The position numbers and the translations under genes are program-made. A DNA stretch of 64,000 nt from Hormoscilla sp. GUM202 (GTDB lineage: Bacteria; Cyanobacteriota; Cyanobacteriia; Cyanobacteriales; Desertifilaceae): the NCBI GenBank assembly GCA_005518205.2, contig RFFC02000019.1:62567-126566 (forward strand), read 5' to 3'. The notes beneath the pieces are model-generated. The model was not told the DNA's origin and made no database searches. It saw only the letters and a list, made by a program, of their open reading frames with translations. Within the stretch, counting starts at the first letter, position 1, and each line of letters opens with the position of its first letter. Shown here piece after piece: positions 1-64,000 of this stretch.

Positions 1-74
1 GAACAAAGCCCCAGCTCCCCGGGTAACGCCCCCTCCGCTGCGCAGGGGCTAGATTACATGCATTGAGATGCACC
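1..74. repeat. 74-bp direct repeat, copy 1
   Basis: The first 74 bases recur without a visible difference at 965-1038, in the same orientation. The unit contains CCCCGGGTAACGCCCCCTCC and ends GAGATGCACC. A shortened piece of the unit (CAGCTCCCCGGGTAACG and following) is seen again near 6400. The two full copies flank the broken HNH locus. Confidence 0.85.
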
Positions 75-88
75 TGTCAGTACCACCG

Positions 89-115
89 GTTCCCAGGCAG
101 AGCCGTGGGAACGAG
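89..115. repeat. palindromic interspersed repeat, TTCCCAGGCAGAGCC family
   Basis: A short inverted repeat of the form GTTCCCAGGCAGAGCCGTGG followed by GAACGAG. At least six relatives occur in the window (about 34697, 39804, 54361, 60445, 61979 and 63957), in both orientations and almost always between genes. Confidence 0.8.
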
Positions 116-133
116 GGGTGGGGCCAGGATGTT

Positions 134-596
134 TTAGTTAGAAATGGACGGGAGAATTGGATCGCAAGTAGGTGGATGCCAGCCACCGCGAATCCATAAA
201 CGACGCGCACGTTGAATAGAACCATCATCATGGCGATCGTCATTCATGTCTGGACGCTCGACAGTGGCACGTCCGATGGGGGTAATACCCAGAATTTTTT
301 GTCCATCAGCAGACCAAATAAAATGATCGGACCAGTTATGGATTCTAGGATTGAAGAGAGGAGCAGTCCCTTGAGTTTGAGGATCGAAGCCATCGATAAA
401 ATTATAACGGCGACCATTACAGCGATCGCAGGCAAGAGCAAGATTATTTTCGGTGTCGGTTCCCCCCAGGGATCGAGTTCGTGAGGTGGTCAAGAGTAAA
501 AAGCGATGCACTGGCTTCTTCAGAGGAGTGACAATACTCGCACAAAAAGTTAGCACGCTCACGGACCCTTTTACGACTGGCGATGCTAATGGTCAT
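134..596 (-). pseudogene. HNH endonuclease, frameshifted
   Basis: Read on the minus strand, an ATG at 596 opens a protein with the HNH-type zinc core: CEYCH, then LDHL. The frame then shifts near 480-485 and the remainder (SLGGTDTENNLALACDRCN and about 70 more residues) continues in a neighbouring frame to 134. Together the two frames give one HNH endonuclease of about 150 residues of the kind common as solitary genes in cyanobacteria. The start codon overlaps the stop of the upstream small gene (ATGA). Either the gene is broken by a small indel or the sequence has an error there; the nuclease fold itself is clear. Confidence 0.75.
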
Positions 597-833
597 GACT
601 CGGCAATGATGCGGGCATTCATCAGGGTGAAAGATCGATTCGGTAATGCCAGCAAGTTCTGCTGTTTCCGTGGGTGTCAGCAGGTTGGCTTTTTGGCGAT
701 CGATCAGGATCTCTAAGCGGTTTTGAAGTTCATCGGTGAATTTGAAAAGATTGAGTCCTCGGATTTTTTGCAGCTTGACACCGCATTCAATCCAGTAAGA
801 TGGTTGCACCATTGTTTGGGAAATCATGGCCAT
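593..833 (-). pseudogene. small conserved cyanobacterial protein, frameshifted
   Basis: From the ATG at 833 the frame reads about 65 residues of a soluble protein (LTPTETAELAGITE near its end). It then loses frame near 635-640, where a neighbouring frame supplies the ending FTLMNARIIAES and a TGA at 593-595. That stop overlaps the start of the HNH gene by four bases, so the pair looks like a two-gene operon. I recognise the type as a short companion often found before HNH genes in cyanobacteria, but its role is unknown. Both genes of the pair carry an indel. Confidence 0.6.
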
Positions 834-964
834 TACTCCTAAGGAAGGATTCCTACTGCAACCATTATACCTAAAATTTGTATTGCACGGGGGATGATGG
901 TCAGTTGGAGGGGGTGCATCTCATATTTGCTTAGCCGCCCTCACCCTAAAGGGCCCGGCTACAC

Positions 965-1038
965 GAACAAAGCCCCAGCTCCCCGGGTAACGCCCCCTCC
1001 GCTGCGCAGGGGCTAGATTACATGCATTGAGATGCACC
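965..1038. repeat. 74-bp direct repeat, copy 2
   Basis: Second copy of the repeat at 1-74, same orientation. The 890 bp between the copies contain only the broken HNH operon and repeat debris. Confidence 0.85.
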
Positions 1039-1073
1039 CGTTGGAGGTTGTCAGTAAATTAAGGATGACGAGC

Positions 1074-1294
1074 ATGACTAAAACTCAACATGATATTGTC
1101 AGACAAGGATATCAAGCTTTACTCGATTCTTTAGCAGTTGTTGATACAATTCGGTTTATTCAAGCCCCGGTCAGGGAGATTATACCCAAGAACGCTATGA
1201 ATGGCTAGACCGAACTCCATTAGACGAGATTTGGCTCTCGATGAAACACCGTCCAGAATGTGATATAAATCAATACGATGAAATTATTGAATAG
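1074..1294 (+). pseudogene. small cyanobacterial protein (~75 aa), frameshifted
   Basis: An ATG at 1074, preceded by an AAGGA-like ribosome site, reads MTKTQHDIVRQGYQALLDSL and onward to FIQ near 1165. There a small deletion shifts frame, and the ending PGQGDYTQERYEWLDRTPLD continues to a TAG at 1292-1294. Joined, the two halves make a protein of about 75 residues. The reading of both halves as one protein is from sequence coherence; the function is unknown. Confidence 0.6.
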
Positions 1295-2049
1295 TTGCGG
1301 TTCGTAGTAAACACTAAAGTGTTTGCTGGCCCGATCGCACTTAACACATAAAGGCAAGATTTAATTCCTACCAAAACGCTGGTAATTGGGGACTGTTTGC
1401 TGGCTAAACTGGCGATCGCTCTCTGGGGCCTTGAATTAAATTTCTGGGCCTTCTTTGAGCTTTTTTAACTATGTTTGCAGAAATATTACAAAATGTTAAG
1501 TTTGATAAAGAGTAGGGTGCTAGGGCTCGATTGGGGATATGATTGTTTATATTGACATATCTGCGGGTAGGTTTGCGGGAAACACTAAAGTGTTTACTAC
1601 GAACGGGAAACACTAAAGTGTTTACTACGAACGGTTTGCTCCGAACCGAATTCCGAATTCATGAATTGGATGTTTTTGGTTTCGATGCCGATCTCTCGAT
1701 TATCATTGTGGGTAGTACCGGTGATGAGCAGGCTTACCACCGTTGGGTTGAGGCACGAAACCCAACCTACAGATGATGCTGAGATGGTGTTGAAACTATT
1801 ACCAAGCGGTGAGATTGCTAGCCCTCCTGCGTCGGGCCGCTGCGCTAACGGGGTATCTTTACGGGGCTCATTAACATGTCGATTTAGACTCCCCACGCTG
1901 CGCGAAAAATCGCAATGACAAATTATAGTTTTTGGAGTATGTGTCCCCACTTCCAAAAAATTGCACAAATGTAGAGGACGCACTATATGCTCTAATCTTT
2001 ATTATAGTGATTTAATCAGACATGATATTAGATATGTGGAGAAGCGTTT
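1295..2049. other. 755-bp gene-free stretch with small palindromes
   Basis: No convincing gene. The perfect inverted repeat AACACTAAAGTGTT occurs three times (1310-1323, 1581-1594 and 1609-1622). The last two are part of a 28-bp tandem unit ending TTTACTACGAACGG, and the first has the same flank in inverse. The rest is AT-rich intergenic sequence and short repeat fragments. Confidence 0.6.
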
Positions 2050-3513
2050 ATGTGGCAACCGATCGCAGATTTACCATTGGACTGGCAGAATTTGGCAAGT
2101 TCTGAATTGCCACCTTTGGTAACTGTCTGGAACGAACAGGCCGACCGTCTGCGACAATCTGGTGAGTTTCAAGTTTTTCAGGAGAAACTACACAGGGAAA
2201 TAGCGATTGAAACGGGGATAATTGAGCGTTTGTATAGTATAGACCGTGGCATTACTCGTTTGTTAATTGAACAGGGTATTAATGAGGCGTTAATTCCCCA
2301 TGGCGCCACCGATCGCCCGATCGAGCAAGTTATTTCTCTAATTAAAGATCAAGAAGCGGCCATTGAGGGACTGTTCGATTTTGTCGGCGGACAGAGAACC
2401 CTATCAAATTCTTATATCAAGCAGTTACATCAACTGCTTACCCAGAGTCAAGAGACTACAGAAGCTTTAGATACTCTTACGGGAAATAGATTTCGTGTTT
2501 CTTTGATAACTGGTGACTGGAAGCGTCAACTCAATAATCTTTTGCGACCAGATGGTACTGTTCGCGAATACTGTCCTCCCGAACAGGTGGCATCGGAAAT
2601 GGATAGATCGATCGCACTACATCACGAACATCGGAACCAAAATGTTCCTCCGGAAATTGAATCAGCTTGGTTGCATCATCGATTTACACAAATTCACCCT
2701 TTTCAGGATGGTAATGGTCGCGTTGCTCGTTGTTTGGCTAGTTTAGTCTTCATCCAAGCTAGTTGGTTTCCTTTGGTCCTCACCCGGGACGATCGGGCGG
2801 TCTATATAGCAGCTTTAGAAGAGGCGGATCGGGGGAATTTGTCGGACTTAATTAAGCTTTTTGCCAAGAGCCAAAAGCAAGTTTTTCTGAGAAGTCTCGG
2901 TTTGTCAGAGCAGGTTCTCTCGGAGGCCCGACGCACTCAAGTGATTATTTCCTCTATTGCTGAGAAATTGAAACGGAATCAGTCAGCATCTATTCAAGAG
3001 CGATGCAACCAGGCTGAAAGTTTCGCCTTAATTTTATTCGATATGGCTTCCATGCGTTTACAAGAGGTTGCTGATGAGATCGAGCTATCTGTCCGAAATT
3101 TTGTCAGTGCAGCAGAGGTTTTGACGATTTCTGCTCAGAGGGGCGATCCGCGATCGTCTTACCATCGCTACCAAGTTGTAGAGACTGCCAAACAGTTGAG
3201 TTACTTTGCTAATCTTCGGAACTACCACTCTTGGATACAGTTAGTTATTAATGTAGAAACTTCTATAACGCTTTTGCTGTCCTTCCACGTTCTCGGACGT
3301 GAATACCGAGGTATACTTGCATGTACTGCATGTGCTTATCATCGGGATGACTCTGAGGAGGGAGAAAGCAATATTAGTGATATCCAATCTCTAACGGACT
3401 CTCCGTTCCAGTTTTCTTATGCAGATGCAGAAGGGAATTTAAGAGCGCGTTTCCAGCAGTGGTTAGAAGATGTAATTTTGACTGGGTTAGAATATTGGAA
3501 CAAAAGTATTTGA
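2050..3513 (+). CDS. Fic/DOC family protein
   Basis: A 487-residue protein containing the Fic core HPFQDGNGRVAR at about residues 216-227, the full HxFx(D/E)GNGRxxR signature. Fic enzymes transfer AMP or related groups from nucleotides to target proteins; the histidine is catalytic and the GNGR loop binds phosphate. Near the N-terminus (about residues 54-60) TGIIER sits where class II Fic proteins carry an autoinhibitory (S/T)xxxE helix, so self-inhibition is possible. The C-terminal third is helical and may hold a winged-helix domain. ATG at 2050 follows GGAG at a good distance. It stands alone, so the target cannot be inferred. It could act as a solitary AMPylator or a toxin-like regulator. 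Confidence 0.9.
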   Translation: MWQPIADLPLDWQNLASSELPPLVTVWNEQADRLRQSGEFQVFQEKLHREIAIETGIIERLYSIDRGITRLLIEQGINEALIPHGATDRPIEQVISLIKDQEAAIEGLFDFVGGQRTLSNSYIKQLHQLLTQSQETTEALDTLTGNRFRVSLITGDWKRQLNNLLRPDGTVREYCPPEQVASEMDRSIALHHEHRNQNVPPEIESAWLHHRFTQIHPFQDGNGRVARCLASLVFIQASWFPLVLTRDDRAVYIAALEEADRGNLSDLIKLFAKSQKQVFLRSLGLSEQVLSEARRTQVIISSIAEKLKRNQSASIQERCNQAESFALILFDMASMRLQEVADEIELSVRNFVSAAEVLTISAQRGDPRSSYHRYQVVETAKQLSYFANLRNYHSWIQLVINVETSITLLLSFHVLGREYRGILACTACAYHRDDSEEGESNISDIQSLTDSPFQFSYADAEGNLRARFQQWLEDVILTGLEYWNKSI

Positions 3514-3641
3514 CCGACATGAGAACCCCATGAGTGGCTAGAACACCGGTCAAGTACGGAAAATGCGATCGGGCTTTCATCCGGACGCGATTGCGCTGCG
3601 CGCACCGGGCTACTGGTCCTACGCGATCGGGAATAAACAGT

Positions 3642-3710
3642 CGGGGCACGGCGACAGGAAAATTTGCAATCAACCGACAATTTTCGCTCTGCCGTACCGC
3701 TACCGGTGTC
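3642..3710. repeat. palindromic repeat (GGGGCACGGC family), copy 1
   Basis: GGGGCACGGCGACAG is followed after about 35 bases by a degraded complement and CTACCGGTGTC. The same block, better preserved, is at 4541-4597. Nearby GATCTCTGTTCCGGTGCGAG recurs at about 5189, so the whole stretch is a repeat mosaic. Confidence 0.65.
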
Positions 3711-3771
3711 CGGAGGCGCGATCTCTGTTCCGGTGCGAGGGGGCGCGAGGGTAGGGGGCGATCGCATATTG

Positions 3772-3798
3772 TTGCAAGTTCCAATCATCAGCTATAAT
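3772..3798 (+). promoter_or_regulatory. probable promoter of the toxin-antitoxin pair
   Basis: TTGCAA at 3772-3777 and TATAAT at 3793-3798 (15-bp spacing; TTGTTG at 3769 gives 18) lie just ahead of the antitoxin start at 3829. Confidence 0.45.
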
Positions 3799-3828
3799 AA
3801 ACATTCAGGAGTAGCTAGAGGGAAAAAA

Positions 3829-4083
3829 ATGTATCGGGTCACAGCAGAATACGCCAAAAACAACTTCGATGAAGTAATTAACCGTGCCAGTACCGAAGCA
3901 AGTGGTATTGTCATCGTTCGGGAAAATCAAAGTTTCATCTTGATTAGCCAAGAGGAGTTAGATGCTTGGATGGAAACATCTGAGTTACTCGAAGATCCTA
4001 ATTTATTATCGGACATATCTTCAGCTCGCGCCGAGTATAAAAAGGGAGAAGCGTTAACGATGGAGCAAGTGTTTGAATCTTGA
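3829..4083 (+). CDS. Phd/YefM-type antitoxin
   Basis: An 84-residue protein beginning MYRVTAEYAKNNFDEVINRA, matching the N-terminal DNA-binding fold of Phd/YefM antitoxins. The C-terminal half is acidic and presumably wraps the toxin. ATG at 3829 has GAGG upstream; the longer open frame from 3664 runs through repeat sequence and is not coding. The toxin follows after 13 bp, so the two are co-transcribed. By family rule the protein neutralises the toxin and represses its own promoter. Confidence 0.88.
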   Translation: MYRVTAEYAKNNFDEVINRASTEASGIVIVRENQSFILISQEELDAWMETSELLEDPNLLSDISSARAEYKKGEALTMEQVFES

Positions 4084-4096
4084 ATTTTGAATTATC

Positions 4097-4354
4097 ATGA
4101 CAGATTATCAAATTTTGTTTTCCAAGAAAGCTAAGAAAGATCTAGAGCAACTGACAGCGCAACAAAAAGCAAAATTACAGGAAATTTTGCTACAATTTAT
4201 CGCGACTAACCCTTACGCTGGGAAGCAATTGAAAGGACAATTGACTGGTTTTTATTCCTATAGACTAACCCGTAAAGACCGGATAGTCTATGAAATCATT
4301 GAAGATGATAAAGTAGTTTTTGTCATCAGAGCTAGAAGCCATTATGGAGAATAA
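4097..4354 (+). CDS. Txe/YoeB-family mRNA interferase toxin
   Basis: An 85-residue basic protein ending RARSHYGE, the hallmark C-terminus of Txe/YoeB toxins, with KDRIVYEI ahead of it. These supply the Arg and His expected at the active site of this RelE-fold ribonuclease, which cleaves mRNA at the ribosome. It sits 13 bp after its antitoxin. Length and motifs are normal and nothing suggests inactivation. Confidence 0.9.
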   Translation: MTDYQILFSKKAKKDLEQLTAQQKAKLQEILLQFIATNPYAGKQLKGQLTGFYSYRLTRKDRIVYEIIEDDKVVFVIRARSHYGE

Positions 4355-4756
4355 AGTTGGGGTGCGATCGGGCATGAGGGTGGCAAAAAATAAAATAGAA
4401 TAGAATACCGGTTGTATGTGTACGGTATACCAGAGGTTTCGGTGGAGATGAAAATGTCAAATAGGCCGTACACCGGGAAAATGCGATCGGGGAGGCGATC
4501 GGGGAGGCGATCGGGGGCGGGCGATCGGGAATAAACAGCCGGGGCACGGCGACAGTAACATTTGCAATAAACCGACAATTTTCTGATGCCGTGCCCCTAC
4601 CGGTGTCTTACAGGGTGATTAAGGCTCAAAAGGGGCGATCGGGGAGGGCGAGGCTAATTGTTACAAGCCCCGATAGAGGGCAACATTTGCAGTTCTTTGT
4701 TAGTATAATAATTGTTATAATGTCTGCAAGTATCCCTGGGAGCTTATTATAGGTAT
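4355..4756. other. 402-bp repeat-filled intergenic stretch
   Basis: No gene. It holds GCGATCGGGG runs, a 30-bp block containing AATGTCAAATAGGCCGTACA (about 4455) that recurs near 6316, and the palindromic repeat at 4541-4597. TATAAT-like boxes near 4702-4718 could drive the next gene. Confidence 0.6.
4541..4597. repeat. palindromic repeat (GGGGCACGGC family), copy 2
   Basis: Perfect arms GGGGCACGGC (4541-4550) and GCCGTGCCCC (4588-4597) with a 37-base loop, followed by TACCGGTGTC. Related in layout to the repeat inside the comB-like gene at 18321-18387. Confidence 0.8.
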
Positions 4757-5174
4757 ATGCACAAACTAACAGTAGAACTGCCGGATCCAGTATATCAAGA
4801 ACTGGCGAGAATAGCCCAATTGACGCCGCAACGACCCGAAGCACTGGCAGCACAAAGCATCAGTAGCAATTTGCCCCCTTCTGTAGACAACGCGCCCCTG
4901 GAAATCCAAAAAGAATTACTTCAGATGCAGAGGCAATCAATTGAAGAACTGCTGCGTATAGCTAACAGCAAAGTCTCAGAACTCAAATACCAACGCCATG
5001 TAGAATTGCTAGAAAAGAACCAAGCAGGTTCAATTACAGCAGAAGAACGCCTGGAACTGAGAGAGTTGGGATTAGCAGCCCGGGAGGCTAATGCTGAGCA
5101 AAACTTATGCTTGGGCAGTTTTGCGTTGGCGCGGCCTCTCTTTTTTGGCCCTATTTTTAAGTATAAATACTTAG
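4757..5174 (+). pseudogene. conserved cyanobacterial protein with LTVELPD start, frameshifted
   Basis: From the ATG at 4757 the frame gives MHKLTVELPDPVYQELARIA and about 100 more residues, ending in a charged helical stretch (TAEERLELRELGLAA). Near 5085 the frame shifts. The family-typical ending LMLSKTYAWAVLRWRG is in the next frame and runs to a stop at 5172-5174. This family is common in cyanobacteria, but its function is not established. The gene is short by a base or two, otherwise complete. Confidence 0.65.
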
Positions 5175-5304
5175 GGTAGGAATGGGACGATCTCTGTTCC
5201 GGTGCGAGGGGGCGATCGGGGAGGGGGCGATCCGGGAGGCGATCGGGCGATCGGGCAGCAGGAAAACTGTTTGATAATGAAATAAGGAGTCTGAGTAAAG
5301 AACT

Positions 5305-5466
5305 ATGCCAAAAACTGAGATAGCTACAAGTGCGGTAGGCGAGTTAGAATGGAACGAGGTAAACCTTCTGGTTGCAGCGAGAGATAAAGATGCCGTAGGT
5401 GAGGTATTACCAATTGCAGGTGGTGCTTCATTAACCGATCGGACTTTACCAAATGGCGATTATTAG
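5305..5466 (+). CDS. small hypothetical protein, duplicated locus copy 1
   Basis: A 53-residue open frame beginning MPKTEIATSAVGELEWNEVN. Nearly the same 162-bp frame occurs at 6436-6597, with only a few substitutions. It overlaps the next frame (5453) by 14 bp. No family is recognised. The main support is that both copies stay open. Confidence 0.4.
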   Translation: MPKTEIATSAVGELEWNEVNLLVAARDKDAVGEVLPIAGGASLTDRTLPNGDY

Positions 5467-5740
5467 CGCTTGCCTTATAGGTGTTGCAGCAATTGGAAGT
5501 TTTATTTTCTTTAGTAAATCTAGACAGAAGGGAAGTAATTTTGTTACAGAGTCAGTTAAAGAAGAAGCGCAGTTAACTGGAAGAGAACCATGTGAAATAA
5601 TTGCTGAACGATTGAGTCAAGAAAAAGCCAAACCGAAAGATGAACGCGATCGAGAACTGATTAAAGCAATGCAACAAGCAGATAAATTTTTAGGCTGTCG
5701 GAACAAACGAGAGACTCAAGTAGTTAGCTATTATGAATAG
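5453..5740 (+). CDS. small membrane-anchored hypothetical protein
   Basis: A 95-residue frame with one N-terminal membrane segment (IISACLIGVAAIGSFIFF, about residues 3-20) and a charged, soluble remainder. Ahead of the DUF4288 gene at 5757, with AGGAGG between, it looks like part of a small operon. In the second copy of the locus this gene is cut after the membrane segment (6584-6721). Function unknown. Confidence 0.5.
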   Translation: MAIISACLIGVAAIGSFIFFSKSRQKGSNFVTESVKEEAQLTGREPCEIIAERLSQEKAKPKDERDRELIKAMQQADKFLGCRNKRETQVVSYYE

Positions 5741-5756
5741 CTACAGGAGGTGGAAC

Positions 5757-6207
5757 ATGGTATGGTAAGTAGTTAGACAAAAATAATTGCACATTGCCAT
5801 GGGCGACATGCTCCGGATATGGAGACTAGCGCGAGAGAGAGTGTGAAATTAATTTTGTCCATGTACTTATGCAGCACACGCAATAATATGTCAAATTCAA
5901 GGAGGGAGAGCAAGATAAATATCCAGTTTGGGAAAATGTAATTTTAATCAAAGGAAGCTCAGATGAAGAAGCATTTGAACGAGCAGAAAATCGGGCGAAA
6001 GAAGATGAAATAAATTCTGATGATTTTAAGTGGGAAGACCGCCCAGCAAGTTTAGCATATGGGGGGATTAGAAAACTAATTACCTGCTCAGATCCAGAAG
6101 AGATACCCGATGATGGTACAGAAATTACTTATTCCCAGATAGAGGTTGATAGCGAAGAGTCTTTGTTCAGATTGATAGAAGGTGAACCCGTTGTATACTC
6201 CGAATAG
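5757..6207 (+). pseudogene. DUF4288-type gene interrupted by a MITE
   Basis: AGGAGG at 5745 precedes ATG 5757 (MVW...). A 100-bp MITE then enters after the third codon, and a 2-base deletion follows in GCAATAAT. After it the frame reads YVKFKEGEQDKYPVWENVIL and continues to a TAG at 6205-6207, about 116 residues in all if repaired. The protein resembles DUF4288, function unknown. The partial second copy at 6814 shows the uninterrupted 5' end. Confidence 0.75.
5768..5867. mobile_element. 100-bp MITE with TA duplication, copy 1
   Basis: The ends are imperfect inverted repeats of about 26 bp (AGTAGTTAGACAAAAATAAT and, on the other strand, AGTACATGGACAAAATTAAT). The element is flanked by TA on both sides. 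The paralogous site at 6824 reads GGTATGCAGC without the insert, so the pre-insertion sequence is known. A second full copy of exactly 100 bp lies at 32063-32162 in the opposite orientation. TA target sites point to an IS630/Tc1-type transposase acting in trans. Confidence 0.88.
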
Positions 6208-6435
6208 CCATGCTGGCGCGATAGGTCCGCGGACGGCCCGAAAAATCGGGGAGGCGATCGGGCGTGAAGGAAGCGATTGCGCTGCGCGCACGCGCTTCGC
6301 TACGCGATGATGAAAATGTCAAATAGGCCGTACACCGGTCCTATGCTATCGGGGGCGGGCGATCGGGTGCAGTCATAAGTAGTTGATAACCCGAAGCCAG
6401 CTCCCCGGGTAACGCCCCCTCCGCTGTAAAGAACT

Positions 6436-6597
6436 ATGCCAAAAACTGAGATAGCTACAAGTGCGGTAGGCGAGTTAGAATGGAACGAGGTAAACCTTCT
6501 GGTTGCAGCGATAGATAAAGATGCCGTAGGTGAGGTATTACCAATTGCAGGTGGTGCTTCATTAACCGATCAGACTTTACCAAATGGCGATTATTAG
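6436..6597 (+). CDS. small hypothetical protein, duplicated locus copy 2
   Basis: The 53-residue twin of 5305-5466, differing at a few bases (GATAGATAAAG for GAGAGATAAAG; CAGACTTT for CGGACTTT). The duplication starts abruptly at TAAAGAACTATGCC, directly after a fragment of the 74-bp repeat. Confidence 0.4.
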   Translation: MPKTEIATSAVGELEWNEVNLLVAAIDKDAVGEVLPIAGGASLTDQTLPNGDY

Positions 6598-6721
6598 CGC
6601 TTGCCTTATAGGTGTTGCAGCAATTGGAAGTTTTATTTTGGGAACGGGTGAAGGCTACTCCGTCTCCTACCAACGGGTTTTGAACACACCCGTTGAGACT
6701 CTGCCTCCTGGGCTCGACTAA
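6584..6721 (+). pseudogene. truncated twin of the small membrane protein
   Basis: Reads MAIISACLIGVAAIGSFI as at 5453, then diverges into unrelated sequence (GTGEGYSVSYQR...) and stops at 6721 after 45 residues. The soluble part of the protein is lost. Confidence 0.55.
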
Positions 6722-6813
6722 TGAGCACATAGGAGTCCCAGAAATCACAAGCTCACAAGAGGCAGAGCCTCAGATTGCTCGAGAAATGCTACAGAGTAAA
6801 TAGGAGGTGGAAC

Positions 6814-6963
6814 ATGGTATGGTATGCAGCACGCGCAATAATGTATGTCAAATTCAAGGAGGGAGAGCAAGATAAATATCCAGTTTGGGAAAATGTAATT
6901 TTAATCAAAGGAAGCTCAAATGAAGAAGCACTTGTAAATAATCCACCTCTTGGGAAAGATTAG
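6814..6963 (+). pseudogene. truncated DUF4288-type gene, copy 2
   Basis: TAGGAGGTGG precedes ATG 6814. The frame MVWYAARAIMYVKFKEGEQD matches the repaired first copy, then diverges after about 37 residues (SSNEEAL) into VNNPPLGKD and stops. It preserves the 5' end that the MITE broke in copy 1. Confidence 0.65.
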
Positions 6964-7065
6964 CACGGAAAAAGAAAGCCGCTTGAGCAATATCGATCAT
7001 TTCATGCCTTCAATCCTAACAGACTCCATTTTGGGTACAACCAAGTTTCTTGTCATTTTAGCCTC

Positions 7066-7313
7066 CTATATACGGTTAATAGCATCATTAGCAAATGCAG
7101 TGGGATTTATGAGAATCAGATCTCCCCGATACCTTTCGATCGTGCGCTCGTCGCAAGTAATAAAATAATCAACCCCCAACTTTTCCGCAGATGCTAAATG
7201 TAGGGAGTCCCTTAATATTCATTGTTGCCTCTATCTCCTCAGCCCTAGCTAAAATTCCTTCATTCAATATTTGAAAGTCAGTAGCCTTTTCTAGCACCAT
7301 CTCTATAAAGAGT
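7066..7313 (-). pseudogene. C-terminal remnant of a PIN-domain toxin
   Basis: On the minus strand a frame gives about 30 residues up to EIEATMNIK. A one-base loss near 7205 follows, and the next frame continues DSLHLASAEKLGVDYFITCD and ends NRI-TAG at 7066. The DSLHLASA and TCDER blocks are the C-terminal active-site region of PIN ribonuclease toxins. The N-terminal half is missing; the CHAT-like fragment abuts it. Confidence 0.65.
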
Positions 7314-7321
7314 CTGTAGAA

Positions 7322-7507
7322 GCCCTTATCCAGACAGCGGAGGACGAAAGCACCAAGGAAATGATGCTGGAGTTTTACAAGAATCGGAAGATGAGCAAAG
7401 CGGAAACGCTGCAAAAGGCGAAGCTTGCCCAGATTTACAAGTACCAGCATCATTCCTCTTGGTCCCCGTTTATTCCGATCGTTCGATGGCAGCTAAGGAA
7501 TTGCTAA
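7322..7507 (+). pseudogene. C-terminal fragment of a CHAT-domain protein
   Basis: A short open stretch reads STKEMMLEFYKNRKMSKAET, then HHSSWSPFIPI, ending at TAA 7505-7507. The ending resembles the conserved C-terminus of CHAT (caspase-like) domains, where H-P-x-x-W-A-P-F is usual. Only about 60 residues remain, with no catalytic His or Cys. Confidence 0.5.
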
Positions 7508-7538
7508 ATTTTCTCTCTTCGCTGTCAGCCAGATCTGT

Positions 7539-7568
7539 TATAATTTACAGGTTAGAATTGAGTTCTAA
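7539..7568 (+). promoter_or_regulatory. -10 box and palindrome ahead of the methyltransferase
   Basis: TATAAT at 7539-7544 is followed by the perfect inverted repeat TTAGAATTGAGTTCTAA (6-bp arms, 7552-7568), ending three bases before the ATG at 7572. No good -35 is visible. A palindrome over the start of transcription or translation is where an autoregulating methyltransferase or other repressor would bind; this role is inferred. Confidence 0.4.
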
Positions 7569-7571
7569 TGG

Positions 7572-8789
7572 ATGGAAAAAGTAACAATGAAATCAGTTGA
7601 TATTTTTGCAGGTGCAGGAGGCTTAACATTAGGAATTTATAGAGCTGGTTTTCAGCATCAACTTGCAGTTGAATGGAACGATCGAGCTTGCCAAACCTTA
7701 CTTCAAAATAAGCACGATCTGTTTGGAGAACAGATGGCAGTCGCCAGGTGCGATGTCGCGCTGTTTGACTTTTCATCAATAACTGATGACATTGCTCTGT
7801 TAGCTGGAGGACCACCCTGTCAGCCATTTTCTAATGGCGGTCTTCATCGCAGTTTCCAGGATAAAAGAGATATGTTTCCCCAATTTATCCGCGCCGTGCG
7901 TTCATTAAAACCGCAAGCTTTCTTAGTAGAAAATGTTAAAGGTTTGCTACGCAAATCCTTTGCTGAATATTTTCAGTACCTCATCTGGCAACTGACTTAT
8001 CCAGAAATCCCTATTCGCCCTTCAGAACACTGGAACGAACATGCCTTACGCCTGAAGCAGTATGACAGAAAAGGTTTGCAAGACGGTCTTTTCTATAATG
8101 TCACCTTCCGCCTGCTAAACGCTGCTGACTACGGAGTACCCCAGAGGCGCGATCGGGTTTTTATTATTGGGATCCGTTCCGATCTGAAGCAAGAATGGTC
8201 ATTTCCTCAGCCAACCCATTCCCAAGAAGCGCTATTGTATTCACAGTGGGTAACGAGAGAATACTGGGAACAGTTCTCGCTCTCGCCTCCCGAAATACCG
8301 CCTAAAGTCTCCCAGCAGCGAAAATTACAGTCTAGATTATTCCCGCCCGATCGCGTAGCGGCTGCGCAGCAGCATCGCCAGCGATGGTTGACAGTCCGCG
8401 ACGCTATTGACAACTTACCAGACCCCAGGCAAGAGGAAGCTAAAGATATCGGAAATCATAATTTCATTCCCGGTGCGAGACAGTATCCCGGTCATACAGG
8501 CAGTCCCCTGGACGAACCAGCTAAAACCTTGAAAGCAGGGGTTCACGGAGTACCAGGGGGAGAAAACATGATGCGATTAACTGATGGCACTGTCCGGTAT
8601 TTTACAGTGCGGGAGGCAGCGAGACTGCAAACATTTCCCGACTCCTATCGGTTTCCAGTTGCTTGGACGGAGGCAATGCATCAGTTAGGAAATGCCGTTC
8701 CAGTTACCTTATCTGAGATACTGGCTAAACGCATTAAAATAACTTTAAGCTATGCTAGAGATATTTCAAGTCCCGAAGACCCTCGCTGA
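7572..8789 (+). CDS. C5-cytosine DNA methyltransferase (type II, Eco29kI-like system)
   Basis: A 405-residue m5C methyltransferase. The motifs are in canonical order: DIFAGAGG (residues 10-17, AdoMet binding), GGPPCQPFS (79-87, with the catalytic Cys 83), ENV (120-122), QRRDR (191-195), REAARLQTFPD near 350 and QLGNAVP near 376. The target-recognition region lies between about 200 and 330. The overlapping downstream gene is an Eco29kI-like nuclease, so methylation of CCGCGG is the expectation. A 31-base block at 8348-8378, coding DRVAAAQQHR in the variable region, is identical to an intergenic repeat at 61357-61387 (opposite strand), so a repeat seems to have been absorbed in frame. An alternative start is ATG 7587. 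Confidence 0.93.
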   Translation: MEKVTMKSVDIFAGAGGLTLGIYRAGFQHQLAVEWNDRACQTLLQNKHDLFGEQMAVARCDVALFDFSSITDDIALLAGGPPCQPFSNGGLHRSFQDKRDMFPQFIRAVRSLKPQAFLVENVKGLLRKSFAEYFQYLIWQLTYPEIPIRPSEHWNEHALRLKQYDRKGLQDGLFYNVTFRLLNAADYGVPQRRDRVFIIGIRSDLKQEWSFPQPTHSQEALLYSQWVTREYWEQFSLSPPEIPPKVSQQRKLQSRLFPPDRVAAAQQHRQRWLTVRDAIDNLPDPRQEEAKDIGNHNFIPGARQYPGHTGSPLDEPAKTLKAGVHGVPGGENMMRLTDGTVRYFTVREAARLQTFPDSYRFPVAWTEAMHQLGNAVPVTLSEILAKRIKITLSYARDISSPEDPR

Positions 8790-9378
8790 CGATCTACTGG
8801 AATTTTCCGATCGACAAGATTGCTACTCTCTAACGGAAATGGAGGATTTAAAGACAGAACTCAGTCAATATGTGGGAGTTTATGCTCTTTACTATCGCGG
8901 TGCTAATCCACTTTACGCTTGTATCAGCAGAGCGAACTCCGATCGCTGCTGTTTGCCCATCTATATCGGTAAGGCAATAGCCAGTGGTCGCAGAACAGGA
9001 CGTACTCAAGGCAGAACATCTAATCTCTATAATAGACTGAAGGAACACAAAAGGTCAATTGAAAAAGGCGATGGTCTTTCAGTCAGCGAGTTTGAGTTTA
9101 AGGTGGTAGCGATGGAAGTTGATTTAGTGTCTTGGGGAGAGGGGGTGATGATTCGCCATTTCCAACCCGTGTGGAATCAAATTATCGATGGGTTTGGTAA
9201 TCACGACCCGGGTCGGGGAAGATACCAGCAGAAACGTTCAGTTTGGGATTTACTGCATCCCGGTCGCGAGTGGGCCCAGAAGCTAACTAATTTCGACCCT
9301 TTGGATTATACTGCTATTCTCGATCGGGTTGAAGCTCTTTGCCTTGATAGCAGTCAAAGAGTCGGATGTCCAACCTAG
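8752..9378 (+). CDS. Eco29kI-family GIY-YIG restriction endonuclease
   Basis: A 208-residue protein matching Eco29kI-type enzymes. It has GVYALYY (42-48) and IYIGKA (70-75) of the GIY-YIG core, RLKEH (95-99), WGEG with the metal-binding Glu 130, PVWN with Asn 142, and the family tail GFGNHDPG plus WDLLHPGREWA (165-175). Eco29kI cuts CCGCGG; the same specificity is likely but unproven. The start overlaps the methyltransferase gene by 38 bp, giving translational coupling and making this one R-M operon. All key residues are present, so the enzyme looks intact. CCGCGG occurs in the window (for example about 6229, 9976, 13985 and 45321), which is tolerable only if methylated. Confidence 0.9.
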   Translation: MLEIFQVPKTLADDLLEFSDRQDCYSLTEMEDLKTELSQYVGVYALYYRGANPLYACISRANSDRCCLPIYIGKAIASGRRTGRTQGRTSNLYNRLKEHKRSIEKGDGLSVSEFEFKVVAMEVDLVSWGEGVMIRHFQPVWNQIIDGFGNHDPGRGRYQQKRSVWDLLHPGREWAQKLTNFDPLDYTAILDRVEALCLDSSQRVGCPT

Positions 9379-9452
9379 ATCGAGTTGGCATAATATTTAT
9401 TTCTGTCATGCTGCACTAGATTATGATGGCGAGAGAGTGCATTGATGATGCC

Positions 9453-9486
9453 AGGAATAAAGCCCGCCGGCGCGGGCTTTATTCCT
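9453..9486. terminator. bidirectional terminator-like hairpin
   Basis: A perfect 15-bp stem (AGGAATAAAGCCCGC, a 4-base loop, and its complement) between the convergent restriction gene and the hydroxylase/SDR gene. It contains the stop codon of the minus-strand gene. A strong GC core with A/T flanks on both sides suits termination in both directions. Confidence 0.7.
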
Positions 9487-10771
9487 TTAGCCCCACCCTA
9501 AAGGGTGAGGGTTCCGATGAGGGCATGGTAGTGGTAACTACATTCAAATCAGCCGCCTGACGACTAAACAACTTAAAGTAGAGAGCAACCCAGAATTCTT
9601 TAATCGGAAATGCTACCAAGGTCAAAGGATTGATGGTGACAATGATATTGCGCAAATCTGCTTTAGCAGATTTGACAATTTGCTTTGCTACCCAGTCAGG
9701 TGACATTACCCCAATAGGATTCAGGTTACTCTTAAATGGTCCTAAAATTAGTTTACGCACTACACAGGGTGCATCTAAACGCCGCAAGGTGACTAAGTCC
9801 CCGATCGCCCGTTTAGTCAGTTCATAGAGGGGACTGAAAGCGGGACCCACTTCTGCTTCGGAGGTATTGACCCAAACTTCTTTACGTGCTATATCTTGGT
9901 TACTGCGGACCGTGGTGAAGAACAGTTCCATCAGTCGCCAACTGGAAAAAGTATTGACTTCGTAGGAGAGGCCGATCGCCTCTTTAGTCCTCTGTCCGCG
10001 GACATTAATCCCGTGATTGAGAATCAGAATATCTACCTTTTCTAACACCGAAGCCAAATCAGATTCTTGACCAATTTGCCAAGTTATGGTATCCACAGTA
10101 AAACTGTCACCATCTACAGTTAAAGTAACGGGCTGATTTTGGGAAGAGAGGGCGATAACTTTAGCATCCGCTTGGTGCAGATGCAGGAGAAGCGATCGGC
10201 CCATAGTTCCGGAAGCGCCCGTAACAGCAATAGTTTTGCCTTTGAGGGAAAGTGCTGTACCCATAAGTCGATCTACGAAAGTAAAAACACCGCAAAAGTA
10301 AGCATTTTGGTTGTCAAAGTGATGCCGCCAGTGGTAAGGTCGATTTACCAACCAACGGGAAGGTGGGGAGAGAAAAGGTCCCGATCGATGAGTGCCATCC
10401 GTGATTTCATCCGCCCGAGGGAACCCAGTCCCACGGGCGATCGCGCCCATCACGAAGCTCAAACTATAGACCGAACCCGCGATCGCGGCCAGATGCTGTC
10501 CGGGAGTACAAATATAGGCTAAACACCATAATAGCAGACCAAAGAGCAGCATCACCAAAGATTCTGGCAGATCGTGGAACCAGTTAGCTTGTCGATAGAT
10601 GATATCACTAACAGGAGTTAGATCCGGACGGAAGACGCGATGATGCCAAACATGCAACCGATAGAGGGGTTGCCAAGAATGGGAGAGGACGTGGTACAGA
10701 TCTCGGACCAGTTCTACCCAGAGAACCGAACCGAGTCCCCACGCCCCTGTGACTATCCAAGCAGTTACCAT
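9479..10771 (-). CDS. sterol desaturase/fatty acid hydroxylase-like domain fused to short-chain dehydrogenase
   Basis: A 430-residue two-domain protein. Residues 1-170 are membranous, with histidine clusters HVWHH (41-45) and YHWRHHF near 166, as in the di-iron sterol desaturase/hydroxylase superfamily. From about 178 a Rossmann domain begins (GKTIAVTGASGTMGR) with NHG and Y-x-x-x-K (YELTK), the signature of SDR oxidoreductases. This fusion is known in cyanobacteria, but the substrate is not established; a lipid or carotenoid-like molecule would be a guess. The gene is convergent with the R-M operon. Confidence 0.8.
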   Translation of the reverse strand: MVTAWIVTGAWGLGSVLWVELVRDLYHVLSHSWQPLYRLHVWHHRVFRPDLTPVSDIIYRQANWFHDLPESLVMLLFGLLLWCLAYICTPGQHLAAIAGSVYSLSFVMGAIARGTGFPRADEITDGTHRSGPFLSPPSRWLVNRPYHWRHHFDNQNAYFCGVFTFVDRLMGTALSLKGKTIAVTGASGTMGRSLLLHLHQADAKVIALSSQNQPVTLTVDGDSFTVDTITWQIGQESDLASVLEKVDILILNHGINVRGQRTKEAIGLSYEVNTFSSWRLMELFFTTVRSNQDIARKEVWVNTSEAEVGPAFSPLYELTKRAIGDLVTLRRLDAPCVVRKLILGPFKSNLNPIGVMSPDWVAKQIVKSAKADLRNIIVTINPLTLVAFPIKEFWVALYFKLFSRQAADLNVVTTTMPSSEPSPFRVGLKE

Positions 10772-10801
10772 ACTAAATCCTACGTCCCTTCAGTTATCCC
10801 G

Positions 10802-10850
10802 CCGGGGGTTCAAACCCCCGCGTCATAGCTCAAGTCGGTTAAAACCGACT
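10802..10850. repeat. interspersed repeat (GGGGGTTCAAACCCCC family), copy 1
   Basis: Two hairpins in a row: GGGGGTTCAAACCCCC and, after CGTCATAGCTCA, AGTCGGTTAAAACCGACT. A reverse-oriented, more degraded copy is at 17651-17699. Confidence 0.75.
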
Positions 10851-11054
10851 AATACAATTATGCTAAACTAATTGTAGCCAACCTTTACAAAATTGTATAA
10901 TCAACCAGGTTTTTGGCAAAACCTGTTTTCTGGGCTACTGGCAATGTCCATAGCTAACATTTCGATGAGGGCGATCGCCTCTCATTCCCGAATCCCAGAC
11001 AACCCAGATCGCTTTCATGCTATCATAGGAGCGGGTAACTCAACAGAGGTAAAG

Positions 11055-11347
11055 ATGACAACTACTATTGACATTGGGACAATGATTGTCTCTACTCCCG
11101 GAACCTGTGGAGGGCGTCCGAGAATTGCCGGAACCAGGATGTCCGTCCAAAACATCGCCATAGACTATAAGGCAGGGATGAGTCCAAAAGAAATTGTCTC
11201 CGAATTTCCACAATTGACCCGGTAGCACAGGTTTATGCAGCCTTAGCTTACTATCATGCTAACAAAGATCGGATCGAAGCGGATATAGCAGAATATTACG
11301 CTGAGTGCGCTCGTTTGGAAGCTGAATGGAAAGCGGGGAAACTGTAA
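11055..11347 (+). pseudogene. DUF433 antitoxin, frameshifted
   Basis: From ATG 11055 the frame reads MTTTIDIGTMIVSTPGTCGG, then RPRIAGTRMSVQ and a HTH-like region typical of DUF433 antitoxins. It stops early at 11225 because of an indel near 11215. The correct continuation (AQVYAALAYYHANKDRIEAD) lies in the next frame and ends at TAA 11345-11347, which overlaps the toxin start. The paralogue at 12817 gives the intact ending, so the frameshift is well supported. Confidence 0.8.
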
Positions 11348-11712
11348 TGAGCCAGATTTGTTTATATTTTGATGAAGATGCTGGCAACCGTTCATTGATA
11401 GAAGCCTTACAAAACTCTGCTGTAGATGCGATGACGACTCAGGATGCAAACAGACTTCGGTCTGATGACGAAGAGCAGTTAATCTGGGCAACTGCTCGCG
11501 TCATCTATAGCTTCAATATGGGAGATTTTTGTCGTCTGCACAAAATGTATCTGGAACAAGGGAGAGAACATGCAGGCATTATTCTAGCATCAAAGCAGAG
11601 TTACTCCATAGGACAACAATTGCGGGGACTTCTAAGATTGATGGCCGATCGTTCAGCAGAGGACATGAGAAATCAACTTGTGTTTCTCAGTGCTTACATT
11701 AGAGATGAGTAA
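11347..11712 (+). CDS. DUF5615 PIN-like toxin
   Basis: A 121-residue protein beginning MSQICLYFDEDAGNRSLIEA, with an acidic N-terminal motif (FDEDA), as in the DUF5615 family of PIN-like proteins. These pair with DUF433 antitoxins; ribonuclease activity is presumed from the PIN fold. Its ATG shares one base with the antitoxin stop (TAATG). The reading frame is full length although its own antitoxin is broken; the intact DUF433 paralogue at 12817 might substitute. Confidence 0.8.
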   Translation: MSQICLYFDEDAGNRSLIEALQNSAVDAMTTQDANRLRSDDEEQLIWATARVIYSFNMGDFCRLHKMYLEQGREHAGIILASKQSYSIGQQLRGLLRLMADRSAEDMRNQLVFLSAYIRDE

Positions 11713-11865
11713 ACCTAGATTGTATGGTGCCTTACTACTTTTATTCTGAGAAAGGCGATCGCCCTTGAATTAATCCCTCAAAATTACCTCGCCAGTACGC
11801 GAACTCTGTCCCAAAGCGGAACTAATTGCTTCTGGGCGCGATCGCCCCAAACCTCTTCTCGCGAC

Positions 11866-12102
11866 TTACCCTTTCAGCGCTGTCATCATCTGGGCAAATG
11901 AAATCCGTTCTGGTTCCGGTTTTAGTGCCGCTGACAGGGTGAGATGACCAGAAGCGATCGCCATACACATCCGCAGTAAATAAAGTTCATACAGCATGTC
12001 GTCTGTAGGAAAGTCCTGGCGGGCGATTTCAGACAATAACGCCAACTGTTCCGGACTAAGTTTCGCTTCTTCAGCGACATTCTCATAGTCAAAATAACGC
12101 AT
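11866..12102 (-). CDS. small protein downstream of a PIN toxin, probable antitoxin partner
   Basis: A 78-residue acidic, helical protein (MRYFDYENVAEEAKLSPEQL...). It follows the PIN gene on the same strand after 11 bp. No family is recognised. By position it should be the antitoxin or an accessory of the PIN module. A degraded copy of its 3' part and of the PIN gene's 3' end is present around 17504-17604. Confidence 0.6.
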   Translation of the reverse strand: MRYFDYENVAEEAKLSPEQLALLSEIARQDFPTDDMLYELYLLRMCMAIASGHLTLSAALKPEPERISFAQMMTALKG

Positions 12103-12113
12103 TTCTACCTCCT

Positions 12114-12563
12114 CTAGATTTCTGGGGGTGCTATAATCTCAATCGTTCGCAAACTAAGGGAAACATTCACCTCATTTACTTTTGCCTTGCGACGTAAGTT
12201 GACTAAGTGCTTGAAATTCCAAGCTAGCACAAAATCATGGTTGTTCAACACCGCAGCCGCAATATGAGCAGCATCATTGAACATTGTTCCGGTGAAAACT
12301 CCCGCCTCAATATATTTATTCGCCAAAGCGATTATCTCCGGCGTAATCGGGTAGATGGTGACGCCCTCCAGTAAATTGAGCAATTTCTGCCGTAGCTCCA
12401 GATCGCTTGTCCGACTGAGCTCTTGGCGAGCTAATTCAGAAGTGGCTACATCAAATTCAGATAGACGAGACCAAAACTCATGGGTTTGTGTTTGACGCTC
12501 CTTGACATTATCATCGTAATAAGCACTGAATACCGATGTATCCAGATAAACTTTTAGTTTCAT
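12114..12563 (-). CDS. PIN-domain ribonuclease toxin
   Basis: A 149-residue protein starting MKLKVYLDTSVFSAYYDD: the first PIN aspartate is Asp 8. It has ELARQEL (a conserved Glu near 47) and NDAAHIAAAV, with Asp near 97, then DFVLAWNFKHL. Together these give the acidic quartet expected of VapC-like Mg-dependent ribonucleases. Toxin precedes the small partner gene. Reading frame and length are normal. Confidence 0.85.
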   Translation of the reverse strand: MKLKVYLDTSVFSAYYDDNVKERQTQTHEFWSRLSEFDVATSELARQELSRTSDLELRQKLLNLLEGVTIYPITPEIIALANKYIEAGVFTGTMFNDAAHIAAAVLNNHDFVLAWNFKHLVNLRRKAKVNEVNVSLSLRTIEIIAPPEI

Positions 12564-12609
12564 TTCACCTTAACTCCAGTTTTAAAATAGGGCATTAGCA
12601 ATTGGAGGG

Positions 12610-12656
12610 TCGTTTCCAGAGATGCCCACCCCTAGGGTGGGCACTCTCGGAAACGA
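12610..12656. repeat. palindromic repeat (TCGTTTCCAGAGA family), intergenic copy
   Basis: 47 bp with outer arms TCGTTTCC and GGAAACGA and inner arms GCCCACCC / GGGTGGGC. The same element is inside the coding gene 200 bp downstream (12874-12920). Confidence 0.85.
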
Positions 12657-12816
12657 TAGGATTGATTTTAATATTTGTGACCCTTTTTTTGCCACTACCC
12701 TACTTACCAGGCGATCTGTAAGGATATTCCTCCAGTGCGATCGCACCTTTTTCTATAATCATAAAACTCCGATATTTCATGCTATCATATTATCAGGTAA
12801 ATAAACCGAGGTAAAG

Positions 12817-13149
12817 ATGACAACTACCATCAACATTGGGACAATGATTGTCTCTACTCCCGGAACCTGTGGGTCGTTTCCAGAGATGCCCACCCTAGGG
12901 GTGGGCAATCTCGGAAACGAAATGAGAATTGCCGGAACCAGAATGTCTGTCCCTACATTGATCGTAGACTATAGGGCGGGGATGAGTCCAGAAAAAATCG
13001 TCGAGGAATTTCCACATTTGACTTTAGCACAGGTTTATGCAGCTTTGGCTTATTATCATGCTAACAAAGATCGGATCGAAGCGGATATAGTAAAATATTA
13101 CTCAGAGTGCGATCGCTTGTCATCTGAATGGAAAGCGGGGAAACTGTAA
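12817..13149 (+). CDS. DUF433 antitoxin with an in-frame palindromic repeat
   Basis: A 110-residue paralogue of the broken antitoxin at 11055. Where the paralogue has C-GGRP-RIAGTRMS, this one has GSFPEMPTLGVGNLGNEM between C and RIAGTRMS: 18 codons in place of 4, a net gain of 42 bases from the TCGTTTCCAGAGA repeat. The frame is kept and the rest of the protein, including the C-terminal toxin-binding half, is intact. The toxin that should follow is reduced to ATGAGCCAGATATTTGATCG and a stop, so this is an orphan antitoxin. Confidence 0.82.
   Translation: MTTTINIGTMIVSTPGTCGSFPEMPTLGVGNLGNEMRIAGTRMSVPTLIVDYRAGMSPEKIVEEFPHLTLAQVYAALAYYHANKDRIEADIVKYYSECDRLSSEWKAGKL
12874..12920. repeat. palindromic repeat (TCGTTTCCAGAGA family) inside a coding gene
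   Basis: The same 47-bp palindrome as at 12610, differing at a few inner positions, lying wholly within the DUF433 reading frame. It codes SFPEMPTLGVGNLGNE. Confidence 0.88.
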
Positions 13150-13559
13150 TGAGCCAGATATTTGATCGTGATAGATTAGATGACAGGTAGCAATGTTAAA
13201 TCAATATGAAATCGCGCCACCCGATCGCCTCTCTTCCCGATCTACCCAACTTCCTAATACTGACAGGCTTCACTGCCGGACTAGAACTCACTGGTCACCG
13301 GTCATAAGTGACCGCTCGCCGGTCAATGGTCACTGTTTCCAGCGAGTTTGGCTGGGTTGAGTACCGCTCATCAGTGGAGTACAATTATGCATAGTATCGT
13401 TCCCTGTGATGGGCCTAGGCCGCTCGATCGCGATAAGTTGCGATTGAAAATAAACTTATGGTAAAGTAGATATATCTGCTAACTTCCCCGATCTCAAAAA
13501 ATAAACTTATGGTAAAGTAGATATATCTGCTAACTTCCCCGATCTCATAGCTGAGTAGG
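13150..13559. other. 410-bp stretch with toxin remnant and 50-bp tandem repeat
   Basis: Starts with the 13-codon remnant of a DUF5615 gene. A patch of GGTCAC/GTGACC palindromes follows at 13290-13340. Then a unit of about 50 bp (AAATAAACTTATGGTAAAGT...GATCTCA) occurs twice in tandem at 13447-13496 and 13498-13547, directly before the helicase start. The tandem units each contain TATGGTAAAGT and could carry a promoter. Confidence 0.6.
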
Positions 13560-15623
13560 ATGTCCCATCAAAGCCGCTACCTTCGCTCGAAACGCCTCAG
13601 ATCCGCCCTATGGTATGCCGCCGACGGCAAATGCCAACTTTGCGGGTGCGACCTGCCTCCAGACTGGCACGCAGACCACATCGAACGGTGGGCAGAAACT
13701 CACAGAACCAATGTCCACGAAATGCAAGCTTTATGTCCTAAATGTCATCAGGAAAAAACAGCTGAGGAAAACAAGCACATGAAGAGTGAAAACTACAAAC
13801 AACACAAACAACTCGATCTATTTGAATCGCCCACAGAGCCTATTAAACTGAGAAGGCACCAAAAGGAGTTTCTGGAAATATGCAAACTCTTAAAGGGAGG
13901 TGAGCCGATCGGGAAAATTATCATGCTGGTTACTCCCGGAGGCGGTAAGAGTTTAATTCCCGTCATTGCTGCTGCACAACTGATTCCGCGGGCCTCTGGG
14001 GGTGGCTTCCACGGGACTATTGCCGATGCCATATGTTGGGTGGTTCCCAGACTAAATTTGCAAGCTCAAGCGGAACGGAACTTTGAAGATTCGTATTTCA
14101 AAGAACAGCTCGATCATCAGCACAGAATTCGGGCAAATAATAATGAACCTAACCCATGTAAAGGAACTTCTGGCTATGTAGCCACCTACCACGCAATTTT
14201 TTCCAATCCTGACCTTCATGCTCAAGAGCTACAGCGTAAGCGTTATATTTTAGTGCTGGATGAGTTCCATCATGTTGAGGAAGGTAGCCCGTGGCATCAA
14301 GCATTACAACCATTAGTTGATAGCGCGGTTTTGGTAGTTCTAGTCACTGGCACTCATAAGCGGGGAGATGGCAAACCAATTGCCTTTATGCCCTATAAAT
14401 AAATTAATGGCGATCGCCTGACTCCCGATCTGTCTAATAGTCAAGATGCAAGGGTCATTCGTTACACGCGAGAGGATGCCCTTAGAGAGGAGGCGATCGT
14501 TCCCCTTCATTTTGAACTTCAAGATGGGGAGGCTGAGTGGGTAGATAAAGAAGGACAGGTTTGTGCAGCAGAAAGTATTGCCGAGGCTGGAGGAGATACA
14601 AACGCAGCAATTTGGACAGCTCTCAATACCGAATATGCTTATAATCTTTTGACAAAGTCAGTCGAACATTGGCAAAAACATAAAGCCATCAACCCACGTT
14701 CTAAACTCCTGGTAATTGCACCATCAATTACTAAAGCTAAGGAATATATACAGTGGCTTAAGGACTTAGGAATAAAAGCATTAAAAGCGACGAGCGATGA
14801 ATCAAAAGAAGCTCAAACAGCCATTGAAAAATTCAAGAAACACCGCGTTCATGGAAATACAAAGACAAGGGATGCCGTTGATGTCTTGGTAACGGTACAA
14901 ATGGCTTATGAAGGGCTTGATGTTCCTGCCATCACTCATATTGCCTGTTTGACTCGCATAAGAAGTGAACCTTGGCTCGAACAAGCCTGGGCAAGAGCAG
15001 CTAGAGTTGATAAAGAAGCCGGACAACTGAAAACTGAGGGAATCATTTTTGTTCCCGATGACGAATTAGCTCAGAACTGTATCGAAAAGATACTTGCAGA
15101 ACAAGAGCCAATTCTCAAGGAAAGAGAACAAAAGCCGCGAGAAACCGGTCAAGGTAATGATCGCCAAGATGAGGATCCAGATCGGCCAAGAGATAATGCT
15201 ATTCTCCCACTAACATCTGACTTGACAAGAGCGAGAGCCTTGGATTTAAGTAGTGGAGAAAGAGTTGACTATCTTGAAACGGAAGAAATCCAATGGGCTA
15301 TGCAAGAAAGTGATATTTCGGGAATTAGCACCATGAAAATGAAACAGTTTTATGATTTGTTGAACAGTCGGAAAACCGGAGAAGAAAACTACGATCGAGG
15401 GTTGGGAGGAAAAGAAACTTTGACTCCCCGAGAAGAAGAGAAGAGAATGCGGGATGGGATCGAAAAATATGTTCGGAGCTATGAATGGAAAAATAACCGA
15501 GAACATGGAACCTTAAACTCCGAGATTGTGATAAACTTTAAAAAGTCCAGAAAAAGTATGACACTAGAGGAATTGAGGAAGGTGTCGGCATGGCTACAAA
15601 ACAACTATCCAATGGGAGATTGA
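13560..15623 (+). pseudogene. HNH-SF2 helicase fusion with one in-frame stop
   Basis: One reading frame of 687 codons, broken only by a TAA at 14400-14402 (codon 281). The N-terminus is an HNH/zinc domain: CQLC (25-28), ADH (38-40), CPKC (59-62). Next comes a superfamily-2 ATPase: TPGGGKS (125-131, Walker A), DEFHH (234-238, DEAD-like box), VTGT (262-265, motif III). After the stop comes the second RecA lobe, with LLVIAPS, AYEGLDVP and WARAARVDK (motif VI-like). A charged C-terminal domain follows. The next gene overlaps by 34 bp. Nuclease-helicase fusions of this shape fit DNA restriction or repair, but I cannot name the family. The two halves could still be made separately (a start at 14649), the stop could be read through, or it is a recent nonsense mutation. 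Confidence 0.8.
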
Positions 15624-16405
15624 AAGGGTACATAGAAACTTTAGGAAATGCTGGAAACTTCTATGCACCTTCTGGAACGCGCCCTTGGGCAATTGCTGTC
15701 AGGTCAGAGCTGCAATCACTTTGGCATGATGCCAAGTTTAATGCTCAACAGTTAAAATCATGGCGCGACTTAATGAAGCAGCACGCAGGCTATCGCCAAC
15801 TTGTTAACAAGGACGGAAAAGCATTTAGCAGTTATGAAGAATTCTGCCAGGCTAAACCGCCCTTTGGATTAGGTTGCGCTCCGTCAGATATCGATCAAAT
15901 CATTCAGGAACTGGAATTAGTTGATGCCAAGACGTTTGAGGTAGAGGATACCCGGGCTGCGCCCGACCCACCGAAGCCAAGTGCTGGCCCAGATCTAACG
16001 GGCGAAGGTCCTAGTCGAGAGGGATCTTTGCAGAGGTTTTCTAAGCTAGTTCAATCTTGTCCAGAAAATCAGCCTATTAATGCCGCCAAGATTGGGGCAC
16101 ACTTGAAAATCTCAATCAGAACAGCACATACCTGGAGGAAACGGTGGCTGGATCTGGGATGGATTGAACCATTACCGAGTAAAAAACGCGGCTATTACCA
16201 GATCGCGGCTCGGGGACGGAAAGTGGTAAAAGATTGGTTAGAAAAAGCGCAATCTGCTACAATAAATGGTGAATTATGGCTATCCATACCTCGCCACAAC
16301 CCCAAGAAAGCAGGAGAGCAGCTGATTAAATCTTTTGACTCCGAGCAACTAAGAGAACTTCACAAGCTAATTGGAGAATCACTAAAGCAGGAGTCGAAAA
16401 GCTAG
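15590..16405 (+). CDS. uncharacterised protein with C-terminal winged helix, partner of the HNH helicase
   Basis: A 271-residue protein. A central region (about 163-225) reads like a winged helix (ISIRTAHTWRKRWLDLGWIE, then GYYQIAARGRKVV), so DNA binding is likely. The N-terminal part has no recognised domain, and residues 120-145 are Pro/Gly-rich and probably a linker. It starts inside the helicase gene in another frame (34-bp overlap), which implies translational coupling and joint function. Intact, unlike its partner. Confidence 0.65.
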   Translation: MATKQLSNGRLKGYIETLGNAGNFYAPSGTRPWAIAVRSELQSLWHDAKFNAQQLKSWRDLMKQHAGYRQLVNKDGKAFSSYEEFCQAKPPFGLGCAPSDIDQIIQELELVDAKTFEVEDTRAAPDPPKPSAGPDLTGEGPSREGSLQRFSKLVQSCPENQPINAAKIGAHLKISIRTAHTWRKRWLDLGWIEPLPSKKRGYYQIAARGRKVVKDWLEKAQSATINGELWLSIPRHNPKKAGEQLIKSFDSEQLRELHKLIGESLKQESKS

Positions 16406-16507
16406 ACGGATTGCTGAGGGTAAGAACATGTCTGTGGTAATTGCATTAGGGCGATCGCCCCAGACATAACCCAGTCCATCAGCAGTGGTACAATTTTTTA
16501 TAGACGT

Positions 16508-16524
16508 GGTATACTAACTATACC
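16508..16524. promoter_or_regulatory. operator-like palindrome over a -10 box
   Basis: GGTATACTAACTATACC has perfect 6-bp arms and contains TATACT at 16510-16515, 35 bp ahead of the antitoxin gene. An antitoxin or its complex binding here would fit autoregulation; this is inference. Confidence 0.45.
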
Positions 16525-16558
16525 GATCGCGATCGTCCTAGGTAAGGCAAAAAGAAAC

Positions 16559-17095
16559 ATGGTCATATCTACATCATCTTCTGCAGCAACAGGGTCAACC
16601 AATGGGCAGCAGTTCAAAATAACTCCGGATCGAGAAGCACAGCTAGACTGGCTGCGCAAGGAGATCGGGGCTGCCAACATAGAAGAAGTAATTGGACGCT
16701 CCATCAATGTCATGGTAGCTCTCAAGCGCCAGATGGCTCCAGGAGCTCAACTATTTCTGCACAGTCCGTCCGGACAAATGCGCGTGCTGATCCCAGAACT
16801 TGAACCCATACCAACTGAACAGTGGCAGTATCTAGTAGAGCGCCAGCACCCTTGGCGACGGCAACTCTACATCAAAGGGCAGAAACTGCGAGCATTTACG
16901 GTCTGGCAGGATATGCTCGTCAACGACATGACTCCAGAAGAGGCAGCCGATAATTGGGATCTTCCCCTAGCAGCTATTCACGAAGTCATTCGTTATTGCG
17001 AGAGTCACCAAGAACTCCTGAAAATGGAAGCCGATGAAGAGCGTTACCGACTAGAAGAACAAGGAGTTTCCCTTGAGCCTAAGACTATTAATTGA
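16559..17095 (+). CDS. antitoxin with DUF433-like C-terminus
   Basis: A 178-residue protein. Residues 20-60 (ITPDREAQLDWLRKEIGAAN) look like a DNA-binding or dimerising helix pair. The second half (MTPEEAADNWDLPLAAIHEV) is a DUF433-like HTH, with an acidic tail. It overlaps the following DUF5615 gene by 23 bp, the usual antitoxin-toxin order. The product should bind and silence the toxin and repress the promoter with the 16508 palindrome. Confidence 0.75.
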   Translation: MVISTSSSAATGSTNGQQFKITPDREAQLDWLRKEIGAANIEEVIGRSINVMVALKRQMAPGAQLFLHSPSGQMRVLIPELEPIPTEQWQYLVERQHPWRRQLYIKGQKLRAFTVWQDMLVNDMTPEEAADNWDLPLAAIHEVIRYCESHQELLKMEADEERYRLEEQGVSLEPKTIN

Positions 17096-17492
17096 TGAGG
17101 ACTCCCAGGCAAAGCGCCTCGTTGAGTTGCTGCGGGATGCTGGCCACGATGTCATCACGGCAAGGGAAGCGGATCTGATGGCCAAGCCAGACTCGTTGGT
17201 TCTCGACTATGCCAGACAGTCCGGACGCCTGGTACTAACTAAAAACTCCAATGACTTTAACATCCTCCACAGGGCAGACCCAAATCATCCGGGCATCCTG
17301 GTTGTCTACTAGTATCTTGACCGCTCAAAGAATATGAGCTATGAAACTATCGTTAAATGTATCGCCAATATGGAGGCATCTGGATATAACTTAACCAATC
17401 AATTTGTTTCCCTGAACTCCGGCAGTCAGTGTCAACCAACACGGGATCCTAGATATACTTCCGCAATTGCAATGGGAGAGATCGCCCCCTAA
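17073..17492 (+). pseudogene. DUF5615 PIN-like toxin with a nonsense codon
   Basis: A TTG start inside the antitoxin gene gives LSLRLLIDEDSQAKRLVELL, with the family acidic motif IDED, and 79 residues to a TAG at 17310-17312. In the same frame the expected C-terminus continues (YLDRSKNMSYETIVKCIANM, then NLTNQFVSLN), so the stop is a point mutation. Homology fades near 17410, before the next stop at 17490. The toxin is therefore probably inactive while its antitoxin is intact. Confidence 0.75.
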
Positions 17493-17503
17493 TTTAATCC
17501 ATA

Positions 17504-17604
17504 AAAATCGGCTCTGGTTCCAGTTTTAGCGCCGCTGACAGGGTGAGATGACCATCCCCCGATGGCCATACAGATCCAGGGAAACATTCACCTCATTTAT
17601 TTTG
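17504..17604 (-). pseudogene. scar of a second PIN/antitoxin module
   Basis: About 100 bp carry two pieces resembling 11895-11965 (GCCGCTGACAGGGTGAGATG) and 12160-12180 (GGGAAACATTCACCTCATTT), joined with the middle deleted. It is a scar of a second copy of the 11866-12563 operon. Confidence 0.6.
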
Positions 17605-17650
17605 GGATAGCCATGTAAATACGGCCTTGGGTATTGGCAGAATGTTTTTA

Positions 17651-17699
17651 GTCTGTTTTCAACCGACTTTAGCTATGACGCGGGGTAAGCGAACCCCCT
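17651..17699. repeat. interspersed repeat (GGGGGTTCAAACCCCC family), copy 2
   Basis: Reverse-orientation relative of 10802-10850: TTTTCAACCGACTTTAGCTA, then TGACGCGGGG and a degraded second hairpin. It lies in the 324-bp gap before the comB-like gene; nothing else is visible there. Confidence 0.65.
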
Positions 17700-17816
17700 G
17701 CGGTGTAACGGGGCCCCAAAAGGCAGTTACCGCAGAAAAACCCCGATGACGATCTTCCATTGGGCGACATTCAATCATAAAATAAGATCTCGATAGTTAG
17801 GAAATGTCCCCAGCTA

Positions 17817-18614
17817 GTGAAGCTATTCGTTTACCACACTCCAGAACAGACACCGACAGACAGCGTACCCGATTGCGCGATCGCAGTCGATGTCCTCCGC
17901 GCCACGACCACAATGGCAACGGCCTTGGACGCCGGTGCAGAAGCAGTCCAAGTCTTCAGTGACATTGACCTGCTGATGCAAGTCAGTGCCGAATGGCCCC
18001 CTGAAAAGCGACTCCGGGCTGGCGAACGGGGCGGGGCCAAGGTGGAAGACTGCGACTTAGGTAACTCGCCTCTGGACTGCACTCCCGCAGTGGTCCAAGG
18101 ACGCCGCTTGTTCATCAGCACTACCAACGGTACCCGTGCCTTACAGCGGATCCAAAAGGCGAAAGTAGTGTTAACTGCCGCCTTAATTAATCGTCAGGCA
18201 TTGGTACAATATCTCATGACTCATCAGCCAGAAACAGTCTGGATTGTCGGATCCGGTTGGCAAGGCAGCTACTCCCTGGAAGATACAGTCTGTGCTGGCG
18301 CGATCGCCCAAAACCTGCTCGGGGCGAAGCATTCGGGGCTAGGTTTATTGTCTCCGTTGTCGTCATCCTGCCCGAATGCTTCGCCCCTACCCTGGTCTGC
18401 GCCTATATCCGAGGTTAACGATGAAGTCCATGCCGCGATCGCCCTTTACCGCCAGTGGCAAGAGCAATTATTAGAGCTGATGCAACAAGCCAGTCACGGC
18501 AAACGCCTCATCGGTCTCAACTGCTACGAAGACCTGAAATATTGCGCCCAACTCGACATTCTCAACGTATTACCCATCCAACGAGAACCCGGAGTTTTAG
18601 TCAAACACCAATAA
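17817..18614 (+). CDS. comB: 2-phosphosulfolactate phosphatase family protein (ComB-like)
   Basis: A 265-residue ComB-family protein. It has [17 protein letters not shown] at about 21-37, [17 protein letters not shown] (68-84) and [11 protein letters not shown] (100-110), which are the conserved blocks. ComB hydrolyses 2-phosphosulfolactate in coenzyme M synthesis in archaea; cyanobacteria keep a homologue whose role is less clear. GTG at 17817 gives the family N-terminus ([10 protein letters not shown]). Residues about 169-191 ([20 protein letters not shown]) are encoded by a 67-bp palindrome at 18321-18387 and look like an in-frame insertion. The next gene starts 1 bp after the stop, so the two are co-transcribed. 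Confidence 0.85.
18321..18387. repeat. palindromic repeat inside the comB-like gene
   Basis: Perfect 17-bp arms GGGGCGAAGCATTCGGG and its complement (18371-18387) with a 33-base loop. It lies within the reading frame without breaking it. Confidence 0.85.
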
Positions 18615-18615
18615 G

Positions 18616-19620
18616 ATGAAAGCAATAGTCATGACCGCCCCTGGCGGTCCTGAAGTTCTCCAACTTCAGGACATCCCAGACCCAGAAATTTCCCAGGACC
18701 GAGAAATCTTAGTCCGACTCAAAGCCGCAGGGGTCAACCCCATTGACACCAAACTGCGAACCAGAGGCACCTTATATCCCGATGCTGCTGGACCCGCAGT
18801 CCTGGGATGCGACGGTGCTGGTATCGTTGAAGCCGTGGGTGCAGCCGTACAAAATTACCGAGTCGGCGACGAAGTCTATTTCTGTAATGCTGGTCTGGGC
18901 GCACAGACTGGCAACTACGCCCAATTTGCCGTAGTAGACGAACGTTTTGTGGCCAAAAAACCAGCATCTCTCAATTTTGCCCAAGCAGCAGCAGCACCCT
19001 TAGTCTTAATTACCGCCTGGGAATCACTGTACGATCGGGGGCGTCTGCAAGCAGGGCAAACCGCCTTAATTCACGCTGGTGCCGGTGGAGTCGGTCACGT
19101 AGCCGTGCAGTTGGCTAAATTACAAGGTGCTGAAGTTTATACCACAGTTGGTTCGGAAGCAAAAGCCGAATTTGTCCGGCGGCTGGGTGCTGACAAAGCC
19201 ATACTTTACAAACAGACAGACTTCGTGTCCGCTGTTCTAGATTTGACTTCAGGAGAAGGAGTAGATCTCGCCTTCGACACCGTAGGAGGAGAAACCTTCG
19301 TCAAAACCTTCCCAGGGGTGAAAATTTATGGCGATTTGGTCACAATTCTTTCTCCAGATCCAGCTACAAATTGGAAAATAGCCAGAAACCGCAACCTGAG
19401 AATTAGTCTAGAACTGATGCTGACGCCAATGGTAGAAGGATTAGTGGAAGCGCAGCAAGACCAAGCAAAGATTCTACAACAATCTGCCCGTCTTATAGAC
19501 GAAGGTCAGTTGCAGATTCAGCTATGTGAAACTTTCCCCCTAGCAGAAGCAGCAGCAGCCCATCGCTTGCTAGGATCGGGAACGATGACAGGTGGTAAAA
19601 TTGCCTTACTAATTGATTGA
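18616..19620 (+). CDS. zinc-independent quinone oxidoreductase (zeta-crystallin-like, MDR family)
   Basis: A 334-residue medium-chain reductase. It has a GroES-like N-terminal half (GCDGAGIVEAVGAAVQNYRV) and a Rossmann core (HAGAGGVGHVAVQLAKLQGA, about 154-173). No catalytic zinc cysteines are visible, which points to an NADPH:quinone oxidoreductase or enoyl reductase type. It follows the comB-like gene by 1 bp and likely shares its transcript. The substrate cannot be told from sequence. Confidence 0.85.
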   Translation: MKAIVMTAPGGPEVLQLQDIPDPEISQDREILVRLKAAGVNPIDTKLRTRGTLYPDAAGPAVLGCDGAGIVEAVGAAVQNYRVGDEVYFCNAGLGAQTGNYAQFAVVDERFVAKKPASLNFAQAAAAPLVLITAWESLYDRGRLQAGQTALIHAGAGGVGHVAVQLAKLQGAEVYTTVGSEAKAEFVRRLGADKAILYKQTDFVSAVLDLTSGEGVDLAFDTVGGETFVKTFPGVKIYGDLVTILSPDPATNWKIARNRNLRISLELMLTPMVEGLVEAQQDQAKILQQSARLIDEGQLQIQLCETFPLAEAAAAHRLLGSGTMTGGKIALLID

Positions 19621-19648
19621 GGGGGTCTTATAGGTTAATAAATCAGTG

Positions 19649-20176
19649 ATGGCAGACATCTTGGTAACAACTTATCTGGAAATGCGCGATCGCACTTCAT
19701 TCCGGCCAGCTTATCTCCATGATAGCAGCTCAATTAACATCATGTTAATGGGCATACCCGATGTCTGCTTTTATCGTTTTTTGTACAGAACTGTTGGGGA
19801 AAAATGGTGTTGGCGGGACAGACTGAAACTATCCGATCGGGAGATGGAAGCAATCTTAGCAGAACCAGGAACCAGCGTTCATGTATTATATGTTCGGGGT
19901 ACGCCAGCAGGGTACATCGAACTGTCCCAGGGAAAACAATCAACTGAAATTGCCTATTTTGGTCTCCGTTCTAGCTATATGGGCAAAGGACTAGGCAAGC
20001 ATCTCCTCAGTTATGGTGTTGACTATGGCTGGGATCGGGGTGCTAAACGCTTGTGGGTACATACCTGTAGCCTAGATGGTCCTTATGCTCTGAATAATTA
20101 TCTCAAGCGCGGCTTTAAAATCTATAATTCTTACGAAGAACCCATGCCCAATCGCGCAGCGTGGCGCCAGCCATAG
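19649..20176 (+). CDS. GNAT-family N-acetyltransferase
   Basis: A 175-residue protein with the GNAT acetyl-CoA block (IAYFGLRSSYMGKGLGKHLL at about 108-127) and the C-terminal NNYLKRGFKIYN. ATG 19649 follows a GTG at 19646; either could start. Cyanobacterial homologues are annotated only as acetyltransferases. The first codons are duplicated 100 bp downstream (20278). Confidence 0.85.
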   Translation: MADILVTTYLEMRDRTSFRPAYLHDSSSINIMLMGIPDVCFYRFLYRTVGEKWCWRDRLKLSDREMEAILAEPGTSVHVLYVRGTPAGYIELSQGKQSTEIAYFGLRSSYMGKGLGKHLLSYGVDYGWDRGAKRLWVHTCSLDGPYALNNYLKRGFKIYNSYEEPMPNRAAWRQP

Positions 20177-20277
20177 CTTATCTATAATCACAACTAACCA
20201 CTCACAACTAACCATTATCTAACAGACTGACGAGAGTGCATAATTTTTGATTAGATATAGGTAATATAAGATAAAGA

Positions 20278-20439
20278 ATGGCACATATCTTGGTTACGAC
20301 TTATCTGGAAACCCCCGATCGCAATCGCACTTCCCACTTGCCTTTTGTTTTTTCCCAAATTATATCCATATTCAAAAAAACATTATTATCTGTACTTTTT
20401 TGTATTATCCAACCGGGCGTTCGCCTTTATTTGTACTAA
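20278..20439 (+). pseudogene. fragment duplicating the GNAT N-terminus
   Basis: MAHILVTTYLETPDRNRTS repeats the start of the gene at 19649, then runs into unrelated AT-rich sequence and stops after 53 codons. No acetyltransferase core is present. Confidence 0.5.
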
Positions 20440-20531
20440 AAAGTAGCGCACGTAATTCAACATTGCGCGTCTTACGGCGCCTTCCGCGTGAAGGGAAGTC
20501 CTGAAGGACGCGGCAACGCTCCAGGCACCTG

Positions 20532-20600
20532 TCGTTTCCAGAGACACCCACCCATGTCGTTGCCAGATGGCGAACGACAGGGTGGGTGAAGAGGAAACGA
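20532..20600. repeat. palindromic repeat (TCGTTTCCAGAGA family), nested copy
   Basis: Outer arms TCGTTTCC / GGAAACGA and CACCCACCC / GGGTGGGTG enclose a second small palindrome (GTCGTTGCCAGATGGCGAAC-GAC). It looks like one element nested in another. Confidence 0.7.
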
Positions 20601-20649
20601 CCCCCAGGTTTCTGCTATTCAAGCTCAAAATCGGAAAAGTATTATTATA

Positions 20650-21656
20650 ACTCAAGTTGCGACCTATTTTAAAAAATCTGGATTACCCACTTAGACTTCA
20701 CGGACATTAATAGGATTTTTGTAGTCTGCGATACAGAAAACAAGTTGTTTTTGTGCTGCGAGGCCAGTTCTCTGTTTATGGGTTATAATGTATTCAAATA
20801 ATAGTTATTGCACGTTTGAGGTAGATTATGGAAGATATGATCGTAACAATTTTTGTTCTTTGTGACGATCTACTAAAAGCTTTAAATATTAAAGAAGATC
20901 CACAAGTCAAAATGAATAATGCAGAAGTGATCACAGTGGGATTGGTTGCTGCATATTTTTTTGTCGGACACCACGATCGTTCTCGGAAATTTTTGTCAGA
21001 ACATAACTATATCAAAAATCTGTTAAGTAAAAGTAGATTCAACCGTCGATTACATAACATTGATGAATCAATTTGGATGTTTTTATTCCAAGTCATGTCT
21101 CAAACATTTAAGGAACTAAATTGGGGTCAAGAATATATTCTTGATAGTTTCCCTGTGCCAGTCTGTGACAAGATCAGGATTAGCAAGTGTAAGATTTATA
21201 GTGGAGAAGAATATCGTGGATATATTGCCAGTAAAAAACGTTATTTTTATGGATTGAGAGTGCATATGTTAATAACCGAAAGTAGAAAACCAGTAGAATT
21301 TTATCTAGCCCCTGGTAGTTATAATGATGCTAACGTTCTCCAATCTTTTTGCTTCGAGCTACCATCAGGTTCGATGGTTTATGGAGACAAGGCTTATAAC
21401 AATTAGAGGATTTTTTAACAGATTCACTAAATATCATGTTAAAACCTTTACGCAAGAAGAATTCAAAACGAAAAGAATCTTCCTGCTTTGAATATGTACA
21501 GAAAGTAACAAGAAAACAAGTTGAAACCTGTTTTAGTCAGATAACTAATTTGTTTCCCAAGTCAATTCATGCTGTTACATCCAAAGGATTTGAACTGAAA
21601 ACTATTCTCTTTATTATAGCTTTTTGTATTCAATTTTTTTAGGTAGCAACTTGAGT
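20650..21656 (+). mobile_element. IS982-like insertion sequence (1007 bp)
   Basis: Terminal inverted repeats ACTCAAGTTGCGACCTA and TAGGTAGCAACTTGAGT, flanked by the 7-bp direct repeat TATTATA (20643-20649 and 21657-21663). It carries one broken transposase gene. A MITE with the same termini lies at about 61153-61309. The IS982 assignment rests on the transposase style and is tentative. Confidence 0.85.
20828..21642 (+). pseudogene. IS982-like transposase, frameshifted
   Basis: The first part (192 residues) has the DDE-type landmarks LDSFPVPVCD, KKRYFYGLRVH and YGDKAYNN, then stops at 21404. A small deletion follows, and the remaining C-terminus (LKPLRKKNSKRKESS..., with the late acidic residue in KQVETCFSQI) is open from about 21412 in another frame. 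Inactive unless frameshifting rescues it. Confidence 0.8.
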
Positions 21657-21906
21657 TATTATACAATATTTATCAGCATTACTCAGGCGATCGCCAGTGC
21701 CTTTGAATTAAGAAACCAGGTTTCTCCTATACGCAGTGCCGCACCGGGGCACTCGCGTGCTAACATCCGGGCTTTTTCGTAACCTACGCGCGCGATCGCG
21801 ACGCCGGAATGCGCTAGAAACCTGGTTTCTGGGCTACCGGAGAATCACGAAATTTTTGATTAAATAAGCGATCGCTCACAACTGACCGCTCACAACTGAC
21901 CGCTAA

Positions 21907-24297
21907 CTAACCCTTAAACAGACGATTAAAAGGAAAGGCCGGTTTTTCGGGAATTAATTGCGGCTCTGACTGCACTTTCAGCTGCTGCATTCTATCTCGT
22001 AACTCACCTACAGTAATCCAAACCCGCCGATATCTAAAGACGATTTCATCATGCTGGCGATCCTTCCATCCATCCTTCGCGCAATCACAGATCGTATCCC
22101 CCAGTTCTGCACGCTTCATTCTTAATTCATCAGCTTTTTCCCAAAACTCCTCAAAACCTGCCTGGGCTACAGGTGGTATAAACCAAAAGAAATGTGCTTT
22201 TTCCCTGGGCATCCCCAGCAAGTCTTGACCATGCATCCACTTGGAATTAACAGTCTCTTGCTCAACAGATACACCTGTATCCCACAACAGGTTTTGGCAT
22301 ACCCTAGACAAACCAGACCGTTCCACCTCCTGTCTGACCGAAGACCGCCAACTATCTAGTTGAGCGCGATAAAGGAAATTCTCCTTAGTATCTTCGAGCA
22401 AACCAACCTTCTGGGCAAATAACCAATCCCGGTTCATGCCCTCGCACAGCACAACTTTTGGTCCTATTCTCAAGTCTGGGGCAGCCACTACCCGAGTTTG
22501 TCTGCGCCATAGCAATAAAAATTCGCTATCCCGTACTACCCTAATTTTCTGTCCCTGCTCCAATTCTACTAGATAGTGATACTCTAAATCTTTCAATATC
22601 CAGTTAATCCCCTCAGTATCGGCATGGAGGCCCGTTAAGCTATTGAAACTTTCCTCGATCCTTGATATATTCAGAGTTTTATCCTCTGTGGAGTTTGCTG
22701 TACTCACAACCTGCACCGATGTCGGCTGCTCGCTATAGCCATAACGGATCAGATGGTCTTTTCCCGTTAACTCCAGCCAAGTTTTACGATGCCACGATCG
22801 CGCATCAACCTCCAAATTACTCCACCACCGATCTGCATCATCCGCTAGAGCTGACCATAGCAGCACCTCTACTTTGTGAAAAAAAGATCTTTGTAACAAG
22901 TCCCGGTGAAAAGCCTTGGGTTGACCCAACACAATCAGCTTTTCTCCCCCTAAATCTTTAATCTGGCCGATCGGTAAAATTTGCGGCATCAATTCGGGAG
23001 AGCGACTTACCATTAGAAACTCCTCTAAAGCCTGGGCCCGTTCGGCATTTTCGATCGCCACCACAGTTTCTGGTTCAGTCCTAGCAATTACTTCCAGGAA
23101 AGGATTCTCATTCAGGGTCACCAGCATTTTTGCCAGAGTCTGGAGCATTTCCTGTAAGCGCATTGCTTGAGGTGACTCCCCCGCCGCATTTTCTAAACGC
23201 GCCAACTCCCTTGAAAGCAACCGCTGCCATAGCAATTCAAAAGGCAATACTGGAGCCGCCAGACCCCGCCAGATTTCCCATCCTGCTTCCCACACAGTCT
23301 GACATTGCGGCTGTCCCGCCAACTCCAGCAGCAACTCCGATGAGGATTGAAATAGCTCGGCAATTTTTACTTGGCAGCTAAAAGTTCTAATTGTTACCTG
23401 CGCCTCATGCAAACATTTACGTTTTTTTTCTAATCGCAAAAAGCTTTCTTCTATCGGATGATGTCTGTTCCTATTTTTATCAAATAAATGACCATCATCC
23501 GGATAAGAGCGTAAAGTAAAGAAGTCGAGCGGCCACAGTAGCACATTCTCCGTATTTTGCGCCCCAATTTGATTGTCTTCAATATCTTTCATTACCCAAG
23601 GTGGCACAATCCCCACCAAAGGAATATTTTTTTCTCTACAAACTCTCGCTAAAGCAAAAGCTTCTTCTCCGTAGCTAGAGTTTCTTGGATACGTTTTCCC
23701 TGAAGGATCGTCCAGGACCACCAGAGAGCAGTTATGAAACCGCTGCAATAATTCTACTCCTTCCACCAGCGTTCTAACCACGATCGCCTTAAGTTTATTT
23801 CCCGATAAGGGTTCATTTATTTTCTCGGCTGGACAGCCAACTATTTTTTCCTTAAAATTAATCCTGCTTTGCCAAGGATCTATGAAATTAAATGCTTTAG
23901 CAGTTCTCAAGCTATCGATTTTACTATCCGACTCCGTTCCGATCCAGAGCACAAATGCTTTTGCTGATATGCGATCGGCAATTTGAGCGCTATAGGCAAC
24001 TACCATCGTCCCTACAGAAACAGGACTAACTGGCAAACTAATAAACAGCTGATTGTGTTTATTAATCGACAAGGTCGTTAAATAAACTAAATCTTTTTCT
24101 ACCCTGTGGACTTTGATTGAATGCTTCGTCATCTTCAAGCATCCCAGGATCGGATCTAATACATGCTGCGTCCATCTTAAATCAAAAGTATTTCTGAATA
24201 TTTCTCCCCATGACCGTCTGTCTGACCAATAATTTTGGACCCTTTTTTTCTTGAAGGATCTGGAGAAAGTTTCTCTTAATGTCTTTTCTACTAACAT
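21907..24297 (-). CDS. large uncharacterised protein (796 aa)
   Basis: A full-length 796-residue frame with no recognised domain. Features seen: hydrophobic strands typical of alpha/beta domains (GTMVVAYSAQIADRISAKAF; CSLVVLDDPSG near 210; EKLIVLGQP; KVEVLLWSALADDADRW). There is no Walker A motif or membrane segment, and Trp content is high in the C-terminal third. The order of short strands, including a LDDP element, loosely recalls a degenerate helicase-like fold. Large orphan proteins of this kind sit in some defence loci (DrmE of DISARM is of similar size), but I cannot support that identity. It stands alone, about 250 bp from the IS982 element. Confidence 0.6.
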   Translation of the reverse strand: MLVEKTLRETFSRSFKKKRVQNYWSDRRSWGEIFRNTFDLRWTQHVLDPILGCLKMTKHSIKVHRVEKDLVYLTTLSINKHNQLFISLPVSPVSVGTMVVAYSAQIADRISAKAFVLWIGTESDSKIDSLRTAKAFNFIDPWQSRINFKEKIVGCPAEKINEPLSGNKLKAIVVRTLVEGVELLQRFHNCSLVVLDDPSGKTYPRNSSYGEEAFALARVCREKNIPLVGIVPPWVMKDIEDNQIGAQNTENVLLWPLDFFTLRSYPDDGHLFDKNRNRHHPIEESFLRLEKKRKCLHEAQVTIRTFSCQVKIAELFQSSSELLLELAGQPQCQTVWEAGWEIWRGLAAPVLPFELLWQRLLSRELARLENAAGESPQAMRLQEMLQTLAKMLVTLNENPFLEVIARTEPETVVAIENAERAQALEEFLMVSRSPELMPQILPIGQIKDLGGEKLIVLGQPKAFHRDLLQRSFFHKVEVLLWSALADDADRWWSNLEVDARSWHRKTWLELTGKDHLIRYGYSEQPTSVQVVSTANSTEDKTLNISRIEESFNSLTGLHADTEGINWILKDLEYHYLVELEQGQKIRVVRDSEFLLLWRRQTRVVAAPDLRIGPKVVLCEGMNRDWLFAQKVGLLEDTKENFLYRAQLDSWRSSVRQEVERSGLSRVCQNLLWDTGVSVEQETVNSKWMHGQDLLGMPREKAHFFWFIPPVAQAGFEEFWEKADELRMKRAELGDTICDCAKDGWKDRQHDEIVFRYRRVWITVGELRDRMQQLKVQSEPQLIPEKPAFPFNRLFKG

Positions 24298-24808
24298 TCA
24301 ACCTGACTTTTTGGTAAACTCCTGACTTCATACATACCCAAACCCAGCCCGGAACAGCTAAGCCGATCTTGCCCCAAGCGCTGTCGCAACGGGCGATCGC
24401 TCCCAGGCCACATCAACTGTCGCCAACCGGGGCACAACTCGTGTCCCTTTACAAATCCCATTATTCCGTGATAAAATAACAATAGCACAAAATTTATGAA
24501 CTGGCAACAACAAGTTCACAAATAGCCGCCAGCCCTCTAGGGGGCTAGCGGCTAAGGTCCGAGGTCGGTATGAGAGTAACCGGAGCATTGGCCCAAACGG
24601 TCAGCCAGTCAAAAGCAAAACCCAGCCCACCCCATCTCCGGCTCTGTTAATGCCATGGACAGTATCGGGACTGGTGCCAGCGAGTTCCAATTGGCCAACT
24701 GGAAAATTCAAAATTCTTACATTGACTGCTGACTGCGGACCACCTACCTCTAATACAATTGACTACTGACTGCTGACCACCGACAACTAACCACTGACAA
24801 TTCACCAT
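24298..24808. other. 511-bp stretch without a gene
   Basis: Contains a hairpin at 24524-24553 (AGCCGCCAGCCC / GGGGCTAGCGGCT) and, near 24710-24800, repeats of ACTGCTGAC/ACCACCGAC type that are common filler in this genome. Nothing codes convincingly. Confidence 0.5.
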
Positions 24809-25171
24809 TCAATTAGAACCATTCGGTCGGCCCGGAAGGGTAATGCCCTCAACCGCTTGACGGTACTGTTCCACCGATGCACTGAAATCAATCGGCAGCA
24901 CCGCCACTACATTTTCATGGGGGCGAGGAATAATCACCCAAGTTTCCAGAGTAGCACCAAAAGCCTTAGAAACTGCCTCAATTCCCGCATCCATCGCCGT
25001 CTTCACCTCGGAGACATCTCCCCTAATCATCACCGTAAATCGCGCACTCCCAGCTCTAATATAACCTACCAGGGTCACCCGACCTGCTTTCACCATCGCG
25101 TCCGCCGCTGCGAGAACACCGGGAAAGCCCTTTGTTTCCAGTGCTCCAACCGCTTGTTGTGCCATTGTCAA
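24809..25171 (-). CDS. ccmK4: carboxysome shell protein CcmK4
   Basis: A 120-residue BMC-domain protein (AVGALETKGFPGVLAAADAM; VGYIRAGSARFTVMIRGDVS; WVIIPRPHENVVAVLPIDF). The ETWVIIPRPHENV ending fits CcmK4 rather than CcmK1/2. Hexamers of this protein tile the facets of the beta-carboxysome and are thought to tune metabolite passage. It follows ccmK3 on the same strand after 81 bp, the usual satellite ccmK3-ccmK4 pair away from the main ccm operon. The C-terminal extension past PIDF is about 20 residues. Confidence 0.93.
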   Translation of the reverse strand: MTMAQQAVGALETKGFPGVLAAADAMVKAGRVTLVGYIRAGSARFTVMIRGDVSEVKTAMDAGIEAVSKAFGATLETWVIIPRPHENVVAVLPIDFSASVEQYRQAVEGITLPGRPNGSN

Positions 25172-25252
25172 TCTCCTCTAAATTCCGTGTTTTTGAGCGG
25201 TGAAAAAAGTATAGCTAATTGCTATATTCTTACTGTTAAGTAGGGTAACTTT

Positions 25253-25558
25253 TTATCTAAACGGTTCGCTCGCTTCCGTGTAGTCGATGGGCAGAACCGC
25301 CACCACATTTTCCGGCGGGTTGGGAACGATGTAATGCATGAGTATTGTCGCGCCGTAGGTGTTTTTAGCTGCTTGGACACCCGCATCCACAGCTACTTTC
25401 ACCTCAGAAACTTGCCCTCGAATCGCCACCACGAACTGACTGCTTTCCGCCCTGTCAAAATAGACCAGGGTGACCCGCGCTGCTTTGACCATCGCGTCAG
25501 CAGCAGCTAGCACACCTGGAAAACCGAGAGTTTGAATTACTCCCACTGCAACTGGCAT
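25253..25558 (-). CDS. ccmK3: carboxysome shell protein CcmK3
   Basis: A 101-residue BMC-domain protein (GVIQTLGFPGVLAAADAMVK; TLVYFDRAESSQFVVAIRG; HYIVPNPPENVVAVLPID). The HYIVPNPPENV block is typical of CcmK3, which forms mixed hexamers with CcmK4. It is the first gene of the ccmK3-ccmK4 pair. Confidence 0.92.
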   Translation of the reverse strand: MPVAVGVIQTLGFPGVLAAADAMVKAARVTLVYFDRAESSQFVVAIRGQVSEVKVAVDAGVQAAKNTYGATILMHYIVPNPPENVVAVLPIDYTEASEPFR

Positions 25559-25873
25559 CGGAGTTTACCTCAAATAAATCTTCCTTATTCTACTGCCAAC
25601 AGCTCCACCTAATTCAAAATTCTGACTCTTCGGTACAAAGCAATGGTATTTTGGCACCAAATTAATGCACTCCAGCCTTGGCAAGGCTTACATAATGAAG
25701 GTAATTTGAGTTAATCAATTCGTCAAAGCCTTACATAGCAAGGGTTTAGGTGGTTTTTAAGCATTATTATAGCCTCCCAAGTACCGAAGACCCAAAATTC
25801 TTTCTTCAAAATTAAAAATTCAGAATTGACTACTGACCACTGACCGCCGACCACCGATCGCTGACTAGCAGTT
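25559..25873. other. 315-bp stretch without a gene
   Basis: Short direct repeats around GGCAAGGCTTACATA and AAGCCTTACATAGCAAGG, and ACTGACCACTGACC filler near 25840. A promoter for the ccmK pair should lie here but no box stands out. Confidence 0.4.
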
Positions 25874-26407
25874 CTAAATGCTCCCCACCTCAAGCGAAGC
25901 TTCCAGAGTTTTGAGTAATTCAGTATTCACCCCAGACTCGCGGGTCAGAGCAATTTTGCCAGTACGGGCGATTTCCCGAATGCCGAACTTTTGCAGCATC
26001 TGGACGAGCGCCACCATTTTACCAGGGTCGCCCACCACCTCCAGTGTTAGGGACTCCTCCGCCACATCTACCACACGAGCGCGAAAAATCTGGGCTAATT
26101 CTAGAATTTCTGAGCGAGTGCTGCTGGTGGCATTCACCTTCATCAGCATTAATTCCCGCTCCACACAGGGACTTTCCGTGATATCCTGGACCTTAAGCAC
26201 ATTAATTTGCTTGTACAGTTGCTTAATCAACTGCTCAATTATCCGGTCATCTCCGGGCACCACCATGGTAATCCGGGAGACTCCCTGCTGCTCGGCATGG
26301 CCCACTGCTAGACTCTCAATATTAAAACCGCGACGGGCGAATAGACCGGCAATCCTAGTGAGAACCCCCGCAACATCCTCCACTAGCACAGATATAGTAT
26401 GTTTCAT
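25874..26407 (-). CDS. ilvN: acetolactate synthase small (regulatory) subunit
   Basis: A 177-residue protein with the N-terminal ACT domain ([36 protein letters not shown]) and the C-terminal ALS_ss_C region ([19 protein letters not shown]). It activates the catalytic subunit IlvB and confers valine feedback inhibition in branched-chain amino acid synthesis. Length and start are normal. A group II intron lies about 65 bp upstream of its start, so its promoter region is squeezed. The symbol ilvH is also in use. Confidence 0.93.
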
Positions 26408-27068
26408 AAGTTAGTTGTCAGTTGTCAGTTGCGTACTGTCCGCTTCGGGCGATCGGTAGTTTAACTTGGATGGGGTCGAGCTAGGGATTACTCCCTAACC
26501 CTCCCTTTCGGAACCTGAAGAGCGATTTTCACCGCACACGGCTACTGGTTGGTAAGTCCTTTACATGGATAGACTATGATTGGATTACTCCTTTCTGCCT
26601 CGTTACATGAAATTTGGCCCCTTCAGGTTGTCATTGGGTGACTAATTATAATGCCTAACCTCGGGCGGTTCGTGCGGGAAAAACTGCCAAACCCATTGCT
26701 ACACTCTTTACTAACGTGGTCCCTAGTAGTAGTCGGGAACGCTCATTTTTACCTCGTTAGGGCTTTAGTCCATTACAAGCACCTCTTTGGATTTCTCCAA
26801 GGGCTCCTTATCGTATCTAGGGTTACTTTCTCCTGTAACTTCTTATCATATCCGCCCCACGTCTGCATATCCTGGAAATTACCCCAGGCATTGGCTTCTT
26901 GGGACATCCCTTCCCTAGTGGCTTACGCTTATCATCTAACTTGTCTTCCCGATGAAAACACCAGGTTGACGGGTGCATCCCAGTTTCGCAATGAGTAGAA
27001 ATGCTTAGTCGAACGGGTTCCGAGATGGTGTTAAGCTGAGACAGTCGGTAAACGCTCCCTCTAAAACT

Positions 27069-28330
27069 ATGAATCCTGAAAATTTAGCTCAAATTAAAAC
27101 CTATGCTTTGGGAATAGCCGCCTTGTTGTATGAGGAGGCCCAAGGGACTGTTCCAGAGCAATTGAAAACACTCTCAGGACTCGAAGCTACAGTCCGTGGG
27201 CAGTTGCTTCAATACGTCAGTCCAGAGATTGCCCTTTTTTTATCGAAAGCACCAGTGGCACCACCGCAGGGCGAACCCGAATTTTAAACAGCATTTTGGG
27301 CGAGCTCCTCATCACGGAGAAGCAAGCGACTTATTTTGATGTGAGAGCCTATAGCCAGTGGAGTCCCTATCTGGAAAAATGTTGCTTGTTACTGAGTGCG
27401 AACTCTTCTTATGAGCACGCCTCGGAAGATCTTAAGCAGCTCACGGGGATGAGCGTTTCCCGGGGAACTCAGCAACGACTGGTGCAACGTTATGAGTTTG
27501 AATTACTGACAGTTAAAGAAGCCGTTTCCTCAACGAGCGCTCAAGAACCGAAACTGCCCCTTCAGGAGTTTGAGTTGCCCACAGCTAAAGAAGCCGTTTC
27601 CTCAACGGGCCCTCAAGGACCGAAACTGCCCCCTCAGGAGTTTGAGTTGCCGACGGCTAAAAAAGCTGTTTCCGAAATCAGCCCTCAAGAACCGAAAGTG
27701 CTCGCCCATGAGTTGAAGTTGCCGACTGTCAAGGAAGTTGTTGAGGAAATGAGCATTGATGGGGGGAAAGTACGCTTACGGACCCCGCAAGGGAGACCCT
27801 GTGAGTGGCGCGATTACAAGGGCGTTAATCTACATGACCTCGGGGTAGCGGCCTTCTTTCGGGACAATGCAGGACTGGTCAAATGGGTCAACCAGCAGCC
27901 CTTGGCGAATCCACTTGTGAGTATCGGAGACGGTCATGATGGCGTTTGGAATTTGTTTGCCGAGATTGGCCCAACCATCTTCCGTCTGGAAATCCTCGAT
28001 TGGTATCACTTGATGGAAAACCTCGAGAAAGTCGGTGGGTCCAGCTCTAGACTGGCACGAGTGAAAGCTCTCCTATGGTCAGGCAAGGTAGATGCAGCCC
28101 TCAAAGAATTTGACGACTGGGAGCATCCACGGGTTGATAACTTCAGGGCCTATGTTACTAAGCATCGTCACCGCATTGTGAACTATGGCTATTACCAAGC
28201 CGAGGGAATTTCAATCGGTTCGGGAGAGGTGGAATCAACGATTAAGCAGGTTGCGGCACGGGTGAAGCTCTCAGGAGCGCAGTGGAAAGCTGCCAATGTT
28301 CCCCAAGTTCTGCGGCATCTCGCAGCGTAG
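27069..28330 (+). CDS. ISKra4-family transposase in two frames
   Basis: The first frame (MNPENLAQIKTYALGIAALL..., 27069-27287) and the second (27296-28330; GELLITEKQATYFDVRAYSQ..., ending GSGEVESTIKQVAARVKLSG) together give the ISKra4 transposase. The join is at GAATTTTAAACAGC, where a -1 step reads through the TAA; programmed frameshifting or a lesion are both possible. The second frame contains a 24-residue tandem repeat (see 27494-27733). Catalytic-domain landmarks: ISIGDGHDGVW, EILDWYHLMEN and the C-terminal IGSGEVEST. Confidence 0.8.
27494..27733 (+). repeat. 72-bp in-frame tandem repeat in the transposase gene
   Basis: Units start at 27494, 27566, 27638 and (partial) 27710. Each codes EFELPTAKEAVSS plus a Gln/Pro/Lys-rich 11-residue spacer. 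The spacing of exactly 72 keeps the frame. A normal family member has this segment once, directly before SIDGGKVRLRTP. Confidence 0.85.
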
Positions 28331-29020
28331 GGGGCCCGGAGCGTGCTTATCTCAATGGAGTATTCTCAAGGTGAGTCAATCTTGACATTCTCATCATCTC
28401 GTGGTCTGTCAAGATAAAATTGACGAATTTTACGGAGATAACCGCTTCCGAGCCTTCCCTTCTCTTATCCGTCATCATTTCCTTGACAGACCAAGGGTCT
28501 ATTAGTGACAGTTTAACAATGAAGTATTTTTGCTCATTGCCAAATTGGGATGCACCCAGGTTGACAGCACACTGGAGATTATTTCGTTCCTTAGTAGTCA
28601 TCTTGATGCTTTTAGACCCCTACAATACCCCGGGAGTTCTTCGAGTACGTTGTTAGCCATCAGCAAGGGCTAACACTAACTACCATTTCCCTTTTGGGCC
28701 AGCGGTTAAGCCTTATTACGCTGGTTAGAGTTTACGAGGCTTGAATAGGTTCGCTTATTCTAGTCATGAGCATCTTCCCTAGTGGCGCCACCGGCGATGG
28801 CTGCCAGTTGGCCTACATTTAAGTCCTTGCTCTGCACCACAGTGATGTCACTCTGTAGCACTAAGGACCGGAGTCATCCTCGTACTTGGATGGGAGGATT
28901 TGGACCTCCATGATTACCAAAGTTTACTGGCTAATGGAACCAGGTGGGTTTTCACTCGGTTAGGAGCTTATACCCAAACGAATCGCACTGTCTAGTAGAC
29001 CTTAATCAACGTCAGTTCGA

Positions 29021-29065
29021 CAGTTGTCAGTTGTCAGTTGTCAGTTGTCAGTTGTCAGTTGTCAG
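29021..29065. repeat. heptanucleotide tandem repeat (CAGTTGT)
   Basis: Six perfect copies of CAGTTGT plus CAG, typical of the short tandem heptamers of filamentous cyanobacteria. Shorter runs of the same heptamer are at about 26412-26431, on the other side of the intron. Confidence 0.85.
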
Positions 29066-29158
29066 CCACCTAACTAACCCGCGACCCATGGGCTCTAGTC
29101 GCGAAAAAGCAAAAATATCCATATCCCGAGCCAGTCTCCCGAGCGTTCTCTAGAAGAT

Positions 29159-30063
29159 TTAAAAAACAGCCATCGGTAGAGCCGGTAAGCCTTTTGGCAT
29201 TAAGTCGAGGGATGGTTTTTTAGGTAAATAGGTGTAAGCTGTTAATCCAGCTAACATATTAACCAAAAAATTCCACACACTTCTGTGGCGAGAATGTTCG
29301 ATTTGAAAGATGTTCTTTAGTTGGTCATTAACTGTTTCAATTAAAGCTCTTTTACGCAATAATATTTTGTCTATTAACTTAATTAATTTTTGTTTCATAT
29401 TTTTCGTCTGGTAATCAGTTGTAAACCTTGCGCGTATAATTTTTCAAAGAATTCTTGGGAAATATATCCGCGCTCGCCAAACAGTTTACCTATCAAATCT
29501 TTAGTCAAGTCAGGAACCGGTTTACGATCGTCAACATTGCCAGGTGTGAGCTTGAATGCGAGTAGTTCTCCTTGGTCATTAATAATTAAATGCAACTTGA
29601 AACCGTAGTGCCATCCCATAGAATTTTTACCCCAACCCACTAAACCCTTAAAGACTTTATGAGACTTGGAACGGCAAGGATGACAGACTTCAATTGGAGT
29701 CGAATCTACGAAACTAATGCCAGTAATTTGGCCACGTCTCGTCCGTATAAAACAGCACAATAACATTAATGACCAAGGCATTAATTCTACGAAACGACTG
29801 TAGCTGACTAAATTTGGAAAAGCTTTACGCCAGTGGGGGATTACTTGTAGAGTATAAAACTCCTTAAATGTTCTAAAGCCAGAACCGTGAAACGCAATTG
29901 CAATGGTCATGATTTCACTCAAACTCATTCTTGAACGGCAGATTTTTTCACCGGCGATCGCCGTCAACTGAGGTTGCTGCTGCCAGTAGTATTCAAAGTT
30001 TTGATAAAAATCATCCACGTCGCAAAAAATTTGAGTAATATCAAGACGACTTTTAATTTCCAT
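29159..30063 (-). pseudogene. IS982-family transposase, frameshifted
   Basis: From ATG 30063 the frame reads MEIKSRLDITQIFCDVDDFY, with DSTPIEVCH, GWGKNSMGWHYGFKLHL and GNVDDRKPV of IS982 transposases. It stops at about 29395 after LITRRKI. One base is missing in an A-run; the neighbouring frame continues [20 protein letters not shown] to 29159. This element differs from the one at 20650. Clear terminal repeats were not found. Confidence 0.8.
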
Positions 30064-30365
30064 AACACCAAACCTCGTGAGAACTATCTTTATTATAGGT
30101 TTGGTGCTTTCTTTTTGGGCAAAACAATCACGCTCGATCGCCCGACTCTGGTCATCCGAGACCGGCAGGCAGGCGGCACAAGTCCAAGAACTCAAACCAA
30201 AAATTCTGCTTGGCCACTACGTTGGCACCTGCTGTTTTCAACAATCGCTGCTAGTTGCATATAATTCTCATTAGTATTTGATTATTGATAATAAAGTTCC
30301 TAGCTGGATATTCCAGAAGTTAGGACTGGCAAGACTTACAGCGTTTAAAGTCCGTCGAACTCACG
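30064..30365. other. 302-bp gap between two transposase remnants
   Basis: Holds the palindromic flank ACACCAAACCT / AGGTTTGGTG just outside the IS982 gene (30064-30108), probably its terminus, then sequence with no recognisable gene. Confidence 0.4.
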
Positions 30366-31515
30366 TTAATCAGTAAAAAAAGGATAAAGGCGTTCGAGTT
30401 TGATTCTAGCATCAGCGGTAGTGAACTGCCAGGAGATGGTTTTACCTGTGGCGTTTCGCGCTTGTTTCCAGGCCGCCAGTTGGGATTGAAGAGTAGGAAG
30501 ATCGGGGATACGGCGGTCGAGGCATTGGCGTGTAAGTGCGGCGAGTTCAATTTCGGCTATATTGAGCCAGGAACCGTGTTTGGGCGTATGATGGATTTCC
30601 AGGCGATTCAAAAGCCGTCTCGCTTCGGATGGGGGAAAGGTTTTGTAAAGGGCCGCAGGCTTGTGGGTATTGAGGTTATCACAGATGAGAATAACTTTTT
30701 GTGCCGTTGGGTAGTCCACATCAAGTAGATGTTTGATCTGCTGAGCCCAATCGGTCATTGTACGATGTTCATGGGCTTCGACTGTACGCTTCCCTGACAG
30801 AGGTTCGCAGAACATGAAGATGCTCGCGGTGCCGTTGCGCTCGTATTCATAGTCATAGCGTGTGGGTTTTCCCGGCTCAGGCGGCAGTGGGATGCGCGTT
30901 TCTTTTACCAGTTGCTCTGGCTGTTCATCCATGCAGACAACGGGTACCTTGGCATCATAGGGACGCTGATAAATCTCCAGGACATCTTCCATCGCCGCTA
31001 CAAAGTCAGCGTCTTGCTCTGGCGGGATAACCCAGCATTCACGTAAATGAGGCTTGAGTTCGTTTTTTTTAACACCTCATGAATTGTGTTGGCGGTGCAG
31101 TGCGGCACGATCTGAAGCTCGACAACGCGATCAGCTAATAATTGTCATGTCCAGCGGACTCGACCTTCCGGTGGTGTGCTGCATGCCAGCGCTATCAACC
31201 GTGCTTCGGCTTCGCCATCAAAAAGTCGAGGTGTGGGAGGTGCAGAACGCTTCTTTCTTTCCAGCGCTGCTGCAAAGCCCTTTTCTACAAACCTTTTGCG
31301 CACTTCAGACACCGTATTCTTATTGCAATGTAGCATAGACGCAATCGCCTCGACAGACTTGCATTGGAGGTTTACATCTCGCAGCGGAGGGGTCCCGGAG
31401 CGTGCAGCAATATTTGCGCATGTCGTATCTTGAACGCACCGCCCTGGCCTTTCTTAACAATATTTTCCAGTTCCTGCCGCTCCGAAGGTTCCAGTCGCAC
31501 GATATATCTTTGCCG
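30366..31515 (-). pseudogene. IS630-family transposase, degraded and cut by an intron
   Basis: The C-terminal DDE part (30366-30992) is open: VVCMDEQPEQL, ILICDNLNTHK and HHTPKHGSWLNIAEIELAAL supply the D, D, E residues. Further upstream on the minus strand the N-terminal HTH is broken over three frames (YIVRLEPSERQELENIVKKG; MLHCNKNTVSEVRKRFVEKG). The group II intron at 31516 sits at the very start of the gene, on the opposite strand, so the start codon is displaced. Confidence 0.8.
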
Positions 31516-32410
31516 GTGCGATTTGTTCCGGTATAAACTGAAACACAGTGAAAGCCGGGTCGGTTCCATAAGCCGACAACTTTGGTATCATGAGGGTCCA
31601 AACCCCTCCCTCCAAGTACAGGAGTGACTCCGGTCCTTAGTGCTGCGAAGTGACATCATCGTGGTGCGGAGCAAGGACTTAAGTGTAGGCCATCTGGTAG
31701 CTCAAACCGGAAACGCCGCTAGGGAAATGCTCATGGCTAGAAAAAGCGAACCTACTTAAACCTCGTTAATACAGACCAGCGAAAGAGCTGATACGCTGGC
31801 CCAAAAGGGATAGGAAGCAAGGTATCAACTGTCGGCAATAGTTGATAATGTACTCCATAAAGCTCCCGGGGGAGTGTAGGGGCCTAAAAGCATAAATAAT
31901 GATACCAAGGAACAAAGTAATCTCCAGTGTGCTATCCACCTGGTATGTCCATCGGATGGATAAGTTAGATGATAAGCGCAAAGCCACTGGGGAAGGGATG
32001 TCCTAAGAAGCCAATGCCTAGGGTAACGCCTATGGATATGCAGACGTGGGACGGTGATGATAAGTACATGGACAAAATTAATTTCACACACTCTCTCGCG
32101 CTAGTCTCCATATCCGGAGCATGTCGCCCATGGCTATGTGCAATTATTTTTGTCTAACTACTTAGGAAACAATCGGGGACAAGTAATTCTGATTAATATT
32201 ACGGTGACCAGCTCCCAAGGGAGGTTAGGTTATAACTTCCTGGCAAAACACATCCAGGATAGGGATAAACGAACAGATTGTAAGGCAAACCAGGAGCAAT
32301 CCTGACAAGCTGCCCAAGGAAAGGGCCTATCACCCAGTAGCCGGATGCATTGAAAGGTGCAAGTCCGGTTCCGAAAGGGAGGGTTGGGAAGTGATTCCTA
32401 GCTCGACCCC
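31516..32410 (+). ncRNA. ORF-less group II intron, copy 2, carrying a MITE
   Basis: Begins GTGCGATTTGTTCCGGTATA and ends GCTCGACCCC. Domain V is clear at 32339-32371: AGCCGGA, TGCATT, GAAA loop, GGTGCA, a 2-base AG bulge, TCCGGTT, with the AGC triad. It shares most of its length with copy 1 on the other strand. Domain IV carries the MITE (32063-32162) instead of a maturase ORF. Without the MITE and its extra TA it is about 793 bp. Splicing would need a maturase from elsewhere. Confidence 0.82.
32063..32162. mobile_element. 100-bp MITE with TA duplication, copy 2
   Basis: Same length and sequence family as 5768-5867, in reverse orientation, with TA on both sides (32061-32062, 32163-32164). 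It lies in the domain IV region of the intron, where copy 1 of the intron has no such element. Confidence 0.88.
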
Positions 32411-33082
32411 GACCTTCCATTGACCTACCCAATCTTGCAAGTTGTTCTTCGGGTCTCCTGGGTTTTGGGTGATAAGTAAATCTTATCGCCACGCCAAATT
32501 AAGGGTTTCAGCCTTTTTTACGGGGTAAAATGTATTGTGGTATACATTTTACCGGCTCGACCCCGGAGAGCCTGTTGTTCACGAATAAATGGTCGTATTT
32601 CCTCTTTTTAGCAATTATGCCAGACTAGCCCTCTATTATATAAACTACTCCCCCACATCAAACAGATTTTCATCTCTGACCACTCATCAGCAGATGCTAC
32701 TATTTGAATACCGGTCCTCTATCCAACTCCGGAAGACAGGCAGGTGGGAAAGACAGAGTTGGTAGTGGGTCACAAGTAGTGATGTTAGCACAAGAAAGCT
32801 CAGACGGAGATCGCAATAGTGGCATCCAACGGCAAGTCAAATAACGATATTTCAGGCATTTCAGCTCCCAGCCGAAAAATTGAAAATGCCACATCCCCAC
32901 ACCTATTGGGACAGACTAGCCATCACATCACTACATGTTTATCACTACCACAGAGTTGAAAAATAGACGTTAAGATATTCAACATATACAGATAACGCGG
33001 TAAAATGAAGGTCCTAACTATCCGAGGCCGTAGGCCCGGTGGTCGGAGTTGAAGTAAAACTAGAGTAGGAGTCGAAAGGACT
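32411..33082. other. 672-bp stretch without a gene
   Basis: A hairpin AAAATGTAT / ATACATTTT (32528-32552) is followed by CGGCTCGACCCCGGAG, echoing the intron end. The region just before the next gene may hold its promoter and a leader RNA, but no motif is clear. Confidence 0.45.
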
Positions 33083-33451
33083 ATGGGTTGGTTAAAAAGA
33101 ATGTTTGGCCTAGAAAAACCCTCCGAAACTGACGAAGAAGCGGTAGCAGCAACCCAAGAGGCCGCAGTAGCAGCCCAAGAGGCCGCAGGAGTAGATGAGA
33201 TCCCTCCAGAGCGAGTAGGGTTGTACGGAGAATACGATCAGAGTGGCTTGGCTAAGCGGGTGGTTCTAGCGTTCGATGAAGACGATGAACTGGATGATTC
33301 CGAACGCCTGTGGGTGGCTCAGACCAGCAGCAAGGTAGTGTTGAAAGGAGAAGTTTCCAGCCAAGACATTCTTGACAAAATGGTGGATGTAGCGATGGGA
33401 GTGGATGGAGCCACAGAGGTGGACACAGAGCAAGTCACTGTCCTAGGCTAG
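33083..33451 (+). CDS. BON-like conserved cyanobacterial protein
   Basis: A 122-residue acidic protein. After a short start (MGWLKRMFGLEKP) and an Ala/Glu-rich stretch with two repeats of AVAAQEAAG type, the region 62-120 (LWVAQTSSKVVLKGEVSSQD, then GVDGATEVDTEQVTV) matches the BON fold. BON domains bind phospholipid or other surfaces; this family has no assigned role. The ATG has GAAAGGAC upstream. Good frame and length. Confidence 0.65.
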   Translation: MGWLKRMFGLEKPSETDEEAVAATQEAAVAAQEAAGVDEIPPERVGLYGEYDQSGLAKRVVLAFDEDDELDDSERLWVAQTSSKVVLKGEVSSQDILDKMVDVAMGVDGATEVDTEQVTVLG

Positions 33452-33608
33452 CAAGCCCTCGATGGGAATATAGATAGGTAGATATACTCAAGAAACTGCT
33501 GTGGGCCAGTAGGTCCTTGATGAAAATATTGGCAATTATGATGCTAGCAGCGAGAAAGTTGACACTCTCAGGATGCGGATATGCTAGAAATAAAGAGAAG
33601 GAGCAGCC

Positions 33609-33776
33609 GGTGTCTCGTGGGTAGTGCGAGTACGATGTCCCCGGGATAGTGCGGTTACGATGTCTCGGGAGAGCTTGATGTTCCCCTCCCGCACGGCGAA
33701 AACCCGAGGGACATCATAATCGCACTACTCCCGAGACATCGAGCGACCCGGGGACATCGAGCGACCACGAGACACC
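33609..33776. repeat. 168-bp nested palindrome upstream of infC
   Basis: Outer arms GGTGTCTCGTGG (33609) and CCACGAGACACC (33776 end). Inside are repeated GATGTCCCCGGG / CCCGGGGACATC and GATGTCTCGGGAG / CTCCCGAGACATC arms. The RNA or cruciform would be a long stepped hairpin. Relatives are scattered near 34440-34520, 43110-43185, 45012-45049 and 45177-45216. Confidence 0.8.
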
Positions 33777-33903
33777 GCTGGGCTAGGGTTGATGTCTGCG
33801 GACAGTAAAGCCGGTGCAGAGCAAAGCAAAAAAATACCTGACTCCAAAAGAAAAATTAACTTCGCGCATTGTAGCGCTATTAGAAGTTTCACCTTTAACG
33901 CTT

Positions 33904-34431
33904 GTGATAGAGAAAAGAAAAAATCGCGATCTCCCCCAAATCAACGAACGGATTAGATTTCCCAAGATTAGGGTCATAGATACTGATGGGGGCCAATTAG
34001 GGGTGATGACCCCGAGGGAAGCATTGCAGATGGCGGAGCAAAAGGAGTTGGATCTGGTCCTAGTCAGTGACAAGGCAGATCCGCCAGTTTGCAGGATAAT
34101 TGACTACGGCAAATATAAGTTTGAACAAGAGAAAAAAGCCAGGGAAGCAAAGAAAAAACAGCACCAGGCTGGTGTAAAGGAAGTGAAAATGCGTTACAAG
34201 ATAGACGAACATGACTATCAGGTGCGCGTAAATAGCGCCCAGCGCTTTCTAAAAGCAGGAGATAAGGTAAAAGCAACGATAACCTTCAGAGGTCGGGAAA
34301 TACAGCATAGTAACCTGGCAGAAGAATTGCTCAAGCGGATGGCAAAGGACTTGAAAGAAGTGGCAGAGGTGCAACAGGAACCGAAAAAAGAAGGTCGGAA
34401 TATGATGATGATGCTTTCTCCAAAAAAATAA
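33904..34431 (+). CDS. infC: translation initiation factor IF-3
   Basis: A 175-residue IF-3: [20 protein letters not shown] at the N-terminus, then [40 protein letters not shown] (linker) and the C-domain [22 protein letters not shown]-3 binds the 30S subunit and proofreads start codons. GTG 33904 gives the family N-terminus; the frame is open further upstream but into the palindrome, which I do not take as coding. A start at an unusual codon is common for infC and allows autoregulation. Confidence 0.93.
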
Positions 34432-34552
34432 CAGGGCTGTGTCCCCGGGTGCTGTGTCTTCCGGGGCGAAGTATCTCCTGGGATCTCGATGTCCCCGGGG
34501 AGCGCTAGCCGCACATGCATAAGGGACATCGTAGGAACGCTACCCAGGAGAT

Positions 34553-34680
34553 AAGCTGTGATGCATTTAAATTGCATATTCCAAAATGGGGCAGGCAGGG
34601 TGGCGATCGCCGCTTAGGGGTCGAGGATCCCAAGATTTTATCGGCAGCTCGAATATGCAGTTTAGATGCGCGACATCTGA
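34553..34680. repeat. inverted-repeat element (GCATTTAAATTGCATA family)
   Basis: The left arm AAGCTGTGATGCATTTAAAT continues TGCATATTC; the right arm, reversed, reads AGATGTCGCGCATCTAAAC and TGCATATTC. The two face each other over about 70 bp. The same arms, everted, occur at 57683-57985. Confidence 0.65.
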
Positions 34681-34696
34681 TCTCGCGCTACTCGCA

Positions 34697-34724
34697 CGTT
34701 CCCAGGCAGATACGTGGGAACGAG
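34697..34724. repeat. palindromic interspersed repeat, TTCCCAGGCAGA family
   Basis: CGTTCCCAGGCAGATACGTG followed by GGAACGAG; relative of 89-115. Confidence 0.75.
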
Positions 34725-34881
34725 GGGGGGACACAGATGGATAATTGTTGATTGTTAAGTGTTAAGTGTCCAGGAAAATAAAGCAATTAGCAATTAGCAA
34801 TTAACAATTAGCGAGTAGTGTAACTTGACAGTCATAATTAAAGATTTGACAATCGGTGTCAAGTTACAGGAGAAGGAGATT

Positions 34882-37858
34882 ATGGAAATAAAGCATCAGG
34901 GTTCGGGATTGAGCAAATCAGCTAGGGGATTATTGCAGCTACTAAATCTCCGACCAGAGGAAAGTGGGCGGACGTTGCTGATGCTGGCGTTCTACACAGC
35001 AACCTGTGTAGGACTGACTTGGTCGGAAGCAAGTACGGCAGCATTGTTCCTGGATAGGTATGGAGCAGAATCATTGCCCTGGATATATTGCCAGTGCGGT
35101 GATGGGTTCTCTATTGGGTGTGTTGTACTCATGGCTGGAAAAATGGTTGCCCCTGCGGCGGCTAATAGTAGCGATCGCCCTGTTGATGGTAATCCCGTTA
35201 TTCGGGCTGCGTTTCGGGTTAGATATAATATACGTGGCCGGCTTAACGGTATTTCAGCTGCGGCTGTGGGTAGAAGCATGTCACGTGCTGAACGAAATGA
35301 ATACGTCAATCACGGCAAATCAACTGTTCAATATCAGGGAAATTAAGCGCACCTACCCGCTGGTAAGCAGCGGGATACTGATGGCAGATGTGATAAGTGG
35401 TTTCTCGCTGCCGCTACTCCTAGTAGTATTTAAGCTAAACAACGTAGTTTTAGTGTCGAGCGTGATGATATCCCTGGGAGCAGGGATGTTGTTTTATATC
35501 ACTATCAGCTACCAGCAATTCTTTCCTGACTCACCGCAGGGGTCCAGGTCAGATGAAAATCAAGAATTTACGACTCGTGTCCGAGAGCGCGTCTCTGGAC
35601 ACGACGGTCCGATCGGACAGTATGTTATACCATTAATTTTATTATTCGTATTCGCCCAAGCAATATTACAGGTAGTAGAGTTTCAGTTCTTGGGACAACT
35701 AGAAATCAAGTTGAGCAGCGAACAAATAGCAGGCTTTTTAGGACTGTTCAGCGGGATATTGGGAATAGCACAGCTCGCAGTACAATGGTTCATATCATCA
35801 AGGGCGATCGAGAAGTTGGGGGTATTCGTGGCAGCATCGCTGCTACCAGGTTCGATCGGGCTGGGCGGGATAATATTCATGGGAGGCATAGTAGACCTGT
35901 ACTGGGGCGCGATCGCGATGGAATTCATCGACGATCTGTTGAAGGGGTTCCTGGGGATCGCTGGGTTCTTGTCTGGTGGGGGACAAATCGTTCTTGCTAA
36001 ATGTCTAATTGCTGTCTCTTCGCTATAGTCTAGTATCTCTTTAAACTTCCGCGATTGGGCTCAAGTAGAACGGGGAGTACAAGACAAAATATTTCTACTA
36101 GAGGCAGTAATCCTAGCTTTGGGGTGGTTAGTGGCGATCGGGGCCCTGCGATCGGGATACGTGAAATTGTTAGTAACGAGTGCCGAGAAAGGACAGCTGG
36201 GAGTATCGGATGTAGACTTACGGGCCCTGAAACGGAAAGTAGCGGAAATTTTGCAGCAGCCAGGAGCAGATGAAGATAAAAGTTCCTGTATAGAATTGCT
36301 CAGTCAGCTGGACCCGGAAAATCTGAATGAGGTGCTGGTACCTTTGCTGCCTTCGATGTCACCAGCATTGCAGCGTCAGAGTCTGGAAGTGCTGCTAGAG
36401 CATCCCAAGGAGGCGGACTTAAATAAAGTGCGGATGCTGACGAGTCAAGCGCTGCAACCGGAAGTGTTGGCGGTAGCCCTGCGCTACATATGGCTGACGG
36501 AACCAGAGCCAGATATTCGGCAACTGCGACCGTACTTGCAGCCAGAAGTAGACCCGATCGTGCGAGCGACAGCAGCAGCGTTAATGCTGCGCCGTGGATC
36601 CCCTCGTCAGAAAGCAGAGGCAACCAATAATCTGCGACTCCTGGTAACTTCGCCCCAAGAGCGGGAAAGAGTGATGGGTTGTCGGGCCTTGGGAGAAGCG
36701 GTATATATGCAGGCCCTGCGGCTTTATATTCCCAATCTATTGGCGGATGAATCTTTGCGGGTGCGCTGCGCTTTGTTAGAGGCGATCGCGGCAACCCATT
36801 TAGAGGAATATTATCCTTCTCTGTTGCGGGGCCTGACTTACCAATCCACCAGGGAAGCGGCCTTACGTTCCCTGGTGCGTTTAGAAAATGAAGCGATACC
36901 ATTACTGCTGGAATTAGCCCTGGACATCCACAAGCCGGATCTGGTGCGGCAGTATGCCTGGACTGGGATTGGTAGGATCGATACGCCCGAAGCTTTGCAG
37001 GTATTAGCGAATAATCTGATGACCTCTTGGGGCACGACACGCAGCAATATTGGACGCATATTGCTGAAAATGCCCTCAGACCGGGGCATTGAGGGAGTTT
37101 TAGAGCAGGTGGGTCGAGCGGGCATAGAACTGTTAATTGACCAGGAATTGATGTTTTTGGGGCAGATATATGGGGCGATGGTGGACATGACAGAGGAGTT
37201 GGTGCAGGGTCGAGAAGCGGATTTATTGCGTCGGGCTCTGAAGGATTTGCAAGGAGATGCGATCGACTGGTGTTTCTTGCTGATGAAGTTTCTGTACCCC
37301 ATCAACAGCGTACAAGCAGCTGCGTTTAATTTGCAGTCCGCTTCCATGATGAATAGGGCGCGGGGGTTGGAAATATTGGACAATACCCTGGATATCAAGA
37401 GCAAAAACGCGATGCTGACGGTGCTCGCGGAGTATAGCGACCAGGAAAAGCTGGAGGGTCTGAGCACACTAGTATACTATCAACCCCAAGGTCCGAGCGA
37501 TCGGCTGCGCCATCTGTTAGAATTACGTCATTTCTTGCCTGATTGGCCTTTGGCTTGCTGTTTTCATTGCGCCAGGATGGCCCGATGGAGCTTGACAGCC
37601 GAGCAGACCTTGACCTGTTTGCGTCATCCCACGGGTTTTGTGCGGGAAGCGGTGTTGGCCTATCTAAAAGTTGCTAGCCCTCGCTCGCTGGTGGACTTGT
37701 TGCCAATGATGAAAAATGACCTCAATCGCCTGGTGCGTACCCAAGTTTCATCGATGATGCAGGAGTTGGGTGTTGCTGGAGTTCCTGACCAAAGCAATAG
37801 TGCCAGTCCTTCTAGTTTTCCCAATTCCCCTGGGATCGCAGGATTGGAGCTGATTTGA
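34882..37858 (+). pseudogene. MFS/nucleotide-translocase-like transporter with HEAT repeats, broken
   Basis: AGGAGAAGGAG precedes ATG 34882. Segment one (to about 35087) loses frame at CCCTGGATATATTGCC, where two bases of an AT run are missing. Segment two (IASAVMGSLLGVLYSWLEKW ...) has about nine membrane segments. An in-frame TAG at 36026-36028 separates it from segment three (RDWAQVERGVQDKIFLLEAV, then HEAT-type helical repeats to 37858), which is in the same frame. A stretch before the TAG seems replaced or deleted. The full protein, about 985 residues, would be the transporter-HEAT type found in cyanobacteria beside a cNMP-binding gene, as here. A TCGTGTCC palindrome is embedded in frame at 35575-35604. 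Confidence 0.75.
35575..35604. repeat. palindromic repeat (TCGTGTCC family) inside the transporter gene
   Basis: 30 bp, TCGTGTCCGAGAGCG and its near complement. It codes RVRERVSGHD in a predicted loop. It is the reverse complement of the element at 59810-59847 minus 8 loop bases. Confidence 0.8.
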
Positions 37859-37983
37859 GCAGAATGTTGTAGCGCCCTCTTACCCTAGGCGATACAATGT
37901 AACTTATGCGCTAACCGCTTAGATGGGTTTCTTTGACCATTTAAGAGGGAAATATAATGATTATCAGATAAAAGTATAGGTAC

Positions 37984-38433
37984 ATGCTTACCAGTGTTGA
38001 CCGCCTTCTGTTCGTCCGGGGAGTGCTCATCTTTAAGGAGTTGCGGGATGATTTTCTCGTGCGCGTCGCTTCGATTATGGATGAGCTGTCTTTTCCGGCG
38101 AAGCATAGTATTTTTACACAAGGGCAGGAAGGGCGCTCTCTCTATATTGTGGTAAAAGGTAGAGTACGGGTGCATATAGGAGATCGGGATGTGACGCAAC
38201 TATCTGAGGGAGCGACTTTTGGTGAGATGTCCCTGTTTGACGCTGAACCCCGTTCGGCTTCGGTGACCACTATTGAACCCAGCGAATGTCTGATGCTAAC
38301 TCAGCAGCAACTTTATGACGCGATCGAGGAGACCCCAGGAATTGCCATAAATATCATTCGCATGCTGTCTCGTCGGACCCGGGAGTTAAATCAAAAGATT
38401 AATGCTCTTGAAGATAAGATTCACCGCCGGTAA
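37984..38433 (+). CDS. cyclic nucleotide-binding domain protein
   Basis: A 149-residue protein with one cNMP-binding domain: FTQGQEGRSLYIVVKGRVRV, then the phosphate-binding cassette FGEMSLFDAEPRSASVTTIE with the Arg that contacts cyclic phosphate. No DNA-binding or channel domain is attached. It lies about 125 bp after the transporter/HEAT gene, a conserved neighbourhood, so it may regulate that protein. The transporter is broken here, which would leave this gene without a partner. Confidence 0.85.
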   Translation: MLTSVDRLLFVRGVLIFKELRDDFLVRVASIMDELSFPAKHSIFTQGQEGRSLYIVVKGRVRVHIGDRDVTQLSEGATFGEMSLFDAEPRSASVTTIEPSECLMLTQQQLYDAIEETPGIAINIIRMLSRRTRELNQKINALEDKIHRR

Positions 38434-38535
38434 TTTAATTAGTGAATTATCAATTGCCAATTGCCAATTATCAATTGCGAATTGCTATTCACAATTGGAA
38501 TTGCTATATCAATCATGCCATATCCATAACTCCCA

Positions 38536-39363
38536 TCACCTTAAACCCAGATCGCGCAACAACTTCTCTGCCCAAACTGCATCCGTTTCTGATAAAGCTG
38601 GCACTGGGTCTTGACTGTAATCGAGGATATCATCGTAATATCCTTGGTCATATATATCGTCAATAACAGTCTTTAAATTCAGCACAGGTTCGCTATATTC
38701 TGGGCGTAAAGGTAGAGGAAAAGCCGGAATTGCTTCTCGAAGATTAAAAGCATATAAATCAGCTAATGGCCGTCTGTCGCAGCGACAGACTAAAATTAGA
38801 TAATCACTTTTTATTCCATCCGGCGAAATTGCCATCCTTTGCCCTTTCCGGAGTAAATAAATCTCTACCAGATGAGTTGAACTATCTAAAATTGTTTCCC
38901 GTTTGTATTCATATTGTTCGCGCCCTTTTCCCGCTTTTTTATTTACAGGAGAGAGAAGTTCGATGGCTGCGATTACTTCTTCCGTGCCGATACTTTTTAC
39001 TTCTAAGTAACCTTGCTTAATAGTTTCTGAAATCGGAACATTCACCGTTATCGGTTGTGTTAACACCGGAGGCGCAGCAACTGCCACATCAGTCTGAATG
39101 TTTGAAGTAGGTGTGTTTGCTCTCTGGTAATTTTGAACCACCAGATCGTCAGGAATACCAATTAATGTTGATGACTCTCTAGTAGTTTCATACATTCGCG
39201 ATTCCGGAAGTATACAGAGATTGTCGATCTTCCGGGAAGATCGAGTCAAGTGCGATCACCAGTCCTCCCTCCCGCTCCAACCAGATATTTTGATGATTTC
39301 TACCTTGCGCCAAAAGTCGGTATCTTCAAAATAAGGATTCATTCCTGGAAATGGTGAAGGCAT
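38536..39363 (-). pseudogene. DUF4058 protein with internal deletion
   Basis: The family start MPSPFPGMNPYFEDTDFWRK is at 39363, followed by a stop near 39255. The rest of the protein (YETTRESSTLIGIPDDLVVQ, then GYLEVKSIGTEEVIAAIELL, to LRDLGLR) is open from 39249 to 38536 in another frame. About 50 residues after the N-terminus are missing. DUF4058 has no known function and is frequent in cyanobacteria. Confidence 0.7.
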
Positions 39364-39471
39364 AGTTTTCTCTCCTTTTCCTCTATTATAGCATTATCGA
39401 TGAAGTTGAGCCAATAGTCAACCTCCTTGATACTTCAGACTCCCGAGAGCTTGTGGGAACGGTCAGCGGTA

Positions 39472-39775
39472 TCAGTGATGAATTTCCAGATCGAGGACGT
39501 AGCGACCTAACTGCAACTTATCCGACCATAACTCGTATTCTAACCGCAGATGTTCGGGTATGGGTTTGCCAGTCAGAGTCAGCGATCGGGTAAAATTACG
39601 CAGATTAATCTGACCGATACCATTTAAAGCACGCTCCGGGAACCCTCCGCTGCTCGTGCAACCAATATCGCGATCGACCATACATCCGGTTTTGCCACAG
39701 GTGGCGATAGCTAAAATTGCTATTGCCTTGTACGGTCATAATCACCCGGTAGGGAGAAATATCCAGCCATAACAT
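39472..39775 (-). pseudogene. remnant of a conserved cyanobacterial protein
   Basis: Two frames give MLWLDISPYRVIMTVQGNSN and, after a shift, FTRSLTLTGKPIPEHLRLEY to LDLEIHH and a stop at 39472. The ending looks like the C-terminus of a larger cyanobacterial protein. Start and function cannot be told. Confidence 0.45.
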
Positions 39776-40145
39776 TTGGGATGTATCCTCGCTATTCCCC
39801 CCCTCGTTCCCATGGCTCTGCCTGGGAACGTGCGAGCAGCGCTCCTCTTAAACACCCAAAGCAACTGCTGGTTGCCCCTTGGCAGGGGTGCTCGCGGGCA
39901 CCGTAGGGAAGTTCAACAGCAGGTGGAAGCGAGAAAGCTCCTTTTGATAAAGGGTATGTGGAGGGTGCTGAGGTATCAACGGCAGACCTGACAGGCAGGT
40001 CAAGAGAAATTAGGGAAAGACTTACAGGAAAACGCTGATGGGTAAACATATTCGATTATTACCTTTGCACTAAACACAAAAAAGTCAACGGAATGCTCTG
40101 GTCGCGGTAGAATCATCCTAGGTCATACCACCTCAGTCTAGCTTT
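39776..40145. other. 370-bp gap before aroA
   Basis: Palindromic repeat at 39804-39830 (GTTCCCATGGCTCTGCCTGG) and GC-rich filler. No gene. The aroA promoter is not obvious. Confidence 0.5.
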
Positions 40146-41495
40146 ATGAAAGCCCCGATCGTCACCCTGAACAGTAATGTTGATGCTCAAGATTTAATCA
40201 TCGCCAGACCGGCGGCGGGGCTATCCCTGCAAGGTCGCATCCAGGTTCCTGGAGATAAGTCGATTTCTCATCGGGCCTTGATGTTGGGCAGCATCGCCCG
40301 AGGAGAAACTAGGATAAGTGGCTTGCTTTTAGGAGAAGACCCCCGCAGCACGGCCAACTGTTTTCGGGCCTTGGGTGCTGAAATTTCCCCTCTGAATACA
40401 GAAAAAGTGCAAGTAGTAGGCATCGGTTTAGGAGAATGCAGTGAACCGACTGATGTCTTGGACTGCGGTAACTCTGGCACCACGATGCGTCTGATGTTGG
40501 GCATTTTGGCATCTCATCCGGGTCGCTTTTTTACGGTGACGGGGGATAAGTCCTTGCGCGCGCGCCCCATGTCCAGGGTGGTGCAGCCCCTCGGACAAAT
40601 GGGCGCGCAAGTCTGGGGACGCAAACAGGCAAGTCTGGCACCCCTGGCAATTCAAGGCACCCAACTACAGCCGATTCATTATCACTCGCCCGTAGCCTCC
40701 GCTCAAGTTAAATCCTGCATTCTGCTAGCTGGTTTAATGACAGCAGGAGAAACCACTGTCACCGAACCAGCACTCTCTCGGGACCACAGCGAACGGATGC
40801 TGCAAGCTTTTGGCGCCTCGGTCAGCATCGACCCAGAAACTAACAGTGTGACAGTAACTGGTCCAGCCCAGCTGCAAGGACAATCGGTGATAGTACCAGG
40901 AGATATCAGTTCTGCGGCCTTCTGGTTAGTCGCAGGGGCGTGCGTCCCAGGTTCGGAACTGATAATTGAAAATGTAGGCGTTAATCCCACTCGCACGGGA
41001 GTGCTAGAAGCTTTGGAGATGATGGGTGCAGACATCACCCAAGAAAATCAGCGGGTAGTTGCTGGCGAACCCGTAGCCGATTTGCGCGTGAAGTCCGGAC
41101 CTCTTCAGGGTTGGGAGATCGCTGGGCCCATAATTCCGCGCTTGATTGATGAGATTCCCATTTTGGCAGTAGCAGCTGTGTTTGCCGAAGGGAAAACCAT
41201 CATCAAAGATGCTGCCGAGTTGCGAGTCAAAGAGAGCGATCGCATTGCCGTCATGGCCAGACAGCTGAACCGCCTGGGGGCAAGAGTTACAGAATTACCC
41301 GATGGTCTAGAAATCATCGGCGGCACCCCCTTAACTGGCACCGATGTCCAATCTGAATCGGATCACCGAATTGCTATGAGTCTGGCCATTGCTGCCCTGA
41401 ACGCCACTGGCACTACCACCATCAGTGGTGCCTCTGCTGCTGCCATCTCCTACCCAGATTTCACAGCTACCCTACAACAGGTGTTATGTATTTAA
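40146..41495 (+). CDS. aroA: 3-phosphoshikimate 1-carboxyvinyltransferase (EPSP synthase)
   Basis: A 449-residue EPSP synthase with the family signatures: [20 protein letters not shown] near 37-56, [15 protein letters not shown] at about 106-120, and [14 protein letters not shown] near 359-372. It joins shikimate-3-phosphate to phosphoenolpyruvate in aromatic amino acid synthesis. Length fits the family. The first 30 residues are a variable extension. Intact and probably essential. Confidence 0.96.
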
Positions 41496-41663
41496 GGGAT
41501 GTCTTGATGCTCTGCCTACCTGCTAGCCTATGGGATGAATATTGAGTATAATTATCAATAGTTCTGATTTTTCCGGAACGGTGGAGCAGCGTTGGAGGTG
41601 GGTTGTCGAGGCAACTAGCCACCGGCAGCACCGATGAAGCGCAGTTAAAGAATCATACAAAAT

Positions 41664-42281
41664 ATGGATAAATTAGAAACCCGGTTCAATCTCGAAGGGC
41701 AGTTTCTGGGATTTGGACTTAAAGATGGTTACAAAATCAAATACTTGCGGTTGGCCACCGCAGAGGGAGAAGACTCGATCAAAATGGACAAAAGGTTACG
41801 TGCAGCACTCTACGGTCATTCTTTCACCCCAGGGGACTGGATCCAGGTTTCTGGCGAGCAAAAATTTCAGCCCAAAACTGGTCAATTTAAGCTCAAGGCC
41901 GACCAAGTATTGGCAGGATCCGCCCCTCCAGGCCCCAGGACTGCCCCCACCCCAGTCAAGGCCAAACATGGCAAAGCCCGGGTTTTAGTCTGTCAAAAAT
42001 CCGATTGTGGCAAACGTGGCAGCTTGAAAGTCTGTCAAGCCCTAGAGTCGGCCCTATGTGCCAGCGGTCTTGCTGACCGGGTGGAGATCCAGAAAACTGG
42101 TTGCCTGAAAAACTGCTCTTCTGGTCCCAACCTTGTGGTTATGCCCGATAAAACCCGCTATAGTCGCATTCGCCCTCGCGAAATCCCCGCATTAATTGAA
42201 AAACATTTTTCACCCCGCACGGGCGAGCCCAAAACTAAAACGTCCCAACCTGCCTCTATACTGCGAAGGGTCAGGAACTGA
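41664..42281 (+). CDS. (2Fe-2S) ferredoxin domain-containing protein
   Basis: A 205-residue protein. The C-terminal half has the thioredoxin-like ferredoxin pattern: VLVCQKSDCGKRGS, then KTGCLKNCSSGPNLVVMPD, giving the four cluster cysteines. The N-terminal half (about 1-90) is a beta-rich domain that is common in cyanobacterial relatives. Likely a soluble electron carrier or redox sensor; the partner is unknown. The spacing to aroA suggests a separate transcript. Confidence 0.8.
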   Translation: MDKLETRFNLEGQFLGFGLKDGYKIKYLRLATAEGEDSIKMDKRLRAALYGHSFTPGDWIQVSGEQKFQPKTGQFKLKADQVLAGSAPPGPRTAPTPVKAKHGKARVLVCQKSDCGKRGSLKVCQALESALCASGLADRVEIQKTGCLKNCSSGPNLVVMPDKTRYSRIRPREIPALIEKHFSPRTGEPKTKTSQPASILRRVRN

Positions 42282-42688
42282 GCTTTTTTGGGCCGTTTTG
42301 ATTTGTCTAAGCGAGGGGGGGGACAATTGAGAGATACTTGTGATCGCGTAGCGTAGCGTGTAGCGTAGCGAGGCGTGTGCGCGCAGCGCAATCTTTGAGA
42401 TGCTCCCCCCCCCCGAGAAGCATACAAGAGGCACGTTCGGTAGGAGATTGCTTCGGGGGGGCTGGCCGCGTGAGTTTCGGTAATCTCGGCCCTTAGCCCC
42501 CCGAGCCATCTTGACTATACAATCCAAAATGGCCCCAAGTCAAGTCCTAGCCCGCAGGACAGCCGATCGCTCCCTAGGGCATAAACAAGTAACCGGTGAC
42601 AAACAAACTAAATTTCCGATCGCTATGTCTTATACGTCAATAAATTGATAAAATCTAATATATAAATTTGAAAGGTAGTATTGCAGGT
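42282..42688. other. 407-bp gap with HIP-type repeats
   Basis: GCGTAGCGTAGCG / GCGCGCAGCGC runs at 42335-42392 and C-runs near 42308 and 42406. No gene. Confidence 0.5.
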
Positions 42689-43201
42689 ATGGATATGCAA
42701 GCGCTCAGAGAGCGTGCGGAGCTTACTCGCACTGAATTAGCATATAAGTTAGGAGTAAGCGAAACTAGCGTGCGCAACTGGGAAAGGGGCCGGACTAAAC
42801 CGACGATGACACCGCAAAAATACTTAGAGGCATTGAATTTATTCCAATGTACGCCAGAAGAATTAGCAGCAGCAAGCGAAAAGTCGATTGGTCCCGATCG
42901 ACAGTCTTCTGGCAAAAAGCCCATCCAGCAAGATGAGTGGGTGGCCATAATTGTGGCATTCTTATCTATTGGCACCATCTTCGCTTGGTCTCTGACGCGC
43001 ACCTCTCGAGGAGGCATACTCTGGCCGGACGTCTTAACGGATCCTCGATATCTCTGGGGTAGTGCGAATAGCGCGTACCCCTCTGGAGGATATCGAATGT
43101 CTCCTTTTGTGCGATTAGCGCTCTTAGGAGATACCTCGCCCCCGAGACATCGAGCGACCAGGATACCGCTTGCCCTGGGGAACACAGACGTAAACCTGTA
43201 A
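42689..43201 (+). CDS. XRE-type HTH protein fused by duplication to a membrane segment
   Basis: Residues 1-66 (MDMQALRERAELTRTELAYK; LGVSETSVRNWERGRTKP) are a small XRE DNA-binding protein of a common cyanobacterial type. From 42889 the frame continues into a 217-bp copy of the 5' part of the next gene, including a membrane helix (WVAIIVAFLSIGTIFAWSL, about residues 89-107). It then runs into repeat sequence and stops. The result would be a membrane-anchored HTH regulator of 170 residues. Whether it is expressed as such is unknown; the HTH part is intact. Confidence 0.65.
   Translation: MDMQALRERAELTRTELAYKLGVSETSVRNWERGRTKPTMTPQKYLEALNLFQCTPEELAAASEKSIGPDRQSSGKKPIQQDEWVAIIVAFLSIGTIFAWSLTRTSRGGILWPDVLTDPRYLWGSANSAYPSGGYRMSPFVRLALLGDTSPPRHRATRIPLALGNTDVNL
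42889..43105. repeat. 217-bp tandem duplication, copy 1 (with 43249-43465)
   Basis: The sequence from GGTCCCGATCGACAGTCTTC to about TGCGAATAGCGCGT recurs 360 bp downstream with roughly 90% identity. Copy 2 is the native 5' end of the SLH gene; copy 1 is fused to the HTH gene. Confidence 0.85.
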
Positions 43202-43234
43202 AATCGGGGTATTGCAGTAGCGTAGGTAATGTAG

Positions 43235-44344
43235 ATGAGTAATTCTTCTGGTCCCGATCGACAGTCTTCTGGCAAAAAGCCCATCCAGCAAGATGAGTGG
43301 GTGGCCATAATTGTGGCATTCTTATCTATTGGCACCATCTTCGCTTGGTCTCTGACGCACACAGATCGAGGAGGCATACGCTGGCCAGACGGCTCAACGG
43401 ATCCTCGAAATCTCTGGGGTAGTGCGAATAGCGCGTCCTCCTCTGGGGGATATCTAATGTCCCCATCAGCCTCTCTCCCAGTTCCCTCCCCAGTAGACTC
43501 TCTGGTAACTCAGCCGGATGTAGGAGAGGAGACTCCAACTCCTGAAGACTCTGGGGCAACGGCTAAGACACCTGCTGATGAGAAACTAGCATCATCAGTT
43601 TCCCCAGTTACAAAGACACCAGTACCGAGTCAAACCTCAGCAGAAATTGGCTTACCGCTAACCAAACAGCCCAAAACACTGGCACCGACTGATTCAACAA
43701 CTGAGTCGCCGGAAACACCGGCACCGACTGATTCAAATCGCGATCGAGGGGTGAAATTCAAGGATGTTCCAGATGACTTTTGGGCATTTCCTTTTATTAC
43801 AGCTTTAGTTGAGCGTGACCTTTTTGATAGGGCGGCAGATACTGATATTTTTCAACCTAATGCACCGATGACCCGCGCTGAATATGCCGTCGCCCTGCCA
43901 AAAGCCTTTAAACAAAATCAGACTCAGAATCAGTTGAATTTTCAGGATGTTCCAGGGGATGACCCCGCAGGTGAGCCCATTAAGAGAAGCACCGAAACTG
44001 GATTTTTAAGAGGCTATCCTGGACAAATATTCCGACCCAACCAACCCATGCCGCGAGTGCAGGTGATTGTCTCCCTAGCCAATGGATTAGGATTGAAGGC
44101 CCCGTCTAATCCCAATCAAATCCTCCAGCGCTACCAGGATGCCGATCGCCTACCGGCATATTCGGTCTCGGCGGTGGCAGCTGCAACCAAAGCTGGTCTT
44201 GTGGTTAACTATCCTAATCCCTCACGGCTTAATCCCAACCAAGTCGCTACTCGGGCTGATGTTGCTAGCTTGATTCATCGAGCCTTGGTTATTCAAGGAA
44301 AGGTGCCAGCAATTCCCTCTGAGTATATTGTTCAACCTGATTGA
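43235..44344 (+). CDS. S-layer homology (SLH) domain protein
   Basis: A 369-residue protein. It has one N-terminal membrane helix (about 22-42), then a Pro/Thr/Ser-rich spacer to about 165. Three SLH-like repeats follow (FKDVPDDFWAFPFITALVER; NFQDVPGDDPAGEP; ADRLPAYSVSAVAAATKAGL, each with a hallmark such as TRAEYAVAL). SLH domains anchor proteins to the cell wall or to secondary polymers. The start follows GTAGATGAG; no signal peptidase site is evident, so it should stay membrane-bound. Confidence 0.85.
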   Translation: MSNSSGPDRQSSGKKPIQQDEWVAIIVAFLSIGTIFAWSLTHTDRGGIRWPDGSTDPRNLWGSANSASSSGGYLMSPSASLPVPSPVDSLVTQPDVGEETPTPEDSGATAKTPADEKLASSVSPVTKTPVPSQTSAEIGLPLTKQPKTLAPTDSTTESPETPAPTDSNRDRGVKFKDVPDDFWAFPFITALVERDLFDRAADTDIFQPNAPMTRAEYAVALPKAFKQNQTQNQLNFQDVPGDDPAGEPIKRSTETGFLRGYPGQIFRPNQPMPRVQVIVSLANGLGLKAPSNPNQILQRYQDADRLPAYSVSAVAAATKAGLVVNYPNPSRLNPNQVATRADVASLIHRALVIQGKVPAIPSEYIVQPD

Positions 44345-44366
44345 TATTGTCAGACAGCCCAGCGGT

Positions 44367-44410
44367 GTCTGGAGCATGCCGAGTCCTGAAGGACTCGGCA
44401 TGCTCCAGAC
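44367..44410. terminator. 21-bp perfect stem hairpin
   Basis: GTCTGGAGCATGCCGAGTCC-T, 2-base loop, exact complement. It lies between the convergent SLH gene and the CAAD gene, so a bidirectional terminator is likely. No T-run follows, so it may instead be a repeat element. Confidence 0.6.
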
Positions 44411-44482
44411 GCCGACCGTTGGGATCTTCGGTAGGCTGACTGACTTGACTTGGGCGGTCCCGTGGCCCTCAAGCCACGCAAC

Positions 44483-44956
44483 TTAGTCTTTTGGTTCTCT
44501 TCCACCCGTCACTTGATCTCCTAGGGCCTTGATATCCTCTATCAACTCCTTGCGAGTAGAGGCACGGGCTAAATAGCGCCAAATAAACCAACCTGAGTAC
44601 CCGAGCCCGATTACTTCAAAAAGCGGTGATAGCAGGGGAATATCATTAATAGCATTGATCGCTGCTAGGATTACCTTAACTGCAACAAATGCCACCACAA
44701 TCAGAACCAGCGTGGTTATTGGTCCCTGGTATTTAGCAAAAAAATCGCCCAAGTAATCTAACTTACCCAAGTACTCTAGCGCTTGCTGCCCATATTCCTT
44801 CCACGGCTGTTTGGCCCAGCCTACCGACTTGGGTTTACTGATTGAACCGGATGGTTCATCCACAAAATCGATCGAGGTTTTCACATCGGGTTCGGCGGGG
44901 GGAGTTGTCGCCTCGGGCTCTTTAACTGGTCGATCTTTAGGTTCTGGATCTGCCAT
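44483..44956 (-). CDS. CAAD-domain membrane protein
   Basis: A 157-residue protein. The N-terminal 60 residues are Pro/Glu-rich and soluble. A CAAD domain follows: amphipathic helix (LEYLGKLDYLGDFFAKYQGP), two membrane segments (TTLVLIVVAFVAVKVILAAI; FEVIGLGYSGWFIWRYL) and a C-terminal charged helix. CAAD is the cyanobacterial domain that attaches some aminoacyl-tRNA synthetases to thylakoids; free-standing forms such as this are usual, with a role in membrane curvature suggested for the plant relatives (CURT1). Confidence 0.85.
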   Translation of the reverse strand: MADPEPKDRPVKEPEATTPPAEPDVKTSIDFVDEPSGSISKPKSVGWAKQPWKEYGQQALEYLGKLDYLGDFFAKYQGPITTLVLIVVAFVAVKVILAAINAINDIPLLSPLFEVIGLGYSGWFIWRYLARASTRKELIEDIKALGDQVTGGREPKD

Positions 44957-45410
44957 ATTGTTATCTCACTCAATTACAATCTGTTTCTGGGGTGAATGGC
45001 GATGACGCCCCGGTGTCTCCTGGGTAGTGCGACTAGGGGTCGGGACACCCGCTACTCAAACCATTCGCTAAATCAAAAACATACTTAACAGTAAAACAGA
45101 GCTGGATTATTTGCAAGCCTGGCTAATTACCATCAATTTTATGTTACAATAGCAACTTATCTCGACTTCCAAGGGCGGTGTCTCCTGGGTAGTGCGACTA
45201 GGGGTCGGGAAACACCGGAAGAATAGACAAGGGTAGTGGTCAATATGCAGTGATTTGACTACAGTCTGCCCAGGGTTTCAGGCGCTAAAATCACTACTTG
45301 TACAATCGCGGAAGTACGGTCCGCGGACGGCCCGAAAAATCGGACAGATACTAGACTACAACAGAGAGACTGCGGAAAGACAAAAAAATGGAAGTCATGA
45401 CTGGCTGCTG
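44957..45410. other. 454-bp gap with two GGTGTCTCC repeats
   Basis: Repeats at 45012-45049 and 45177-45216 (GGTGTCTCCTGGGTAGTGCG, then ACTAGGGGTCGGGA). TCCGCGGACGGCCCGAAAAA at about 45319 recurs near 6226. An open frame of 73 codons at 45255 has no family features and I do not call it. Confidence 0.55.
45012..45049. repeat. GGTGTCTCC palindromic repeat
   Basis: 38 bp starting GGTGTC and ending GACACC, with TAGTGCGACTAGGGGTC between. A near-identical copy starts at 45177. Related to the large palindrome at 33609. Confidence 0.75.
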
Positions 45411-46442
45411 CTACTGGCTGCTGCTACTAGATTTGGCACTGACAATCCGTTGAGCCGTGACTTGATTTGGGCATGAACGGCCCTGCTCAAAGTCGGTGAT
45501 GTTTGCGATCGTCGTCTCGGCAATCTTAGTCATGGCAGTTTCCGTGAAAAACGCCTGATGTCCGGTGATGAGCACATTGGGAAATGTCAGCAGCCGCCCA
45601 AATATATCGTCTTGAATTACGGTATCGGATAAATCCTCAAAAAATAAATCCTCTTCTTGCTCGTAGACATCTAAACCAAGATAGCCTATTTGACGGGATT
45701 TTAAGCCCTCAATCACCGCTTCAGTGTCAATCAATCCCCCGCGACTGGTGTTGATCAGCATTACCCCAGGTTTCATCTGGGTGATGGCTGACTTGTCGAT
45801 CATATGGTACGTGGCAGGAACTAGAGGACAATGTAAAGTAATGATGTCCGAGGCCGGCAGTAGTGAGGGCAGGGAGACGTACTTAACACCTAGAGCTTCG
45901 CAATTGGGGTTATGTGCTACATCATAGGCTAGCAGCTGGCAGCCGAATCCTGTCAGAATTTGCGCCATGACCTCCCCAATTTTACCCGTCCCGACGATCC
46001 CGACTGTAGACCCGTGCAAATCAAACCCCAACAAACCATTGATGGAAAAATTCCCTTCCCGCACTCGTGCATGGGCGCGGTGAATTTTACGGTTCAGAGT
46101 CATGATTAGCCCGATCGCGTGTTCGGCAACGGCATAGGGCGAATAAGCGGGGACGCGCACCACTGTCATCCCTAACTTGGCGGCGGCCTTCATGTCTACG
46201 TTGTTAAACCCAGCACAGCGCAAGGCAATCAGGCGGACGCCGGAGTCAGCTAATTTCTTTAAGGTCGTCTCATTGAGATTGTCGTTGACGAAGACGCAAA
46301 CAGCTGCAAACCCTGATGCTAGCACAGTTGTTTCCGGCCCCATACGTGCTTCAAAAAATACCAGTTCATGTCCCTGGGATAAGCTTGCTGCCTCTAAAAA
46401 TCGCCGATCGTAGGGTTTGGTGCTGAATACAGCCACCTGCAT
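45411..46442 (-). CDS. ldhA: D-lactate dehydrogenase / 2-hydroxyacid dehydrogenase
   Basis: 343 residues from ATG 46442, which has GCGGAGG eight bases upstream; a longer frame exists but lacks this site. NAD-binding GTGKIG near 153 and HCPL are visible. The catalytic Arg ([11 protein letters not shown]), Glu ([11 protein letters not shown] region) and His (TGHQAFFT) are present. The family reduces pyruvate to D-lactate with NADH, a fermentation step in the dark. The C-terminus ends in a Ser run coded by a tandem GCTGCTGCTACTG repeat. The enzyme looks intact. Confidence 0.92.
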
Positions 46443-46499
46443 AAGTTTAACCTCCGCAAGTTTTGGCACTAGGGTGGGCGCGACCGACTTTTTTATTGT

Positions 46500-46865
46500 T
46501 CAATTTGGCGATCGACTGGTATCGACTGGTGCTGCTTGTGCTGGAGTCTGCATTCTCTGTAACTGCTGCCTGCGAAACACTGTTGCTGCGTCATTGATTT
46601 GTTGGCGCTGTTGATCCCTGAACTGATTCATGTTCATACCATTATTCAACCGCGCCCGGTGGATCAGATCGTAGATACTACTGGCATTGCTCGAACCGGA
46701 GAAGGGGTCGGAACTGCCATCGGTGGTGCGTAAGTCCTCTAAAGGATCGATCTTAGTAGCTTGCGCTAGCCCCGGCATGGGCAATAATAGGGATGCTGTT
46801 GACAGTCCAGCCAGCAGACTCAGAGCCAAACGGGCGTAAGGTTTCATTGATGTTGGTGCTCTCAT
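46500..46865 (-). CDS. secreted or periplasmic hypothetical protein
   Basis: A 121-residue protein with a signal-like N-terminus (LALSLLAGLSTASLLLPMPG, probable cleavage after LAQA). A Gln/Asn/Arg-rich mature part follows (NNGMNMNQFRDQQRQQINDA). Family not recognised; relatives in cyanobacteria are annotated hypothetical. A start at MKPYARL (residue 7) is also possible. It follows the ABC exporter genes on the same strand at 30 bp. Confidence 0.65.
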   Translation of the reverse strand: MRAPTSMKPYARLALSLLAGLSTASLLLPMPGLAQATKIDPLEDLRTTDGSSDPFSGSSNASSIYDLIHRARLNNGMNMNQFRDQQRQQINDAATVFRRQQLQRMQTPAQAAPVDTSRSPN

Positions 46866-46895
46866 TTTTTATCCTCTGGAACAGTAAGGTGAGCT

Positions 46896-47786
46896 TCAAG
46901 ACAAGGTCCGACGCAGCAGGGGTTGAATGCCTAGTAGGGCTACGCCATCGAACAAGAGCAGAACTAATAGCGCTCCACCAAAGGTTACATCACCCCAAGG
47001 TGCTGACATGACAATGTTACTCAATCCCCAGTCAGCGTGCAGATATAGATAACGAATGGGTTCGATCGCGTAACTCAGGGGATTGAGAGTGACAACTACT
47101 TGTAACCAGTTGGGCATGAAGGATAGGGGGGCCAGGGCTGTGCTTGCGAACAACAGGGGCAAATTCGTAACAAAAATCACGGCTATCAGTTCTATGTGAC
47201 CCGGTAACGCAAAGGCTAGCCCCAAGCTTAGGCCTGTTACGCCCAATACTAATAATAGAACAATCAGGGCGATCGTCCCTAGACCTACTACATCTGGCAG
47301 GCCAGCACCCAGGAAAGCTCCCGCCGTGACAATTACTGCGGCTTGGAGCAAACTCAGGGTAACGATATATATTGCCGATGCCAGGACAATGGAGAACCGG
47401 GAAGCTAACGGCGCTACCAGTAACCGGTTCAGGAAGCCAAATTCCCGATCGAACATTACTGGCAATCCGGCATTCAGAGCACCGGCGAAGGCGGTAAACA
47501 CGATCACGCCAGCACCCAGAAACTGTTCGTAACTGACGATTTCTCCAAATAAGCCTTTGGGAGCATTTTGAAACAAGGCGCCGAACAAAATTAACCACAT
47601 CAAAGGTTGAATAATGCCAGCGATCAGGGTTGAGGGACGACGTTGCAACTGGATAAACAGGCGCTTGGTTAAAGCGAGGGTTTCTTGAGTTACTTCGCCG
47701 AAGCTGAACCCTGCCTTGACATTTTTTGCAGCTGCTGCGGACTGGATCTTTAAGTCTGGTTTTTTAGGGGTAACAGTGCTACTCAT
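46896..47786 (-). CDS. ABC-2 type transporter permease (DrrB-like)
   Basis: A 296-residue membrane protein with six predicted segments in the ABC-2 order. TLIAGIIQPLMWLILFGALF comes early, then LLVAPLASRFSIVLASAIYI and FVTNLPLLFASTALAPLSFM. The 57-bp gap to the upstream ATPase gene on the same strand makes a DrrA/DrrB-like exporter operon. The transported molecule is not evident; in cyanobacteria this type exports lipids or drugs. Confidence 0.85.
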   Translation of the reverse strand: MSSTVTPKKPDLKIQSAAAAKNVKAGFSFGEVTQETLALTKRLFIQLQRRPSTLIAGIIQPLMWLILFGALFQNAPKGLFGEIVSYEQFLGAGVIVFTAFAGALNAGLPVMFDREFGFLNRLLVAPLASRFSIVLASAIYIVTLSLLQAAVIVTAGAFLGAGLPDVVGLGTIALIVLLLVLGVTGLSLGLAFALPGHIELIAVIFVTNLPLLFASTALAPLSFMPNWLQVVVTLNPLSYAIEPIRYLYLHADWGLSNIVMSAPWGDVTFGGALLVLLLFDGVALLGIQPLLRRTLS

Positions 47787-47842
47787 CTTGGAATTTGGGA
47801 TGTTATATACTTTGAATTGTTTCTGCGGCAGGCGGGTAGGTT

Positions 47843-48862
47843 TTATCGCATATTCTGCTTTTTTTCTTTCTTCAGATCGCGGGTGCCTGCTGCTGCCAGT
47901 TCCGCATCGTTAATGGTTTGTCCTGTGGCAGCGAGGTAAACATCATCTAAACTGGGGCGAGATTGGGCAATGCCAAAGGTGGGTAAACCAGCATCCTGCA
48001 ATGCTTTCTGTACAGTCATCAAGGCGTCACTTTGCGGAGTTACCACTAAGTTCAGGGAGTTGCCTTGAGCCGTATTAACGATCGCCGACTGTACCATTGG
48101 TAGAGTAGAGAGCATCTGTTTGGCTTTTTCTGCTTCTTCGGCAGGGGAAAATTCTCGGATGCGCAGGGTGATGCGATCGCCTCCCACGCGGTCTTTCAAT
48201 TGGGAGGGCGTCCCGGAGGCTATTACCACACCTTTATCTACGATCGCCACGCGGTCAGCTAAAGCGTCAACTTCTTCTAGATAATGGCTAGTAATCAACA
48301 CGGTTGTCCCATCCGATCGCAGTTGACGCAAGAAATTCCATACCGCCATCCGGCTTTCGATATCCAGTCCCACTGTCGGTTCATCTAAAACCAGGACATC
48401 TGGTTGATGCAGTAGTCCTGCTGCTAAATCTAAGCGTTTCCGCAAACCGCCCGAGTAGGTGCCCGTCTTTTTATTGGCATATTCTTGCATACCTAGCAAG
48501 TTGAGGGCATTATTAATCCGTTCTGGGATAATTTTGCGGGGCAGATGGTAAAGTGCTGCTTGTAATTCTAGCAGTTCTCGTCCTGTGAGCACCTTATCCA
48601 GAGCCACTTCCTGAGCTACATAGCCCAGGAGTTGTCTCGCGGCTTTGGGGTTGTCGAGAACCGAGATGCCTGATACTTCAATCTTGCCACTGTCGGGGGT
48701 ACTTAAGGTACAAAGACAGCGCAAAGTTGTGGTTTTCCCTGCCCCATTGGGACCGAGGAGCCCAAATATCTCTCCCGGTTCTACTTTGAGGGTAACGTCT
48801 TTGACTGCTGTCACGCTGCCGTAACGCTTTTGCAGATTTTCGATTAAAACAGCTGGATCCAT
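47843..48862 (-). CDS. ABC transporter ATP-binding protein (DrrA-like)
   Basis: A 339-residue ATPase with Walker A GPNGAGKTT (38-46), signature YSGGLRKRLDLA (about 136-147), Walker B VLVLDEPTVGLD and H-loop TSHYLEE. The C-terminal 100 residues are the regulatory domain of the daunorubicin-type ATPases. It is the first gene of the operon with the permease and, probably, the secreted protein. Confidence 0.9.
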   Translation of the reverse strand: MDPAVLIENLQKRYGSVTAVKDVTLKVEPGEIFGLLGPNGAGKTTTLRCLCTLSTPDSGKIEVSGISVLDNPKAARQLLGYVAQEVALDKVLTGRELLELQAALYHLPRKIIPERINNALNLLGMQEYANKKTGTYSGGLRKRLDLAAGLLHQPDVLVLDEPTVGLDIESRMAVWNFLRQLRSDGTTVLITSHYLEEVDALADRVAIVDKGVVIASGTPSQLKDRVGGDRITLRIREFSPAEEAEKAKQMLSTLPMVQSAIVNTAQGNSLNLVVTPQSDALMTVQKALQDAGLPTFGIAQSRPSLDDVYLAATGQTINDAELAAAGTRDLKKEKKQNMR

Positions 48863-49057
48863 TGGTCTGGTTTCCTTTGGGGATGCTACATAAATCTTAA
48901 CATACTTTTTCTCTATATTTAGGCTGTTGCCCCTTTATTTTATATTTGACATAATTTGACTATTTTAATTATTTGGTGTGGGCGATCGCCCCAATAATAA
49001 CACAGATATCTGGGAATTGGTCAAGGTTCTACGAACGGTGACGAACGGTGATGAATA

Positions 49058-52000
49058 CTATTCTTTTACAACTTCTAGTAACCATTCTTTGATCTGGCTT
49101 CTTTCTTCTGAAGATGCTCCCGAAATATTCAACAGCTTCGGAAGCAGCGATCGCCGACGATCGAAATTTCTCTTAATTCCCGGATATTTTGGTAATTGGC
49201 GATCCACAGCTAGAATGGTTTCTGGCAAGATTCTGACTCGATCGCATATTTCTTGACTGAGGGTCACTCCAGTAGTATGCCATGCAACACAGTGACTCAG
49301 ACAAGAGAGCAAGCATATAGTTTCTCTAGGATCTGTTCTGCGATCGTCTAGCTTATTTAGAACCAGTTTAGCAGCTTGCTCAACATCTGTTTGTTTAGCT
49401 TGCCATATTTCTGGTTGACCTGGACTTATTAGCCTTGCTAAAGCCCATGCTGCTTTGACTCGTTGTCCTAAATGTTGACCATTTGCCATCGCATCATATA
49501 GAAAATTCAAGGTTGTTTGAGAAGGCTGTCCGCATTTTCCCAGAGAATTAATAAATGATTCGGATCTTTTTTTATGTTTATCGGAATTAAATGCTTTGAT
49601 TATCTCCAAATCAAAACCATGCCAAAAAAGTTTTCCGGGAGTTTGTGCAATGCTTTCATATAAAGCATGTTTTAAGTTATTATTTATTAATAAGTCACTC
49701 GAAAGCTTACTTTTAATCCACTGCTGAAACTTTTTTTCCAAATTATTCGCGTCTGTCGAGTAAATTGACTGAAAAATTGTGCTTAAAGCCATCACGGCTA
49801 GTAAAGCTTTAGTCTCGCTCAACGAATTAACCATACCACTCATCTCTAGCCATCTGAGCAGTTCGCCGATAATAGAAAGACGGTTTTTGGCTATAGCCGT
49901 TGTTTTTTCAAGTTCCCGGCGCTTTTGATGTGCCGGTCCATTATTCCAATGCTTATTGAAGCTGTTTGCAAGTGCTTCCCACTGATTAAAATTTACTCGG
50001 ATTCTTTCAGTAATGGGCTTCCCTTTTCTGAGTCGGGGAATAGAGGGAATAGATAATTTGTTAATCGCCTGAGGCGAAACAATAGATGGATGCTTATCTA
50101 AACCTCCAGGAGATGCCACATCTAGTTTAAATCGCGCCTCACTACCTTCTTTGGGGGTGAGTGTCAGCAAAAGCCGTTCGTCAAAAGTGTATTCTACTTC
50201 AAGGTTGAGAGTACAATTGGGTGGTAAGTTGGCGGCATTAATCTCCTCAATGGCAACTTGACGTAGCCTTTGCAGTGTAGTATTATGGTTGGGCTTCGTT
50301 CCCATTCCCACCCAAACTTTAAAGCTCAAATAGCCACTGCTCGTATCGGGTAACTTTAATCCCGATAATACAGTTCTGTAGGGGTATTTTTGCCCTTGGG
50401 CTACCAGCAAACGTAGGGATCTTTTACCTTCGAGTACCTCAAGATAAATGTTGGTCGGATTTACCCTTTGAGTTGATTTGAGGGCCCCTGCTGCATAAAG
50501 CGCTGCTCCCCTGGCTACTGCCCGATCGGGGTTATGACCATCTATAATCGGAACATCTCCAAATAAGCTTTGCAGGCGATCGCGCACCGGTGGGAAGTAA
50601 GTCATGCCACCATTTAAGAGCACTGCATCAATTTTCGGGATTTCACCGCTGCTTTGCTTGGCCTTGAGGATAACTTCCAGCACCGGCACGATTAAGGTGT
50701 TAAGTAGATTCGTAAATGCAGGTTCATCGAAAGCCCTTTGCGGCTCCAAGGCCGTTCCAGAGGCCAACGTTAGACCTTCACAGAGTAGAGGTGAGAGAAT
50801 TTCTGCCATCTGAGATTTACTGATGTAGTATCTGATGGGAAATTGTCCTTCTAAGAATGTTGCTTGAAAGGGGTGCTTGAAATTCTCCTTATCCCCGGTA
50901 CTATCATATTCAGCGCCCCACGCCTTCTTAAACTTTTCAGAAAAAATTGGCAGTTCGTAGGCCAATTTTTGACCATCGGCTTCAGAGAGATTTTTACATG
51001 CAGACCAATTATCTAATATATAATTTGCAATTAGCCGATCTATAGTATCTCCTCCTACCCGGGTACGGGAGCCAATTGCTAAATCATCAATGATAAAAAA
51101 GCTAGCCGATGGCTCCCACAGTACATTGTGCAGCGTGACATCTAAGGTGCCGCCACCCAAGTCATAGACCAGGATATTAGATGGCTGCATCACATCGAAC
51201 AAAGGTGTCAGTTCGCCCTTCTGCACGCGATGCAAGTAATCATATAAAGCAGCTTGAGGTTCTGGGAGCAATACAACTTCCTCCTCTTGCCATCCCGCCA
51301 GCACTGCTGCTTTGCGAGTCGCTTCAATGGCATCTGATTCATAGGAAGCAGGATGGGTTATCACTGCACCCTGCACTGAACCATACTTCCCGATGAGCTT
51401 ATCTCGACAGAAAGCTAGTACCTTAGCAGCCGCTTCTTCAGGAAAAACTTTTCCTGAAGTTAGATCGTAAGCAAACTGCTTGCCATCGATCGAGCGGCCC
51501 ATGTCATGTTTCCAGGCCAGAATAGTCTGGTCGCGAAAAGCATAAGCCTGAGTTTTAACATATCCTCCTACCTCTGCTTCAGCTTGTCCATGGAAGCGGA
51601 CCGCAGAAGGAATGATATCATTAGTAACTAAACTCCCCTGTTCGTCTCTAATCGAAACCGCAACTGCTGCCGCAGTCCATTGCTTCGTCATCAGATTGAC
51701 ATTCGCCAAAGCCATGACTGTATTCGTAGTTCCCAAGTCAATACCTACATAGGTAGGTCGCATGACTTCTTTGAGAGGTTCTACATAATCAGCCGCCTCC
51801 CGCAATCTATTGCCGATCCGATCGCCAATAACTAGGGTTTCGATTCCTTTGCGTTTTAACCTGCCAAACAAACTGGCATAACCGTTGTCATTACTGACAA
51901 CAGCAATCATGGAAATCTGATAATCGGCATTACCAGTAATTTCCTCAGCCCGTGCCTCAATAATTCGATCGACCTCTTGAGGCACGGGGGTGAGTCCAGG

Positions 52001-52189
52001 AGTCAACTCAAAGCCATAGCCAAACTCGCGAAAAGCTCCACCATAAGCGGTAAGTACCGACGGCGTATTAGAGAAAGCCCGGCGAACTACAAGTTGTCCA
52101 TGTTTCTCATGATGAGTTTGACAAATTCTTTCTATATCAGCCAGTTTCGGCTTGATATTATCCAAATCAAGTAAGACAGCAATACTCAT
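49058..52189 (-). CDS. NYN-nuclease / Hsp70 fusion protein
   Basis: A 1043-residue fusion. Residues 1-135 are a NYN/PIN-like nuclease domain: VLLDLDNIKP (Asp 8, Asp 10, Asn 11), VDRIIEARAEEI (Asp 74) and VVSNDNGYASLFGRLKRKG (Asp 101), the pattern of LabA-type Mg-dependent RNases; the second Asp of the SxDxD motif is Gly. Residues 146-570 are an Hsp70 ATPase: YVGIDLGTTNT (147-157), VYDLGGGTLDV (341-351), VGGDTIDRL and VLLNGGMTYFPPVRDRL. About 578-700 resemble a beta substrate-binding domain. About 720-1043 are helical, possibly HEAT-like. The upstream GrpE-like gene ends 25 bp before, making one operon. An ATP-driven chaperone joined to a nuclease suggests client-controlled RNA cleavage; this is inference. 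Confidence 0.85.
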   Translation of the reverse strand: MSIAVLLDLDNIKPKLADIERICQTHHEKHGQLVVRRAFSNTPSVLTAYGGAFREFGYGFELTPGLTPVPQEVDRIIEARAEEITGNADYQISMIAVVSNDNGYASLFGRLKRKGIETLVIGDRIGNRLREAADYVEPLKEVMRPTYVGIDLGTTNTVMALANVNLMTKQWTAAAVAVSIRDEQGSLVTNDIIPSAVRFHGQAEAEVGGYVKTQAYAFRDQTILAWKHDMGRSIDGKQFAYDLTSGKVFPEEAAAKVLAFCRDKLIGKYGSVQGAVITHPASYESDAIEATRKAAVLAGWQEEEVVLLPEPQAALYDYLHRVQKGELTPLFDVMQPSNILVYDLGGGTLDVTLHNVLWEPSASFFIIDDLAIGSRTRVGGDTIDRLIANYILDNWSACKNLSEADGQKLAYELPIFSEKFKKAWGAEYDSTGDKENFKHPFQATFLEGQFPIRYYISKSQMAEILSPLLCEGLTLASGTALEPQRAFDEPAFTNLLNTLIVPVLEVILKAKQSSGEIPKIDAVLLNGGMTYFPPVRDRLQSLFGDVPIIDGHNPDRAVARGAALYAAGALKSTQRVNPTNIYLEVLEGKRSLRLLVAQGQKYPYRTVLSGLKLPDTSSGYLSFKVWVGMGTKPNHNTTLQRLRQVAIEEINAANLPPNCTLNLEVEYTFDERLLLTLTPKEGSEARFKLDVASPGGLDKHPSIVSPQAINKLSIPSIPRLRKGKPITERIRVNFNQWEALANSFNKHWNNGPAHQKRRELEKTTAIAKNRLSIIGELLRWLEMSGMVNSLSETKALLAVMALSTIFQSIYSTDANNLEKKFQQWIKSKLSSDLLINNNLKHALYESIAQTPGKLFWHGFDLEIIKAFNSDKHKKRSESFINSLGKCGQPSQTTLNFLYDAMANGQHLGQRVKAAWALARLISPGQPEIWQAKQTDVEQAAKLVLNKLDDRRTDPRETICLLSCLSHCVAWHTTGVTLSQEICDRVRILPETILAVDRQLPKYPGIKRNFDRRRSLLPKLLNISGASSEERSQIKEWLLEVVKE

Positions 52190-52214
52190 AATTTTCCGCC
52201 ATTCTAGTTTCAGC

Positions 52215-54065
52215 TTATTCCGTAACTTCCTTCACCCGAGCCGGCGTAATGACTTCTTCACCCACACGCCATCCCGGATGAATACAACGTACTATCTTTT
52301 TATCTTCTGAGTTAGCAAAAGCGGAGCCCTCAATATACTCATATACGGATAACTGCTCGCTCTGCAATTCAAAAACTTGGTCCTCCTGGGCTGGATATCG
52401 TGTCACATTAAGTGAATTTAATGCTTGCAACAAATTTTCTAAAGCGATCAGAATGCTGAGGGAGTCGCTGGGAGACAAAGATAACTCCGAGTTTGACTCT
52501 GACATTTTATTTAACCGTTGGTACAGGATCGTAATTTGATCCAAAACTGGTTGAGACTGTTTCTGAAGAGTTGTGACCAATTGACAAACCGCTGACTGGA
52601 GTGCTTGAGAACGAATTTCTGACAGCTCTTTTTGCAATTTTTCATTTTCCTGCTGCAAAAGTTGCACTTGATTTGTGAGGTTAGCTTCAGTCTCTCCTAA
52701 CTCCCGAACTAAATTCTGAGCGGCTTCCTCCTTAATTGCCGTCGGCGTGATGTTAAATTCTTTTTGCAGTTGCCATCCGAATCCCTTCATAAAGGGAGAA
52801 GCTCCCCATTTTAATAATGCTTGATATCCTGCCGATGAGTTAAACATCTCCCGGTCATTTGGCTCCAGAACGGAGGGGAGTTCTGACAAAAACATATATG
52901 TTTTCTCTCGCGACTTTTTGAAATAGTCTATTACCTCACCCAACTCACTCAGCTTGGTTAAATCCCGGTTTTCCGAATCTGCCAACGCATATTCTGCTAG
53001 TTCCACAAACTGACTCAGTTTTGCTTGCATTTGCTCTCTAACTTCCTGGGGAGACTCGCTATACTTGCTTGACAGGTGAAAACAGAAATTTTCTGCCGCC
53101 TCGTACTCAACTGAATCAAATTTTCGGTTAAGTATTTCCTTCCAGCTATCCCCTTCTTTCACAACTATTACACATTTATGGTGAATAGGAGCAATAGCTT
53201 CCTGTCTTTCTTTATCTCTCTGGCTTTTCGGCACAAATTCCCTGTAGGAATAATTGATAAAATTCACTAATCTTCCCCAATGAGATGATGCTAACTCCCC
53301 CTTCAATAGTTCCAGTTGCCGGTTGGCTTTCGTCTCTCCTAAATCCCTAACTTTCTTGATAATTATATCCTTATTTACTTCCTTCTTTTCCTGCTTAACT
53401 TCCTTCCGCGCGATGCCCAAGCTCTCTTCCAGTTGCCATCCGAATCCCTTCAAAAAGGGAGAAGCTCCCCACTTTAATAATGCTTGATATCCTGCGGATG
53501 AGTTAAGCATCTCTCGGTCCTTTTGCTCCAGAACGGAGGGGAGTTCTGACAAAAAGTAATATGTTCTTTCTTGCGACTTTTTGAAATAGTCTATTACCTC
53601 ACCCAACTCACTCAGCTTGTTCAAATTCCGGTTTTCCGAATCTGCCAAAGCATATTCTGCTAGTTCCACAAACTGACTCAGATTTGCTTGCAGTTGCTGT
53701 CTAACTTCCTGGGGGGAATCACTATACTTTCTTGATAGGTGAAAAAAGAAATTTTCTGCCGCATTGTGCTCAAATTTATCAAATTCACTGGTAAGTATTT
53801 CCTCCCAATCCTCATCACTTGATTTGAACAATTTTACGCATTTCGCGTGAATAGGACCAATAGCTTCCTGTCTTTCTTGATTTTTATAATTTTTCGGAAC
53901 CCATTCGCTGTAGGAGTCATTGACAAACATCACTAATCTTCCCCAAGGAGATGCTGCCAACTCTTCTGGTGAAAATGGCGAAGGTTGAGCTGGTTTGTTT
54001 TTCTCTGGACGCGCCAATGCTTTATTTTCTGATGTTTTTTTCGGTTTGGGTTTTTCTGTCTTCAT
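52215..54065 (-). CDS. GrpE-like protein with duplicated novel domain
   Basis: A 616-residue soluble protein. After a Lys/Pro-rich start, a domain of about 185 residues occurs twice (34-218 and 256-440). Both copies share WGRLV, the SY..(E/R)(W/F)VPK block, QFVELAEYALADSENR, LSELGEVIDYFKKS and AGYQALLKWGASPF. A coiled coil (about 445-510) follows. The C-terminal 42 residues (ANSEDKKIVRCIHPGWRVGE) resemble the GrpE beta-domain that opens Hsp70 nucleotide pockets. It precedes the NYN-Hsp70 gene by 25 bp, so it is most simply its exchange factor, with the repeats as target-binding arms. The repeat domain is not recognised. Confidence 0.75.
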   Translation of the reverse strand: MKTEKPKPKKTSENKALARPEKNKPAQPSPFSPEELAASPWGRLVMFVNDSYSEWVPKNYKNQERQEAIGPIHAKCVKLFKSSDEDWEEILTSEFDKFEHNAAENFFFHLSRKYSDSPQEVRQQLQANLSQFVELAEYALADSENRNLNKLSELGEVIDYFKKSQERTYYFLSELPSVLEQKDREMLNSSAGYQALLKWGASPFLKGFGWQLEESLGIARKEVKQEKKEVNKDIIIKKVRDLGETKANRQLELLKGELASSHWGRLVNFINYSYREFVPKSQRDKERQEAIAPIHHKCVIVVKEGDSWKEILNRKFDSVEYEAAENFCFHLSSKYSESPQEVREQMQAKLSQFVELAEYALADSENRDLTKLSELGEVIDYFKKSREKTYMFLSELPSVLEPNDREMFNSSAGYQALLKWGASPFMKGFGWQLQKEFNITPTAIKEEAAQNLVRELGETEANLTNQVQLLQQENEKLQKELSEIRSQALQSAVCQLVTTLQKQSQPVLDQITILYQRLNKMSESNSELSLSPSDSLSILIALENLLQALNSLNVTRYPAQEDQVFELQSEQLSVYEYIEGSAFANSEDKKIVRCIHPGWRVGEEVITPARVKEVTE

Positions 54066-54360
54066 TGCTAATTGCTAATGGCTAATTGCTTATACGAAGT
54101 GCGCGACGCAGTCGCGCTATTGCTAATTGCTTTTTTTCGATGGCGATGGGCAAGGTCTGGGTTCATCATAGCAGTATGATAATACAGTATGACTTTTCCT
54201 GTCAATCGTCCAACCACAATCCCTACTCCCGATCGCCTTCCTTATCTGACTATGATAATACAGGAGAGATAGCCCTGTCAAGAGCCCCATCCCTATTCCT
54301 CTCAGGATGGGAAAAGGATCTTCCCTGAATTATACCATACTGCGGGAAGTATAGCCCCCT

Positions 54361-54386
54361 CGTTCCCACGGCTCTGCCTGGGAACG
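54361..54386. repeat. palindromic interspersed repeat, TTCCCAGGCAGAGCC family
   Basis: CGTTCCCACGGCTCTGCCTG followed by GGAACG; reverse-orientation relative of 89-115. Confidence 0.75.
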
Positions 54387-54438
54387 GGTGGAACTGGCGA
54401 GGCCGCCTTGGGGCGATCGCCCTGGGCGATCTTACCAC

Positions 54439-55419
54439 CTACAAACTTGGGATAGCGCTCATCAGAGTCTGGATATTTTCAGCACAGGTGCTAACCAAGT
54501 AATGGGTAACTGGCAAACTATCAATCACCATGGCAGTGCAAAGTAGCATCATGTACAGGATAGAGTATTTGAACAGGGATTTGGCCAAGGGTTTATCGGA
54601 TGGATTCTGTAATAGCTGCCAGGCTTTTTTGAGAAAAATAGCGCCCAACAAGAGAGCGATCGCGCCATAAACCAAGCCAGAGGCACCCAAGGGATAAATC
54701 AGCAACAGGGAAACTGGCACGACTAGCAGGGAGTAAACCCAGATTTGCCAAGTAGTAGACTCTTCACCCTCAACTACAGGTAGCATGGGAACGCCTACCT
54801 TAGCATAATCATCCTTAATCATCAGCGCCAAAGCCCAGAAATGAGGAGGCGTCCACAGGAAGATTAGGGTAAATAGCAGCCAAGGCGTCCAACCCAAATT
54901 ACCGGTAACAGCGGCCCAACCTACTAAGGGCGGAATGGCACCAGCTGCACCGCCAATCACAATATTTTGGGTACTATGACGTTTCAGCAAATGGGTGTAG
55001 ACCAACATATAGAAGACTATACCAGACATGGCTAGTAAAGCCGCTAGCAGGTTGGCAAAAACAGTTAACAGAGTAAAAGAGAGAAGTCCTAGAATAATTG
55101 CAAAGATGAGGGCATTGCGCGGCTGTACTGTCCCGGAAGGCAAAGGACGCTTGCGAGTGCGTTCCATTGCATAGTCAATGTCGAGGTCGTAAATACAGTT
55201 AAGGGTTTGAGCAGATGCAGCTGCTAGGGTTCCCCCAGTCAGCGTCACCAACAGTAATATGGGGTCTACCCTGCCGTCCGAGGCGATCCACATACTAGCA
55301 GCTGTGGTAATCAGTAGCAGCGGAATAATCCGAGGCTTGGTCAGCTGGTAATAGCTGCGAATTACTTCCAGAAAGTTCTGAGTGCGAGGGGATATATTAA
55401 CCCCAATTAATTCTTGCAT
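54439..55419 (-). CDS. ctaB: protoheme IX farnesyltransferase (heme O synthase)
   Basis: A 326-residue UbiA-family membrane protein with nine predicted segments and the prenyl-diphosphate motif [20 protein letters not shown]. It attaches farnesyl to heme B for cytochrome oxidase. It follows ctaA at 52 bp on the same strand, the conserved heme A operon. Intact. Confidence 0.94.
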
Positions 55420-55471
55420 GGATTCCTTTGTTGAAAAACTTCTATTCTGGTAGCAGTGGCTAGTGTCTTTC

Positions 55472-56407
55472 TTAGACTGCTGATTGGCGATCGGGGGCGA
55501 TCGCGCACTGGGGAGCCCTATCTCTTATTCCCACCACAGTAAAGGCTACCAATGTCCCCAGCAATGCAGCACCAATGGCTTGATGAGCAACTGTCAGGGG
55601 TTCTACTTGCAGATGTAACCAGAAGGTAGCAACTCCCAAAATTATCTGCAAAACTAACAAGCAACCTGCTCCGCAAGCTAGACGCCTCAGCAGCGGATGT
55701 AATGCAGCCGTCCGTAAAGCTAGAATCACTAGGATCCCAGTTGCTAGGGTAGGCGGGACGACGCCAGCAATGTGGCTATGCATCACTGCACATAGCTGGC
55801 TATATCCAAAACATTGATGCAATGCCCACTGAGAGGCAACCAGTCCGCCTAATATACTTTGCAGATAAACCAGAATTGCCCCAGTTAAGCCGATCCAAGT
55901 TAATTTCCCAGCTGCACCTGTACCTTGATAAGGTTCTAGCGCCATGCCGATCGCTACTAGGCTGGTGAAAAATAACAGAGCACATCCCAGATGGGCGGCG
56001 ACGATCTCAAACCTCAGCAGTTCGGTAACGGTAAGTCCTCCTAAAACTGCCTGGATGATGACTAACAGTAGTGCGCCAGTAGAGGCCCAGGGGAGCCAGT
56101 TGGGTAGTTGCTGGCGATACCACCAGCTTAATCCCACTAGGCCGATCGCCATCAATCCAATCAACCCCGCATCTAACCGGTGAAACCACTCCAGAAATAC
56201 CCGAAGATTCATTTCCTGCACCGGTACTAGCTTGCCGTAGCACAAGGGCCAATCTGGACAGGCCAGACCTGCATTCATTACCCGCGTGGCACTCCCGATC
56301 GCCATCAGCAGCAGTGTCGCGATCGCCATTTTCCAGGTTAGGCCACGGATACGCTCTTTAATTTCCTCTGCCGAAGTCAAATTTTGAGGCAGTATTGACT
56401 GATACAT
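55472..56407 (-). CDS. ctaA: heme A synthase
   Basis: A 311-residue protein with eight membrane segments and the heme-binding histidines of the CtaA/COX15 family ([46 protein letters not shown]). The Cys pair of the extracytoplasmic loop ([10 protein letters not shown]) is present. It oxidises the C8 methyl of heme O to formyl. First gene of the ctaA-ctaB pair; the cytochrome oxidase genes that often follow are not in the window. Confidence 0.93.
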
Positions 56408-56733
56408 ACCACGTTTTAGCTAAATTTTCAATCTCTCTCAAGTACTAATGAGCTAGGGCTCACATCCTCTTTACTTTAATCAGGCTGTCCCTAGAAGCCA
56501 AAAGGCTTTGTAATTTCTTCCGATTTTGACGAATTGTTAAGTTATATTTCGTTTAATTATCATAAATTTAATAAAATTAACAGGGGAGAGGGGGTGAAAG
56601 GGAGAGGGGGTAACTAACTACTGCCGACCGTTGGGGGTTTTTAGCCCTCACGCCGCGATCGCAGAGGCCGGGCGGTCCTTCCACAGAGCGATTGGCAGAT
56701 TTTACGGTCCCGTGCATCTGGTAATAGGGTGGC
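56408..56733. other. 326-bp gap
   Basis: AT-rich upstream region of ctaA, with a GC-rich repeat patch (GAGAGGGGG) near 56585 and a CCGCGATCGCAGAGGCCGGG block. No gene. Confidence 0.45.
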
Positions 56734-56937
56734 TTATTCTCCTAGTTGCAGCCAGCCTCTACGAATAGCGTATAGTAGCCGGTCAATAGCCGAGTAATCT
56801 TCTTCACTAAGCGCATCCTGAAGGAGTATCGATCTCAGTTGTTGCCGGTGATTTATAGTCACTTTTCCTGAACGACAAACCTGAAAGACCAGTTCTGCAA
56901 TTGTGAAACTTGGTGGAAATGCTTGATATTGGATCAT
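56734..56937 (-). CDS. 67-aa conserved cyanobacterial protein, paralogue 1
   Basis: A 67-residue helical protein (MIQYQAFPPSFTIAELVFQV; LSEEDYSAIDRLLYAIRRGW). A paralogue of the same length lies at 58054-58257. Both end in a pattern D/xxIxxLLxxxxxGxLxLxx. Such proteins are frequent in cyanobacteria but uncharacterised. An intact frame in a region otherwise without genes supports it. Confidence 0.6.
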   Translation of the reverse strand: MIQYQAFPPSFTIAELVFQVCRSGKVTINHRQQLRSILLQDALSEEDYSAIDRLLYAIRRGWLQLGE

Positions 56938-57195
56938 GGGATAATACTCCGGCTTTTCTTAAAAAGTTTTTCACGGCGTCAATATTTATTAATATAGGTT
57001 AATAAATGTGATTTTGAGACCGCCGAATTAGATTTTAATCTTTTAAACGCTATATAATTCCTATTTAAGAGTAATGTTTATTTGGGGCCATCAGTGTGAT
57101 AATAAATTTGTCAGATTGTGATGATTGTCACTGACATTGTTCGGATAAATTATTTATAGTAAATTATGAATATTTAATTAAGAATAAATACTCAG

Positions 57196-57354
57196 GACAG
57201 TTTTGGGTGTAGGTAGCTGTAAGGCTTGTAGCGTAAGGATGAGCTCGATAGATCCATACCCATGCAAGCTAGCCCTGGGGCGTAGGAGCGAAAAAAATGA
57301 TGGCAGGAGGCCGCAACCCTTGCCCTGTGGTAGTTATGGAATATAAAAACTGTC
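57196..57354 (+). ncRNA. candidate structured RNA
   Basis: GACAGTTTT at 57196 pairs with AAAACTGTC at 57346-57354, closing about 160 bases of GC-rich sequence in an AT-rich neighbourhood. Inside are GGATGAGCTC...GATCC and GGGTGT...ATACCC pairs and a GGCAGGAGGCCGCAACCCTT block. A small RNA such as a 6S-like one is possible, but I do not recognise a family; strand is a guess. Confidence 0.3.
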
Positions 57355-57682
57355 GGGAGTATTGTCAGAATGGGAATTAGCAATTGGTCAGCCAGCCAGA
57401 ACTGCATCACTATATGGGCAACCTTTGTGCAATGGCTCGGAAATTATTTGGACAACATCGGCGTTGCAGAATTACGGGATGATAGGGGTTGTTGATGCTA
57501 GATTTTTTCTGTCATAAATACCTATATATTACGATATATAGCGAATGTCGGCATTAATGTGGTACAGCACAATCGCGCCATTAGTCATTGCGAGGGGGCG
57601 AGGGGGGGAGTAAGCAATTCAAAATTCAAAATTCAGCAATTCTCTATTGGGAAAGTCCCTGAGAACAAGGATATCGGCGGAT

Positions 57683-57985
57683 CGGCCTATGCAATTTAAA
57701 TGCGCGACAGCTTAAGCGCGAGTAACTTATGCTTTCATAGAGTTAGCCCCCCGGAACGCGCAGCGGCCCGACGCAGTCGGGCTAGCAATCTCCGATCTCT
57801 TATCAGACAAAGGATGAGAAAGTGCTATATATATATTATCTTAACCATAAGCAACAAGCAATAAGCAATAATTTACCAACCATCATCCCGAAAATCGGCA
57901 ACAGCAAAAAATCAAGATTGTCCAGAGGATGGATGAGAGAAAATGGAGTGATAAGCTGTCGCCCATTTAAATTGCATATGCCGAT
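57683..57985. repeat. everted inverted-repeat pair
   Basis: CCTATGCAATTTAAATGCGC / GACAGCTT on the left and its complement AAGCTGTCGCCCATTTAAAT / TGCATATGCC on the right, about 300 bp apart. The arms belong to the family of 34553-34680 but point outward. Confidence 0.65.
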
Positions 57986-58053
57986 TGGCTGAGATCCTTG
58001 TCTATAGTAAAAAATATTTATTTGGAATTGTTAATTTTGAATTTGTTAAGCAA

Positions 58054-58257
58054 CTAATCCACGACTTTGAGTAATCCACTTTGCAAGCCGTCCAGCACCA
58101 GATTAATGAGAGTATGCTCTCGCTCGTTGAGATCGGCTCCCGATCGCAGGGGCGAGGTCAGTAATTGCCGATCGAGGCTAGAAATGCAGTGACGGGCAAA
58201 TATCTGAGCAACAATTTGCTCGATAGTCAGCTGACAGAGGATTACTTCAGGTGTCAT
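58054..58257 (-). CDS. 67-aa conserved cyanobacterial protein, paralogue 2
   Basis: A 67-residue protein (MTPEVILCQLTIEQIVAQIF; LNEREHTLINLVLDGLQSGL) resembling 56734-56937 in length and in its C-terminal half. Function unknown. Confidence 0.6.
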   Translation of the reverse strand: MTPEVILCQLTIEQIVAQIFARHCISSLDRQLLTSPLRSGADLNEREHTLINLVLDGLQSGLLKVVD

Positions 58258-58422
58258 CGTGCTTGGTTAAACTCGATGTTTTTAGTATCGGCTCGGGCTT
58301 GCGATCGTGCTGTGATTAAATTTTGGCATGAAGGTGAATTCACGCTTGTGAAGAGGTGCTGCGAGCCGCAAATTATCTGTGACTCTCACAAAGCTAGTTG
58401 GGTGATGCAGATCCCACTGGCT

Positions 58423-59154
58423 TTAATGGAGCATCAGGGACACGGGTGTTTCGAGGCCATGGGCCTGCATGAGTTGCCGATCGGCCATCACTTCCTGGGG
58501 GGGGCCATCGGCGACCATCTGGCCTTGGTTGAGTAAAAGGACGCGATCGCACAGTTCCAGAATCAGTTCTAAATCGTGGGAGGAAATGACCAGGGTTTCC
58601 TGGGAGTCTTGCAAGAAGTCGATCAGGCGACGCCGGGCCCGCAGATCCAGGTTGGCGCTGGGTTCGTCGTAAATTACCAACTGGGGGTGCATCGCTAAGA
58701 CAGAGGCGATCGCGACCATCCGCTTTTCTCCTCCAGACAAGTGGTGAGGTACTCGCGCAGCTAGTTCTAAAACACCTGTCAGGGAGAGGGCTGCTTGTAC
58801 GCGATCATCTACTTCCGCCGGTGACAAGCCAAGATTTTCGGGACCAAATGCGACATCATCCCGGACTGATGCGGAAAATAACTGATCGTTGGGATTCTGA
58901 AATACTAGGCCGACTTCGGGACGAAACTCCCCAGCTACCACTGGCTTGTCCCAGAGTACAATTTCACCAGCGGTTGGCTGCAAGACACCGCAAATCAATA
59001 AAAAGAAGGTGGTTTTACCAGCACCATTGGGACCAATCAGTCCGACCCGTTCTCCTGGCTGTATTGTCAGACTCAGATTCTGTAAAACATGCCGCTTGTC
59101 TGGGTAGGAGAAGCAGAGGTTGCAGACTGCGATCGCGGGTTTAACTTTCCTCAT
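58423..59154 (-). CDS. energy-coupling/cobalt-type ABC ATP-binding protein
   Basis: A 243-residue ATPase of the CbiO/EcfA type. It has Walker A GPNGAGKTT (37-45), Q-loop FQNPNDQLFSASVRDDVAFG (the NPNDQLF block is typical of CbiO/EcfA), signature LSGGEKRMVAIA, Walker B LVIYDEPSANLD and H-loop ISSHDLE. Such ATPases power uptake of cobalt, nickel or vitamins with a CbiQ/EcfT partner, which is not in this stretch. Intact. Confidence 0.88.
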   Translation of the reverse strand: MRKVKPAIAVCNLCFSYPDKRHVLQNLSLTIQPGERVGLIGPNGAGKTTFFLLICGVLQPTAGEIVLWDKPVVAGEFRPEVGLVFQNPNDQLFSASVRDDVAFGPENLGLSPAEVDDRVQAALSLTGVLELAARVPHHLSGGEKRMVAIASVLAMHPQLVIYDEPSANLDLRARRRLIDFLQDSQETLVISSHDLELILELCDRVLLLNQGQMVADGPPQEVMADRQLMQAHGLETPVSLMLH

Positions 59155-59355
59155 GGGATAGCTTGGATAGGTTTTTCATTCTTGACTTTAAAATAACCGC
59201 GCAGCGTTGCGAGTAACGAAGCAATCTCGAACTTAAAAGGCCATCGGGTTTTCTTAGTTCCCGATGGCTTTTAAGTAAAAAGTAAAACGATATTTACTTG
59301 ACTTTTTAATTAGCAGCTATAATTAGCTACAAGGGAAATACATATTGTTCACAAG

Positions 59356-60337
59356 TTAGCTAGTACAATAACAGCATTTAGTAAACCAGTTTTTAAACGT
59401 ATTTGTTCCAATCAGCATTAGAGCAAGTTCAATTAACTTTTCTAGCGCCTCCATTGCTCGTGTTGGGAACATTCTGACCAGTGACTTAACCGTTGACCAC
59501 AACATCTCAATAGGATTGAAGTCTGGTGAGTAGGGTGATAAATATTCTACTCTTGCTCCCGTAGCGACTATCAGTTCTTCGATACCTTTCATTTTATGGA
59601 TATTAAGGTTATCCATAACTACCACATCCCCGGGATTCAGCTTCTCCACCAGGTCATGTTCAACAAAATCCTTAAAATCCTTACCTTTCATAGAGCCTTT
59701 AATTGCTTTTTTCGCCACAACCCTTTCAATACTTATTGCTCCGATTAACGTCATTTTCCTGCCCTTATAAAATGGTCTTAAATAGAATGCCTTTTTACCT
59801 TTTTCACTCTCGTGTCCAGAGACGCCCACCGGCGCTCTCGGACACGACCTGGCCATTTCGCGACTCATCCCTATCCAGAAAGCTGCCTCATCAATAAATA
59901 TCAATTTTCCCTGTGGGACATCTCGAACCCGCTCTCGGTAATCAACTCGCTGCTGTTGAACTGCTGGAGTTGCTACTTTTTCTGCCCGGTAAGTTTTTTT
60001 TTAAGAGTTAAGCCTTCTTTTTTTAGGAACTCACACATCCCCCCTACACTGACATAAACATCCTGCTCATTTAACAGATGTTCCCTCAGCCTACCGGACA
60101 ATCTGGGTAATCTTTTACCATCTTCACGATCAAGTCTCGATAGGCTTCTAGCTTGCCCGGACGTTTGGGGCCGGGTTTTTTAGGGGTTAGATCTTGCGTT
60201 TCTCGATATTGTTTTATATAACTATGAACAGTAGCAGGACTGAGCATAAACTGCTCGGCAAGTTGCCTCCTCGAGCCTTTGCCCAATTTATAAGCAGTGA
60301 CGACTTTTTGTCTAAGGTCCAGAGAGTAACGTCCCAT
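59356..60337 (-). pseudogene. IS630-family transposase, frameshifted
   Basis: The N-terminal HTH (60337-60086: MGRYSLDLRQKVVTAYKLGK, RQLAEQFMLSPATVHSYIKQ) and the catalytic part (59904-59356: MIFIDEAAFWIG, VVMDNLNIHK, YSPDFNPIEMLW, the D, D, E set) are in different frames, with a damaged stretch between. A TCGTGTCC palindrome is inside the catalytic part in frame (CPRAPVGVSGHE). Confidence 0.85.
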
Positions 60338-60373
60338 AGCTGAATAAGGTCTGCATTGAGTATAGCTCTAGTT
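59359..60373 (-). mobile_element. IS630-like element
   Basis: Weak terminal repeats (CTAGTACAATA and, reversed, CTAGAGCTATA) next to TA on each side (59357-59358 and 60374-60375), about 1015 bp. It has cut the 3' end of the second nfeD copy. Confidence 0.6.
59810..59847. repeat. palindromic repeat (TCGTGTCC family) inside the IS630 transposase
   Basis: 38 bp: TCGTGTCCAGAGACGCCCAC, loop, CTCTCGGACACGA. It lies within the open transposase frame. Confidence 0.85.
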
Positions 60374-60379
60374 TAGCAC

Positions 60380-60635
60380 AAAAATGTTCTACTTGTTTCC
60401 TGAACAAGCTGTAACTTGGACTGTATCGCCAGGCTTGAGAGTGCATTCCCAGGCAGAGCCTGGGAACGAGGCTCGCAGCGGGCGGGCCACCAAGTGCCTC
60501 GAAAATACACGCCTTGATAGGGACCGACGATGGTCTCAGACACTTTTGCTTCTCCAACGTTTCGGCATCTCTACTGGCATCTTCTAGGAATTCCTTTACC
60601 TGGTAGATAACTGACAGAAAAATTTTCAGCATCAT
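60380..60635 (-). pseudogene. nfeD-like gene, degraded tandem copy
   Basis: MMLKIFLSVIYQVKEFLEDA repeats the start of the gene at 60763-61038, as does its upstream region. The middle has a frameshift, and a TTCCCAGGCAGAGCC palindrome (60445-60470) replaces part of the OB-fold (read as VPRLCLG). The 3' end meets the IS630 element. Confidence 0.7.
60445..60470. repeat. palindromic interspersed repeat within the nfeD pseudogene
   Basis: ATTCCCAGGCAGAGCCTGGG followed by AACGAG; relative of 89-115. The intact nfeD copy lacks it at the corresponding place. Confidence 0.8.
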
Positions 60636-60762
60636 ATAAATGTCTCCTGTTTGAGTTACTTGGTGTTAGTGCGATCGGGTACTGCAAGCATCAGCATTAC
60701 AGTCATCTATCAGCAGAAGGCAGTCCGGATAGCTACCATACTTTTTACTGGATAAGTTAGGA

Positions 60763-61038
60763 TTAGCTAAAATGGACTGGTTCTACGAGCAGGGTGATGT
60801 TGCTCATATCGATAACTTGGACTGTATCGCCGGGCTTGAGAGTGACAAATTGCTCGCAGCGGGCGGGCCACCAAGTGCCTCGAAAATACACGCGCCCTTC
60901 TCGATCGGGACCGACGATGGTCTCAGATACTGTGGCTTCTCCTGTGAAGCCAGACAGTGGGGTTTCGGTATCAGGACTGGGATCTTCTAGGAAGTCCTTT
61001 ACCTGGTATAAAATTGATATAAATTTTTTCAGCATCAT
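60763..61038 (-). CDS. NfeD-like OB-fold protein
   Basis: A 91-residue protein with an N-terminal helix (MMLKKFISILYQVKDFLEDP) and the NfeD C-terminal beta-barrel (GEATVSETIVGPDREGRVYF; WWPARCEQ; LKPGDTVQVIDMSNITLLVE). NfeD domains usually accompany SPFH/stomatin proteins at membranes; no partner is seen here. The stand-alone, membrane-free form is common in cyanobacteria. A degraded tandem copy follows downstream. Confidence 0.75.
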   Translation of the reverse strand: MMLKKFISILYQVKDFLEDPSPDTETPLSGFTGEATVSETIVGPDREGRVYFRGTWWPARCEQFVTLKPGDTVQVIDMSNITLLVEPVHFS

Positions 61039-61152
61039 GAATGTCTCCTGTTTGAGTTACTTAGTGTTAGTGCGATCGGGTTGGGAGATTTTTTACTCCT
61101 GATGGCGGATTGGGTAACAAATAAATCGTGTTTATACCGAAAGCCATAGTAA

Positions 61153-61309
61153 TTACCTAAGTTGCTACCTATAGAAAATCAAGGTCAAGATCAACCAAAA
61201 TCATCCCATCGCCTTGTAATTTACCCCAAAATGGCATTTTGGTGGATTCAATTGCCAAAAATGGCTGTTTCGGACGTGGAAATTTTTATAGGTAGCAACT
61301 TGAGTTAGT
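61153..61309. mobile_element. MITE with IS982-like termini
   Basis: Ends read CTAAGTTGCTACCTATA and, reversed, CTCAAGTTGCTACCTATA, matching the ends of the IS at 20650-21656. The interior (about 120 bp) has no transposase and contains a small palindrome CCAAAATGGCATTTTGG. A non-autonomous derivative of that IS is the simplest reading. Confidence 0.78.
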
Positions 61310-62088
61310 AATTTTGACTAAGTAGTAATCCGGACTATATATCTGCTAGAGGGGCAGCGATGCTGCTGCGCAGCCGCTACGCGATCGGGGTATCGTCACG
61401 GTGCCGGTGGGAGAGGAGAGGACTGCAAGCATCAGCATTACAGTCATCTATCAGTAGAAGGCAGTCCGGAAGCTACTAGCTACCACTCGGGAAAACCATA
61501 TCTATCTGATAAGCAGGTAGGCGCAAATAAACTAGCCTATGTTAAGAAATGTAAAGTAGCTGAATCTCATTCTGGGAGAGGCTTTCAGCAAACTTAACAA
61601 AAGTTAACTGTGTTTAATTATGCACACTTACTTACAACAAGTCTAGTAAGATAAGTTCCAGGGTTGGCAGGTGTGGAGACAATTATGCAACTGTCCTCTG
61701 GGCTGGGCGAAGATGGACGCTATATCCAGGCGCATCCCGACGCAAGCTTAGCTTAAGCTACCACACAGGCGCAGGGCCCCCTACGTTACGCGGTGGAACC
61801 CGTTCCCAGGGAGACCCCCGTCGCCGGGGTGGGGCGACGAGCAACCTTGCCCGCCTGCGCGGGCTTAGGGAGTTCCAAAAAATAAATTCCCCAACTTATA
61901 TCGCTGTACCAACTGGTGCATCTTGACTACTGGATAATTTTGTCCGATTATTTACCCTTGAGTTCCCTTAATTCTCTCGTTCCCTGCCTTCGTCAGGGAA
62001 CCGCCCATTCATAGGCTCTGCGGACACGCTACGCTGGAACTAGCAATGAGGGAAAATATGATGCTCATCAAACCCCGATACGAGGCGG

Positions 62089-62117
62089 ATGACATTATTT
62101 GAGATCTGCCCTATAAT
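62089..62117 (+). promoter_or_regulatory. probable promoter of the DUF5678/retropepsin pair
   Basis: ATGACA (62089-62094) and TATAAT (62112-62117) with 17-bp spacing, 24 bases before the start at 62142. Confidence 0.5.
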
Positions 62118-62141
62118 AAAATAAGATAGAGCAATTTAGAT

Positions 62142-62504
62142 ATGATGAATGACAACAGCCCAGAAGATTTTATCCAAACTATGCGACAAGCATTGTCGAT
62201 CGGGGATTTCCTCAAGGCACGGCAGCTTTCAATTCAGGCGCTCGAGCATTTTCCCGATCGGGAAGATATCCAGAACTGTGTTAATATTCTGAAACCAGCT
62301 CGAGCAACTTCCGTGAAAAGACCAATTGACAAAGGTTTACAAAAGAGTCGAGAGTGGGTAAGGCAGCAACGCCGTAACCGTAACTATCTAAATCAATGGG
62401 TAGCAGTCCGGGATGGGGAATTATTGGCTACGGGCAGTTCCATTGATGAATTAGTTGAGCAGATTGGCGATCTAAATGATGTATTTGTGACGGTGATTTA
62501 TTAA
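62142..62504 (+). CDS. DUF5678-type protein
   Basis: A 120-residue protein. The first 50 residues are helical (TPR-like: LSIGDFLKARQLSIQALEHF), then a basic linker and the C-terminal DUF5678 motif (WVAVRDGELLATGSSIDELV). The stop overlaps the start of the aspartyl-protease-like gene (TAATGG). The pair is recurrent in cyanobacteria; the role is unknown. Confidence 0.75.
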   Translation: MMNDNSPEDFIQTMRQALSIGDFLKARQLSIQALEHFPDREDIQNCVNILKPARATSVKRPIDKGLQKSREWVRQQRRNRNYLNQWVAVRDGELLATGSSIDELVEQIGDLNDVFVTVIY

Positions 62505-62962
62505 TGGCTCTACTACTTTTGCCGGACGGTGAAACCTTTGCTACAGGCGCAATTCGTTATGATTATGCTCCTGCAACTCCCAGTGAAACGACCAATCGGA
62601 TTATTTTACTTGTGAAAATCGAAGGTATCAAAACTGAAGCTGTCCTTGATACAGGCGCACCTTATCCCATAATCGCACCTAGAATTGCTAGACAGGCCCG
62701 ATTGGACCGCGTTACTCCCCTGGAAAGATTAACCATGCTGATTAGAGGGATGCGACTAGAGGGGAGTGTGATTCGTCTGACTATAACTTTGCCCCATGAC
62801 GAGGGCGAAGATTTGGATGTAGATGCTACGGCGTTTATTCCTGATGTCGAGGAATACTGGGGAAATTTTCCCTCGTTTATCGGTCAAATTGGTTTTCTCG
62901 AAAGAATTTGCTACGCGGTTAATCCATCTACCGATACCTTTTATTTTGGTCCGCTGACTTGA
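62504..62962 (+). CDS. retropepsin-like aspartyl protease
   Basis: A 152-residue protein with the motif AVLDTGAPYPIIAPRIA (the catalytic DTGA at about 53-56), as in single-domain, dimeric retropepsin-like proteases. A second hydrophobic strand (FPSFIGQIGFLERICYA) fits the family's ILG-like element. It overlaps the DUF5678 gene and is translated with it. The substrate is unknown; the fold assignment rests on the DTGA motif and order of strands. Confidence 0.75.
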   Translation: MALLLLPDGETFATGAIRYDYAPATPSETTNRIILLVKIEGIKTEAVLDTGAPYPIIAPRIARQARLDRVTPLERLTMLIRGMRLEGSVIRLTITLPHDEGEDLDVDATAFIPDVEEYWGNFPSFIGQIGFLERICYAVNPSTDTFYFGPLT

Positions 62963-63032
62963 GAGGTGAAAAATTAACCATTACCATAGGAGACAATGGT
63001 TATAGTTGTTTTAAATAAGAATGAAAACAGCA

Positions 63033-63506
63033 CTAAATAGCACAATAATCCCGGATAACTTCATCCAAAGATGTGCCTACAGGTGCATACATTCTGGCTC
63101 TCTTTAAGGCACTAAAATCATGCTCAATATCATTGAGGTCGGGAGAGTATTTTGGCAAAAATAATACTTTATGACCTGCTGACTCTACTAAATCTCTAAT
63201 CACGTTCTTTCTATGAATAGGTGCATTGTCCATGATTAATATTGAAATAATTTTTAATTCGGGTAATAAATATTTTACTAACCAACCTTCAAATCCATCA
63301 GCATTTAGACTACCTCTAAATAACATTGGCGCAATTAAATCTTTTTCTTTTTTTCTTCGTCCTGCTACTAAATTTTCTCTGGTTCCCCGTTTCCCTTGTT
63401 TTTCTCCATACACTTTTTTACCTTTTTTCGACCATCCATAAATACAAGACTGAATATCCTCAAACCCTGACTCATCAATGAATACAAGACTTTCACTTCC
63501 ATACAT
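63033..63506 (-). CDS. IS630 transposase, catalytic frame
   Basis: 157 residues with the DDE set: FIDESGF (first Asp), ILIMDNAPIH (second Asp), KYSPDLNDIEHDF (Glu). It overlaps the HTH frame by 14 bp in another frame. The two-frame layout is common in cyanobacterial IS630 elements, where a frameshift makes the fusion. Confidence 0.85.
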   Translation of the reverse strand: MYGSESLVFIDESGFEDIQSCIYGWSKKGKKVYGEKQGKRGTRENLVAGRRKKEKDLIAPMLFRGSLNADGFEGWLVKYLLPELKIISILIMDNAPIHRKNVIRDLVESAGHKVLFLPKYSPDLNDIEHDFSALKRARMYAPVGTSLDEVIRDYCAI

Positions 63507-63885
63507 TTTGATAAGGCAAAATTCTATAATACTTTATTCTTTCTTCTCTGTTTCTTTCTCGATACCGGAGTTCTTTTTTTTTTCGGGTAATTTGTATTTT
63601 GTTGAGTGCATACCAGATAGCAGTCGGGTGGACTCCAAATTTTTTAGCTCTCTCTATCAATTTGGCATCAGGATTTTCTTGGACATCTTTTTCTAATGCT
63701 TTCCAATCCAGTTTTCTCTGACGTCGTTCCACCTTGGTTGGCTCTAGGTTTTGACGATTTAACCATCTGTATATAGTGGCTCGTCCTATTCCAAAAATTT
63801 TCGCTGCCTTCGTAATGGAGCCACCATTCTCTAGATAAGTTATAACTTTTTGCCTTAAGTCTAGACTGTACGACATTGTTATCAA
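63493..63885 (-). CDS. IS630 transposase, N-terminal HTH frame
   Basis: 130 residues: MSYSLDLRQKVITYLENGGS, then KAAKIFGIGRATIYRWLNRQ (HTH), and a second HTH-like region (KLIERAKKFGVHPTAIWYAL). ATG 63876 (MSYSLDL) is the likelier start than 63885. It binds the IS ends. A shift near 63500, in a run of pyrimidines and A/T, would join it to the catalytic frame. Confidence 0.85.
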   Translation of the reverse strand: MITMSYSLDLRQKVITYLENGGSITKAAKIFGIGRATIYRWLNRQNLEPTKVERRQRKLDWKALEKDVQENPDAKLIERAKKFGVHPTAIWYALNKIQITRKKKELRYRERNREERIKYYRILPYQNVWK

Positions 63886-63956
63886 TCCTTAAAAATATCC
63901 TCTTTTTATTTTAGCTTACTTCTGTCTCGTTTTTAATTAAAATAACAATATCTCTC

Positions 63957-63980
63957 GTTCCCTGCCAGAGTCAGGGAACA
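63957..63980. repeat. palindromic repeat (GTTCCCTGCC family)
   Basis: GTTCCCTGCCAGAGTCAGGG followed by AAC; close to the repeat at 61979-62002 and a relative of the 89-115 family. Confidence 0.65.
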
Positions 63981-64000
63981 GAAGAGGCTCTGCTTCCGCC

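What the first reader, a model, noticed from the sequence alone, without database searches (positions are those of the whole stretch)
49058..54065. GrpE-like plus NYN-Hsp70 two-gene system
An Hsp70 ATPase fused at its N-terminus to a NYN/LabA-type nuclease domain, preceded at 25 bp by a protein with a GrpE-like C-terminus and two copies of an unrecognised 185-residue domain. Seen directly: DLDN and SNDNG motifs of the nuclease, DLGTTNT and DLGGGT of Hsp70, a beta-domain-like ending in the partner. An ATP-switched chaperone controlling an RNase, with its own exchange factor and sensing arms, would make sense as a stress or phage-responsive module. I know of Hsp70/GrpE-like operons in cyanobacteria, but not of this fusion as a described system.
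Basis: partly seen in the sequence, partly recalled or inferred. Interest (0 to 1): 0.9.

Follow-up and report, generated by a model that had tools for sequence, protein, structure and literature searches.

The report
Chaperone-fused RNase with its exchange factor
Some cyanobacteria and a second, unnamed bacterial phylum carry a mobile pair of genes in which an RNA-cutting (NYN) domain is fused to an Hsp70 chaperone ATPase and encoded right after its own GrpE-type exchange factor, an arrangement I could not find described and which suggests an RNase switched by a chaperone cycle.

Summary
Window 49058-52189(-) encodes a 1043-aa protein: NYN domain (1-140), Hsp70 ATPase plus beta substrate domain (145-692), flexible linker, then a 310-aa helical domain where the lid would be. 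The gene 25 bp upstream encodes a 616-aa protein ending in a predicted GrpE fold (PDB GrpE Z 8.5-9.9), preceded by two copies of an unrecognised helical domain. Homologues: 9 of 386 cyanobacterial genomes sampled, further cyanobacterial MAGs, and 2 of 149 genomes of another phylum. In all 13 intact loci compared the NYN part is fused and the GrpE-like gene lies directly upstream, while distant members share no flanking genes; the two genes share history beyond the species signal (partial r 0.98). The three NYN catalytic aspartates and all Hsp70 nucleotide residues checked are invariant, so both activities are plausible; neither is shown. The domain duplication is private to the window's lineage. 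Defence-type genes occur near several loci, but controls have them too, so a defence role is not shown. Most likely mechanism (inferred): an RNase held or aimed by an Hsp70 ATP cycle, with a dedicated exchange factor. Closest precedent: Hsp70/HEAT modules with HEPN RNases in CoCoNuTs. No description of this fusion found in open PMC.

The parts
49058..52189 (-). Gene H: NYN-Hsp70-helical fusion protein, 1043 aa
   Evidence: ORF; 13 intact loci compared, homologues 45-61% identical to the window protein outside its own genus
51770..52189 (-). NYN (PIN-like) RNase domain, residues 1-140; active-site aspartates D8, D74, D101
   Evidence: Pfam NYN in 12/12 homologues; alternating strand-helix fold in the model; D8/D74/D101 invariant in 13/13, spacing like the catalytic triad given in PMC11346440
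50480..51757 (-). Hsp70 nucleotide-binding domain, residues 145-570
   Evidence: Pfam HSP70 1e-31; VIA Z about 35 to DnaK/Hsp110 NBDs; nucleotide residues invariant
50114..50479 (-). Hsp70 SBD-beta-like sandwich, residues 571-692; canonical VLLLDV linker replaced
   Evidence: Alignment to DnaK extends to DnaK about 501; linker comparison with the genome's own DnaKs
50000..50113 (-). Low-confidence flexible linker, residues 693-730
   Evidence: pLDDT under 50 at 694-710; length-variable in homologues
49061..49999 (-). All-helical C-terminal domain in place of the Hsp70 lid, residues 731-1043
   Evidence: Model all helix; no PDB sequence match better than E 0.5; in 244 cyanobacterial genomes found only in this protein plus one relict
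52215..54065 (-). Gene G: GrpE-like partner, 616 aa
   Evidence: ORF; found in the same nine cyanobacterial genomes as H
52218..52748 (-). GrpE fold (long helix, helix bundle, beta domain), residues 440-616
   Evidence: Pfam GrpE 3e-7; VIA Z 8.5-9.9 to GrpE in six PDB entries
53400..53975 (-). Helical domain, copy 1, residues 31-222
   Evidence: Direct repeat, model, pairwise alignment
52758..53321 (-). Helical domain, copy 2, residues 249-436 (the position kept in single-copy homologues)
   Evidence: Direct repeat, model, alignment A2
54176..54281 (-). Two near-identical promoter-like elements (TTGACA ... TATCAT, 76 bp apart) upstream of gene G
   Evidence: Consensus scan, 11 of 12 matches each; sequence; matches alone are not evidence of function

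Best explanation
A mobile two-gene RNase-chaperone module. Inferred mechanism: the NYN domain is an endoribonuclease whose position or access is set by the nucleotide state of the Hsp70 ATPase to which it is fused. The Hsp70 beta domain and/or the helical C-terminal domain bind a client (unfolded, nascent or foreign polypeptide, or a ribonucleoprotein). The co-encoded GrpE-type protein, likely a dimer, resets ADP to ATP, and its extra helical domain senses or tethers. Stress or infection would change client load and so switch RNA cleavage on. Shown here: domain folds (predicted), invariant active-site residues of the RNase and ATPase, strict pairing and co-inheritance of the genes. Inferred: RNA cleavage, coupling, binding between the two proteins, the trigger.
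For: NYN fused in all 13 intact homologues. NYN aspartates D8/D74/D101 invariant, spaced 66 and 27 residues apart, against 68 and 26 in MARF1, where they form the active site (PMC11346440). All Hsp70 nucleotide residues checked are invariant: D151, T155, K227, E310, D343, T348, D350, D381, G527/G528. The partner has a GrpE fold and lies directly upstream in every member, from a 4-bp overlap to 278 bp. H and G identities correlate at r 0.98, and still 0.98 after removing aroA. Purifying selection on every domain in one close pair (NYN omega 0.02). Precedents coupling Hsp70 modules with RNases: CoCoNuTs (PMC11090510).
Against: No activity or complex was tested. The NYN match of the window protein only just passes Pfam's cut-off, and two acids common in other NYNs are missing (position 80 is never acidic; D103 is G in the window, L035 and L061). 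The VLLLDV linker that couples the domains of canonical Hsp70 is absent, so classical allostery may not apply. Near-identical Hormoscilla genomes carry broken copies, so the module is dispensable there.
Confidence: 0.5

Rival explanations
1. A co-translational quality-control factor: the Hsp70 part recognises nascent or misfolded chains at the ribosome and the NYN domain cuts the mRNA being translated, as the NYN-family enzyme Rae1 does in Bacillus, without any link to phages.
For: Rae1/YacP is described as an endoribonuclease of ribosome-dependent mRNA decay (reference 27 of PMC11346440). Hsp70s bind nascent chains (established knowledge). ATPase residues conserved.
Against: Patchy distribution (9/386 and 2/149 genomes) and inheritance out of step with aroA are unlike a housekeeping factor.
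Confidence: 0.2
2. An anti-phage (abortive) defence system in the strict sense: infection triggers the module and the NYN domain degrades RNA.
For: Patchy, co-inherited cassette in variable neighbourhoods. Retron-type RT_VI about 300 bp downstream in L027; Cas8b, HEC-01A/B, PDC-M38A/B and PDC-M28 genes near other copies. Mosaic divergence of the C-terminal domain in one genus, as in recognition domains.
Against: Control regions of the same genomes also hold defence-model matches, including a type II RM pair. The two proteins themselves match no defence model. No relative in the viral contigs and only ordinary DnaK-like matches in phage records.
Confidence: 0.15
3. The NYN domain no longer cuts and only binds RNA, making this an RNA-tethered chaperone.
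For: D103 is G in three lineages including the window; position 80 is never acidic. Hsp70 homologues in CoCoNuTs are proposed to bind RNA (PMC11090510).
Against: The three catalytic aspartates are invariant in 13/13 and NYN is strongly conserved (mean column identity 70% against 53% for the C-terminal domain).
Confidence: 0.12

Closest known systems
CoCoNuT systems, CnuD/CnuCD Hsp70-HEAT proteins (PMC11090510)
   Same: Hsp70 NBD/SBD with HEAT-like helices coupled, in an operon, to predicted RNases
   Different: There the RNase is HEPN and a McrB-like GTPase is central; CnuD Walker-A motifs are degenerate. Here the nuclease is NYN, fused to the Hsp70, ATPase residues are intact, there is a GrpE-type partner and no McrBC
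DnaK-GrpE chaperone pair
   Same: Hsp70 NBD and SBD-beta, GrpE fold in the partner
   Different: N-terminal RNase, no alpha lid, no VLLLDV linker, extra helical domains in both proteins, no J-domain gene seen adjacent
GAP1-N2 GTPase conflict systems with HSP70 and GrpE (PMC7159879)
   Same: HSP70 and GrpE genes encoded together in a predicted conflict system
   Different: No GTPase or other core component of that system seen at these loci; NYN is not mentioned in that paper
NYN ribonucleases (CRISPR-associated NYN of B. fragilis, MARF1; PMC11346440)
   Same: Three active-site aspartates with similar spacing
   Different: Not fused to a chaperone ATPase there
Priestia plasmid operon beta-CASP RNase / hypothetical / Hsp70 / HEAT protein
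   Same: RNase, shortened Hsp70 and helical repeat protein as neighbours
   Different: Separate genes, a different nuclease family, no GrpE recognised; single example

Membership tests
NYN domain RNase | Match to the curated NYN model over most of its length | tested here: met
   Residues 3-137 to profile 2-142 of 145, 25.0 bits against cut-off 24.2; 12/12 homologues match
NYN domain RNase | Three conserved active-site aspartates | tested here: met
   D8, D74, D101 invariant in 13 sequences; assigned by alignment and spacing to the triad in PMC11346440
NYN domain RNase | RNA cleavage | not testable with these tools
   Needs purified protein
Hsp70 (DnaK) | Actin-like NBD with intact nucleotide residues | tested here: met
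   Pfam 1e-31, Z about 36; residues invariant
Hsp70 (DnaK) | Beta substrate-binding domain | tested here: met
   Alignment to DnaK extends to residue about 501; model confidence moderate in this part
Hsp70 (DnaK) | VLLLDV-type interdomain linker and alpha-helical lid | tested here: not met
   Linker replaced; the structural match to DnaK ends near residue 692, followed by a disordered linker and a different helical domain. It contains an Hsp70 core but is not a DnaK orthologue; NCBIfam DnaK/HscA scores are far below cut-off
GrpE nucleotide exchange factor | Long helix, helix bundle and beta domain | tested here: met
GrpE nucleotide exchange factor | Binds Hsp70 NBD and speeds ADP release | not testable with these tools
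CoCoNuT system | NxD McrB-like GTPase with CnuC/CnuB partners | tested here: not met
   Neither gene encodes one and distant members share no neighbour
Anti-phage defence system | Location enriched among defence genes | tested here: inconclusive
   11 strong PADLOC models near the loci against 15 in controls, the latter mostly PD-T4-6 models plus one RM pair

The most novel reading that the evidence does not exclude
A previously undescribed class of chaperone-gated RNase: a single-polypeptide Hsp70-NYN machine with a dedicated, sensor-bearing GrpE, in which protein-folding state (stress or viral protein load) is converted by the Hsp70 ATP cycle into RNA cleavage.
Probability: 0.35. Interest if true: 0.9.

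Novelty: new variant of a known kind. Interest (0 to 1): 0.7.

Why it matters
Hsp70 modules have been seen beside RNases in predicted RNA-targeting restriction systems, but how an Hsp70 cycle would control a nuclease is open. Here ATPase, nuclease and exchange factor are reduced to two proteins with intact active sites, about as small as a testable version could be: one ATPase, one nuclease assay, one exchange factor.

Tried and rejected
Viral contigs: no relative; phage records: only ordinary DnaK-like matches over part of the protein; plasmids: one distant Hsp70, and no match for gene G. Link of the C-terminal domain to DUF3731 (a lead from memory): that family was not found in 98 cyanobacterial genomes, but the control stayed silent too, so nothing follows. 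PDB sequence searches with the NYN, C-terminal and partner profiles gave no meaningful match. hhalign of the NYN profile against three other NYN proteins of the same genome aligned only 45 columns around the S-x-D motif (probability 62%). Defence enrichment: inconclusive. Empty-site check next to ctaAB in two same-family genomes: cassette absent, but the other neighbours also differ, so no insertion point could be defined. The fold search of the whole partner model barely tested its two N-terminal helical domains, so no claim of a new fold is made. My aroA fragment for L030 was misread; the correlation was recomputed without it.

Full report
What is there. Gene G (52215-54065) is upstream of gene H (49058-52189). 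The host is a cyanobacterium close to Hormoscilla (93% and 91% identical loci L026, L029); the cassette sits between ctaB-like and ABC transporter-like genes (named from sequence resemblance).

Protein H. Pfam finds NYN at 3-137 and HSP70 at 148-469. The AlphaFold2 model (mean pLDDT 79) has an alternating strand-helix NYN domain, an Hsp70 nucleotide-binding domain and a beta domain. Residues 145-692 align to DnaK NBD plus SBD-beta at Z about 36. A low-confidence linker and an all-helical 310-residue domain follow, where Hsp70 has its lid. Compared with the genome's own DnaKs, all nucleotide-contact motifs are kept, the VLLLDV linker is lost, and about 30 residues are inserted after the DnaK EKAK motif of the NBD. 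In 13 homologues D8, D74 and D101 of the NYN domain and D151, T155, K227, E310, D343, T348, D350 and D381 of the ATPase are invariant. PMC11346440 names three aspartates as the NYN active site (D358, D426, D452 in MARF1); the spacing here (66 and 27) fits them (68 and 26). The second acid of the SNDND motif is G in the window, L035 and L061, so it is not a fixed feature.

Protein G. Residues 440-616 have the GrpE fold; the six best PDB entries are all GrpE, Z 8.5-9.9, and the first unrelated row is at 5.6. The N-terminal part has two copies of a helical domain of about 185 residues. The copies differ at dN 0.18 and dS 0.22 and are absent as a pair from homologues outside the window's genus, which have one copy and about 380-420 residues. 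No Pfam or PDB sequence match explains this domain.

Distribution. H was found in 9 of 386 cyanobacterial genomes and G in the same nine of 292. Further copies occur in Scytonematopsis and Prochloron and in Hormoscilla MAGs, and in 2 of 149 genomes of the phylum of L030, which is not that of the window. In all 13 intact loci NYN is fused and G lies directly upstream; the gap runs from a 4-bp overlap to 278 bp. No NYN-less version was found in cyanobacteria: a search of 244 genomes with the C-terminal domain alone returned the same nine plus one degraded relict. Flanking genes differ between distant members; a Crp-family regulator gene lies upstream of both members of one genus. Hormoscilla copies L026, L029 and L031 are broken or rearranged, whereas the window's is intact.

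History. Pairwise identities of H and G correlate at 0.98, and at 0.98 after regression on aroA; H against aroA gives only 0.66. The window's H and G are both nearest to Scytonematopsis (61%, 51%), while its aroA is nearest to family f5 (76%). The cassette therefore moves or is lost as a unit. Trees of both proteins recover the f5, f8 and second-phylum clades. One close pair shows strong purifying selection in all domains (NYN omega 0.02, whole protein 0.05). Another pair (L037/L039) is 96-100% identical in nucleotides over the first 560 residues, then drops to 75-87% within 678-793 and 49% at the C-terminus. At 756-793 L037 is instead 92% identical to L038, a mosaic that points to recombination in the C-terminal domain. 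This is one case and only a lead.

Defence context. Near the loci lie an RT_VI reverse transcriptase (about 300 bp downstream in L027), Cas8b (L033), HEC-01A/B (L036), PDC-M38A/B (L038) and PDC-M28 (L037). With a strict threshold (1e-70), 11 models match among 121 neighbours and 15 among 121 control proteins, the latter mostly PD-T4-6 models plus one restriction-modification pair. Enrichment is not shown. Neither G nor H matches a defence model.

Interpretation. Shown: domain content, conserved active-site residues, strict pairing, co-inheritance. Inferred: that NYN cuts RNA, that G is the exchange factor of H, that the Hsp70 cycle controls cleavage, and what triggers it. The best reading is a chaperone-gated RNase (0.5); rivals are co-translational quality control (0.2), dedicated phage defence (0.15) and an RNA-tethered chaperone without cleavage (0.12).

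Known systems. No paper in the searched library describes an NYN-Hsp70 fusion; most subscription journals are not in it. The closest published theme is the Hsp70-HEAT component of CoCoNuTs with HEPN RNases, which differs in nuclease, in degenerate ATP motifs, in requiring McrBC and in having no GrpE partner that I saw described. GAP1-N2 systems encode HSP70 and GrpE, but their core was not seen here. I therefore call it a new variant of a known kind.

Noticed in passing
L040:2642-9499 (Priestia megaterium plasmid pNCT2_2): A run of genes for a beta-CASP/RMMBL nuclease, a hypothetical protein, an Hsp70 shorter than DnaK (583 aa) and a HEAT-repeat protein: an apparently independent RNase + Hsp70 + helical repeat arrangement.
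   Followed up: partly
L095:471-1967 and L096:4268-4969 (same genome as the window): Two further GrpE-like proteins: the C-terminal part resembles GrpE, preceded by what looks like a helix-turn-helix region (and long coiled coil in L095); no Hsp70 gene seen adjacent.
   Followed up: partly
L037, L038, L039, C-terminal domain of H (residues about 678-1060): Mosaic divergence between close relatives confined mainly to the C-terminal domain, suggesting recombination there.
   Followed up: partly
L026, L029, L031: Hormoscilla MAGs carry fragmented or rearranged copies of the cassette, including a second partial copy on the same contig.
   Followed up: partly
window 54176-54281 (-): Two near-identical promoter-like elements 76 bp apart upstream of gene G.
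   Followed up: no
L027:11470-12327: Reverse transcriptase matching PADLOC RT_VI (E 1.6e-89) about 300 bp downstream of the cassette in Scytonematopsis.
   Followed up: no
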